Assembly (NCBI RefSeq): GCF_964355755.1
Contig: NC_092670.1
Span: 11,965,201 to 12,029,200, forward strand
Reading direction: 5' to 3'
DNA from: Antedon mediterranea
Taxonomy: Eukaryota > Echinodermata > Crinoidea > Comatulida > Antedonidae
Length of the DNA: 64,000 nucleotides
Under the pieces are notes generated by a model, which was given only the letters and a program-made list of their open reading frames with translations, had not been told where the DNA came from and did no database searches. Of the stretch, positions 1-64,000 are shown piece by piece. The first letter of the stretch is position 1; the number at the start of each line of letters is the position of its first letter. The position numbers and the translations under genes are program-made.

Positions 1-457
1 AAACATAGTCGAGTGCAATTACTGTAGTTCATTAAATAATGTCTACCAGCAGATCCAGCATAAGCTGGCCCATGAAAGATTTTTAAAATCGTATTAATAC
101 TGTATGATATCTAGCAGTAATTTTACATAAAATATTGCCATATTATCTGTGGTCTAGTGGTTAAAGCACCCATCTTGTTAATAAAAGTGCACTGTTAAAA
201 TAGACTGTATAATAACTTATTTTATTTTAAAACTACAATTATATGAACTGATTATTGTTAAATACAACTTACTCAAAAAATATGAAGATTTTCCTTTCAT
301 TACTTATAGTAAGTTTTATCTTATTTAAAGTATAATTCATGTTTTGTACACTGTTTACCTATGTGAATATACAAGGTACAAATAAATATTTAACATACCT
401 GTAAACACTACCTATATTTTTCTATCTATTTATTTGACAGAAAAATCCCTATGATTT

Positions 458-494
458 AATCATGGAGGTATATCTTTTTTATACCTCCATGATT
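458..494. repeat. 15-bp perfect hairpin with 7-nt loop
   Basis: The arm AATCATGGAGGTATA (458-472) is exactly complementary to 480-494 around a T-rich 7-nt loop. It is one of several short, near-perfect hairpins in the window. Confidence 0.8.
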
Positions 495-1033
495 TAATTA
501 AGCAAACTTTTAAATTCAAATAAAATTTCACAAATAGGAGTTAAAAGAAACATATTTCTCTGTCTTTATAATTTTCACTTTTCTTTTTTAACTGTCATAT
601 TATTATCCACGTAGATTCCATTAGTAGGCCTAACTATTCAAAATCACTGTACTCCATCCTGTTTATTTAATCACTCAATGCCTGTATATATAATAACAAC
701 TGTGTTATATTGTTGCAACAAATAAGCGCTTTGATTTAGTTGAACGATACTGTACTTTCAGTTTAATCATATTCACTACTTTTGATTGGGAAAACTCAAT
801 TTGATTTTACAGGTCCTTAATTAAAAAGGCTATTTATATATATCGTTCTATTTTGTTTGGAAAACTATATAATTTTCTATATAGTTTCTCCAAGGTCAAT
901 AATTGTGCAATAGCTGCAATGGGGCTTATAATTTTACTATACGGCAATCAAAACATGGTCATCGTAGCATAACATTGAAATATTCAATCACTTTAACGAC
1001 GACGAAAATAACCCCCGAAATGATCATAATCAT

Positions 1034-1058
1034 AGAGATATTATACTATAATATCTCT
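1034..1058. repeat. 12-bp hairpin with 1-nt loop
   Basis: AGAGATATTATA (1034-1045) is followed by one base and then its exact reverse complement (1047-1058). Confidence 0.75.
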
Positions 1059-1194
1059 GTCATAATAAAATCCGTCAAATTTGGTTTGCTTTTTATTTAG
1101 TTGTCTTCGTATCATCAACGCAACCCGAACGAACCTGAATACACTATAACGTAACGTTGAAGCTAAATCTCTCTCTGCACTAGTAAACGTTGTG

Positions 1195-1345
1195 GTGTGA
1201 CCATATATGGACATGATGATGTCATATCACTACCATATTTCGACATATCACTACCATATTTGGGCACATCACATTTTTTTGATTAGTTTGATCATGGAGA
1301 AATATTCCTAACTTATTTCTCCATGGTTTGATAGTGTAGACAGAG
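1195..1345. mobile_element. Short inverted-repeat element, TCTACACTATCAAACT family, copy 1
   Basis: The right end reads TTTGATAGTGTAGACAGAG and the interior carries the family signature ATATATGG...GGGCACATCACATTTTTTT. The left terminus is eroded. A 12-bp hairpin (CATGGAGAAATA, 1293-1304 and 1314-1325) sits inside the right end where other copies have a continuous sequence. At least five relatives occur in the window (6.9, 33.3, 34.7, 36.0 and 40.7 kb). There is no coding capacity; it is a MITE-like non-autonomous element. Confidence 0.6.
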
Positions 1346-2768
1346 ATAACATGGGTACAGTGTTCGAGCCACAGCGGCGCCGAAAACACCGCCATTGCAC
1401 ACAGACGATATGTTGCGTCCTCGCCAAAATCTTGATTATAGATTGTAGGCCTTTGTGTTTAATTAATACCGGTACATTATCTGACGACCTAAAATGTTTA
1501 CTTTCGCTGTCTCTCGAAATTCACTGTTGGTACAATAATGTATTAGTGATCCTGAAATTAATTCATGTGTATCATGATATATAAATAAGACAACCCTATT
1601 TGAATATAATAAACTGGTTATATCTTTATTCGAATTGTGGCCTATAAAACAATCTAATTTACTAATAGTAGGTATATTGTAGTAAAAAAAATAAATATCA
1701 ATTTATTAGGAATGTTTCTATATTATTTATAAAATAAATAATTGATTTTCATAGGCCTACTAAATGTATAAGGAAAATTTACATCGTAATAAAATGTGAA
1801 ATTTGTATCGTTAATTGTTCGAATACAGTAACAGTATGTAATGGGCCTATCGTAATAGTTTTACTGTTGTTATATACAACGTACATCTTTTGAAAAGTAT
1901 TTGATAAAGTCTATTGTTCACACATTTTGAAATACAGTTACTTGTTCTTTACATTGTCTAGACAAGATGCATGATGGGATTATGACGTACACTAATACTG
2001 TAGTATGCAAATAGGCCTACAATAGGATAAACGAATTGTCGAAATTCGAGGTTAATGCATTCGGGAAGAAATGTTAGGCCTATGTTGTTTATTTATCGGT
2101 ATAAAAATTAATTATACAAAAAGTTAATAAAAAATGTTGAACAATTTACAGATTTACATAAATATAATTATTACTATAATACTATTATTTACAGTAGGCC
2201 TATAATTAGTTATTGTACATAATAAGATTATATTATACCAAACAGCATAAAAACCCGCGTAAAATATACTGAAAATGATTGAGCGGCTTCCAAAAGTGAT
2301 TGTAAAATTGAAAATTGATTTTATACGAAGGCATAGGCCTGATACCAGTAAGATTCAAATTATCATACGCTGATTATAAGAAATTACTTATAAATAATTA
2401 TACATGGTAAATTATTCAAGGCGAGTGTACTAATGAAAGTTTTTCGCCTAAGTGACGAATCTTCCAATAAAAGAACAACTCTTATAGAATAACTTTTAAT
2501 TGCGCAGAACAAGCTTAAGAAAACAAAGTATCATGGTTATATTAATAACAGTGAAAGTACCGTATGGTCACGTCAGATAATTCTAAAAACATTTGAAGAA
2601 TCTTCTTTTCCTTGAATAATGTTCCAAAGAGTCTACAGTACATATAACGAACTTGAAGCACTGTAGCCTATTCGCACCACATGATTGTAAAACATCACGA
2701 GCAATGTTCATCTCTTGTAACGGTTTGCATGAAATAAAACCTAACCATCTTCCCCTGATCTTTTTCCA

Positions 2769-3515
2769 TCATTGAAAAGCTATTAGACATACAACGACTA
2801 TCGCCACAATCACTAGAATCGTGCCTAAGAACAAAGTGATAATAAATGCATTCCTTCGAAAATGTTTCACTTCTCTCGATTCTGGTTGTACTCTTGGTTT
2901 GACTTTTGTAACAACAACAGCTTTCTTTGTAGTACCAAAACTGTCTTCCTCTTTCCAGGTCTGATGCCGTGTGAGAGCACTAAACGTTGGTTTCCGTGTC
3001 GGGGTTGGGGTGGTGGTTGTCGTCGTAGTTGTTCCATCAATTACCTTCTTACTGATTAATTTGATTCCAGAAGATTCACCAGTTTCGTTCTCTACGAATG
3101 CAACTGGTAAGGTTTCAACGTCAATTCCTGCTGGAGCGGATATCAACTCTCGTCTCTTTGGAGCAGTATTTTCCTCCGAGTCGCTTTTCGTGGTGACGTC
3201 TCTTCCAACAGAACCTCTTGAGTTGCCACCACTACGTGCAGCACTTGTGTCTTTACTCTTCTGCTTGCCAGAACTAGTTTCTGGTTTTGCCATCTCGTGA
3301 GCAAAAGGCTCATCATATGGATTTACCTTCACCACTGTCTTTTCAGAAGATTGCTCACTTTTCTTTTTCTTTGAGTTCTGTGATTTGTTTGAAACTTTTT
3401 GTTTAGAGCCTTTTGTTTTCAATTGTTCACCAGGAAGACCTTGTACAACGTTGGAATCATGGTAAATATGTTCCTTCATGTTATAATTATCTCCCGGTTC
3501 TTTCGGGTCCCTCAT
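2769..3515 (-). CDS. Unrecognised 248-aa protein with a C-terminal membrane segment (terminal exon)
   Basis: I do not recognise the family. The open frame runs 248 codons to a TAA. Residues 1-150 are hydrophilic and rich in Lys, Ser and Glu, with a basic stretch near residues 45-62. A Thr run followed by PTPTRKP lies around 160-175. The last 27 residues (NAFIITLFLGTILVIV... to the end) form one hydrophobic segment preceded by basic residues (KHFRR), as expected of a tail-anchored or type II single-pass membrane protein. A splice acceptor (polypyrimidine tract plus TTTTTAG) abuts the ATG exactly, so this is the last coding exon. The ATG is either the true start after an untranslated first exon or an internal Met. 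A possible upstream donor lies at 6566-6567 (CAAG before GTATGT). Length and composition argue for a real gene; function is unknown. Confidence 0.65.
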   Translation of the reverse strand: MRDPKEPGDNYNMKEHIYHDSNVVQGLPGEQLKTKGSKQKVSNKSQNSKKKKSEQSSEKTVVKVNPYDEPFAHEMAKPETSSGKQKSKDTSAARSGGNSRGSVGRDVTTKSDSEENTAPKRRELISAPAGIDVETLPVAFVENETGESSGIKLISKKVIDGTTTTTTTTPTPTRKPTFSALTRHQTWKEEDSFGTTKKAVVVTKVKPRVQPESREVKHFRRNAFIITLFLGTILVIVAIVVVCLIAFQ

Positions 3516-5740
3516 CTAAAAAGAAGACAACATCAAATATTATAGAAATTTTCTATTATTGTAGCATCTCAATAATTAACGATTTATTATAATAACATAT
3601 ATAAAGAGTGTTTCAGGGTAAGTCAGATATCCGAACAAAACTTATAATGCCCACTTAACAGTCATATATGAACCTAAAGGGAGAAACTGCCTGAAATGTC
3701 CTATTTATAATGCTATAGAATCTACCCTAATGCAATGCATTATTTTTTGTATAGTCAAACTAGAGTATCAATAGAAAACTATTCCAATCTAGAATGTTCT
3801 TTAGTTTTAAAAGGTTGCAATTGTTTCCCTATTGAAAAAAAAAATTGAAAATGTTCCGCGCAACCAGAAATGTTGAGTCAGCCCGAGCCTGTCTGGTATT
3901 GGATATATTATATACAGTATAGATATACACAAATATGTAAAGTATTTATTCGTATTTAGATTGTATCTTTCCAATGGACTGATCACAATGACCAGAAGGT
4001 TTAACTTTATTTCATTGGAGTGTTGGACGTTTTCATTGGTAAATAAGGTTAGCAGTCATCTGTAAAGTGCTATTTCAAAATTATAAAAGTCAATATTTCA
4101 TCTACTAGGAGTCTATAACTTTCGATTTGCAGGACCTAGGACGGGCGCATATTGTTGGCCGTTCGCCTGGACAGAGAGGAATCCGCCAAACTGTGTCGAG
4201 GAATCGAATTAGGAAGCGGGTCCCAACGTCCCCACATGATGTAACCATGACTCTTCCCTGATATGTAACTAACTCAACGGTTCCTATATGTCGTCGCAAA
4301 TTAATCTTTAATAAAAGTGTTTGTAATTAACAACGCTTATCTTATCATGTGTTATCTTGAATAAGATCACGGTATTATAAAGCTTAGTTTCCATTGAAGC
4401 AAGGAGACATACTATACGCGCAACAATTGACCAACAAGAGACAATCAGAACCAAACTTTAAATGTGTTTCAACAATAAACCACAAGCACATTCTTTGACA
4501 TATCATTTTAGAAAAGAATGTAATGTACTATAGAGTTAACCTTCGTAAAAGTGCTTAACCTTTCAGTTATACTCACAGAACCTACTATTTATCCCAATAT
4601 TGTGACGTCATTTTATGATATTGTACAACAAATAATCCACCCAACAGAAATACAGTACTATTACAGTTATTATTAATCTACCGTGTAAGCAGCTGCGAAC
4701 AATAGAGGTTGGAACAAAGATACTTGGGACACTTCTGATTTTAAAACGTTGTTATTGTATTTCTATCAAACTGTTTTTGCATAACCATTTCGACCTAAAA
4801 TATATTCGATGCATTTATACATTTTAAAAAAAGAATTTTATATTGGCTGTTTAGAAATGTCAACGGACCATTCTTGGTTCTCTCTCGTTTATTATTTTTA
4901 GGTGGCTATTAGAAAACCCAATGAATTTCTTTTGTTTGTATTTGTATGGACAATTTGTTTGAAATAAACTGAGTCAGTGAGTACTGCACCAATATGGTTT
5001 TTAAAGATGTATTGTCCCCAAAGAACATGAAAAATAAAGATTACAATAAATGAGATTTTGAATAGGCTATTTTTAATAAAGTTAATCATTTCCGCAGAAA
5101 AAACACGAATGTTTTCACCTATAACGAAAAGAAACGGTTACATTTTTGGTCAAAGTGGATGGAACTCAAATGAAACATCAAAATAGCATATTTAACAAAG
5201 ACATTAGGGAAAACACCTTTTTTTAAGGTGAGAAAATTTAATCTTTAAGTTGGTTCCTACTCGACAGAGTTGGCGATAATTTGTCCATGAAATCCAGGTA
5301 AGTCTGAATGCCATACCACTCGACTGTAACACTATTTTCTACGACGTAATACAAAATTAATTATTTCGTAAAATTATGAGGATTAAAATACGCGAAATAG
5401 ATCAAAACACTAGAAAATATGGACTTAAAATAATATGCCTATAGGTAAATGAGATAAAGTATAATATTCATTTGAATTCATTTTTAAAAGTTTCAACAAT
5501 GGAGATATGTTTGAAAACAAGCTTGACAAGCATTAATATCATAAGTTAATTATATTACTTCCTGTCAATTTTCTTGTACCGGTTATAAGTTACCCATCCA
5601 TTATTTGTGGAAACGTCATAAAAAATAATTATTTGAATACAGAATGACTGATTTCCATTATGTAGCCTACCGTAGGCCTACACTAAATTCTAATTCGAAG
5701 GAAAATAATAAACACATACCACTTACAAAAAAAGAAAGAA
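3516..5740. other. Non-coding region upstream of the 2.8-kb gene
   Basis: No exon is recognised. A GC-richer block at 4105-4299 is partly open on both strands and may be a relic of a transposase or other repeat. At 5006-5095 there is a copy of the ATGTATTGTCCCC...AACATGAAAAAT repeat also seen near 14.5 (reverse), 38.6, 56.4 and 63.8 kb. The stretch may be an intron if the upstream exon near 6.57 kb is real. Confidence 0.4.
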
Positions 5741-6350
5741 TTTTATAAAGTTCGAAAAAATGGTGATAATAAAGGTGATGATGACGATGGAGTATAGTTG
5801 GAAAGACGACGATGTTGATGGTGAGGATGAGGAAGGTCGTGTAGATGATGGTATGTTACGGAAGTGATGGTAATAATGACCATGGAGGCAGTGGTAGACG
5901 GTATGTTGATGGCGAGGATGAGGAAAGTCGCAGTGATGATAGTAGTTGATAGTGGTGATGATGACAATGAAGGCAGTTAATTTGTGTAGACGGTAGATAT
6001 TGATGGAGAGGATGAGGATGAGGAATGTCGGTGATAATAGTAGTTACAGTAGTAGTGATGGTACTGATGATGAAGGCAGTGGTGAAGGTACATATTATGT
6101 TAATGGCAAGGATGAGGAAGGTCGTAGTGATGATGGTAGTTGATAGTGGTAACGATAATGATGACGATGGTAGTGGTGAAGACGGTACATGATTTGGTAA
6201 CGGCGAAGACTGCGAAGTCGTGAAATGACGATAGAACCGTGGTTTATAATGAAGGTAGTAAGGTAGTGCTGGTGATGGTATTGGTGAAGACGATGAACGT
6301 CGTAATGATGGTAGTGATGTCCATGGTGAGGATGATCAGGGAAGAGTAAC
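5740..6350. repeat. Imperfect GATGGT/GATGAT microsatellite-like array
   Basis: About 600 bp of degenerate trinucleotide repeats (GAT, GGT, GAC, GAG). Minus-strand open frames here encode only His/Ser/Thr-rich low-complexity strings and are not genes. A longer-range duplication is visible because phrases such as GGTGATGATGACAATG and GATGAGGAAGGTCG recur every 100-200 bp. Confidence 0.8.
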
Positions 6351-6567
6351 ATTACCCTTCCCTGTAGGATGATGACGACATTCGGGGTGACGACGACACA
6401 CTGGAACCCAACACAACACCCATTTCCTCGTCAACCCAGTATGATCTTTGTATTACGTTAAAATATTTATAAAGGAAATGATCAATGAATATCACTATCA
6501 ATTCATACGGTATAATTACTTAGATAACTATATATATTTTAAGTATGTAAACAAGATCACTACATAC

Positions 6568-6700
6568 CTTGCTGCTTTTTCTGAGGCGATCCAATAATTA
6601 TTCACTAAACGATCGGACCGTTGACATTTTATTCACACACTCGTTATTTCTTGTGTAAATCGCTCTCCTCGCGTTACGCTCGAATTCCTTCTGTCAATTA
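6568..6700 (-). promoter_or_regulatory. Possible 5' untranslated exon and promoter region of the 2.8-kb gene
   Basis: On the minus strand a good donor (CAAG before GTATGTAG) lies at 6566-6567, with a less AT-rich segment upstream of it. An ATG in this segment opens an eight-codon frame that stops, so it cannot be the main start. Assignment to the 248-aa gene rests only on strand, order and the acceptor that abuts that gene's ATG. Confidence 0.25.
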
Positions 6701-6894
6701 GGGTTTCTTTACATAATTTCAATAACAATAGACGTGTACATTGTCTTGCTAGAGTGACTAACGTAGGTATATTTTTTATTTAGCATGACGACAAATTCTA
6801 TAGAAAGTAGAAACGCCTTTGTAGGTTGTAGAATGTCCTCCAATTTGAAACCCACTCATTATACCTTTAGGGCACGTACCGGTACCGACTCTAA

Positions 6895-7022
6895 CTAGTT
6901 TGACAAAAAAAAGTACGATGTGTCCAAATGTGGTAGTGATATGCACAAATATGATAGTGATATGACATTTTCATATATGGGCACATCACATTTTTGTTGT
7001 CACATATAGTTTGATAGTGTGG
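6895..7022. mobile_element. Short inverted-repeat element, TCTACACTATCAAACT family, copy 2
   Basis: It starts with CTAGTTTGACAAAAAAAAG and ends with AGTTTGATAGTGTGG, around a core with TATGGGCACATCACATTTTT. It matches copy 1 in organisation and is non-coding. Confidence 0.65.
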
Positions 7023-8431
7023 TTACTCTTAATTGTGAGGTGGATCAAACACCTAACATGTGGATGTTAGAGGACAAAATATGTTTTATCAGTGAAAAGT
7101 TTTAAAATTTGTATAGTAAAATAATAAATAAACCCAAACAAGATAGGTTTGTCGTCGACTCCCGTCCACTGAGATAACCATGGCCGTCTGTCAACAACAT
7201 TTAAAAAAATAAAAATAAAAAAAAAATTAATTCCATTTTTTAAAATGTTTATTATTTTTTTTATTATAATTATTAAACCGGTTTAATAGGGGTTTTCTGG
7301 GGCTATCCTGGCCAAATTCGTTATAACTGTCTGAAAGTTCTTTAAAAAACTTGTACTTTCATTTATATAATCTTACCCCTTTCACTCTCATTTTTTTGTA
7401 ATCGTGTTTCTCATATATTTTCTTGTATTTCTTGCAATACATAGTTGAATGAATGACAATGGAAAATGCTGTTAGAAAATACTTGCTAGTTACAATCGTG
7501 CTTTTAAACTATAGTACCTCTATCAATACAGTAGTAGGCCTACATGCATTTGGAAAAGTGTTTCCGTATTTAATATACATTATAAACAATGTTTATTTTA
7601 GCAATATTTTATGATGGTGGTTCATCCAGCCGAAGTTTATCATTAGGGACTCTAGATGCTGACAAAATAAATTTAATTCTTATCTTACAGAACAGATAAA
7701 AAGTGACTACTCTTTGCAGTTGGCTTATCATGCCGTTATTTACTCTTTTAGAGGGCGACATCTTAATTGCCTCTACATAACCTGTATTAAGTAATACATG
7801 ATCAATGCCAGTTGCATGTACAAGTTACGTTTTCCATAAAACAAGCAATGAGAAGTTACATCACTATTTAAACTGAGTAAGACACACTTTAATTCAAAAT
7901 AACATTATAAAAATAAGCAATTGGCGCGTAGGACAAACTATCACATCAGAACAAGGTAAATATTTCCACCTTATTTTCAAAATCCGGTCCTTTGGTATTG
8001 GTCCTTCGCTACACTCTACCAAAAAAACTGTTTAGCAATCTTATTATCGTTTTTGTGGGTCTGTCAAGGTTTTTGTTTTTATTACAATTTGAGCAGTAAA
8101 ACAATACCGGTTTTCAACACTACATAAATGAAATATTCGCGGTGTTAACTCATTGTGACATATTTCCGGTACCATTCTCTAGAGGAAAGTGAAAAATGGT
8201 ATTTCAGATTTTTTTCTTGAACCAATAACGTACAATAGTAGGTCTACTTTTAAGAATAATCTTATTCCAAACATTCGTCACACTTGTTACTGGTTAAAGT
8301 CGCATGTAAGCTTTGACCAATTCAAAACACATTTAAGTAGACTAAGCCTTGATTTATTTACCCTGTTTATTTTATCTATGCACTTAACCATCAAACTAGG
8401 GGATGTGAGAAGACCGATAGACAAGAAGTTG
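7023..8431. other. Non-coding stretch 3' of the SDR gene
   Basis: AT-rich with homopolymer A/T runs (7200-7260). Nothing gene-like is seen. The last ~80 bases are the SDR 3' untranslated region; minus-strand AATAAA hexamers lie at 8366-8371 and 8353-8358, about 60-80 bases past the stop codon. Confidence 0.5.
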
Positions 8432-11400
8432 TTAATCTTTCTTGGTTCGGCCAGTGAAATGGTCCATGCAGGCATCGGTGCCATAGAACCGAAACATACG
8501 ACTCTTAGCAGTATCTGGTAAAAGGCTAAAAGAAAAAACAAAACAGAATTTATTATTAACCTGACTAGAAGATACCGTAGGCATACAATACAGTTATGAT
8601 TTAGAATGACGATCTATGACGTAACAACACCCAATGACGTCAATAATGTTATAATAGTGATCGTGAACATGATAATAATACACGTTGTAGGCCTAATTAT
8701 CTCCCCGCACTCCTAGCGTAAGATTTGAAGGGAAAATGGCTTATGTATACCCAACAACTGGCGTACTTACTCTCTCAACTTCACCAAAAGTCTAATAACA
8801 GCAGGAATGTAAACATTCTTCTCGTTCGTCAGAATACCTCTCATGATCTTATTCACTGCAACCTCTGGTTCTACGATCGGCATAATACTTGGAAACCTAT
8901 AATGACAGAGAAAAATAAGATAAATCAGGCATTCAAGAAGGAAATAAACTTGTAAAATGCACAGATCGAGAGAGGGCGGGCTATTGAATATTTTGGCCCA
9001 TATTGAAGATAGACAACTCGAGATTTTTTACATACTGTTGTGACGTTTCAATATCGATTTGTTGTTTCTCTTAGTGCTGAAAGCTTATTTAAACATTCTA
9101 AAACGTTTTTTTTAAATATTTTTATAGTTTTTTACAGTTTTAAGGGCTAAAATCTCCACCTGTTACATGATGGTGCTCTTGTGTTGTACAGTATTCTGAT
9201 CCGACACAAGATCAGTGAATTATGCTTATACACGAATATATAGTTGTGTGTAAGACTGAACTAGTGTTGCCTGTGCGAAAGTGTATTCATCACGTTGAAA
9301 TACTAGGCTGGTAAACTAAGTTTAAAGAGGAATTTTACTGTAGGGGAATTATGATTTGCATGTCATAACAGACTCGTATACCTTGTTTTAACCCCGTCAA
9401 ACATTCCAGTGTTAATGAAGAATGGACAGACGACAGTTGTGTGAACGCCCCTGAGGCCCATAAACATCAGTTCAAAGCGTAAAGACTCGTCTAAACCCAC
9501 GGCAGCAAATTTACTTGCGCAGTAGTCGATCAGTCCTTTCGTGCCAAAAAGTCCGGCAGAGCTGGCGATTGTTACAATATGGCCATGGTTTCGTTCTATC
9601 ATACTTGGTAAAAATGATTTAATTGTCTAAAAGAAACAAATATATCAGTTAAGTTAGGTAAAAACACTTTGCGTCATAGATCAAATTAAAAAGTATGCAA
9701 CCATCGGAACACATTAAAATCATTTAGTGTGACTACGAGCTACTTACCTTATTTCGTTACTCTATCATTATACACTATCTATATACAAGCGAAGGTTATC
9801 TTCCTTAAAACTATATCAATTTGTTTCCAAGTTTATGATATAAAATTGGTGTAAATATTTTTGTCAATTGGCTCAATGCTTTTGTATGGCAGTTGGAATG
9901 TCAATGAGGAGACATTTTTAATGCATTAAAATATATGGTCTCGGCCAGACCCAGTGGGCACAGAACATAATTTCAACGTTGAATCAACGTTGAAATATAG
10001 TTTATTTGTTGAAATCATGTTGTCAGCGTTTTTCAAATGTTGAATCAACGTTGAAATAACATTTTTTCCCTAACTATTTTTTTTACGTTTAGTAATAAAC
10101 ATTGAATCAACGTTGAAATAACATTTTCTTTTTAACTAGTAATTTATGTTAATTAATAAATGTTGGTTTAACGTTGAAATAACATTGTCTTTCTAACAAA
10201 TGTTTTACGTTAATTTATCAATGTTGATCCAACGTTGAAATAACATTGTTTTTAAAACAAATGTTTTACGTTAATTTATAAATGTTGATTCAACGTTGAA
10301 ATAACATTGTATTTTTAACTAGAAATTTACGTTAATTTATCAATGTTGATCCAACGTTAAAATAACATTGTCCTTCTAACTAGTAATTTACGTTAATTTA
10401 TCAATGTTGATTTAACGTTGAAATAACATTGTCTTTCTAACTAGTAATTTACGTTAATTTGTCAATGTTGATCCAACGTTGAAATAACATTGTATTTTTA
10501 ACTAGAAATTTACGTTAATTTATCAATGTTGATCCAACGTTAAAATCACATTGTATTTTTAACTCGAAATTTACGTTAATTTATCAATGTTGATCCAAAG
10601 TTGAAAAAACATTGTATTTTTAACTAGTAATTTACGTTAATTTATCAATGTTGATCCAACGTTGAAATAACATTGTATTTTTAACTAGTAATTTACGTTA
10701 ATTTATCAATGTTGATCCAACGTTGAAATAACAATGTATTTTAAACTAGAAATTTACGTTAATTTATTAATGTTGATCCAACGTTGAAATAACATTGTAT
10801 TTTTAACTAGAAATTTACGTTACTTTATGAATGTTAATCCAACGTTGAAATAACATTGTCTTTTTAACTAGTAATTTAAGTTAATTTATCATTGTTGATC
10901 CAACGTTGAAATAACATTGTCTTTCTAACTAGTAATTTACGTTAATTTATCAATGTTGATCCAACGTTAAAATCACATAGTATTTTTAACTAGAAATTTA
11001 CGTTAATTTATCAATGTTGATCCAACGTTGAAATAACATTGTATTTTTAACTAGTAATTTACGTTAATTTATCAATGTTGATCCAACGTTAAAATCACAT
11101 AGTATTTTTAACTAGAAATTTACGTTAATTTATCAATGTTGATCCAACGTTGAAATAACATTGTATTTTAACTAGTAATTTACGTTAATTTATCAATGTT
11201 GATCCAACCTTGAAATAACATTGTATTTTTAATTAATAATTTACGTTAATTTATCAATGTTGATCCAACGTTGAAATAACATTGTATTTTTAACTAGAAA
11301 TTTACGTGAATTTATTAATGTTGATCCAACGTTGAAATAACATTGTATTTTTAACTAGAAATTTACGTTAATTTATTAATGTTGATCCAACGTTGAAATA

Positions 11401-14400
11401 ACATTGTCTTTCTAACTAGTAATTTACGTTAATTTATCAATGTTGATACAACGTTGAAATAACATTGTCTTTATATCTAGAAATTTACGTTAATTTATCA
11501 ATGTTGATCCAACGTTGAAATAACATTGTATTTTTAACAAGAAATTTACATTAATTTATCAATGTTGATCCAACGTTGCAATAACATTGTATTTTTAACT
11601 AGAAATTTACGTTAATTTATCAATGTTGATCCAACGTTGAAATAACATTGTCTTTCTAACTAGTAATTTACGTTAATTTATCAATGTTGATCCAACGTTG
11701 AAATAACATTGTATTTCTAACTAGTAATTTTTTTCAAACAGTTATTATTTTTGTTTTTCAATGTTATTCCAACGTTATTTTAACGTTGAAATCCAGTTGT
11801 CATTTTCAAATGACATGTTTTCAACGTTGAAAAACTCTTGAAATTATGTTGTTTTTTCAAACAATTATTATTTTTTTTTTCAATGTTAATTAAACGTTAA
11901 ATTAAAGATAAATTCTATTTAATACTTTGGTTAAAATGACATGTTTTTAACGTTTAATATTAAATAATTGTTTAAGTGCATTGCCATTGATGTTTCAACG
12001 TTAAATTAACATTAGATTTCAGTTGGCGGTTTATTTTATCATCCTTTATTGTAAAACAAATGATTATTGGTTATTTAGGAATTTTAGATTGGCAAATTGT
12101 CTCTGTATAATACAAAAATGTTCTAAGAAGTTGTTGAAAATTGAATGATCCTTTCATGCAAGATCAAATTTCATAAGATACGTGCTTGTCATTGGTTAGT
12201 TTCGTTTTGATAAAATTTTGAAACTGGTGTCAGTAATTTCAGTTACTTCGACATAGGCTAGGCCTACAGTAGTAGTGGTGTGTAGAAAAAAAAGGCTCAT
12301 CATTGAAATTGTCAAATAAGTATGTTTTGAGGTAGGAAAACAATCTTTTTTATTTGTAATCTACTAATTTATAAGCTTTGAGCTTGACTATTTTACCCTT
12401 ATCAAACAATAGCTAGCCTCTAGTCTAGGCCACACATGCATAGCTAGGCTATAGCCTGGTAGGCTAGGCCTAGGCCTATATAGGCTAGGCTAGTAGGCTA
12501 GGCAGGCTGCCAAACTGATGAACTGAATTCACTCACTAGGCCTAGTGGAAGCATTTAGTATTATGCATGTCAAGTGCAAACATTTGCCTTGCCAAGGATA
12601 ACTACAGTTCTGTACTTTATGGTTATAAAATGGTATGTATTAGGCCTAGGCTAGGCCTTTTAGTTCAATAATACTTTCTTTATTTATCCAAAAGTATACA
12701 TAAATATAACATTATAATATTTAATTAGTTGGCCTAGCCTAGCTAGCTTTCTGCTAGGCTGTCTACAGTAGCTGCTAATGCTATTATTAGTGTTAATAGT
12801 ATACAAACACATGTTGCTTGCCTAGCCTAGGACGGCTATTTGTTAAACTTACTCGCTTTCTTTATTTCAGATTGTAGGCCTAGCTAAGGCCCTTAGGCCT
12901 ATGCCTAGCTAGAGTACAAAATAATGAAGTACATGTAGGCCTATAATCTTTTCTATGTGAATCAAACGAGAAAAATCTAATGGATGATCAATATTTTTAT
13001 ATACAAAAGGTTGGTATTTATAGTTCTTAACTTTAATATTGAATTGAATAAATATTACGCCGTGGTTAGGATTCCGGCACCGCAACTCAACTTCCCATCG
13101 TTAGGGAATCCGACACGCTATTGCGCATGCCCAGAGCGAAGTAATTATAGCTTGCACTAGTGCCACAGACCGCGCACCACATTACCCGAGAGTCGGAGTG
13201 TTAACTAGGGATGTACTGTGTAGCCAAAGATATCTTTGCTGTGGCCTAGTTAGTCGTCGCGCGGGGGAGAGAGCGATGGATGAAACTTGGCCTAGGCCAT
13301 ACATGAATTAATAATTATGCCACGCGTTAAAATAATTATTATGATATTGATAAGAATCAGCTTGCATATTTCAAGAAATGTACGAAAATGAATAGCGTAG
13401 CGTTGCGACACCGACTTCTCCCGAATAGGTCTGTTTTATTTTTTCACATCCGCACGGCGGCTGCTGTCAACAAATCAACTTGTATACGATTGCATGATGT
13501 TATGTACAGTATAAATGCGTTATATGAAATCTTTTATTTTGTACTTGAAAAATCATAAAAATTAAAACTAGTCATGCAATTATAATTCATAAATATATAA
13601 AGTTTATATATGAATGAAGCAAATTTAATTACGAAATAAATAGGCCCAATGGTCACATCTAGCTGGTAGGCCTACTAGTATTAGTAGGCATGTAGGCCGC
13701 TAGTTCGCCGTGGCGCAGCTATTAAAATGATCCATCGCTGTAAAGCTTGGTTCCCACTAGAACGTAACGCAAGGACGTAAACGCAACGCAAGCGTTTTAA
13801 CCAATGACAAGCGAAGTTATAGACAGTTAGCAATCACAAGCGAATAAGCCATCGCTTGTGATTGGTCAATTTACTTGCGTTGCGTTACGTCCTTGTGTTG
13901 CGTCGCTAGTGGGAACCACGCTTTGGTCTGTTGTAGACAAAAATAGAGTCGCCGAATACCTCGCTCTGGGCATGCGAAATAGCGTGTAGGATTCCCTAAC
14001 GCTGGGCAGTTGAGTTTCGTTGCCGGAATCCTAACCACGGCGTAAATATTAATACAGTGTTGCAATATTATTTACATAAATTGAATTGATTGCATAGTTT
14101 ACGAGTAAGTGTGAAATGATGTTCTGAATTGAATTTTTGTTTATGTACAGTATGATTTTTGAACAATGTGTTAAAGATATAATTGAACTGAACAATTTTT
14201 TTTTAAATGTTTTGTTGAATATGCCGTCACTATAGAGTTGTTCACTTTGACCAAAAATTAGATTTTAAAAAATGCATTTGTACCTTAAAAGGTGGACAAT
14301 TTAAACAAACAATTGGTTTTTGGTTAAATGTACTGTTTATTTTGTATTTTTGTTAAGTGAAATCTTTATTGTTTTTGTTTATTTTCTACGGCAAGTGAAT

Positions 14401-17400
14401 ATCTAAATTGTTAAAATTGCAAAATGGCAAGGTATTCGAAGTATGATTGTATTAATCTTCATTGTTCATGTTTTTTGGGGACAATAAATCTTTCAACAAT
14501 TAATTTTTTACTGTATTATTTTTGTTTAAAACTACAGTAACTTGATTGAATTTGTTTCAGGTTTGGAAAAATAATATTGCCACACTTTTGGAAAGCATAG
14601 GACAATGTCAACACAGGAATCGAGGCAACTGTTTATTGACTAATCGGAACAATGCAATTACAGTATTGTGTTATTACCATCATTTGGACTTCTGCAACAT
14701 TAGCACAAGGCACCTGTGACGTGTGTTGTATTTATTGTGTTTTACTGTAATCAGCCAATATTTATAGTTATTCAATCATGTTAGTTGGCAAACATATTAC
14801 AAACTGGTTATTAGTATATTTTTTATACTTAACATTGGTACCTGAGAACTGTCAGTGAGGATGTACATTATTTGATTGTTGCTTGGATTTTGCCTGATGA
14901 TTTGATAACACCTGATTAAATGTTATTTTATGTTTTTATAGAAATTAAAGATTAGTAAGATATACAGTATTTATAAAATGTCTCTATTGATGGATTCTGC
15001 GATGTAACAGTAACTTTACTACTAACTACTTTAAAACCGTTGATTCAAATTGGATATAGTAATTCAACAAATCAAATTTCAACGTTAAATCTATGTTTAA
15101 ATTTACGTTGATGAAAATTTTCATTTCAACTTAATTATTACGTTGTTTCAACGTTAATAATGTCAACATTGAATCAACATTGATAATTTCAACGTAGACA
15201 TTTTTACGTTGTTTCAACGTTGATAATCTATGTTGAATCAACGTTGACATTTTTGTTGAGGCAAACTTTCATTTTCAACGTTATTTCAACGTTACCTATT
15301 TTAACGTTGTTTCAACGTTGATAATTTCTATGTTGATTCAACGTTGACATTTACGTTGAGGCAAACTTTCATTTTCAACCATTTTTTCAACGTTATTTCA
15401 ACGTTACCTATTTTAACGTTGTTTCAACGTTGATAATTTCTATGTTGATTCAACGTTGACATTTAAGTTGAGGCAAACTTTCATTTTCAACCATTTTTTC
15501 AACGTTATTTCAACGTTACTTATTTTAACGTTGTTTCAACGTTGATAGTTTCTATGTTGATTCAACGTTGACATTTACGTTGAGGCAAACTTTCATTTTC
15601 AACCATTTTTTCAACGTTATTTCAACGTTACTTATTTTAACGTTGTTTCAACGTTGATAATTTCTATGTTGATTCAACGTTGACATTTACGTTGAGGCAA
15701 ACTTTCATTTTCAACCACTTTTTCAACGTTATTTCAACGTTTGCAGATAACGTTGAATTAACGTTAATTCAACCAATTTTTGCCCACTGGGGAGTAATTA
15801 TATAAATAAATAATATAGATTAATTATTTGGAGTGTACAATTATATTCTAATGTAATATTAATTAGGTATTTGTAATCGAGATTTTCTTTTTCGAATTGA
15901 ATAAATGCGATCAAGTAAACCATAATAATGATTATGATGATAAATACTATGAAATAGTAAAATTTTCAAGTTGTTATAAATTTAGGGCCTACAACATTTT
16001 AGAATATACACGAATATATTTGAACCCATCACGCAAGCGGACATTGTAAGAGAACAAAAAACAGCGATTCGATTGGAAATACTGTATCTTACGAACTTCA
16101 GTCGAGTCGCTTCAAAATAAAGGATTGTTCTACATTCTTGTGTCACCTCACACCGAGAGGGGTCAAGTCATGTCATGTCAGGTTTGTCAAAGATATTAAT
16201 AGAAAGCATATGGTATTACAATATTAATGAAATTCGAAACACGTCCTATAACTACGGGGTGACTCTCTCAATCCATCCATTTTCACAGTTGAAACACTTT
16301 TATACCGTTAGCCATATAGTAATGTATTTTACCACGACATTATTATACAGTATAGTTACTACTGTACACAGGCACAATGCCATATTTATCATTCCAAGGC
16401 TAATTTTAGTATATTACATGCCTATATTATCGAGCCAGACCATAACAAAACATCATTGTATCAAAGTGTCTTGAACTTCATTACATTAACTACATTAAAA
16501 AAAGAAACTGCAACTAAATCTACTGTACGAAAGTCATACAGACGTAATAATTAATAGGCCTACGCATGCACCGCAATGATATTCAAAATAAAACTTTTTT
16601 ACCAAAACACCTTTTTTCATAATAGTAGTAATTTTTTTAATATTTCCTCCAAAATGATCAGATTTATAAAAAACATAGTCTGACAAGAGTTATGTATCGT
16701 AATCTTCAAAATATCGTTTGTCCCGCCTACTGTTATACATCACGACCATTGTCTGGTACATTATATATAAGGAACGACGAAATATTTCTTTAATTTTAGA
16801 AAATATCACATGGGACTCACTATTAAATATTTGTACCAAATATAGCACTATTCCCAAGTGTGGAAAACTCACTGCAGTATATATTCCAAAACAGAGTTTA
16901 TTAGGTTTCAAATGATTGTTTATTTAGGTGTATATTGGTTAAGTTTAAAAACTTTTAGTTTCCTCCTTAGCTTGAAAATTGATCTTAACAGCTTGACCAG
17001 TGTGATGTGCAACTGGTCAACTTCTTGGCAATCATGTGTATCAGACTGGTCAAGTGTCCTGGTTTTCAATTTCAATTAATAAAGGCTTGGGAATTTGTAT
17101 CTAATTCTAACAGCTTGACCAGTGTAATGTACACCAGTTTGGTGAAGTGAAAGTATGTTAGGTTACAATTTATAACACTGTATGAATCTCCAAAACTTAC
17201 CCAAAAATGAGCCGTAGTATTAACATCCATTGTAAGTTGGATCATTTTATCTGGCGAATCCATGAACTTCTTTCCAGTGACCACTCCAGCGTTATTCACC
17301 AGAATATCCACATCACCTACTGCTTCTTTCACTTTGTCGGCGACATTATAGACGTCTTCTCTTTTACTAAGGTCAACCTTGTAGTAGTAGGCGTCTGCTC

Positions 17401-17668
17401 CAATCTCTTCAATCTCTTTGGCCACATCTTTGATGGAAGATTCATTGATATCTAACAGAACTAGAGTTGCTCCGCGTTTAGCAAACTCCAGTGCCATAAG
17501 TCTTCCGATTCCACTCCCGGAACCAGTAACCAGAACAATCTCACCAGCAACATCTTTGGATTTCTTTGGTATGAGAAAGAGCACAGCGGCAATTAATGTA
17601 TCTACTAATATCATTATGTGGACATAGATTCCTTCAAGGAGGTCCAGGATACCTCTTAGCACGTTCAT
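8432..17668 (-). CDS. SDR16C-type short-chain dehydrogenase/reductase (retinol or 17-beta-hydroxysteroid dehydrogenase-like), complete, 4 coding exons
   Basis: Exons on the minus strand are 17201-17668, 9382-9626, 8771-8896 and 8432-8525. All introns are GT-AG and the phases close, giving 933 nt and 310 aa, the usual length for this family. Visible features are an N-terminal hydrophobic anchor (about residues 15-35), the NAD(P)-binding TGSGSGIG (48-55), Asp73 after the second beta strand (suggests NAD(H) preference), NNAG (125-128), the catalytic Ser in IASSAG (about 178), YCASK with Tyr191 and Lys195, and [10 protein letters not shown] (223-232), which is typical of RDHE2/HSD17B11 relatives. 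The C-terminal exon is short and open only in the spliced frame. The likely role is oxidation or reduction of retinoids or steroids at the ER or lipid-droplet membrane, with exact substrate unknown. An acceptor lies just 5' of the ATG, so an untranslated exon exists upstream; a donor at 18976-18977 is a candidate. The 7.6-kb first coding intron holds a large transposon. Confidence 0.93.
9970..11740. repeat. Left subterminal array, about 28 copies of a ~61-bp unit
   Basis: Successive units carry CTAGTAATTTACGTTAATTT, then ATCAATGTTGATCCAACG and TTGAAATAACATTGTATTTT. Units are nearly identical in the middle of the array and more divergent at both ends (the first three or four near 10.0-10.2 kb, and after 11.74 kb), as expected of arrays homogenised by unequal exchange. 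Divergent continuation reaches about 12.03 kb. Confidence 0.92.
12240..12960. repeat. Dense cluster of TAGGCCTA/TAGGCTAGG motifs
   Basis: Dozens of overlapping AGGCCTA, TAGGCTAGG and CCTAGCCTAG words occur, especially 12245-12560, 12640-12760 and 12820-12950. The same palindrome is scattered singly across the window. There is no coding potential. Confidence 0.75.
13058..14042. mobile_element. 985-bp inverted-repeat transposon with a 9-bp target duplication
   Basis: About 84-bp terminal inverted repeats start CGCCGTGGTTAGGATTCCGG at the left and end in the reverse complement at 14042, with a handful of mismatches. The flanking 9-mer TAAATATTA is duplicated exactly (13049-13057 and 14043-14051). 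Long terminal repeats with a 9-bp duplication are characteristic of Mutator-like elements; that assignment is inference. No transposase frame is present. It inserted into the interior of the larger CAACGTTG element and carries a fold-back element itself. Confidence 0.85.
13744..13922. mobile_element. Fold-back element, GGTTCCCACTAG family, copy 1
   Basis: About 178 bp bounded by AGCTTGGTTCCCACTAG and CTAGTGGGAACCACGCT. The arms continue inward (AACGTAACGCAAGGACG against ACGTCCTTGTGTTGCGT) to a centre with AATCACAAGCGAATAAG against its inverse. Nearly the same sequence recurs at 51432-51610, with more diverged copies at 61.2-62.2 kb. Confidence 0.88.
15250..15780. repeat. Right subterminal array, about five units of 112 bp
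   Basis: The phrase GAGGCAAACTTTCATTTTCA recurs with starts spaced about 100, 112, 112 and 112 bp. Each unit contains several AACGTT palindromes and TTATTTCAACGTT. Degenerate AACGTT repeats extend leftward to about 15040. Confidence 0.88.
15792..17200. other. Rest of the SDR first coding intron
   Basis: No exon is seen. The short open frame at 16175-16474 lacks splice context and protein-like composition. The motif ACAGCTTGACCAGTGT occurs twice about 120 bp apart near 16990 and 17110. Confidence 0.5.
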
Positions 17669-20509
17669 GTTCGTGTATTATGGATGTCTTTTCTAAAATA
17701 GGCCTATGAAAAAAACAAATAGAACGTAATCAAGCAAAAAATGATTCTATGGTAGAATGAGTTTAAATGTTTGGAGAGAATGGTCGAGTTCTAAAAAATA
17801 GATGGAAATATACGCATGCTCATAAATCAGTGCTTTCGAATCGTGTGAATGTATTCTATAATAAAATTATGAGTCAAACCAAAAGTGTACACAAAAAATA
17901 TTTAAAAAATACAGAATAGCGGCCCGCGCTGCCTGCCTCCATGCCTAGAAAAGCATATCTGGAATACCATTAATCGGATCATTATTATATCGGATGTTTC
18001 TCTGTTGAACGAAGTCCTATTCACATAATAGAAATAAAAGGAAACAGCTGTCAAATAGACAGGTGTCAGAAAGTGCAGAGATATATAAAATGTCTACTGC
18101 TTTTATTATATTGGAGTGGGTGCAATATGGGTGCAGACCGACTACTTGTAGTTGCCCAACTTTAGTTGTTCTGGTCATGCATAACCAATTTTTCAGTTTC
18201 AAGGTCTCAGACTAAAGATGTTTGTTGTATTTTACTTTAAATAATTGCTACAATACACTACACAAACGAAAGCAACATGCAGCATGATTATTTAAACTTC
18301 AGGCCTACTTTCTACAATCTTAATTTTGTTAACTATACATTTCTCTTACAGTTACTTATTCTTCATAGAATGTATGAATATTAACCAGAGAGATGGAAAC
18401 ATATGGGGCACACTGACGGACGTTTTCTTATTCCAGGTCAGTCAAAATATAGTTTCCGTTTTAACCTTTTGAATTGAATTAAATCTATTTCCTCTAGGGA
18501 GGGAATTCATAATTGTCAACAGGGCACGTCTCACAATAGAAAACGGTTTTTCAACTCAATAATTTTGAAATAGAAAGAAATAAGCCTTCATTCATCATTC
18601 TTATCTATACTATTCGGAATTATGCATTTGCTACAAAATCGGCAGAGAACCGACATGCCAATGAGTTTATAACTAAGAATTATTTTACAACTTAACCTTA
18701 TTATTTGTGTTTGGAAATTTAAATCCTTCTATAATATAACAAAAAGATACAAACAAAAAGCGAATACGACGGGATATACGCGAGCAAATGGATTGTATTT
18801 TTGTGCAATCTGCAGTTTCGGCAAACAATCCGTGTCTAAAATTGTAGGCCTAGCAATAATAATTCTAATTTCAAATCATATCTATAATAGGCCAACCTAG
18901 TTCATATGTTATGTGTAGCTAATTTTCGATTAGTTGATTATTACATGACAAACTTAAATTGATGGTACTGTACTTACCGATGATTGAGTTCTTCATTGAT
19001 GGTGCTATCGTCACAACCAAAAGCAAATGAAAGAGTACTCCCATATGTACGAGACCTAATCGGTCTGCTAGCTAGACGAATCCCACCAATCCGAATTATA
19101 TAATACTGTAATTCAACGAAGGGAAAATAAATAGCACAGCGGCCTGGAATTAATAGCGCGATTTGTCCCATCAATCCGAACTAGGTCTCTGTGTGTCTGA
19201 AGACTGTATTAATGTACTTGTTTTAATAAAGTGACTGGATACAGTAGTTGTAAAAATAACATTATGGCGCATCCAAACCAATTGGTGATTGTTCTTGATA
19301 GCTATTAAACGAAATTTAATGTTTGTTTCCGGAATGACAATAATGCAGGCCTTAAAAATGAATTCTTTAATAACCGGTAGCTCAATCAAATCGTAATTAT
19401 TTGTCTTAACTTGATGTAGACCTACATGTTTGGAGGGGAGCAGCAGCAAGCGTCGACTACCACCAAGCAACCTTTCACAAAAAGGGAAGAGATTAGGCCT
19501 GTACGGCACATTTCACTCTCCCTTGTTTTCACAGAAGGCTCTGTGAAAACATGTCTCAGTAATTATTTCTTTTTATCGAAAGTTAGTTGCAGGACATTAA
19601 ATAAACATTACATTAGTAATCAACTCCAAAGTCGGATAATGGATCGAGAGGGGAGAAAGTAAACAGAGATAGTATTATTGTACAGGTTCAAGTTCACATT
19701 ACTGTCATAGTTTGAAAGGCAAGTTCAGTTAGGCGATTCGAAAATGGAAATGTGAAATTACTGAAATCGTTAGGACAGACACTAACACGGGAATCCTTTA
19801 ATCAATGGGATCACTCAATCAATGAGATCCCCCATCAAAGAGAAAGCATGTGTTTGGAGAACTCACATTTTATACAGACACCAAAATTCACTGGCGTGGA
19901 GTGTGTCGAACTTTACACATACTTCATTTAAATGTGTTATCTGAAGCAAACCTGTCCACAGATTATTAATGTCAAAATGGTATCAGTGACAATGTTGTTG
20001 CTGACGTAATGACATTGTAACATTAATACCCTTTATACGCCGACCTTTGAAGCGTAGTTTGAGGGTCACTCCCCGATGATCCATGTATCTCCCATGGATC
20101 AGCAGGAATATGGTTAAAGAAACGTACATGGGAACATATAGTTTTTCGTACTATTAATTGGGAAAGCCACTCGACAGTGCAGTTCTTTTGAACTGATCCA
20201 CTTTTGGTTACCCGCAGGTGCTGATAGTACTTTTGTTCTGTTTGTTGAATGATGCCATACCTTGTTTATGATTTTTGTATGTTACCTGGAAATTGAATAA
20301 AATAAAATAAAAATAGTATCATTTTAAAATGTGTTCACAAATCGTCGGACGGTGTAGACATTTTCTTTTTAAAAGAATCTAGATGGCATGAGTTATGAAA
20401 TATTCGTAGCTTGTTTGTGTTTGCCAAACACATTTTTAGCCATAAGAGTTTTCATTATCACCAAGTACAATTTCAAACTAGATTTGAACTCGTCACTACG
20501 GACGAGTTA
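17669..20509. other. Upstream region of the SDR gene, no second gene recognised
   Basis: Acceptors on the minus strand sit 5-35 bases upstream of the SDR ATG, so transcription starts farther up. A minus-strand donor (ATCG before GTAAGTAC) at 18976-18977 could close an untranslated exon of about 18978-19190; that is a guess from splice sites only. The 20040-20310 stretch, ending in a short AATAAAATAAAATAAAA tail, looks like the 3' end of an old retroelement. Otherwise nothing is seen. Confidence 0.35.
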
Positions 20510-22371
20510 GGTTATCCGCAGCGCAAAAGCCACGTGCACGTCATACGTTAGAATATTGCGTGCAGAAAAACGATTATGCCACTGAAAAAAATGTTAGTGC
20601 GCCCTCTATTTTGTGTCACGTCTAAGTATATACGGTATACACATATACTGTATACGTACTACATACAGTGCAGAATAGGTGAAAATAAGTGACCAAAGTT
20701 ATTGACGCTTTTGGACATGATGACGTCATAAAAATTTTAAAAATGGTGAATCAATCGAAAGATAATTGATTGACATAGACAATATAAAGAAATGGAGGGC
20801 AATGGAATACGGATAAGTGGAGATGCGCTCTATTAAATGTGATGAGCTATACGAAAGAGAAAAAAATCCTATATTTTATATTCGAGTGGCCATACGATGA
20901 CGTCACAATGTCCTGATAGCCATATTGATACATGATTCGATATCTACAACTCATCTACTACCAGAATATGTAATTATAAAAAAGTTTACCACGTAGTTTA
21001 GAATCTATGACTGTTTAAAAAAAGGCATAATTTTGACAAATTTTTGGACTTTTTCATCAAAATTGCGCGCAAATTGTTTAATTCTACGTGCTCGTATGAC
21101 GAGATTTTAAGGCAAAATTGATTGAAAATTGGTAAATATATTATAAAAGACAGAAAAAACAAAAATCAAGCAAAAAAAAGATGTTTTTGCGCTACGTGCG
21201 CACGCGCGCGTAAAAAATTGCGCAAGCCTGTGAATTTTTGAAATGCTCAAAATGATATGAAACGCGTAGAAAATTGATTAGAAGTTGATTTTTTGCATTT
21301 TGAAATTTTAAACGCGCGTGCGCGCGTAACTTTCTTTGAAACATGCAATTTTTAATCCATAGAAAGTTTGCGCTTGATATGACTTAAATTTTCACATGAT
21401 GACGTAATAACAATTTTTAAAATTGTGAATCATGCGAAAGATAATTGATTGACCTAGACAATATAGAGAAATGGAGGGAAATGAAATACGGATAAGTGGA
21501 GATGCGCTCTATTAAATATGTTGAGCTATGACGAAAGAGACAAAAATCCTATATTTGATATTCGAGTGGCCATACGATGACGTCACAATGTCCGGTTAGC
21601 TTAATCGATGCATGATTCTATATCTAAAACTCATCTTCTTTCAGAATATGTAAAAAAAAATAAAATTCACCATGTAGTTTAAAATCTATGACTGTTCAAA
21701 AAAAGGTATAATTTTGACACAATTTTGAAATTTTTTTTCAAAAACGCGCGCAAATTGTTTAATTTTACGTGCTCGTATGACGTGATTTTAAGTTGAAATT
21801 GTTTGAAAGTTGGTAAAATTACTAGAGAAGGCTGAAAAAACAAAAATCAAGCAAAACAAATATGTTTTTGCGCTGCGTGCGCACGCGCGCGTAAAAATAT
21901 TGCCCACGCGTCGGAATTTTTGAAATGCTCAAAATGACATGAAACGCGTAGAAAGTTGATTAGAAATGGATTTAGCGCATTTTGAAATTTTGAACGCGCG
22001 TGCGCGCGTAATTTTATTGAAACATGCCATTTTTAATCCGTGGAAAGTTTGCGCATGATATAAATTTTCACCAAGTTTCAATAGAAAATGACTTTTGGTT
22101 TTTAATCTATGATCAATCATTGAAATTCATAAAATTGCGCGTAACTTACGCTGCGCAACTCGAAAATCAAAAAACAAAGTTTCTTGCACATCTACAGATA
22201 TACGTCAATCTTATGACAAAGTTATACAATCATTTGTTAGCCAGAATTAGAGATATGCGTGCAACAAAATTCGTGGAAAGAAAGAAGAATATAGAAAAAA
22301 AAAAAAAAGAAAAAAAAAAAAAAAAAAGATCCTGACAATAACAAGGGGTTATCCGCCAAGTGCGGATAACC
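20510..22371. mobile_element. Composite repeat with two ~676-bp direct copies and short inverted ends
   Basis: It is bounded by GGTTATCCGCA (20510-20520) and TGCGGATAACC (22361-22371). Two direct repeats start near 20714 and 21392 with shared phrases GATAATTGATTGAC, GATAAGTGGAGATGCGCTCT and TGGCCATACGATGACGTCAC. Each has a second half rich in alternating CG (GCGCACGCGCGCGTAAAAA) and the word ACGTGCTCGTATGACG. An A-rich run (22296-22328) precedes the right end. There is no coding frame. The repeat at 47.7-48.5 kb shares vocabulary with it. Confidence 0.7.
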
Positions 22372-23765
22372 AATAAAAAGTGTCCCTTTCTTATAGGATA
22401 TGGACGGAAAGTAGGCCTAAAGAACAAGACTCCACGAACTTAGAAAGTTTAATAAGGTACGGACGCAAACGATGTTGTATGTAAACTTTTGCTACACCGT
22501 TGTAGGTGTAGGGCCTAGATTTTTTGTTTGGTTGGAAGTTTGTGGCGCAAAGTGCGCCCTCAATTGCCAACTTATTTTTTACCAGCACATGGAGTAAATA
22601 CAAGACAACAAATTATACTGTATATAGAATAATCTAAAAAATTGTTTTAATAAAAGATTTATTGCACCCAATTGCAACCCAGGTAAATCTATTTTGTGCT
22701 GGACAAACGCATATGACTGGGCATGATGACCAAAATATGAAACATGAAATAACATTCCTTAAATAACTTATAATAACAATATTTAGAAGTTAGTAAACTC
22801 TTTAAACATAATAACAATTTTGAGTTTTTCCTCCAAAAATTACTAGTTTTATAAAAAAAAAAAAAAAAAATGATGATTATTATTATTATTATCATTATTT
22901 TGTAATACTGTCCTGAAGAAAGATAAAATACATTTATACAAAAATTGTTAGTCCAGAAACGACATCGTTTAAATACATGAAATACTAAAAAATATCTTGC
23001 TGAAAAGTAAAGACATATAAAACATAAATTGTTTTTGATTTAAAGATGATTGTTTCATAAATAAACAGTAAAGAAAAACATTTTGTTTGGAATCCTCTAA
23101 AATATAAATATATTGTGTTTAGTATTTTTAAACTGAAAACTTTGTCATGCAAACTTTAAACAATAATCACATGATACATAATTTAAAAAGTGCACATTTT
23201 ATGATATAAAAATGTGGTGAACCAGATCTAATGTTTTTCTGGACATGCTGAAATTAATTTTCAACTCCCAAACCATCTAAAACTGGATAAGCGAAAACTT
23301 AGGGTTATCTCTAGTGTAAATGTTATTGTTTTGTATAATATGGAGTATTTGTTTGTAAAATGTTTTTCTGCATGAAAACAATGGAGGGAAATGGTTAACA
23401 ATAGTCTATGAATGATGGAATTGGGAATACATCATAATAAAACATTGACACAAGTTTTTCTACATTTCATACATGCACCTTTTCTTTTTTAAACTTAACT
23501 TTTGCTTAAAATTCGCCGGACGATATTTAGTGTTGTCATTCCGGTTCACCATTTCCGTCTATTCTAGGCTATTAGTAGATTATTCGTGAAAACTATTCCA
23601 AGATTTTTTAATTATTTCAGACGGAAAAATTGCAAGACCAAAAAGACACCATAGGTAATGTAACTGGTTGGACATATTCAGAATTTTAAAAATGATTGTC
23701 AAATGTTATATGAAATAAATAAACTTAAAAAAATAAATATTATTGTTAGATAAGTTGTTAAATAT
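22372..23765. other. Intergenic region 3' of the P5C reductase gene
   Basis: AT-rich with an (A)n run followed by a short ATT repeat near 22850-22900. No gene is recognised. Confidence 0.5.
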
Positions 23766-26700
23766 TTAACCCTGTTGCATGCTTTGTATTTCCTTGGCTC
23801 TTCTGTAAGAGGCTTCTACAGCCTCAATAAGGCACTTGCGGAATCCGCCTTTCTCCAGTTGGTAGATGGACTCTATCGTGGTTCCTGCTGGGGAGCAGAC
23901 GTCATCCTTCAATTCGCATGGGTGACACTTTGTTTCCAGAAGCATCTTGGCTGCTCCCTGTCAAAAGAGAATCAAAGAATTAGACATTTATCTAATCATA
24001 AATTAGTCGTGATGACCATAAATGGACAAATTATAACATATTTAAAAACAATGTAGTCTAGTCAGACACATGGTGCGAGTAATAAAATCAATATCTTTTA
24101 TTTCAGAATTTTTATTATAATTATAATTATACAGAAATAAAAAAAGCCCTCCTATACAAACAACACATTTCTATAGTATAGAAATACTCTATTCATATAA
24201 AATACTTCTTCATTTATAAAATTATTTACATGGACTATGAGGTAACTTACAAGCAATGTTTGTGCTGCCAGTGTAATGGCTAACGACCGCGGCAAACCCA
24301 TCTTGACGCCACCATCGGCTAAACCATCAATAGCAGTGAATGCCTACAGGAAAAAAATGACAGTAAGAATACAATCCATGTTCACATTTGGATAAAATTC
24401 AAAATGTCATTGACCTTTACCTTTCTATTGCAACAGCAGTTGTCAGTAAAATTAACTGTAGGGTGTGGTCAGTAAAATTAATCGTAGGGTGTGGTCAGTA
24501 AAATTAATTTTAGGGTGTGGTTAGTAAAATTAACTGTAGGGTGTGGTTAATTTAATGTTAGGATTGGACACTTGCTGTCAATTTTATATGGTCACTTGGT
24601 TAATTTGACCAATTGAGACTATACTAAAGAAGGCGTTTGGAATTCACTCAATAAAAGAAATATCTGTTTTAATCAAATCACAACCTTCATCTCTGATCAT
24701 CGATAATAAATACTTACAAATGCTGGGCCACTTCCACTAATGGCCATGCAGGCATCAATAAGGCTTTCATCTCCTTCAGCACAGTATCCTAGGCTGGAGA
24801 AAAAGGTGTTGACGATGGCTCGGTCTCGGTCCTGAACATTGGTCCCACAACTGAACATGGTTGCCCCTGCGCCTACTAGGCAGGGGGTGTTGGGCATTGC
24901 TCGAATTACTTTGGTTGTTGAAGGAAGTTTCTAATACAAACAAATTTAATATTTGTTTCGGTTTTTTCACTTTAAAGATTGGTATAAGTTTGGAAACATA
25001 TGATATAAATGAGTTTGGAAACATTTGATATAAATAAGTTTGGAAACATTTGATATAAGTTCAGAAACAGTTGATATAAGTTCGGAAACATTTGATATAA
25101 ATTCAGAAACATTTGGTATAAGTTCGGAAACATTTGATATAAGTTCAAAAACATTTGATATAAGTTCAAAAACATTTGATATAAGTTCGGAAACAATGTC
25201 AACAGAACAATAAAAATTAAAAAAACATATTTAATGCATCATCGTTGGATCATTACTTCTATGGACTACTGTAGTAAAAAAAGTTAACAAAATGCTGATA
25301 TTCTTACTTTCTCAATGAAGTCTACCGTAATGCCAGCCGCTAAAGACACAACCAAGTGGTCACTATTAACCCATGGAGCGATCTCGGTCAACACCTTAGA
25401 AACGACACCAGGCTTCACGGCTAAAAAGATGATGTCCGACGAATGCATCACTTCTTTGTTTTCATGAGTAATTCCAAGCCCAATTTTCTAATATTTCATA
25501 AAAATTTAAATAATATTTGTATAATTGAATTTAACTTTAAAATCAAAGTGTGTAAACAAAATGTATACATTTTGCATTCAAACTTAAATTTAAAATTATA
25601 ATAAGACTGGAGTAATTAACAGGAGAGAAATACTGTATATTAAAAAGCTAAAAATAAATGCAATGGATTAATTTCTAAAGTAATCTCCATAAATTATAAT
25701 ATAATAAATAATTTTAAAATTCATTGATTTTATAATATTATAATAATAAAAGACTAAATTTTTAAAAAGAATAATTAAAAATGGTCACCATAATCAGAAA
25801 TATGTTGGAAGAAAATTAATGGCCAGTGGTTTTTCAGAATATTTCTACATTTAAAAAAAATTTAGTACTAATACTTTAATACAGTATGTGCAATATGTTT
25901 AAGTCATCATTATGTTCACATTCAAATAAGGCAATATGATGCAAAATTATTAAAATTAACATTTTACAGTAATTAAATGCACAGTAGTATTACAAATTGT
26001 AATAATTATAAATTATATAAAATTCATAAATTAATCTTTACAACGTAAGGATCCATGTATAATAGTTTTAATCAACTTTTGAATCAGGTTTGTTCAATCA
26101 TCAGTCATGGCAGTCAGTATGGGATCCAATCATTTTGGATCAATAAACATATGTTGTGTTTTAAAAAAAGTGAGCATAGGCAGATAGATTAAGAATCCCC
26201 AAAATATGGTTAATACATGCCATAGGGTGCTACAAGAGCATTTTACTATACAGTCAGTACAGTATTATTAAATTGCCAGGGAAATATCAAATTGTAATTG
26301 ATTCCAAAAAATAACTAATTTGTCTTGTATAACTAAATGTTTATTGTTTAAACACGTCTGTGTACTTTAGTGTAACCATGTGCAAATATTGCAGGTGCTG
26401 GTGCTGCAGTATATTTTTATATTGTAGGCCTAGTTAAGAGTCGAGTGATCAAAGTAGTTTTACCTTCACTTCTAGCAAATCTCTTTCTGTTGGAGCACTG
26501 GCCATCATTCTTTCTGCAGGCATTACACCTAAACGTAAAAAGTAAATAAATTAAACAAATTGATACATTTTTTCGTGGTGCTTTAGTAAGTTTAAAAATT
26601 AAATATTTGTTGAAGGTGTTGTATGATGTACAATACGCCTAAAATAATTTTATTTTTCAAAAAAGGGGGCTCAGTAAATATAATAAAAAAATTATTTTAT

Positions 26701-27378
26701 CACTCATTTAAAAATCAGATGATGTAAACTCACTTGAAAATTCACATTCAATTCATAGTTATTAATTAATTATTATTAACCCTTTGCACAGAATACAAAA
26801 TCTTTAAAAATCATATGAAAATCAAATCTCTATGAATACAGTACATACTTTCACTGGGATGGGATGAAGAAAATACTACTAGGCCTATAATTTTAGTTTG
26901 ACACTTATTTCAAAACATTAAATATTGGAAATATGACACAAATATTATTTCAACTAAAATAAGAGGCGCTTATTTTGAGACCTGGGAATGTCATCATTTC
27001 CTTTCATCTGCCACGTCCACAAATGGCACAAAAACACGACAATGTTGACAATTATTTTGTAATGTGCTGTAAGCCTATTTAATTGATTTGTCTTCTAAAA
27101 CCAATACATAACTTTGGCTAACTATAAACTTCCTCATAAATGTTCTTTCCAGTGATTACCTAGGCCCAGGCTAAGAATAATTTATTTAAGCATGAACTTT
27201 CTGGACCGTGAGATATCATGCCAAAACCTAAACGAAGCTGGATCTCAACCGCGAGTTTTTGAAGAAATCGGAATGGTCGGAACTTACCAGCAGATATGAA
27301 TCCTTTAGCTAGTGCCTGAGCAATCCTCCCAGCTCCAAGAAATCCAAGACTCATGTTGACTAGATGATTAACTTTCAA
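23766..27378 (-). CDS. Pyrroline-5-carboxylate reductase, PYCR3-like, complete, 6 exons
   Basis: Minus-strand exons are 27288-27378, 26464-26528, 25308-25487, 24718-24930, 24251-24343 and 23766-23957, all with GT-AG borders and closing phases. Two in-frame Met codons are available: 27378 (277 aa) or 27354 (269 aa); the second lies directly before the Rossmann start [13 protein letters not shown] and is favoured. Numbered from it, visible motifs are GAG (7-9), the LAVKP loop in exon 3, AMPNTP (115-120), ISGSGPAF before the exon 4/5 junction, and the ProC signature [13 protein letters not shown] (224-236). No N-terminal mitochondrial presequence is seen, which fits the cytosolic PYCR3 type. The enzyme makes proline from pyrroline-5-carboxylate using NAD(P)H. 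Length matches the family (human PYCR3 is about 274 aa). Introns carry two minisatellites. It is oriented head-to-head with the OVCA2 gene. Confidence 0.96.
24446..24550. repeat. 26-bp minisatellite, four copies, in a P5C reductase intron
   Basis: The unit CAGTAAAATTAACTGTAGGG plus TGTGGT is repeated four times with few changes. Confidence 0.85.
24976..25197. repeat. About ten copies of a 21-bp unit in a P5C reductase intron
   Basis: GGAAACATTTGATATAAGTT and close variants repeat with a 21-bp period, some units expanded. Because 21 is a multiple of three, the minus strand stays open and gives a repetitive peptide that should not be mistaken for a gene. Confidence 0.88.
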
Positions 27379-30300
27379 CTAAAAAACAAACTTGTTAAAT
27401 ATGTCATTTACGATGAAAACATATTGTTTGTTTTGGTTCTGAAGTAACCACGACCGCACACATGGAGACTCAGCACTTGCAACGTTGCATCATCAGATCG
27501 GTCGAAACGCGTCACTGAAATGTACTATATACACGGCGGCCGTAAATAAATAAAATAAGCATTGCATAAAATTATTCTGTATTACGCGTGTCCAGTGTAT
27601 CAATTTTAAAAAAAAATGATATTTTCATTTTTAAATCTACAATAATGTACTGGCTCAATATATTATTATAGATTTATAGACAAAATACTAAACTATCCGA
27701 CTTGACAAAACATTAAGATGGACGTGTAAATAGCAAGGTTTATATTGATGATCTCCACGTTTGTAAATGCGTGTGCAGTGCGTTAGATATAAACGCAAAT
27801 ATTTTAACTAAAAAGGCGTTTTTTTTCGATTATGCCATTATGCCATGTAGCCTACTTTATTATTTTTTGTTTCATTATTGTAATGTTTACTGTACATTAG
27901 TTTATTCTAGATTTGATTGAATTAGTAACACCTTTTTAAAATATGCTTTAATAGTAGGCAGGCGGCCTGAGGACGAATGTTCAATAAAAAGATAAAGATA
28001 CATTTGTCCTGAAAAAAATGTTTTTAAATGTTTTTTGTTGAATATGCCATTTTAATATCACATAATAGTTATTTCACTTTTACCAACTATTGGATAAAAA
28101 AAAATACTATTTACCATTAACAAAAAAATGTTTCGGTTCTTGTATATTTGGTAGATTATTTTGTCTTTATAGGCGGCCGGCCCCTAGTGAAAACGTTTTT
28201 TTTTTCGACGGAAGTGATTAACTTCGATGCCTATTAAAAGTCTTTTTTTGGGAGACAATACGTTTTTAATAAAACAGCTGGTGTGGTGTGGTGGCGCATG
28301 GCACATGTTGCACAACATGTGTGCGTCAAGACCAACAACCATTCTGAAAAACACCAATTAAAAAATGGCATTATTCCGTATCATAGAACTATTTATTTTT
28401 AATTATGATCCGTCCAACGTGCTATTAATTCAATATTTGCACTTTCATTTACAATTAAATACATGATTTATTTTCATCATCATCAACAGCACAGAATCGA
28501 TTTATAGTTGTATAATACATGAAAAGAAATATAGGCCTAAAACAATAAACAATAAAATAAGTAAAAAAAGAAAGAGATAAAATATTGAGCATAACAAAAA
28601 GTTATGTTTGTTTAATTTCAATGGCTAATAGGTAGCATTCTACAGATAAAAAAAAAGTAGAGATACAGACAGTTTTATTTTAACATGAAGATAATTCTAT
28701 AGTTTAATTTTAATTTTTAAAAAACAACTCTTTTATTACCAATTTAAGGGTCTGTTTCTGCTGAAAAAATGAAAATAATCGATTTTTTCCAGTCACCGCA
28801 AACCACAAAAATAATCGCGTTGCAATTGAAAATTGCTACGACTTTAATCGGTTATTCAGGTAATCGGTTTTTAAAATCACGTCATCATTCTCCCACAGCG
28901 CAGTTCAAGTTATGAAAGGCCGATGAGAGTTGGTTTGTTTACATCCTAATTCCTATCGCTGCCTAAAACTCTCACATGTAGGATTAAAAATTACTCTTAC
29001 GTAAAGCTATATTATTTGTAAAATAAACATCTAGGCCTACTACCGTACCACATACAACAGAATAATGATGTTATATTAATAAGGACACGTCGGCGAAAAA
29101 AGTTCGTTTCGCCGTTCGTTGGTTCTACCTTCGGCCTGCTAGGCCTAGGCCTCCTATGCTATATATTTCTACCGAAACAAGTCAACAAACAGGCCTAAAA
29201 AATGACATGTAAAACATCGTTAGCATGGACTGGTGGTATGTAACGGGTGTACTTGTAACACAGAATCCTGGAGTCTCTCGGTATAATTCTTCCCCACAAA
29301 ATAATAAAAATCAAATGTTTAACATTTGATTGTTATTCGGTCTACATCGCGATAGTGGTTTTGCTGATCGCCGTCGATATTGCGCAAATAAACAGCATGC
29401 TTTGTGACGTGAATAAGTTTGTCATACTCTAGAGGTCAAAGTGAGGTCAATAATCGCTATTTGTGTTGCAGCTCAAAACTGCTCCGCAATAATCGGTTAA
29501 AACAAGAAATAATCGATTAAAACACGCAATGGATTGAGTGTTTTTAATCGGTTATTTTTAATCGGTTATTTTATTTTGCGCCGTTTCTGCTGCCCAAAAA
29601 TAATCGATTAAAAAAATAAACGGTTAATAATCGATTATTTCTGCTCAGCAGAAACAGGCCCTAAATTATTTTTGTGTGTAGGCCGACATCTACGCACAAT
29701 CCAAATGTACAGCAACAAACGAAGCTGGCAGAGTAAAAACGCGTTTAGTTTGGATGATGACGTTGCTGAACCGACGAAAATTCAAAGGAGAACACTTCTG
29801 GTTTTTTAATGTTTTGCTTTTGCAAGAACAATGTGCGACGAAAAGTGAGTTGTTTGTCCCTCAGCCAGTTGTTTTCTTTAAAAAATACAGTTATTTTTGT
29901 ATGTTTTTTGAAATATATTTCCAAACTAAATTGACAATAACCTTTTATAGTGACTGTCATTTACTTTTACCGATGTTGTAAGCTCTTGGTGTATAGCATA
30001 ATAAAGATAGGCTAGCCCTAGCTAGTTAGTTAGGGAGAGTGCTGCCAACGTGGATTGAAACAGGGGTGGGCCCGGGTGATTCTCTACAGTCAAATGGACT
30101 CCTAGGGGCCTAGGCCTAAACCTTGGTGTTAAGCAAGAAATGAAATTATCTACATACATAAGGTCTGATCATTATTAAACTTAACCAGGGTCTTAGTTAG
30201 GCCTATAATACATTACTATTTTAATTACTAAACATCCATCATCATCATCTTCCATCTTACTTCAAGTTAGAACTTACTTATAATTAAAAACAAACCCTTT

Positions 30301-30423
30301 TTAACCAAAAGCTGAGACAACTTAGTTTACATACACTACAGTAACTAAAGAAGTACAGTACAGTTAAATTATAATTATTATTTGATTTTTTAAAATATTT
30401 TCAAAAGGCCTAGAGAGTGGAAA
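27379..30423. promoter_or_regulatory. 3-kb divergent intergenic region between P5C reductase and OVCA2
   Basis: The two start codons face away from each other across this interval, so both promoters must lie here or in untranslated exons. The segment at 27420-27550 upstream of the reductase is richer in CG dinucleotides (GGTCGAAACGCGTCACTG), as is 29690-29780 (GATGATGACGTTGCTGAACC, with a CREB/ATF-like TGACGTTG). A 914-bp transposon separates them. A near-perfect palindrome, GCACATGTTGCACAACATGT, lies near 28302-28321. No TATA box can be assigned with confidence. Confidence 0.35.
28748..29661. mobile_element. 914-bp PIF/Harbinger-like non-autonomous element
   Basis: It is bounded by GGGTCTGTTTCTGCTGA and TCAGCAGAAACAGGCCC, with flanking TAA on both sides (28745-28747 and 29662-29664). 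A 3-bp TWA duplication with GGG-initial ends is typical of PIF/Harbinger. AATCGATT/AATCGGTTATT words are concentrated near both ends and likely form subterminal repeats. No transposase frame is seen. Confidence 0.72.
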
Positions 30424-33400
30424 ATGTCAGGAGGTGCCAAAGGAACAGGAGTAAACTTACTGAAGGTTTGTAATTAAAAATAAAACTACTTAGGCCTAAT
30501 TAATAAATAATTACAATTTATTTATCATATTCATAGTAATACAAATCATCATCGATCCATTAGGCAAACCTTTTAACAATAAAAATGTGATTATTTATTT
30601 TTAGATTTTGTGTGTTCATGGATACAGGTATGTATATCATTAAGTATTTTTATCAGCCTCAAGTAGTATATCAGACTAAACTACAATATTTTATTTCCCA
30701 GTTAATAATTATTTTTAAGGCAAAATGCAAAAGCCTTCAGGGAAAAAACTGGCTCACTAAGGAAAGCATTGAAGAGACAGGCAGAATTTGGTAAGATTGT
30801 TGTCTTTTCATTTGGAATATAAAGTGACAATAATAAAAGCTTAAAGTTCCAGCCCCAGAGATCCAACATACTATATACTTTCCTTCCTTCAGCCCTATAA
30901 ACCACAAAAAAAAAACAATTCCCTCTAGGCAATGTAGTGTAAAGATGATGGTGATTAAAAAAAAACAATTTTAAAAACCAACAAAATAATTTGATCCCTA
31001 GATGCAGTATCACACCACTACACCACTACACCAGCCAACAAAGGAAATGGTGTTAAACTTGGTACATGAGTTTATAAAATGTCCAATTGAAAAAATAAAT
31101 GCGTTCTGCTGACGGAACCTTAACAAAAATAATTTATATAATAGGCTATTAGTCCAGTCCCTAAGGGGAAATGATGTTACCATAGTGGATACAAGTGTGC
31201 CCTTTGGCATGTTGATAGAACATGATATGGAGATACCAAAACAAAGTTACTGGAAATCTGATTTGACCTCTGTGACCTCTGACCTCAATTTTTATATTTC
31301 TATCTTAAACAGCCATATCTCCGCAACGGGTTTGACAATTGAAATGATATTGGTGTCAAATAGATCAGAGGGTACATATTTATATTCGCTCTAATAGAAC
31401 TTTTAAAAAAAAAACGACCGGAAATGTAATTTCTCAATGTTTTGACCTTTGACCTCGGCTTACTATATCTCAATAACTACTGGTCAAAATTTCTTGAAAT
31501 TTGTTTCAAATTGTTAAGAGCATACATATTTATATATACTCTAATTAAACATGTTCTTCCAAATCCACAGGAAATGTCATTTACTGACCTTTGACCTTTA
31601 ATGTTTAAATATGTCTGTATCTCTGTAACCAAATGTCATAAAAAGTTCAACTTGGTGTCAAAATGTTCAAAATGTAAACATTTATATTAGCTCTAATAGA
31701 AGATGTTATCATATTTTTACTGGAAATGCCAGTTTGAGGTATGACCAGGATATACTGTTAAGCGTGCGTGTGTCATACTTATAATAATATACCTAAAATA
31801 TAGATTTAGTGGACCAGAACTACATTCAATATCCTATTTAGCCTTTTACAATTTTCTTAAAACTTAATGTTTAATTTAATTTCAATATATAATTCCATCG
31901 CATGGTAGGCCTACACCGTAAGAGCAACACTTAATATCAACAAAAAATTAGATAAACTTAAAGTTAAATAACATTTAAAAAAAAACAAAGAAAATCAGGA
32001 TCTTAAAGAAAGAAAAGAAGAATTAACCAATGCGATTTGATACTCATAAAACATATGACCTAATTATCAATTAATTGCTTGAAGTATGCTGAAAAAATAA
32101 AATGTTTGAAACAGTGAGGAAAAAGCGAAGAAAAGAAAAACATATGTTTAAAATATTAGAAATCTGAAAAGGATCAAAGACAAATTAATTACAAAGCTGA
32201 TTTCTTTTCAAGAACATACTGTAGTGGAATATAAAAGGAAAACAAACCAGTGAGCAGTCAAAATTACCATCTTGGCTTGATGAGGCAATAACACATCCAG
32301 CTCATAACACTATACAACAAAATCTTTGAAACCAGAAGAAATTAAGAGAAGCAATGATAATTATACTTTAATCCACAAAAACATGACAAAACTGACATCA
32401 ACCATTACCGACCAAACGAACATTATCACATGTACACAAATAATTTACAAAAGTAATCAAAAAACAAAATCAGAGACCGACTAGAAGTAAATAAACCAAT
32501 ATATAAGGCTTTATACAGTAGGACCATCTTATACAGTTTGTCAATCAACTAAAATAAAAAGGAAATGAATATCACCAAATCTTTGATTTAGAGATTATCA
32601 GAAAGCATTTGACTCAATAAAACAGGCATTACCATATTAGAGGGAAATATTATACCTCAACAAATATTGATTACGATCGTTCAAAGAGAAGTTAAGGAAG
32701 ATTAGTAAGACAAGGCGACACTTAAGATCTTCACTGCACTGGAAGGTGTTTAATCAAAGAGCTAATCTAAAAAATAGAGTAAATATCACTTTAAAGACAA
32801 AATAAACAGTTAATTTATCCAAAATCACATTGACTTCCAGCCTATTTTTTGCTTTGAATTACAGTTTTTTTGGTTATGCACTATATCATTTTTTTTTCAA
32901 TCCAATTTTGGTGAAACTATTATGTGTGACATTAAAATTGCATATTCAACAAAAATATTTGTCAAAATTACTTTTGTCAGGGGGAAAATAAGTATATCTT
33001 TAATAGCATGTGATATTATTAGCAAATATTTCAAATGTAGTTTTAAAACTTTCGGATTCCCATTACAAACAATTGCCATAATTCTGATAACATTACAATA
33101 CACCCATCCTCTGGGACTTATTTTCAAATGCAGCTAAAAACTTTCCAGTACAATTCGGGCCATTTTGATGTGTATAGATGCATGCAGTAGCATTGGAAAA
33201 GCAGGAGAGGGGGAGGTGGTTGGGTTGATGGAGAGACACATATTTTTTACATGTTTGTCTACACTATAAACTAGTTTAACAAAAAAGGTGTGATGTGCCC
33301 AAATATGGTAGTAATATGTCATTCATCGTGTCCATATATGGGCACATCACATTTTTTTGTCACATAAAAATGTTATAGTGTAGACAGAGTTTAACATTTG

Positions 33401-36400
33401 TGTAACATGTAACAAAAATATGTGTCTCTCCATCCACCCCAACCCCCTCCCCTCTCTCGATCTCTTTTTATAGATTATAAATTGCTAAATATATGCAAAA
33501 CGATGGGTCATAGCTCAAAATGACATTTCCAATTGAATTCTGACAAAATATTTTGTTAGAGCAAATATAAATGTTTATATTCTAAACAATTTGACACCAA
33601 ACTGAACTTTTTAGGACAAATAGTTACCGAGATATTGACATATTCAAACATTAGAGGTCAAGGGTCAAAAAAGCTTAATTTATGGTAATTTTTTGAAAAA
33701 AGTTTCTATTAGACTAAATATTAGATTTATTTTCTTAACATTTTGAGCCCATTCTCAAATCTCTGAGATTGCGTGTTATTGAGATATTAGGCAATCAAGG
33801 TCAAAGGTCAAACTGAAAAATAAAGCCTTTGCGGCCATTTTTGTACAATTTTTTTCATTATAGCGAATATAAATATATATCTTCCAAGCATTTTGAAAAA
33901 AAAATAAATGCAAAATGTCCCTGCGTTGTCAAGATATGGCGATTTTTAGTTATATAATAGAAAAATATAAAAATTGAGGTCAGAGGTCACAGAGGTCAAA
34001 TCAGATTTCCAGTAACTTTGTTTTGGCATCTCCACACTATACTCTACCAAACTGCTATATTGAAAAATTTGTATCCAGTCTGGTAACATCCCACCCCTTT
34101 TTCTCCCCTTAGGGACTGGACTATATAGCATTGTATGCATTTTTCATTAAACTGGTCCCACTTTCTTTCTAAACCAGACAGAAATGTATTAATTTATTAT
34201 ATTGGTATACTGTATTTCTTGTAGTTTATATTGATGCTCCAAACACAATACCTGTACCTGACGAGGAAAATGGTAAGAGTGACTTAAATACTGTATATTT
34301 TAAAAAACAATTCCATGATATAATAGTTAAAAGTTGCTTTGCTATGTCAATAAAAGTTACAAACTAAATTATATTTATATCATCAATAATATCATCTACT
34401 AATATCAATAGGAGTCGAGCAGCTTGGCTGGTGGTTTTCAAAGCCTAACAATTGCTTCAACGCTCGAGAAGAAAGTACATTTTGTGAAGGCTATGATGAG
34501 TCTGTACAAGTGATTGTGGATGCTATTAAGGAACATGGTCCATTTGATGGTAAAGACCTGTTTACACTTTAAACATTCTCAGATGATGGTTTGGACTGGT
34601 GACAGATGAACAATGTTAAAATCTGTTAAGCTCTGTCTACGCTATCAAACTTTGTGTTTCAAAAAAATGTGATGTGCCCATATATAGTGTATGGACACGA
34701 TGATGTCATATCACCACCATATTTGGATACATCACATTTGTTGTCAACTTGTTTCATAGTGTGGACAGAGCTTTACAGTCAACCATCATTTTAGATAAAC
34801 CATTGGTCTGGAGTGCCTTGTTTGCAGAATGCATAGTTGAAACAAATTTACGACCATTTGATTTTTTGGGAGAGTTTTCAATGTTTAGGAGAGTTGACTT
34901 TATAGTAGAATTAAAATTTTATTTTTTATTATTTGAATATTACAGGTATCCTTGGTTTTAGTCAGGGTGCTTCAATGGTGGGCTTTATATGTTCTTTACA
35001 GTGCCAAGGAGGTAGAGTATACTATTATAAAATATCAAAAGCTTAATTAAGTAGGGGCCTACACCATACATACAACAATGATACGATGCCTTAGTGCGTT
35101 GAAACACTGGTTCTTGTCAGATCACTGAGGTTAAGCAATGTTGGGCCCGGTTACGATGGGAGACCATCTGTGAATCGTGTATATGAGAGTGATGGTGTAC
35201 CACTGTATGTATCATTGGGCAAGATGCTTTACTCCTAAAACCTTGTTCTTCGTAAAGCAGTTTGTCCCATGTACGTAGTGCAAATTAATTATAATAACAT
35301 ATAGCATTGCTGTGCCTTTTTTTCTCATCAACATATTATCTTCATTGAAAGATATAGTACTATAGTAGTAGTGCCTTTCCCCCTTCTTCCAACTAGATAG
35401 ATAAAGTATTCCAAAAATAAATTAATGTAATATCTGAAATACAGTGCACTAATTGTTTTTTTACCACAGATGCAAGGTTCAATTTTGATTTTGCAATTCT
35501 AGTAGCCGGATTTAAAAGTGTTAATAGTTTCCACAAATCACTGTATGAGAAACCTGTCACTATGCCGACATTACATGTGTTTGGTGACACTGATAATGTG
35601 ATACCTAAAGGTTAGTTATTAAATATTAAAGGAGTGAACAGATTAGAATTTACAGGGAAATTCAGCAAAACCATGGTTTACTATTCAAAATAGTTCCCTT
35701 AAATTTGTCATTTATCAATGGATGGTCAACATAGATGTATGTTATATAGCGCCCTCTATATTGGCAACACTGAATGTTATAAATAGTTACCTTGAATTTG
35801 TCATTTTATCAATGGATTGTCAGCTAAATGTATGTTATATAGCGCCATCTACATTGCAGAACAAGATTCATTCCGACTGATCTGAAACATTATACTGTTT
35901 TTCATTGGAAATTACGATTTACTGCACAACACATAGAAAATGTAAATTGTATATTTTTTTATTACTGTATAACTAACTGGAAGCTCTGTCTACACTATCA
36001 AACTACTGTAGTCCATACATGGACCATCCCTTTTTTTGTCAAATAAAGTTTATTAGTGTAGACAGAGCTTTAGACTTTTCCCATACATTGATTTTTTTTT
36101 ATTGGTCAATTGAAATATGTATAGCACCCTCTATATGTCTAATTTTGTAAAATACATTTGTAACCAGATATTTGTACTTTTTTAGAAATGAGTGAAGATT
36201 TACTCACATACTTTGTTGATCCACAAACAGTTAAGCACCCTGGAGGTAAATGTTTTATGATTTTTACAAATACATTTTCCAGACTTGGAAAAATTTAATA
36301 TTGGGCGGTTTTATGAAATGATAATAACATTCTAATGGTACATTGGCTTTTATGATAAGCATGGGTATTTAAGATATGATAAAGGCAAAAAATTTGGTGC

Positions 36401-38471
36401 CAACTCATTAATTCACTTATCTTAGTGATTAGTGGTCTGATTCGAACCAATAACCTCTTGTTTAAAAGCAAAGCACCTAAACCACTAGACCATTATTGAA
36501 TCTAAGTTCATTAGGTGACTTAACGCCAGGAGAATAGTCGTATCATTTCTAGTTCCAAATGCATAAAAAAGATAACTAGTGGTCTGATTCGAACCAACAA
36601 CCTTTCGTTTAAAGGCAAAGCACCTAAACCACTAGACCACTAATCTATAGTAGATGATTTAAGACTGGGATTATAGACAGTAGTACTAGATACATCTCAT
36701 CAATTAAGTTCAATACACTAGTCTTAATTCGTATGTAATTCACCCTGAGGGATACTGGATTTCTCCCATGCTCAATCACCTCTGACAGCTTTTATTTTAG
36801 ATAATATACATAATAGTTGTCTTTGACGTCATTTTTTATAACAGTTTTTAACTCTCTCATAAATAACAGTATAATTAGAATTTTTCTCTCAATTATTGTA
36901 GAGAAAATTAGTTGCTTTCTTCATCTAAAAATGTTTGAATTAATCCAATTACTTGTCTAATAATATATTATTGCAATTTAAACCAATTGTGTAGTTGAAT
37001 TTCCTGTTAACATTCACCCTCTGATCTGAGAAACGTGGGCGAAAGTAAGGAAAACGATAGCCAACAGGCGATTGTTAAATGTTTATCTTTTTATGAACGA
37101 ATTAAAAAATGAATAAAATGATTGAAACATAACAACTATAAGTTTGATTTTATTTATTTTGATTATCTATTATTTCCTTGATTTCCAAAATAACTATTCT
37201 TGAGATTTCAAGTTAAAGGAACGCTGCAAAATCTTCTAAATTTCTATTTTTTTAGAAAAAAAGAAAAAATAGCTACCGGTAATGTAGAGATAAAAAAAGT
37301 AGAGAGACTAATACATCTTTGCAAAATGCCGGTTTTACACACCATCATAATAATAATTATTTATTATAAATAATCTTTTGTATAGTGCCTAAACCCTTGA
37401 ACTTGGTAGAAATTATGTCATTTCAAATGCTATGCCAAAGAGATGGGTTTTCAGAAACCGTTTGAAGATGTCAATAGTGTTGGCATTCTTGATTGATTGT
37501 TGATCCATAAGGATGGAGCTGTGCAGAGTTTGCAAGGCAATGTGAAGGGACTATAAATTAGGTCCTATCTTTTTCTTATACAAATGCCCTATTTTTGTAC
37601 TTTTTTTCCAATATACACCTCAGGAAAGACCTCCCAAGATAAAACATTCTACAACTATAGATTTTCTATTTTCATCACATCACTTGATAACGACTGGTAA
37701 TAGATGTAATGTACACCTTAGGCAGTTATGGATTGCTCTCTTAGGCTCTGTGTTTCATCACCTTTGTCGTATGTCGTTTCCACAATGTCTTTATTACCTT
37801 TTTACCCCCAGCTGATTTGCACTCCAGCTGATTTCCCCCATTTAGACTGCCTTGAGTACTTTAACTACTTTAACGAGAAAAAAATGCATTATAAACTACT
37901 GTATAAATAGATTGTTTTAAATTTAATTAATATACACAGTAGATTATGACATGAAATACATCTGACTATCTGTGTATTGAGGGTTTGTTGTTTTAAGACT
38001 AAACTAAAAATGTTTTCAACAACATGGTACACAATTTTCTGCACTAGTCTCATGTTTTAATTAACAAAAACAATACAAAAGTACATAATACTATAGTATA
38101 AAGAAGTTCCTTAGGGTTTTTTTTTTTAACTTTTTACTTAATTTTTACAAAATTGCATAGAAAATAAGATTATTTTAGAACAGTGGGTGTGTTATAAAAC
38201 AAGTAATGAATGTTTTTTTTATTCATTGAATAGAGAAAATATTTTGATTCAATGAAAAATTGACTGCTCTATTTTCAACTTATGAAATATTCTCACCTCC
38301 AACACAAAACATTCATTATTTGCATACTAAAATGTCTTAATACTGTATTTGTCTATTATCTCTTTCAATTTTTTTTTTTTAGGTCATTTTGTACCAGCAT
38401 CTTCGCCTCAAAAGAAAGTATACATTGAATTTCTCAACACATTTGTACAGAAGAAAGTTGCAGAATCTTGA
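30424..38471 (+). CDS. OVCA2-like serine hydrolase (FSH family), complete, 9 exons
   Basis: Exons are 30424-30465, 30605-30627, 30720-30790, 34225-34272, 34412-34549, 34946-35011, 35470-35610, 36186-36245 and 38383-38471, all GT-AG, with phases closing to 678 nt and 225 aa (human OVCA2 is about 227 aa). Visible features are ILCVHGYRQNAKAFREKTGS at the first strand and oxyanion region (15-34), YIDAPNTIP (47-55), the nucleophile elbow GFSQGAS (Ser113), FGDTDNVIP with the likely acid Asp171, and PGGHFVPA with His198. The family hydrolyses esters, preferring long-chain alkyl esters in the characterised human and yeast members; the substrate here is unknown. Exon 2 is only 23 nt. A plus-strand AATAAA at 38623-38628 could serve polyadenylation. 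Intron 3 (3.4 kb) holds a large inverted-repeat element; introns 5-8 hold MITEs, a 5S-derived repeat and tRNA-like repeats. Confidence 0.95.
32290..32830 (+). pseudogene. Decayed non-LTR retrotransposon reverse-transcriptase fragment
   Basis: In shifting frames interrupted by stops, the plus strand reads pieces resembling LINE reverse transcriptase: an LIHKNMTKLT-like block near 32371-32400, followed by a degraded version of the region before the AFDS block, then RLVRQGDT (near 32699-32722), the widely conserved RQGD motif, and downstream a VFNQRANLKNRVNI-like tail. It has frame changes and stops throughout and is inactive. RTE-like or a related LINE clade is most likely; it is too degraded to assign. 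Confidence 0.6.
33200..33465. repeat. Inverted repeat flanking a MITE copy
   Basis: GGTTGGGTTGATGGAGAGAC and following ACACATATTTTTTACATG (about 33215-33252) are repeated inverted at 33397-33460 (ACATGTAACAAAAATATGTG, then TCTCTCCATCCACCCCAACC). The TCTACACTATCAAACT-family element copy 3 (33252-33390) occupies the centre. Confidence 0.78.
33252..33390. mobile_element. Short inverted-repeat element, TCTACACTATCAAACT family, copy 3
   Basis: GTCTACACTATAAACTAG at the left, GTTATAGTGTAGACAGAG at the right, and a core with GTGATGTGCCCAAATATGG and CATATATGGGCACATCAC. Confidence 0.75.
34628..34775. mobile_element. Short inverted-repeat element, TCTACACTATCAAACT family, copy 4
   Basis: AAGCTCTGTCTACGCTATC and TCATAGTGTGGACAGAGCTT form the ends. 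The core contains GTGATGTGCCCATATATAG and GATGATGTCATATCACCACC. It lies in OVCA2 intron 5. Confidence 0.8.
35057..35290 (+). repeat. 5S-rRNA-derived SINE-like repeat
   Basis: The first ~120 bases align by eye to metazoan 5S rRNA. They start GCCTACACCATAC, pass through CTGGTTCTTGTCAGATCACT, GAGGTTAAGCAATGTTGGGC and CCGGTTA, and end with GATGGGAGACC and a 3' portion returning to GATGGTGTAC. Deletions and changes relative to 5S exclude a working rRNA gene. The sequence continues with TTGGGCAAGATGCTTTACTC, a phrase typical of SINE bodies. This suggests an RNA polymerase III retroposon with a 5S-type internal promoter rather than an isolated 5S pseudogene. It lies in OVCA2 intron 6, sense to the gene. 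Confidence 0.7.
35981..36072. mobile_element. Short inverted-repeat element, TCTACACTATCAAACT family, copy 5 (internally deleted)
   Basis: AAGCTCTGTCTACACTATCA and TTAGTGTAGACAGAGCTTTA form near-perfect ends about 90 bp apart; most of the family core is missing. It lies in OVCA2 intron 7. Confidence 0.8.
36432..36640 (-). repeat. Pair of tRNA-like (SINE-head) repeats, reverse orientation
   Basis: Two ~62-nt copies (36432-36493 and 36579-36640) read on the minus strand GTGGTCTAGTGGTTTAGGTG, then a central stem-loop, then GGTTCGAATCAGACCAC. Box A (TGGTCTAGTGGTT) and box B (GGTTCGAATC) are clear, and the 7-bp closing stem GTGGTCT/AGACCAC is perfect in copy 2. At 62 nt they are too short for a normal cloverleaf, because the T-arm 3' side and the acceptor are merged, so I call them tRNA-derived repeats rather than tRNA genes. 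A third partial copy is near base 147. Confidence 0.55.
36650..38382. other. OVCA2 intron 8, remainder
   Basis: AT-rich. A segment near 37440-37560 (AAGAGATGGGTTTTCAGAAA onwards) resembles a dispersed repeat but I cannot name it. No exon is seen. Confidence 0.4.
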
Positions 38472-38603
38472 CGTTTTGAAGAAATTATAGAGCAATTTAT
38501 ATATTATACAGTACAGTAGTTTTTATTGAACATAAAATAGTCAATCATTCCAAATATTGTTCTTATTTTATATAGTTCATTTCGGTACAAATCATTTGTT
38601 AAA

Positions 38604-38760
38604 GATTGTCCCCCAAAAGATGAATAAAATCAAACGTTGAATAGGCAATCTTATAAAAAAAATGCTTAAGATGTATTGTCCCCTAAAAACATGAAAAATG
38701 AAGATTAATAATAAAATCAGACTTTAAATAGGCCATTTTGCAGTTTTATCAAGTTATTTA
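38604..38760. repeat. Dispersed repeat with TATTGTCCCC(T)AAAAACATGAAAAATGA, two tandem copies
   Basis: Two consecutive units begin AAGATTGTCCCCCAAAAGAT and AAGATGTATTGTCCCCTAAA; each ends in a phrase like TTTAAATAGGCCATTTT. Relatives lie at 5006-5095, 56443-56530, 63820-63860 and, reversed, near 14463-14490. Confidence 0.7.
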
Positions 38761-38850
38761 CCTCCGCCAAGGAGGTATATGTAATCGGTAGCGTGTGTTT
38801 GTTTGTTTGTTTGTTAGCAGGATTACTCAAAAAGAAATTAAAAGATCTTT
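38761..38850 (+). repeat. CCGCCAAGGAGGT...GTTTGTTTGTTTGT repeat
   Basis: CCTCCGCCAAGGAGGTATAT is followed by (GTTT)n and AGCAGGATTACTCAAAAA, a phrase I recognise as a widely dispersed repeat in marine invertebrate genomes. It is non-coding here. Confidence 0.6.
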
Positions 38851-39690
38851 ACCAAAATGAATATACGGATATATATGTGCTCAAGGACCATTCCATTAAA
38901 TTTTGGACAACTTTTTCGGTATACTGTTCAGACCTGCTAGTGTTAAAAGATAGGACAGAATTTTCCAAAAGCCGGCGAGCAGTCTTAAAGTAACAAATAA
39001 ACTGAAATTGCATTTTCTCGAGAACTACTTGTCCAAAAAACTTCATTTTTGTACAAGAGGCAAGAGGTATAATTTGTGATTTGTAAATTTAAAACATAAT
39101 TTGATTTAATGTGCACGTTTTTTTGATGCGAGTAGTTTAAAAAACCTATTTCTTTTCAAATTCACTCGTTTGATTTTCGCGTTGCTGTTCTATTGTTAGT
39201 CAACTGAAGCTATTGTTAATTGAAAGGCTTGTTACATAACCATTACACCAAACTCGCATACACATGCTTGTAGTGAAATTAGCCTAAATCACAAACAGCA
39301 TTAAGACACACACAAATATATATATATATTTCTTTTTTACCGGAGAAATCTTATGTAGGAGAATTTTACAGTAGGCGGATGTATGCACTCTCGGAGTGTC
39401 TTTCTAGTTTACATCTGTAAAAAAAAAAATATTTCACTTATAAAAAGACAAACGAATTACATTTTTCTGGTAAATAAATTTTTGTTTTAGATCCAGTTTT
39501 TAGTAAAAGTGAATAACTATTATGTGCCATTAAAATGGCATATTCTACAAAAAATTGGGGGAAAAAATATTTTTTTGAGAGGGACAATATCTTTCAAGAA
39601 TTACACTAATATTTTCTTATCTGAAATTAATCCAATGAATCTCAGGAATAATATGAGTATCTATAAGTTAGCATATTGCGATAAGTCTAA

Positions 39691-39738
39691 TTTAAACCAG
39701 GGAGATGTAAAATAATTATTTTACATCTCCCTGTTTAA
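39691..39738. repeat. 24-bp near-perfect hairpin
   Basis: TTTAAACCAGGGAGATGTAA with AATAA (39691-39715) is mirrored by TTATTTTACATCTCCCTG and TTTAAA, with a single one-base difference between arms and practically no loop. Confidence 0.8.
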
Positions 39739-39829
39739 ACACTCCCTAATTAATGTAAAGGTTTTTTTTCGGTACATAATTTTGGAAATGACAACATATT
39801 AGGAAGTGACAATCGTGGGACTTGTTGGT

Positions 39830-40100
39830 CAGTAGTTGTGGTTAGGGCTTCTTGCTGTAGGGTTAAGACCTACACATCTGGGTGTCTGCCAGTATTAATG
39901 AAATAAAGTTTGGAGACCAGATTGGTTGCGGTTGAACTTTGTTTAAGGTTAAAATCCCACCCATCTGGTTGTCTAAAGGATTTATATAGAAATAGATGGA
40001 CTGCAAAATGTTGGTGGTTGTGGTTAGGCTTCTTACTGTAGGTTATGGCCTAAACATCTGGGTGTCTGGGCTAAAAGTTGGATTGTGGTTGAGAACATAT
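39830..40100. repeat. Imperfect tandem duplication
   Basis: Blocks with GTTGTGGTTAGGGCTTCTTG, ACATCTGGGTGTCTG and CCACCCATCTGGTTGTCT recur at roughly 90-190 bp spacing, three times in total. Confidence 0.6.
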
Positions 40101-40637
40101 ATGAATATTTGTGTATGATATTGGTGAATTTAAACCAGTCACTACTGATTATCGTTAAGATATGATGATATGCATATTAAAAAAAATTATTAATTTATTT
40201 ATTGAGAGTAAACATTGCAGTTGGACTAAATGCCAGTTGATATACTGTGTTTAGAGGTACTAATAAAAATTACATTGCAAAAGTTGGTGGTGATTATTAT
40301 TACAAAAGAAATATACAGTACTTGATATTAATGTCTTCCAATTCGTGTACACCAGAAAGAAAAAAAAAAAAAACGAATATAAAACACCATGTTGTATGTA
40401 CTAAACTTTACATTTGATTTAAAGGGTAGCTCCGGGTATAAAATGTATATTGTTTATATAAACAGTTGCAACTTATTTTTCGTCATCTCTAAAGCAGAAA
40501 GAGCGAGAATTTTACCGATTTTAAATGACTTGCACCAAAAACGCTAACCGGGTAGCTATTTGTAATTATTGAAATATTATTTTCTTGTTTAAAATCGAAT
40601 GTTCTTTCGATTTGTAATTATATAAGTTTCTTCCTAA

Positions 40638-40740
40638 AGCCCAGTCTACTCTACACTATCAAACTAGTTTGATAAAAATTAATAAATATGGTACTGATAT
40701 GACGTCACCGTGTCCATATATGGGCACATTACGTTTTTTT
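40638..40740. mobile_element. Short inverted-repeat element, TCTACACTATCAAACT family, copy 6 (right end lost)
   Basis: CTCTACACTATCAAACTAGT is followed by TTGATAAAAATT and the core TGTCCATATATGGGCAC. The right terminus is not recognisable. Confidence 0.6.
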
Positions 40741-40799
40741 TTAAATTCTTCAAATTTACGTAAAATAATAATAAAAAAAAAACTATCATAATGAAGACT

Positions 40800-41090
40800 C
40801 TATTAATATTTCCAATTGAAAATGCTTCCAAACTTTAAATGTACATAAAAATAAACGACACTTAGAACAGTGTAGTAGTTTTTTCAAATCATTTCAAAAC
40901 ATATAGGCCTACAAAAAGACAAGATAACAGAAAAAAAAGCAATTTGAGCAAAAAAGAAAAGAAGAAAAAACCATAAACAATTGCATAAATAAAAGTTCAA
41001 AATTGAGACTATACAGTAATGTTAATATTTTCCAATTGAAAATGCTTCCCAACTTTAGACGAAGACATAATATAGAACAGTGTTTTACAA
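40800..41090. repeat. ~230-bp tandem duplication
   Basis: TTCCAATTGAAAATGCTTCC occurs near 40810 and again near 41034, each followed by AACTTTA and, later, TTAGAACAGTGT or ATAGAACAGTGT. Confidence 0.7.
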
Positions 41091-41491
41091 GCTTGTATCA
41101 TTAATAATTTTAAGTTTAAGAAGTTATTAATTTGTTCTGTTCTATTAATAACCCAGTTAGTGAAAAAATAACTTTGTCAAAACACCACAGGATTGATTGA
41201 CGTGAACAGTATGTGGTTATGAGAACTTTTATTTTTGACAGCAAAGGTCAATAAACTCTGCAATTAATGTTGGAGTTTTCTATTAATAGAAATATCCACG
41301 CCATTCGCAGCTTTATTGATTCGATTTCTTTCGTTTTTGTTTTTTTTTTTTTTTTGCGCTGTGCAGTCAAAAGTTTTGTTTTTGAAATTGAATTGGCTTG
41401 AATCAGTCACTTTCCCTAAGTGGGGACCACTGAACATTACATCACATTGTAAATGATTAATTAAAGAAATAATATTTGATCCTGTTTCTCA

Positions 41492-41789
41492 GCTCGTATT
41501 TCCGCAGCCATAAAAACAATTATCCGTTAATTTTTAACCAGTCAGATAATTACACAAAAAAGTGCGCATGATCAGTCATTACTGAACAACAACCAAGTTT
41601 CCAATTACAACGCAACAGGTCAAAGGTTAAAAAAGTATCGCATTTATCCGATAATTATCTGATTTGAATGAGATATAAATATTACTGGTTAAATTTTCTC
41701 GAATGGAATCGGTTAAACACCGTTTCTCAGAAGGAACTTTATCGGTTAATTATCGGTATCGGTCAATATTTTGCTGCGGAAATACGGCC
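41492..41789. mobile_element. 298-bp inverted-repeat element with 3-bp flanking repeat
   Basis: The ends GCTCGTATTTCCGCAGC and GCTGCGGAAATACGGCC are flanked on both sides by TCA. The interior holds TTATCCGTTAATTTTTAACC and ATCGGTTAATTATCGG words like those in the 28.7-kb element. It is probably a Harbinger-type MITE; the superfamily is inferred only from the 3-bp target and shared vocabulary. Confidence 0.6.
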
Positions 41790-44167
41790 TCATGGTGCAT
41801 ATGCCTACTAGCTTTGCGTACTAGCCAATGATCTTACTTTGCCTCTAATTGTTGTGCGTGGAAAATAAAACCAAACTCAACATATCTCGCCGGCCCTCAG
41901 AATCATTTCTAACAAACGTTTCCCAGAAGCACTGTACATTTTTATTAGCAACGCTTTTAAATTGTGCATATTCTTGGAGCGGACGACATCTAGTTGTGAC
42001 TGTATGACGTTGGTCATTAATACAAATTGTCAATCTGAACTCTGAAATGAGAGATTAGTTAAATCTCATTCTCGACATTGTGTGATACAACTGACATTCT
42101 TTGATTAACATGTATGGTAAAAATTCCTCGAAAATCGTATAAAAATAGACTAATATTAGCAACGTGTCCTGATCAAACGTATTTTACGCGGCTTAGTGTT
42201 TACCTTACGCTCGGTGTCTAGCTTTACTCGGCCTTGTTGCTTATCTTTTATGGATTAAGTCTAGTTCGATTAAACACCGATCGCACTGTATAATTAGCGT
42301 TATTAGGTAGGCCTAGGACTAATGAATAATTTCCACTTTGGCAATGCAATTAGCGCCGGAAAACAAATATAACTGAGAACAAGTTTACAAATGGGGCCTA
42401 CTGGTAGTTCTTATTCTTTATTGCCAATCAACAACAACAACACAGAACAAACAACTACAAAGTAGCCTAAGTGGCAGGAAACACAAAAGGAAACTATATC
42501 CCTATGATAAGAGCATGTGAATACTCCTACCAAGTAGCATATAAAGATAAAATATAGCATTTCATATAAATATATATATATATCCACACAAGAAATATCA
42601 AAAAACATTCACAAAAATACAAAAACAAGCAGAAAAGTAAAAACACCGAACTTGGTCGAAGGGGGACGGGTTTGTGTATTATGCGTATTTGTTTTTACCA
42701 TATCACAACAATGATAGGTATACAATAGTGGCCCCCTAGGCCTACCGTGCCCGTTTTTTTGTTGTCTTGTAACTTATTCGCGCTTTCTACTATATGGCTT
42801 GAGTTAAGATCATACACTAAGTTATATGGCACGTGTCAGAACAGAACTTTATTGAGTATTATTATTATTGATATCAGTTATTAGCAAAATAGCTAATAAA
42901 AGACCTATCGATGTTAGTACTAGGTCGTAATTTCAGGGGTCCACCAACAGGTAGGGTGCGCAAAGGAAGTATAGCTACTGATCTAATGGCGCCTTTCCGC
43001 GTGTATCGTCAGTGAAGTACGTTACTTTAATAAGCAGCTGGCCTAGATTAAATTACTTTGTTATTCAACAAACAATTAAGACAGGATTCTTTTTTGACAC
43101 AAACAAAAACCATGACAGATTATTTGTGCAATGCCTGATGTACAAAAATCGTTAACAATTAAGTTATAACATATCGGTCGCTTGCTGACAGCTAGCGTTG
43201 TCACAGAAAACCGAATTCCTATGCCGGGTGAATCCCGCTGACGCTAGCAAGACGATGGAACACCAAATTAACCGAATGTAATATATCGGTTTTAATTAAA
43301 GATTTCTCCTTCTATTAATACTACTAATTTAGAAATCTACCTATTGACGTCATCTTGCGTTTGGTAAAAAGAAGTTTTTCTCCTAACGTATCGGGTTGGC
43401 GTTCGGAATACATGTTGCTTGGGGATATACGGTTTTGGAAAACAATAATTTAGTAGATAGAATCTGGTTAACTTGATTAGAAACTTTGTTTTGACATAAT
43501 ACTATTAATATTTCATTTAATTCAAAATTTCAAACAACCAACCTACTTTGTGTTTGATTTCTAGTTATTAACAATTAGTTGCGTTCTATAATGTCATTAA
43601 TTTTTATAACATACATACCCGGTTTGGATAGAAAGTTGTAACATTTACGTCACCAAGAATTATGAATTTACCTTTCAAGATCGAATAAAAAATGCTGAGA
43701 CGTCATACTTGGCTATCCTTTATTTTAATACGATTGATACATTGGAACAACGTTCAATTGGCACTGAATATTTAACATTAAATCATAATAGCCATAGTAA
43801 TACACAGTAATTGCTTGTGGTTTTATACGAGAAACTATCCCTCATGAATATTCATAAAAAAGTTTTTATTGGGTATTAATGAAGTGCGCCCTCGATTACT
43901 TAAAAGAACGACTCGTCGATTTCAGTGCTTATTAATTGCGACACTGTCTCGAGTGGGTCAAACGCTCAAGTCAAGCAGTTTACTTACTACAATAATCGGT
44001 TCTGTGTTTCTAAAGCCGGATACAAGTTGTACGCAAGCATCATTCGATTAAATGAATTTATTCATCAAACTGTACAAAAGCACGAGATAGATAATATTGC
44101 CGTTTGATATTTTTACTAACTAAAAAAAAAACTGTTTATCAGGTACTTTGTATATTACTGGAGAAAA

Positions 44168-47100
44168 ATGAGTTATATGCACTCAATAGGGTTGATTTTG
44201 GTTTACGCAATATGTTTTGTGCTCTCAAAAGGTGCCTCACAATCACGACGACACCCGCAATGTCAGGCAGTGACAACAGTTATCAAAATTTCTCAAGAGG
44301 TTTATGAACAGGATACAAAGAGGACTATGTTCTGTCGCGGAAGTGCAAATGTAACGTCGTGTGAAGGTACATGTAAATCGCGGATGATTCCCAAAGTGTC
44401 AAGCCCGCTTGGATTTACAAAGGTAGGATATCACACCGAATTGTAGTTTATTGTTATTTTGCTAATAGGCCAATTTCATTTCATTTCATAATAACATTTA
44501 TTTCCTTCATAATATACAAAATAAATAATACAATACAAAATTCATAACGAGAAGAAAGATAGTTAAAACAATACAATTTTTTTTTCTCATCTTTAAAATG
44601 CATAAAACAATATTATGACCGCTTTAAGTAAGTCATGTGTTGACTTCCAACTATTGTTATAACAGACTTCTCTGAAATTGAACATCATTCAATTATGCAC
44701 CACTTGTCAGAACATGAATCAATTTAGACATTATATGTCCCCACTCTCTGGTTAAAAGTAATTTAATTAGGTAATACAATTGCTAACCGAACAATCGTGG
44801 TACTTTGGCGGTACTCCCTGCTTGTTTATTTTCTTGCGCTGCAATTAGTTCTACTAAACAGTTCGTAACGTAATTTTTCCTCCACTACAACAACATCTTG
44901 CCAGTAATGAGGCATTGTCGAATTCGTTGAATATTTGTGTACAAATATGTAAGATTTATGTAAAACATATGGAACTGACTAATGCCTGAATTTTAATCAC
45001 CAGTACTTTATAGGAGTCAACAATCTAATGAAAATATTCTTCAGTGTTTAGTTAGTAGGCCCTACTGTAGTAGTCTGAAATGAGTTTTTAATTATCTTCC
45101 CACACATCAACACTAACTATTTGGCACTAACTTATAACTTTTCACGACGCTTGGCAAGCTTAACAGACAGTATGTGGATAAACACTTTCCGTCGTTAAAA
45201 TTAGAAATAAAACATGGTGAAAATTATAAATACAATGTATTCATTGATGTTTGTGGAGATATTTTTATCTCATTTCGAGAGCCGATTTAATGAGCGATTT
45301 CCCTAATGCATTATGCGATTACTTCCCTTTATTATCCCTCGGGGACACCATCGAGTTATCTTAGAAAAAAAATTCCGTAGATATAGTGTTAGTTCTCCTG
45401 TTCTTACTTAACTCTGCTGCCAACTTGCCTGACTGTTGCGTATAATATCTGAAAAAGTTGATCAACTACGAAATGCGATTTGATAAAAGAAACAATCATA
45501 TTATTATAGAATGTATCATTTATTTAATCATTAAATGTCGTATTGTCCATTTTGTTTAGTATATCAACAGACAAATTTACTATTGTTAGTCAATTTTCCC
45601 GGCATATAGATACTATTACTGTTATCCTTGCAAATTCCATGACATAAGGTCCACATATGTTTACCATGTAAATGTATTAAAAACAATGTAAAATGTGATG
45701 CTAATGTTCAGTCTATTAACTCTTCAGACAATTTATAATAATACTTTTTATTAAAAGAAAAACTGCATACAGACAAAATTATAATAGTTTTTCTTTTTGC
45801 AATCTATACGAGAATCGCTTGAATTCTGCAACTGTCGTATTTGACTACGATTTCTATAGTTGCACATTTTAATTAACATTCTACATTGTGTGTGTGTGTG
45901 TGTGTGTGTGTGCTGTGTGTCTGTTATATTAAAAAAAATGTGTTCTTATAGCAAAAAGAATGCATTTTATCTAGGTGTTGGTGTCTATTTCCAAATCCAG
46001 TTTGACAGTTTTCCCACAATTCAGCTTTGTCGTACTGGTGCGACCCAAATGCACCCTAACCCATGTGGATTTATTTAGCTTAACAGTAGGCCTAATCGAT
46101 TACATTATAAATCATGTGTTTATAATCACATTTAAACATAAGTATTTAGAATGTTGATCTTAGTTTAAACGTTCGGCAATGACCCTATGACAGCCACACC
46201 ACTGGTAGGTCTAAACAGCATAATTGTTTCCAAATATAAAACATTTTTACTTCAAAGAAATGTGTAGATATTCTGCTGGAAAAGAAATTGTATATTATTA
46301 AATGTGTCTAAAGTTTGAAACTTATTAAAATGGTAAAACTATTGCTAAATAAATGGTAAAACAATTTACGGAATAGTTTAAACAATATCCCATCAAACCG
46401 GAAACTTTAAATAGTTTTGTTAACATTACTTTCACAACCACTGCTGTTTCTTACGCAGCAAATCTGGTTAAAACTTGAACTTTATACGCATGTGTGTTGG
46501 AGAAACATAATGAGCGACAGGAGTGTATGAACAGACATCATGAAAAATGAAATACTCCTACTACTAATACTACTCCGTGTGAACAAATATTTCATCTCTC
46601 TAAATCTTTATTTATGGTTTTTATATTTTATTAATGAACTTTACAAGCATTTCATTTTTGCTGAGAGAAAACATAGTGCGCAAACATCTTCTATCCATCG
46701 TGTTTTTGTTTGTCTTTAAAAATAACTTTCACTAGAATGTTATTTTTGTTGTCGAGAGGAAATACACAGTGTGAATAACCCTTTCTTCATCTTTCTCAAT
46801 CGTTGATTTATATCCGGGCAAGTTCTCGAAGCGTGCCTATTTAGCACGCTCTCTCATCTCATTATAACGCCTGGATGAGTAATAACATACAGGTTGAGAA
46901 TTCGGTATTCTATCAATATCTCACTGATTCGATTTCCCGACGTAATTATTGACTTTATCCTATGCGGATTTAAATTAAGGCAGACATGAAGTATATACTA
47001 TTTCGATTTAGAGGATGAATACCTATCTCGTCTGTGTCATCAATATCCTAATTACTAAAGATTCAATCGTGATAATTGTTGTAAGGCTCAAAATAACTCA

Positions 47101-50100
47101 ATTAATTAGTTGTTGCTTAAAATAAAATCTATTACAAGAAAAGTGAGTCAGGTTAAGAGTTTAACGACATTTACAAAATTCTGAAAATTAATTTTGATTA
47201 GATTATCGTATTGCATTCCGAAAGTAAAACAAATATTTTTTTTAATGAAAATCATTTTACAACACCAATCAATATACAGTAGGTCTAAATAACACTTTTT
47301 AAATCATTAAATAATGTAAATGTGAAATAAAAATTAAATTATTTGATTTTAATTACACTTATTCACATTAATTCAAACGTTTGACGATAACTCTATTCTG
47401 TAAATTTTATTTTACATTTTGGACCATTTTAAATCATTTTAAAAAGTATTTTAATTTGGGAATTTCATGTATATCTTTGCATTGTTTTAACTATACGAAG
47501 CAAAGTGAATTTCCATTTTAAATAGACCGATACATTTTCTTGAATCTCAATATTAGACTATGGAAATGTTTTTTTTTTTCAAAAATGATAATTGGCCTAT
47601 TGACATATTTTAATTGCAATTTGGATAATCATTTTATTTATTCATCAATTTCTGTCTTTTGTTATTATACTTTTGGTATCCATACTGGTTTTAAAAGTGG
47701 ATCACAGTAACATATTTTAGGCTACATCGCAAAAAAAACAAGGCCAACAGCCATTAAGTCACGTGCTACAATGCATAGTAATACCAGACCGACAGACCGA
47801 CAGACCGACAGACAGACAGACAGAGAGACCGACCAACCGACATAGTGAACTATACTGACCGAAATTACTGAACATGTTTAAAAATGTTGAAATGTTTAAA
47901 AACATTAATTTTTTTTTAATTTACACGTGCGTAGCCTGTCACTTTCGACGTGCTCGTATAACGTAATTTCGAGTTGAAAAGTAAGTCAAGAAAACAGAAA
48001 TCGGGCAAAAAGAGTGCGCAATAACATTTAACGCGCAATGCGCTCGCAAAAATATGCGCACTCATGGCAATTTTGTAAACGCTTAAAATTGCCTGAAATG
48101 TACTCTTATTTCATCGAAAATAAATTTTGAAAATGTTAAGCACGCGTACGCATGCGTTACATGCGCTACGCACGTAATTGTATTACCATATGATGATTTA
48201 TGCCCTGAAATTTATGAGTACCAAATTTTATTTAATTGTGATTCATGGTTGTGAAGATATGATTACAAACGTGATTTTGTTAAATCGTGCGTAGACCGCG
48301 TAATTTTTTATTGCGCACCGTGAAAACATAACCACATTGATACCTGGCCATAAGGAATATACTGTGAAAAATTGACCTAGCTAGATTAAACTGATATCAA
48401 GATAAGGTCAGAAAGCGATAAAACGCATAGTGATACCGGACCGACAGACAGACAGACAGACAGACCGACCGACAGACAGACCGACAGACAGACAGACAGA
48501 CCGACCGACCGACATAGTGAACTATAGAGTCGCTTCCACGCGACTAAAAATCAAAGAAATACACAAAATTATACAATTGAAATGTCTTATGAAAGTAATG
48601 GTATTTTTTAAAGACATTTGATGGGAAAAACCAAACTGGTTTGGGGAAAATTTAAGAGATTATAACATGATAATTATAATTACATCAAACTATTTTACGA
48701 TACCAATTTTTTTTAAATACAAAAATATGTAATAATTAAAATGTGTATATAAAAGTATATAGTATTTATTTTTAAAGGAAAATTCATTGATGGGAACAAC
48801 CAACCAAACTTTCCGTAAAATTTAAGAGCTTATATAACTAGGTATATTATGGTTAAAACAGTTAAATATAAATTATCTTACGAGATCTATATAGGCCTAA
48901 ATCTTTAAAATCTCATGCGTTGCGAAAATTGCATCGCGTTGAGTAAACACTAATTATTTAGCCCATTTGAACTACATGTCAAATTAAGAAAAAAAAAACA
49001 CTTTCTGTCGTTAGTTTTGTTTCCGACTTCCAGCTTCCTGCCCTCATCTTGTGGGTCAAATTAGATAATGATAAGATGAGAACTTTAATCAGTAAAAGAT
49101 CTTCAATGAATCGTTAAAAGTCAATAAAAACCCAGATTTATCTTGTAAATGCTTCATGGAGGCTGACGAAGATAAGAACAACCGGAAAAGTAGGCCTTAC
49201 AATTAGTTACCGTGGTTTATCTTAAACCTCTTTTAGGCCACTCATTTTTTTTATTGTGAAACAAAACAAATTATATTGTTTTTTTCGGTAAAATCATTTT
49301 AAAAATAGCAACATGACCTAAATTACCTTCATGTTTGCATCAATAAATTTAATTTTTTTTTCCGAATAAATAAAAATAGTCAAACGGAATAGATAATTTT
49401 TTGTTGGGCAATAATCTTGTCATACCAAACTCGACTTGAGTCGAATATGAATGCAACCATCGACTTTTTTTTTTCATTTTAATAATTCCGATATCGTTAC
49501 CATTTAAAAGTGTTTTTTTTTAAATTATAGCAAGAATACCACCTAAATGAGATTATTTCGAAAAAGAGATTTCCTTAAAAGTTCAATGTTTAAGAATTTG
49601 GGTTAATAACTTGGAAATACATGTTGCTAACAAGGTGCGTAGATAAACCACAGTCTACTTATCTGAACAATACGTATGTTTTCTGTGTTTTTAACTTTCT
49701 CTGTAAATTTGGATTTTGATCAGGGAAACTTGGAAAATTGATTACGACAAACTGACTATTCATTGTAACTTCTCAAAGTGTGTCAATGTTTAATCATATC
49801 ATATTACCTCAATAATAATTTTGATATGTTTTAGTAACAGCTAGAGGACAGATGAACTCCTTTACCTACACCTTCACATAATAGTCTGTGTGTGACATAT
49901 TACCGCAACTCACAGATTTCCGACTGTCAGGGCTTGGTCTTTAGTTACCGCTTTACCTTAGGCTAGTATTTCGTCACTTCCTACTGTAGTTCTATATCGT
50001 CACATGGTTATGATCTTTCAGTATTATATATCATCCGGGTTGTTTTTATAGTTAAATTAGAATAATCACATTATCAACCGTTATATCAAATAAGTTTCCT

Positions 50101-53100
50101 AACATGTATTGTACTTTTTTCATTCTAAATTAATGATATTATGTAACACAGATACTGGCTCGCTTCATTTAATTAAATTTATAAAAAAAGAAAAAACAAA
50201 AAGGTTATAAACAAGTACATAATTATACAGTAGGTCTAATTAATAGCAATTAGTAGTTTTTCTCTCTCTAGATTGTAGTAGGCCTAATATGAGAAGTCTA
50301 GATATTATCAATGATTGTATCAAGTCCTAAATTGACCCAATGTTATGTTTGTAAACTGTGCGCACGCATTACATATTTTGCGTTTGAATGCGCATTTGAA
50401 ATTTAATGAGCTATACGGTATAATTATATACCTGATATTGTACATTTATTCCCGATTTTGTTTTGTTGGTAATCTATGCCACCAGCCTGGATATATACCC
50501 AATCCCACGAGACATTTACGTTTTTGATCACTTGTTATTAGATACACTTATGCATATAATTTTAAAAGAAGATTTAGGCCCTAAATAGATCCTAAAATAA
50601 ATTTTCCCAACGGATGGAAGACATATTAGGCCTAAAAAAAAAAGTTTGTTTGCTGTCATCCGCCGCCCCTAATTTCGTCAAAAATTTGGGGCGGAGATAA
50701 GACGTTTTTACGTTGAGGGCGCTTAAAAAAAAGTTTTTTTATGATTTTTTTTGGCCGAAAAGGTGTAAAAATCAAGTGTGCGAGGATGAAACAATAAAAA
50801 TAATAACGTAGCGTATATTTCGGTGTATAATCGCACTTTTGACACGCAAATTTAACCTCTAAATTAAGGGTGCGTCTTATACACCGAACATAAATGCCTC
50901 AACACACAGATATCGCCACCTCGTTGGCTACGCTTGGGCTTTTTAAGGCAAGGCCTAGGCCTATTAGTATTATTACTAAAGAGTAGGCCTAGCCTAGCTA
51001 CAGTGTACTAGCGTAACAGCAACCTGCTAGTTTTCAAGACATTTTAGCGTGATTTTGTACTAAATATGATGAAAAGATTTGTTCATTATGGAGCTGTTTT
51101 AGGCGCTCCGATAAAATTTCATTTGTAAACGTTTACGATTGGATTATAGTTATACGCACGACCGTCGTACCCCCAGCGCGAGCGAGCCCTTCTTGGCAAC
51201 CACATGGTGTACAGTATTCGCCTAGTATATTCTCCAGTTGATTATAGCATAGCATAGCATAGCATAGCATAGACCTAGCGTACACACTTCTAGGATACAT
51301 AGATACTAATCGAATACGATTGTCCGTGAAATCGTGAGCCTCTCGATAAAAGGATCGAGCGAGGCTAGCCAACACACACGTGCGGTCATGCACTCGATGT
51401 TGCGGGTGCGAAACTCATGAATAACAAGTTAAGCGTGGTTCCCACTAGAACGTAACGCAAGGACGTAAACGCAACGCAAGCGTTTTAACCAATGACATGC
51501 GAAGTTATAGACATTTAGCAATCACAAGCGAATAAGTCATCGCTTGTGATTGGTCAATTCACTTGCGTTGCGTTACGTCCTTGTGCTGCGTCGCTAGTGG
51601 GAACCACGCTCTAGAAAGAACTGATGGAATGGGGGACTTCCCTTCTTGTTGAGGCTGGGCGCGGCCGTCTTATACATCGACGATATACAAAATACCGATA
51701 TTTACTCTCAGTTATACACAGGTGCGACTTATACACCGAATTCCGAAATATACGGTACACTAACTTCTAAAATATTTAATTAGGCCTGCTAACAACGACC
51801 TAGTAGGCCTAGCCTAGGCTGGTTTAGACACGGGGCCTAACGCGCCCAAAACAGAATTAAAGTGTGAAACAAATTATGAATAGATGTTTGAGCTCGTTGT
51901 TTTATTCAGTGTGTTTTGTTACTCTCAAATTCGCGTACAATTAACAGAGAAATTAACATTGAAAAAAAAAAAAAAAAAAAAAAAACTTTTTTTCACCCGC
52001 CCCCCCCCCCCTCCCCACCCTACCAAAAAAAAAAATTTACAGCAAACAGACATTTTTTTTTTAGGCCTTATAATTAGGCCTAATCGAAATTTACACAAAA
52101 TAAATTTACCCACAAGTGAACTTTTTGTTATTACAACAATTCGAATTCCTCGAAATAAACTTTAAGGGAATTAATTTAGATTAAAGGTTGTTTCTGAAGA
52201 TGAAAGAATAAGACTAGCTAAATTTTCAGCTTTTTTTATAGGTAGCCTAAGTTGCGCAAAGAACGTATTTATAACATGAAACGGTATTTTGAACATTCCA
52301 TTTTGGTATCATTTTAACCTAAATGCCTGTCTAGATATCCACATGAGGATTGAAAAAAAGTATATACATTAATCCACGTTATTATTACGAGTATAGCTAT
52401 GTTGGCATGCTCTTTCTCTATCTAAGTTAAATACAGTCAATCCTGCTATTTAACGTGTCCTACGTGTGTGGTCAACATTACATCTGAAATATCGGAGTTA
52501 AACCGGAGTTACGTAGGCATTGTGTCGGATCAGCTTAATTCTGATGCACACTTAACCCTAGTTTGTAATATACGGTGAATTCCGAAAAGAAAGTTAAACC
52601 AAAGACATCTTCCAGTGTACGAATCTTGACTGTCGTGGTGTTTATTAATGGTAGCAGAAGTTTTAAGTACTGTAGGCCTATTATTTAGGTCTAACAGTTT
52701 GGTTTTCGGAAATACAAAATTTGTATTTGTCGTCAATCTTTACGATTCTTCGTATAGGCCTAACTGCAGTTAAATTGAGTAAACTCTACAAATTAATTTA
52801 AACTTTAGCCAATATACGTAGACATCCTTCCTAATTTGGTGTTTAAATATATCTGTGGTTTTAAGTTATTTTTAAACTCTTATTGTTGATCAGACTATTT
52901 GAAATCAATCAGATGTATAGTAATTATATTAGTAAATATACTTCAAACAAACTAATTTAGGAGTTCAATCTGATCGTGCTACAGTATCTAAAAATACAAG
53001 TGAAATTGCAAAATATTAATTAGAAATCTTAACACTTCTATACCAATATCTCGGAAACATCAGTTTGCAGTTTAATACCTCGTTCATGATTGACGGCATT

Positions 53101-56100
53101 TTTAAAAGCATCTATTGCAAACTTGTACAAATTCTTTTCTTTAAATTCAAGATTACACTTGCTAATTAGAGACCTGACAGAAAGATTACCTTATCATTTC
53201 GTTTGATAAGTAGAGCGGCGTGCCAAATTTATATTAAAATAACTTCAGGAAATGAATTGGTCAATTTAAAAATACACATATTTTTATTAAACTTATTTTA
53301 TAAATAATTTAAATATTATGTCTGATAATTAATTAAGTATAATTTTAGATGTTTACAAGAAAACGTCATTCTATACTTGGATATAGCAAATATATGAATA
53401 TATATATTGGCGCGCGCGTGCAAATAATGATAATATGACACGCACTCGTACAAATACCGGCAATGGTACGCGCGTCAACTACTGTATGTTTTAAACATAT
53501 ATTTTCTTCAACGGCGGACCACCAAACGTTAACGTGAGCATCCAGGCATCTCAATTATCATATTTATATATCAATTTCATGTGTATTTTTATCCAAATGT
53601 GTAAACCTAAAGGCATTTATACTATCGGATTTTATTTCTCTGTCAGATCCACTTAAACTGTTTAAAAGCAAAACATCTATCATGCCGGTTATTTGTATAC
53701 CACCAGAGGTTGATGGTCCATTTACGACGATTTAATTCTAAAAAAGAATGATTTAATTCCTTAAAAAAATTAAGTTGATATCACATTTTAAGTGACTTAG
53801 GCCTATATAGTAATCATTAATAAAAGCTGGTTAAATGGTTAGTTTATACTTAAAGCTATTATTAAAAATGGAATATCTAGATTTTTAAAAAGAATTCGAA
53901 ATATCAATGTTGCATTGATTATAAGTTAATCTAAACTGATTTTTTTTTCTAAGGAAATTAATCTCATGATTCAAACAACAAAACATGTTTATTGTAGATC
54001 CGATAACAACCTAGCGTGGAAGTTGGAAATGAGCAGATTCCCCGCCAAAATTTTTTTTTTTTTTTTAAATCTTATAATCGACTTTTGATGCATCGATTTG
54101 GTATGGTTTAATCAACAAACATCGGTAATTTACTATATTTGTACACGCCCGCCTATAAATCCGGCTCTGTGCAAGTGGACTGAACTATGGTTTTCTTTCT
54201 AGAAATCTTAACATTGTGTGTTTGTTTAATTTGTAAGATGTAACAGCCGTATTGTAAATATCCCTCGGCGTATATCGGTATTATGTGGCATATATGTGTA
54301 TTGCCACTACGGGGGTTATTGTAGATTTTCGGACTTCCCTTCTCAAATGAACAAACTCAATTTTCCACATCATCATTGACTTTACGTAGACAGACACATA
54401 TGTTGTACGCGTAAGTTCAAACGTTGTTGAAATAGCAGTTTGTACGCGCGCGTGTAAAAGTTGGCGATGGTATCATCTTACGCGCGCGTTCAAACGTTGG
54501 CGATATGGTATATTTTTGCACGAGCGCGTTCCCACGTTAGTGTTGTTGTACACACAACATTGTACCTGAATGGTAAATCAACATTTCCAATTACTTTACA
54601 ATGTTACAATAAATAATGAGATAAATAGGATTGGCGTTTCGGAAACTTTTATGAAACTGCATCTTTTACATCTATATGAAATTACATCCAGTGTAATTAT
54701 GTTAAAGGTTTTGATCACTATCAATTGGGCCGTTCCATGAGAACATTTTAAATAATCTATCTTTAGTTTATAAACGAGGTTAATAAATACAATATACGAC
54801 CCTGGCCACACAATTTTTTAGACATCAAGCTGATTTAAAGGTACGCGATTCCTTTTTAAGGCAATACCTTATCATACGAACCAAGCTCCAGGGCAGCCCG
54901 AAGCATTTCGTCCTGCGGGGAGCTCAGGGTGTTGGACCCGCCAGTATAATTGACGGTGGCTAGAAATAGAACCGCAAATGTTTACTTTTCTAATTTTTCC
55001 CAGTGGGACACAAAGAGGATGATTACATCTCATTGTTTCTGCTATCAACATTATATGGCCTCTCTCACTACCCGACATAATTTAATATAATATCTTTATA
55101 TAGATTATTCTGTGTATCATCTTTTCTGCTGAACTTCAGCTAGTTAAACCCGGTTAGCCCGTCTACCGTCTGATGCCGTCAGCACGGCTCTTTTGCTGAC
55201 GATATGCAATAAAGTTACCATTGAAAATCTATTTACGTTTAATGTTTAATGCTATTTCTAAATTAAAGTGTCTTCATCTGTGTAATACTCGGACAGAGAT
55301 GTAGGCCAACTATAAGTGGTGTTCAGACAATGACGCACGTTTGATGTTTTTACGCCTGAAGTCAAAATAATGTTTTCGTTTCCTGTTTGATTCTTTCTGT
55401 GAATCTTTCACAATATTCTGATGTAGCAAAACAACGCTTCTTCTTTCACGAGTTTCACATTATCGTTTGCAAAGCACAACATGTTTTCTGTACTTCCGCT
55501 TTTTTTTATAAAAACAAATAAGTAGTTTTTAAAAATAAATAACATATAGCATATTAAACGTTATAATAGCCACAGTTCGAAGCACAAATAATGTTTATGA
55601 GTTAATGTGGAATATTATTTCATGAGTTGTTCTACTTAAAATTGGACAGGGTATCAACTAATAAAACATTCTCCTAATTCAACAAACAAAAATATTTATA
55701 TTTGTTTTATAACTTCTATTCACTAATTTGCTGCTTCCAAATTGATTCAGAATGTTTAGTTTGAGGTTAGGCCATTCATCCATGAAGGCAATTCAAACTC
55801 GGGATTTTGGAAACGGAGGAAATGGTGCACGATGTTGGTCTTTGAACGTCCAACAGTCCGTCACCAGTTTCGCGTTGCACAACAAAAATGTTTAAACGAA
55901 AAGATGAAAGTCCAATAGAAAAATGTACTTTAATAATATATTCAAGACAAGAACTAAATAATACTGAACGGCAGTGTCAGACAAACATTCCATGATGTAA
56001 AAATAAACTCAGGTGTGTTATAGGCCTTCTGTAGCATACATTATTTAAAGTTGAAAGGGTCATATTTGCATTCTTTTTTCTAAGGCAGTTAATTTAATGT

Positions 56101-59100
56101 AATCATGTATTTCTAACATAATAAAACATTAGTGATGTGTGGATAAGCTGTGTACCCAGGCCAATGGCACAACCATCTGAGAACAGGTGTTTTCCTTGTG
56201 CGGCAATGTTAAACAGTTTGTTAGTAGCATTGTTCCAGAGTTCGGCAGGATTTAGCGTCGGCTATGAATCGAGATACAGTGCTAAGTAGACCGTGTTATT
56301 ATGTTTAAAATCTATAAGAACTTAGTATTTCAGATTATTCAGAAATAAATCTTAAGATATGGCTTACTTAGAATTATAATCCTTGACATAATTTAAGATG
56401 CGGTCATATATTTCCAGACAATTTATATTTAAATGATATTGTCTCCCAAAAACATGAAAAATGAAAATAAATAAAAAAAAAAGAATAAAAAAGCTATTTC
56501 GCATTTAATCATTTTTGTAAAAAAACTAACAAAACAACATTTTTTTTCACTTATAAAAAGACAAAATTAACGGTTAAATTCAAAAATTTACTATTCTTTT
56601 ATAATTATTATTAAAAATAAAATTTGTTTGAAAGTTTTCTAGCATGGTAAGTGTAATTTCTTTTTCAAGTTGACACTAATGAGAAGACGAAGTGTGCGTG
56701 CAGCAGAACATGTTTACCACATTTTTAGCAAACGACTTTTTAATGTGAATGTTTAAATTAATGTATTAGTCACATTAACATGACCTACATTCAGTGCCCA
56801 CCCACAGTATTAAGAAATAGATAGAATCGGTATTATGTTTCTGAAAATAAAGACCTCTATCTTCATTGAGTCATTAAATTTAAAACCGGCATATTCAGAT
56901 GAAAAGAAATTTGAGAACGTTAAATGAAATTCAATGCCTATTTACACATCTACAATTGTATTTTGCGAAATAAATTTATTTACGCAAGCAAGAACAGACA
57001 ACTTAAACAAAATTAAGTTTGTGTTATAAAAAACTTTAAAGCAAACACAAAATATGTTTGAATAAAAAAAAACAACTGAACTCAAAATTTCAACATGCTC
57101 TTTTTTTTTTTTTAAATAAGTTAGAAACTAAACTAAATTGTTTTCTTGACACTTAAAACAAACCATTATTAGAAACAATTCATTTTAAAAACAAAGCAAC
57201 TTACAATCAACCAACAAGCTAACATCAAAACAAGCAAACTTAAAAAAGTCAGCTAACAGCAAAACAGGTAAGTTAACTAAACAAGCAAGCAAGTACATTA
57301 GCAAGCAAACAATAAAAGGCCAGTTAACAGCAATGCCAGCAAGCTAAATTTCCAAAAAGCAAGCTAAGCAAGCAAAACAAACAAGATAACAACCAAGCAA
57401 AACTTCAAAATGCTATGTTAGAAAGTTTAAAACTGAGGCTAGAAATGTCAATTTACATGGCTCACGAGCAACAAAGAAAACGACCTTTGTGTTCTTCAAA
57501 ACATAGAGAGTGTGCCAAGTGTAGATCTGTATCTGACACCTGTATTGTTGATTAGCCTCGAGGTATTCAGTTATCTTGATGGAACATCCAGCGTTTCCAC
57601 TTCTCTAGTTAATTGAAAAGATTAGTTCGAAGCAAACGTAATAATTCCAAGAATCTCATTTCAAATCTTCATCAACACGTTTAAATACAGAAAGCTTAAA
57701 AGTTATCAATTTTAAAACGGTTTATTAATATTGAATTTATATTTGACAGGCAGATCGGAAATATGTTTGCAAAAGCAAACATGGTTGTAAAACGTAGACC
57801 TATACACATGTTTACATTATTGGTCTAGTAAACCATAAAATAAATCCTACAAATTTTACTTGTAACGTCTAGACCAAGACCATGCTCAAATGTTCAATGC
57901 TACTCTGTTTCAATCTTAAACTGATCTTGGAGTTTGTATTTTTAGTATAATTCTTAAGATTTTTTCTTTCACATTTTCAGTCTTATTTTAGTTTGAGAAT
58001 TAAAGTAAACAAAGTGTAAAAAAAAAGAAGACCGACCCTAAATATGTAAAATCGATTGGTTTGCAATTTTAACAAAATTATTTTATAATTTTCTCGAAAA
58101 AAGTATCCTTAACTTGAATTCGATCAAGTGATTGTTTACGTATTAGATGGTCTTCGTATCTAATTAATATTAGCGACTCTCCTGAAAGCGTTGTTATTAG
58201 ATTCATCAGCTTCTAGCGCACTCAACTGGCGCCGTTCTGAACAGTTCATCCATTTTGAGAGGTTGTTACGAGTTCGACTGAGGTTCAAGAACACTGTTCA
58301 GACTATATTGGTTCAGTAATCAATAAAGCAAGTCTCACTTTATGATTACAACCGTGTATGATTTATGAAAACATTATGCAAATCTATTTTTTTTAAATAA
58401 ATATATATAATATCAATGTGATGTCGTTCCGAAGCTAAAATTATGATTATACATTGAAGATTTATTGTTTTAACGCAAATGATGACATTCTGCATAACTA
58501 AACCAGATCCTTCAACCGGATACGAGATTCTGATGTGGAAACCTTATGCAAAATGCATTTTTAAATAGTATTATATTAATTATAAATATTAGTACCGCAT
58601 TTATTTCATCGCAACTGATGACATTTTCTACAAACTAAACTAGATTCTCAACGGGTTACGAGGTTTTCATTATGAAAAACCGTGTTATTTAGTGTTATTA
58701 GTTGTTTCAGAAGTATATCATAATTCTGTGTGCATAACTAAACCAGATCCCCGAGTGGGATCTGAGGTTCATATGACGTATATTTACAAGCACATAGTAC
58801 TATAGTAACGTACTAGAAGGTTTAATTTTAGACAAATATTTTTCATATTCATATACAATAGTTATAATATGATATCTTATGACACCATACGTAATAAATG
58901 AACACTCCACACTTCTTCCAAATCTTTATAACTTGCAAGGTATTTGAATATGAACGCGGAAAAACTTTTATGAGCTATACAATAATTGTAAAAGCTTAAA
59001 TTCAGGCTAGATCATTGCCCTTTAGGCCAAACTATTCCTTACACATACCCAGGACCTGGTTATCACTGGTCGAAACAGCACGATCTGTGGATATTACTAA

Positions 59101-59913
59101 TTCTTTTAAGTTTTATTATAATCAAGAAGTCGTTTTCCAGTGATGCATTTGACGTCATAGCAATATAAATTACATTAATGACCTTGTGCTCCGGCCATTA
59201 AATGTTATAAGTTTAGTGAATTGACTATGTGAAAATTGAATTAGTTGAGATAATTCTTTTCCAAAGAATATGACGTCACATAAAAACCCGTCAGTGCAAA
59301 CGAAAGACACTGTTCGATGCGCGCATTTTATTTGCTGATTACGGTAACGCTATCAGAACGCTTGCTCAAATAATACACGCGCGCGTTCAGATTGTGAAGG
59401 TAAACGCACATGTTCACATGAATATAGTAAATTGTGCAATGTTTGTATATTTTGGCCTACTATGAAAGATATTGTGTGGGAAACAATTTGTTTATATTAA
59501 CACATGTAACTAATAGGAAAAGACGTGTTACGCTATTCAAGGTTGCGTTCATACGCACTGACTCATATATAAACAGTTAAGATCCTGTTAGATTAGATTT
59601 CATGTGAATTTTATGTTTGAATGACGTAACGCATGAATCATCTTGTAGGAATCGGAAATTTGTTTTTGATACGTCGGTTTGCCAGTTGAGGCACCAAGTA
59701 AAACTCATGAGAATTGTAGTTATTATACATGACTTCATTTTATTTTTTATTTATATTTTACAGGTGTGCAAATGTTGTCGTGAAAACAGGCTGAGGATAA
59801 AAAAGGTAGAACTTCGGAAATGCTACACAGAAGACAAGGTACTCATTCCAAATGAAAGATACACAGTGGACATCCGAGAACCAGAGTCTTGTTCCTGCTC
59901 AACGTGTGGATGA
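44168..59913 (+). CDS. Bursicon beta subunit (cystine-knot glycoprotein hormone), complete, 2 coding exons
   Basis: Exons 44168-44422 and 59764-59913 join in phase 0 (AAG before GTAGG; ACAG before GTGTGC) to give 134 aa. Residues 1-22 form a signal peptide with hydrophobic core IGLILVYAICFVL. The mature part has 11 cysteines (32, 56, 65, 69, 87, 89, 90, 105, 128, 130, 133), the number and spacing of bursicon beta. They include CEGTC (65-69), CKCC (87-90) and the C-terminal CSCSTC (128-133). The phrases SPLGFTK, CCRE and REPESC match arthropod partner-of-bursicon. One N-glycosylation site, NVT, is at 61-63. The product is secreted and acts as a homodimer or with bursicon alpha on an LGR-type receptor; in arthropods this drives cuticle tanning, while the echinoderm role is not established. 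The intron is 15.3 kb. A 5' untranslated exon is possible. No alpha subunit is seen in the window. Confidence 0.95.
45887..45920. repeat. (GT)n microsatellite
   Basis: About 12 uninterrupted GT units, then CTGTGTGT, inside the bursicon intron. Confidence 0.95.
47783..48545. repeat. Direct repeat with GACAGACC/GACCGACC tracts
   Basis: Two tracts of GACCGACAGACAGACAGACC type (47787-47840 and 48438-48512) are each followed by CATAGTGAACTATA and lie about 650 bp apart. Between them is a CG-rich segment (ACGTGCTCGTATAACGTAAT, GCGCAATGCGCTCGCAAAAA) with vocabulary like the 20.5-22.4 kb repeat. The right end reads GAGTCGCTTCCACGCGACT. Confidence 0.75.
50811..51755. mobile_element. 945-bp inverted-repeat element flanked by TA
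   Basis: The left end GCGTATATTTCGGTGTATAA and the right end TTATACACCGAA...CCGAAATATACGG are inverted copies, flanked by TA at 50809-50810 and 51756-51757. Inner phrases GGGTGCGTCTTATACACCGA and GGTGCGACTTATACACCGAA repeat the end motif. No transposase frame is present. A GGTTCCCACTAG-family fold-back element and an (ATAGC)n tract lie inside. Confidence 0.7.
51432..51610. mobile_element. Fold-back element, GGTTCCCACTAG family, copy 2
   Basis: AGCGTGGTTCCCACTAGAAC at the left and CTAGTGGGAACCACGCT at the right. It differs from copy 1 at 13744-13922 by only a handful of bases over about 178 bp, which argues for recent activity. It is nested in the 945-bp element. Confidence 0.9.
51961..52036. 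repeat. Poly-A, poly-C and poly-A runs
   Basis: A run of about 23 A, then CCGCCCCCCCCCC, then another A run. Artificial open frames cross it and should be ignored. Confidence 0.9.
53038..53173 (-). CDS. Candidate terminal exon of an unrecognised minus-strand gene in the bursicon intron
   Basis: A minus-strand acceptor (TTTCTGTCAG) at 53174-53175 opens a 44-codon frame ending in TAG at 53038. It contains KCNLEFKEKNLYKFAIDAFK and NAVNHERGIKLQTDVSEILV, a charged, helical-looking sequence with some resemblance to a TPR helix pair. It requires two bases from a preceding exon. The preceding candidate exon at 54868 ends in phase 0, so an additional exon or a different gene would be needed. It could be a chance open frame. 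Confidence 0.3.
54868..54959 (-). CDS. Candidate exon of an unrecognised minus-strand gene in the bursicon intron
   Basis: A GC-rich 92-nt island in AT-rich intron sequence, bounded by acceptor ATTTCTAG and a donor after GATAAG (GTATTG). Its frame reads TVNYTGGSNTLSSPQDEMLR followed by AALELGSYDK. If not spliced at that donor, it ends VLP and a stop at 54859-54861. It begins with two bases of a split codon and is therefore in phase with the candidate exon at 56156-56261 (and also with the one at 57457-57604). Family unknown. Confidence 0.4.
56156..56261 (-). CDS. Candidate exon of an unrecognised minus-strand gene in the bursicon intron
   Basis: An in-frame TAG that would otherwise stop the frame forms the acceptor (TTCATAG). 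The 106-nt segment then reads PTLNPAELWNNATNKLFNIA and AQGKHLFSDGCAIGL before a donor CTGG/GTACAC. It starts in phase 0 and leaves one base, which pairs correctly with the two-base start of 54868-54959. The composition is protein-like but I do not recognise it. Chance is possible. Confidence 0.4.
57190..57415. repeat. Low-complexity AAGCAAGC-type repeat
   Basis: Loose repetition of ACAAGCAAGC, AGCTAACA and AACAAGCAAAC over about 225 bp, without a fixed period. Confidence 0.65.
57457..57604 (-). CDS. Candidate Ig-like exon on the minus strand in the bursicon intron
   Basis: After acceptor TTAACTAG the minus strand is open for 49 codons, reading GCSIKITEYLEANQQYRCQI, then QIYTWHTLYVLKNTKVVFFV and AREP before donors at GCTC/GTGAGC or CCAT/GTAAAT. 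The pattern of Leu/Ile strand, E...Y-x-C (YRC) and a final VVFFV strand is that of the second half of an Ig domain. Codon use is less AT-biased than its surroundings. No matching first half was found upstream. It may be an exon of a nested membrane or secreted protein, or a pseudogene piece. Confidence 0.45.
58240..58780. repeat. Three or four diverged ~120-200-bp repeats
   Basis: ACTAAACCAGATCC...GGGATCTGAGGTTC-type blocks recur near 58260, 58500, 58635 and 58738, each with GATGACATT or a similar word nearby. Each block contains a small inverted arm (GATCCCCGAGTGGGATC in the clearest). Confidence 0.55.
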
Positions 59914-60631
59914 AGTTTGTTGACTTTGTTCGATTATTTATTTTGAAGTGTACATTATTGCAATTCTATTGATTCTAATTCGATGCATTTTCCTACGGAC
60001 GAATAGGCAAATACGTGTCTGCGAATAGACAACGCCAGTGTCTCCAAGGAGAGAAGCTAGCCTTTGGTTACAAACGATGATGTCATTATCAACTATAATT
60101 CACATTATAGATGTACTGGGATCGAATCATGTCTCTCCGTGAGCGCAGTGACCGATTCGTAAACTTGAATACTTGAAGAGTTAATCTTAGGTGATGTAAA
60201 TGAACTTGTTACAAAGTTAAACATTTTATGCTAGTGTTTCACACTGTCATCAATCAAGTATAAGTAGAGAAAATGGGTTAATCAAGATATCTATGAATAT
60301 TTTCGCTATGTGTACGCACGTCATTCGAATTAATGTTTTGATGTTGCTATGACGACATGTCATTAGAAGCTTTGATAAAGATTAATGTTGATTGGACCAA
60401 ATAATGATAATTATGGTGATCGGTCAAATATATAAGAGGAAAAAAGAACAGTTTTATTTTGAAATAATTATTGTATTTATATATATAAAGCACAGTTCTA
60501 AAATTAAAAATTAAATTTATTTGTACAGCGCAAAAAAGTAATATAAGTTTACCGTATGTATTCATATATAAGAAATATTGTTGATAGCAGGAATAATGCG
60601 TTGGAATTTTTGACCAAGTACCTGTACAATT

Positions 60632-60785
60632 GACGCGTACGTACACATGCTGGTAGGCCTATATTATACCAGCGTCTGTACGCGCGCGTCAAGACTATGT
60701 CTACGTATAGCCTACACTTTACGCGTGCGTACAGTTGCTGATAGGCCTATATTATGCCAGCGTTTGTAAACGCGCGTCTAGTCTA
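60632..60785. repeat. ~88-bp tandem duplication with CG-rich words
   Basis: GACGCGTACGTACACATGCT, then GGTAGGCCTATATTATACCA and GCGTCTGTACGCGCGCGTC, recurs as ACGCGTGCGTACAGTTGCTG, then ATAGGCCTATATTATGCCAG and CGTTTGTAAACGCGCGTC. Confidence 0.8.
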
Positions 60786-61250
60786 TGTATCTCTGTTATA
60801 TCATCCAGGGTCATATCTAACATCCAGGGTGGTCATAATTATTATTGTTACAGCATTACGGTCCAGTACCCCCAGCTGATTCGATATTATCGCACCTTGA
60901 ATGTTACCAATCTCTGAGGTAACGGATATTAATTACCGGTCATCGTATTGTCAGGTATAATTGTAAAGCCTTAAAAATGACAAATTCCAGAAGCCTATTG
61001 TGATAACTAGACGTGAATAATTTCGCAGTCTGACAAGTTCATTACCAATATGAAAGTATTATGAGTAGACCTATGTGTTTAATCAACGTACTGATAATTA
61101 AAGGAATTTTCCCAATTTGTTATCGTCGTAAGTAAAAGTCTCTCCACATAAAACTACCGTATAATATGGTACGCTCTAACGTTTGGTTCTCAATATGACG
61201 TTAGAAAGTATCCTGTGCTCTACAGTAAAAACGTTAGTTGATGCATCATA

Positions 61251-61402
61251 AAGCTTGGCTCCCACTAGGACACAACGCAACGCAAGGAAGCAGACGCAAT
61301 GCAAGCAAGTTGACCAATCACACGCGACTGTTCGAATAATCCAACGCTTGAGATTGGTCAAATCACTTTGCTTTGCGTTACGTCCTAGTGTAAACCAAGT
61401 TT
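61251..61402. mobile_element. Fold-back element, GGTTCCCACTAG family, copy 3 (diverged)
   Basis: AAGCTTGGCTCCCACTAGGA at the left, TTACGTCCTAGTGTAAACCA at the right, and inner arms with AAGTTGACCAATCAC against AGATTGGTCAAATCACT. Confidence 0.75.
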
Positions 61403-61764
61403 AAAGCACAGGACAGGTAAACACGTGCTTTAGGTGAGCTGTGTTGAACAGCTTGCCGTTTCTAAAAAGAATATTGATATTTCAAATTGGGTTCAGGCGT
61501 GAGATGTAAAGGCTCACTAGCCAATGTTGGTGCAATTTGTTTATAGCTTTAAGTACACGCATATACCTATGCTTAGCGTTTGATTTCGTTAAACCTTTGC
61601 CTGAACTTAAACATGTATACACGATATTGATTTGTAAGCTCAGAGTAATTACGATTGGGTTATTCTGATTGAAGTATTAGAATTAAAGAACAATCTGTTT
61701 TTCATACTACCTGAGAAGGAGCTGTATGAAATAATTACAGGTATCGTACAGGTCTTAGTGATGA

Positions 61765-62007
61765 CGTCACTGACGTTTAAGCTTGGTTCCAACTTGATAG
61801 TAAACGCAATGATGACGGCATTGCGAGGTATTGTAAGACGCGACGAATACTGTTATTGGCTCCCACGCACGAATGATGCGCAATACAAGTGAGTTGACCA
61901 TCACAAGCGAAAGTTCGGATGATCCATTTTTGGTCAAAACACATGGTTGCGCTTGCAGTACGTGTCGTTGCTTTCAAGTGGGTACCAAACTTAAACGTCA
62001 GTGACGA
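61765..62007. mobile_element. Fold-back element, GGTTCCCACTAG-related, copy 4, with extended arms
   Basis: The arms GTCACTGACGTTTAAGCTTG and GGTACCAAACTTAAACGTCA (then GTGAC) are inverted over about 26 bp, longer than in other copies. The interior keeps ACGCAATGATG and the GTGAGTTGACCATCACAAGC signature. Confidence 0.7.
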
Positions 62008-62100
62008 CATCAACAAGACCGGAACGATTCGGTACCGTGATCTGTTATCATCATACGCTCAAGCACAAAGAACGAGCTAGTGTCTGCTGGGTGTATTGTA

Positions 62101-62212
62101 AAGTGTTTCCCACTAGGACGCAATGCGAGGCCACAAGTCACGCGCAGCACATCGCAAGTAATTTCACCCATAATTGGTAAAATTACTTGCGTTAACGTAG
62201 GAACCAAGCCTA
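62101..62212. mobile_element. Fold-back element, GGTTCCCACTAG family, copy 5 (shortened)
   Basis: AAGTGTTTCCCACTAGGACG at the left and ACTTGCGTTAACGTAGGAACCAAGC at the right end, with AAGTAATTTCACCC against ATTGGTAAAATTACTTGCG inside. Confidence 0.7.
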
Positions 62213-64000
62213 ACTGACGAAATAGAAACTAAACGTGCTTGAGTAATATAATTGATTGTTCGATCGGTTAATGGGACTTTGTAAACCGATGCATATATTA
62301 ATTTAGGTTGAGTTGTAAATATGAAGTTATATTGCCAAATGGCTACTTCGAAATTGTCATTCCGTTTTCAATTATATTTTGTCTTTAATAAAACATAAAT
62401 ATTTAATTTACAAAATATTCTTTAGTAGTTTTTTAGTGTTGTTTTATTCTCTTGGCTATGAGTGAGTGTTTGTAGTTATCACCTTAATGTGTTTGTGACA
62501 ATCGCTATAAAACATGATAGGCCTACTTTAAGGTGAGATGATGTCTAATGATCCGTAGAAATCTTTGTTTTTAACGTGAAGCTAAAGGTCCGTGTAAATC
62601 TTATAAAGACGTGGATGTAGACGGTTAAAATTACAAAACTATATGAAATACACAATACAATCATATTTTAATAGAGTAGCACTAGAATATGTTTATATCA
62701 AAACACAAATAACATCATCTAATCATTAGTAATAAAACCTAAACCAGTTCGTTGGTAATAAACATACTTGCGATTACAAGTGGGGTGAAAGATGCTAAAG
62801 ATGATTAGAAACCAGCAACATTAGAAAACATTACCAAATAAATGATAACAGCAAAACCAGAGGCGACAGAGATATACGACAAACTTAAGCCATACAATTG
62901 TATTTGTCCAAAATTGTCCCTAATAATTAAATCAAAGTTTTCTCTAAAATATGAACCAAAACAAACTCACACTGTTCAAGTAAGGCATAGATAGATCTCC
63001 ACTAAAGCAAAGGTAAGTTAAATTTCATTCATTATTACAGGCTAAATCGTTTTTGATAATATACATTTCATCACCCTTCATGTAGCTATACAACTACTGG
63101 TACTATATCCTTTTTCATAAAGCCAGTTATTTTATATTGGTATATTTTAGTGTTGCTTTATTGAATAAAGATGCCGAGATATTAACACCACATCATTCCC
63201 ATTTAACAAAACGGTTTCACTGTGATAGCGCTAGTTGCAATCCGTCATGCGTGATTAATTAATGAATGACGTAATGCATAAAATGGGCCTATCGGGGAGG
63301 AATATTTGAACTAGTGGTTCACTGCGTCTTGCTAATGTAACAAGCCAGATGTGTTGTAAATAAAGTACAAATGAGTTAAGATGATTATCGTTGTCAGAAG
63401 ATTATTGAATGAACGACATCATATAGTGTCGAACTATGGTCTGTAATGTAAACATCGTATTATTCTAAAAACATTATTTAGTTTAGTTATTACATTCGTC
63501 TCAGTTCATTAATCCGAATGACGCAACAACTAAACTTCAAATAAACCCAAACTTATCAAATTAAGCTATCTCTTATTTCCGTCTCACTGTAATTGATTAA
63601 TATTGATTAGGGTTCGAGTTATTGGTAATCAAATTAAGCCCGTCGTAAACACCAACTTAAGTTGACAATCGAGAATGACTCACAAATTGAAAAACAAAAT
63701 TCATGTTGCTCTAAATAAGATTATGAACTAAAGTATTATTTGTCTATATTGGTCATTAATCAAAATAAATAATACAATGAATTCGAATCAACAGATTAAT
63801 TAATATCAAAATAAAAATTATATTGTCCTCATGAAAAATTACGAATAGGCCATTTTAATCTATCACCTAATCACATTAGATTATTAACGTAACTGTTTAT
63901 TTTATCTTTTTTATCAGCGAAATTATTATTTTTGTTATTTTACAGAAGTCAATAACTCTAATATTAAAACTCCTCATTTCTTATTCAAAGTTTGATTTAT

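Follow-up and report, generated by a model that had tools for sequence, protein, structure and literature searches.

The giant element found in the window (the whole 64,000-nucleotide stretch of DNA analysed) was a recently mobile, transposase-less DNA transposon with about 31 full copies in the source genome. It most likely belonged to the EnSpm/CACTA-like superfamily, and very probably it was a non-autonomous element moved in trans by a CCCAG-tipped EnSpm/CACTA-like transposase, with its AACGTT arrays being putative subterminal binding sites. The element (9950 to 15791) had inverted tips, two end arrays (61-bp units at the A end and 112-bp units at the B end), and 2-bp target-site duplications, and it was organized as follows:

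9948..9949, no strand: left copy of the target-site duplication (GA), exact 2-bp duplication
9950..9960, + strand: terminal inverted repeat CCCAGTGGGCA, A end
9961..10035, + strand: A-end leader, holding the first CAACGTTG words
10036..11730, + strand: A subterminal array, 27.8 x 61 bp, with roughly one AACGTT in each unit
11729..11954, + strand: A-end degenerate inner repeats, about 122 bp x 1.8
11955..15065, no strand: interior, with no transposase and AACGTT nearly absent, common to the family copies compared
13055..14045, no strand: nested palindromic repeat with 89-bp arms within the interior, also in other family copies
15066..15271, - strand: B-end degenerate inner repeats
15272..15741, - strand: B subterminal array, 4.2 x 112 bp, several AACGTT per unit
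15781..15791, - strand: terminal inverted repeat CCCAGTGGGCA, B end
15792..15793, no strand: right copy of the target-site duplication (GA), exact 2-bp duplication

The initial annotation had placed a 5.8-kb element with 11-bp inverted tips here, and its coordinates were right: the two CCCAGTGGGCA tips, in inverted orientation, were the sole matches in the window with one mismatch allowed (0.15 expected). Its counts of about 28 units of 61 bp and about five units of 112 bp agreed with the 27.8 copies of the A array (91% matches) and the 4.2 copies of the B array (98% matches), the latter amounting to five units with partial copies included. Both arrays were, as it had stated, saturated with AACGTT: (i) 33 words at the A end (shuffle mean 3.9, maximum 10), with a density of 16 per kb; and (ii) 28 words at the B end (shuffle mean 1.9, maximum 7), with a density of 39 per kb. 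The 3-kb interior of the window copy had none, and CAACGTTG was found 35 times in the window versus 1.0 expected. The opposite orientation ascribed to the two arrays held for their longer context, in which inverted matches between the A and B arrays covered stretches of 31 to 44 nt at 70–88% while the units themselves were unlike, but not for AACGTT; this word is its own reverse complement, and thus orientation applies to the longer context only. No open frame of 90 codons was present in the window copy. A second nested inverted repeat, with arms containing GGTTCCCACTAG and CTAGTGGGAACC, was located at 13742 to 13924 of the window, and it was found in other family copies too.

The 354-Mb source genome of the window was searched for both ends. 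With zero mismatches over 29–30 bp, there were 41 matches to the A end and 34 to the B end, and only a handful of diverged ends (two to three mismatches) were found in this search. Facing A and B ends made up 31 pairs, which were 5.7 to 12.2 kb apart and distributed over all eleven large contigs C1 to C11; more than 30 B-ended copies also had the unique DNA from within the B array, at 95–100% identity. The two bases outside the tips were identical in 29 of the 29 pairs examined, the third flanking base agreed in one of 29, and four bases agreed in none of 29, while unrelated (cross-pair) flanks used as the control agreed at two bases in 13%; the duplication was thus exactly 2 bp. Eleven different dinucleotides were duplicated, TA being the commonest (9/29), and the target was weakly symmetrical, so that the target-site duplication was a free sequence of 2 bp. 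The paired copies and their duplications fitted the earlier proposal of an element with possible transposase-binding sites in its arrays, and the arrays, far from occurring elsewhere without ever sharing these tips, lay in 31 copies with both ends.

The family was young, with arrays that gained or lost entire units. Over 5.8 kb, no substitution and two small indels separated the window copy from the copy at C11:10020761. Compared to the window copy, one close sibling (L056) had two 61-bp units fewer, another (L053) had seven 61-bp units more (426 bp), and a slightly older copy (L057) had one additional unit of 112 bp. The comparison of array sizes between copies that had been proposed earlier gave 23.7 to 36.7 units at the A end and 4.0 to 7.0 units at the B end. 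Older relatives with recognisable A ends had one 61-bp unit, and an older B end had two 112-bp units. Since near-identical copies differed by whole units and older relatives had one or two, the arrays grew recently and at each end separately, which matched the independent expansion suggested in the initial annotation. Three old single-unit A ends (L037, L039, and L080) had their outer flank in common, which indicated that the old copy itself was carried within a larger repeat.

It had also been proposed to look for longer copies with a transposase between the same arrays; none was found, and the long copies were accounted for by nested insertions and satellite-like arrays. Transposase was absent from all 12 giant copies examined: the C9 transposase and DUF4806 proteins (see below) had no match in the window copy and 11 other family copies compared, the C4 transposase (see below) had no match in the long family copies, and no copy having exactly CCCAGTGGGCA tips plus a transposase was found among the copies examined. 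The longest copy (12.2 kb) was considered as the autonomous element and rejected, as it contained no transposase and its extra length included satellite-like arrays with 30-bp and 70-bp periods. Nested insertions in long copies included (i) a reverse-transcriptase fragment in L035 and (ii) a distinct transposon, whose inverted ends measured about 300 bp, at about 2140 to 4500 of L033 (C4:11674410–11683204). The transposon nested in L033 contained a protein piece with HYFTDGCGGQYKNKYNFINLCHHQEDFG, which had no Pfam match above the cut-off. The A-only ends were likewise considered as a second, autonomous subfamily, and none of the four that were read fitted: one was a truncated copy, two were older single-unit relatives with a common flank, and one kept about 75 bp of the end.

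Transposase-bearing relatives were present in the same genome, where the search with Transposase_21 gave two loci. The 15.5-kb C4 element (L041+L043+L044; C4:23784644–23800143) had tips CCCAGCTAACA and TGTTAGCTGGG, the duplication TA, and AACGTT arrays at both ends (left, period about 212 bp; right, 104 bp x 4.7); its copy on C8 was 99.8% identical over 6.3 kb and was integrated at another site with the duplication AA. The 674-aa protein of the C4 element matched Transposase_21 (E 1.4e-5) and then DUF4218 (E 1.8e-4), and the C9 transposase, 43% identical to it, matched both domains too, all these scores (C4/C8 and C9; E 1e-5 to 2e-4) being just below the Pfam curated cut-offs. Transposase_21 followed by DUF4218 is the domain order of CACTA proteins (PMC8978399), and the C(2)C motif (GCDKC) was seen in P0001 and P0002. 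The C9 element had a right end composed of an AACGTT array (176 bp x 5.8) that terminated in CTGGG, and its left end was not found within 11.5 kb; the C7 element had an 81-bp AACGTT array upstream of the transposase, and neither of its outer ends was found. AACGTT was present in these transposase-bearing relatives at 12–27 per kb at the ends and at 0.1–0.2 per kb inside, and it was the commonest 6-bp palindrome in six of the six arrays tested (12–39 per kb versus 0–0.2 in interiors).

A second gene was recognized in three EnSpm-like elements, namely the C4 element, L078 (C9), and L050+L048+L051 (C7): DUF4806 was matched 3′ of the transposase with E values of 2.5e-9 in C9, 2e-5 in C4, and 3.5e-4 in C7, on genes whose exons were chosen and joined by eye.

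Several other sequences were observed around these loci. CCCAGTGGGT beside the C9 transposase was considered as a tip and rejected, as it sits in a palindromic repeat whose motif recurs near C7; this repeat, with CCCAGTGGGT and GTACACTACAT, was located beside two transposase loci (L045 in C9 and L083:3873–4060 in C7), possibly representing a small MITE of no relation to these elements. The giant B end and the right end of C9 had a 12-bp match, which was set aside as uninformative, given the number of AACGTT words compared. L046 and L047 (C2:18609024 and C6:8213193) were an intact transposase pair with frames of 752–800 aa that were 36% identical to P0001; no AACGTT array was found within 4.5 kb upstream, and these transposases probably represented a different branch. 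A sequence resembling 5S rRNA (Rfam 5S_rRNA, E 6e-14) was located at L043:2907–3027, inside the autonomous C4 element, and further sequence came after it, as in a 5S-derived SINE.

The giant family was then set against known systems. According to PMC12730594, duplications of 2–5 bp are allowed for the CMCT clade, whose termini are CA..TG "in most cases." As to the features of EnSpm/CACTA elements, (i) the 2–3 bp duplication (2–5 bp for the clade) was matched by 2 bp in 29 of 29 pairs and by TA and AA in the relatives, (ii) the short motif crowded at both ends was matched by AACGTT, and (iii) instead of CACTA or CA..TG termini, CCCAG..CTGGG was found in the giant family and in the relatives whose ends were found. 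The element was not filed as a proven CACTA member, because of the lack of a CACTA or CA..TG terminus and of a transposase with these tips. CACTA/EnSpm elements (En/Spm of maize; Jozin of Chenopodium, PMC8978399) were alike in short terminal inverted repeats, word-crowded subterminal regions, Transposase_21 plus DUF4218 matches, just under the cut-offs, in autonomous relatives, a second element-encoded protein, and non-autonomous passengers; here, however, the tips were CCCAG rather than CACTA, the duplication was 2 bp rather than the 3 bp usual in plants, the word was palindromic and located in long tandem units (61–212 bp) differing between the ends, and the second gene was DUF4806-like. Plavaka, ESTA, Lanisha, and other CMCT lineages shared the EnSpm-like transposase with the C(2)C motif, and Plavaka also the 2-bp duplications, but the reported termini of Plavaka were TGT..ACA or CATCA..TGATG instead of CCCAG..CTGGG, and AACGTT arrays were unmentioned for CMCT lineages in the excerpts of PMC12730594. 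PIF/Harbinger, piggyBac, and Tc1/mariner, with fixed duplications TWA, TTAA, and TA, respectively, were rejected on the 11 different dinucleotides with TA in only 9/29, and hAT (8-bp, 5–8 bp duplication) was rejected on the agreement of 3 bp in 1/29 and of 4 bp in 0/29. Zisupton (KDZ) resembles the giant element in comprising large elements with subterminal inverted repeats. It differed in its 8-bp duplications, as given in PMC12730594, and in its unrelated transposase. No precedent for the tip, the word, or DUF4806 with transposons was found in the open-licence literature; Repbase and Dfam may hold one. What was new was the combination of CCCAG tips, 2-bp duplication, long and unlike arrays at the two ends, and a DUF4806 second gene; in kind, the element was EnSpm-like with subterminal repeats.

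As no transposase with exactly CCCAGTGGGCA tips was found, the link to the EnSpm-like lineage rests on the architecture, the first five tip bases, and AACGTT. The giant element might instead be a non-autonomous transposon of another 2-bp-duplication superfamily (e.g., ISL2EU-like or an unnamed group) that came to resemble these relatives in AACGTT by convergence; this was judged unlikely. It would fit the missing transposase, the termini other than CA..TG, and the exact tip sharing with the C4 element, which was limited to the first five bases, but AACGTT arrays end three separate EnSpm-like transposase elements whose interiors are nearly free of the word, and the C4/C8 tips have in common with CCCAGTGGGCA both CCCAG (positions 1–5) and CA (positions 10–11), together with an equal duplication length of 2 bp.

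For movement in trans by the EnSpm-like machinery, the following mechanism is proposed. A DDE transposase would cut at the CCCAGTGGGCA tips and leave the 2-bp target duplication, and the AACGTT arrays would offer many sites for an element-encoded protein, either the transposase or the DUF4806 protein. The bound protein would bring both ends together while the transposase cuts the tips, by analogy with maize En/Spm, in which TnpA binds repeated subterminal motifs. The word AACGTT would be conserved and the surrounding unit would be a lineage-specific product of tandem duplication, units being gained or lost whole, presumably by unequal exchange or slippage and separately per end. Transposase-bearing CACTA-like relatives carried the same word at their ends, and thus the arrays probably bind the transposition machinery; a fixed word in changing units at the ends of CCCAG-tipped elements is best read as a protein-binding site. 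We infer that the giant family is moved by a transposase of this EnSpm-like lineage in the same genome, on whose machinery it would be a passenger.

That the arrays act by DNA structure, with excision or array instability driven by hairpins or cruciforms of the palindromic words and with no specific binding protein, was considered highly improbable. When folded as single strands, both ends and the 112-bp unit did beat shuffles (z −4 to −5, with −2.3 for the dimer of the 61-bp unit), and array length varied between near-identical copies, but what was conserved across lineages was a specific 6-bp word rather than a long hairpin (the units differed and the word stayed), and long inverted arms were no fixed feature of the 61-bp unit. 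Folding stronger than that of shuffles means that structure may contribute, while the conserved 6-bp word points to a protein, and the cruciform alternative raised in the initial annotation was not needed. Recombination spreading a segmental or satellite structure, or an artefact of the assembly, might account for the large tandem arrays and the flank common to three old A ends, but this reading was refuted by the exact 2-bp target-site duplications (29/29), with the 31 paired copies lying at unrelated sites on C1 to C11, and was given virtually no weight.

Along with movement by a CCCAG-tipped EnSpm/CACTA-like transposase, it is tentatively suggested that these elements make up a distinct animal EnSpm-like branch, recognizable by CCCAG tips together with 2-bp duplications, with DUF4806 as the accessory protein and AACGTT as an unchanging binding word. 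In such a branch, the word might have been long kept while the units were repeatedly replaced and re-amplified per end. DUF4806 is a domain of unknown function, and its tie to a transposon second gene suggests a role for it. Arrays, if they escaped from the element, would be ready-made satellites. The series of units (61-bp units going from one to 23.7–36.7, and 112-bp units from two to 4–7), in which some near-identical copies have arrays of unequal length, makes it possible to test whether transposition is raised or tuned by longer subterminal arrays, and it bears on the reason for many binding sites in CACTA-type elements. If such an animal branch does exist, the length of the binding array would be a fast-evolving trait, and non-autonomous copies would win through long arrays.
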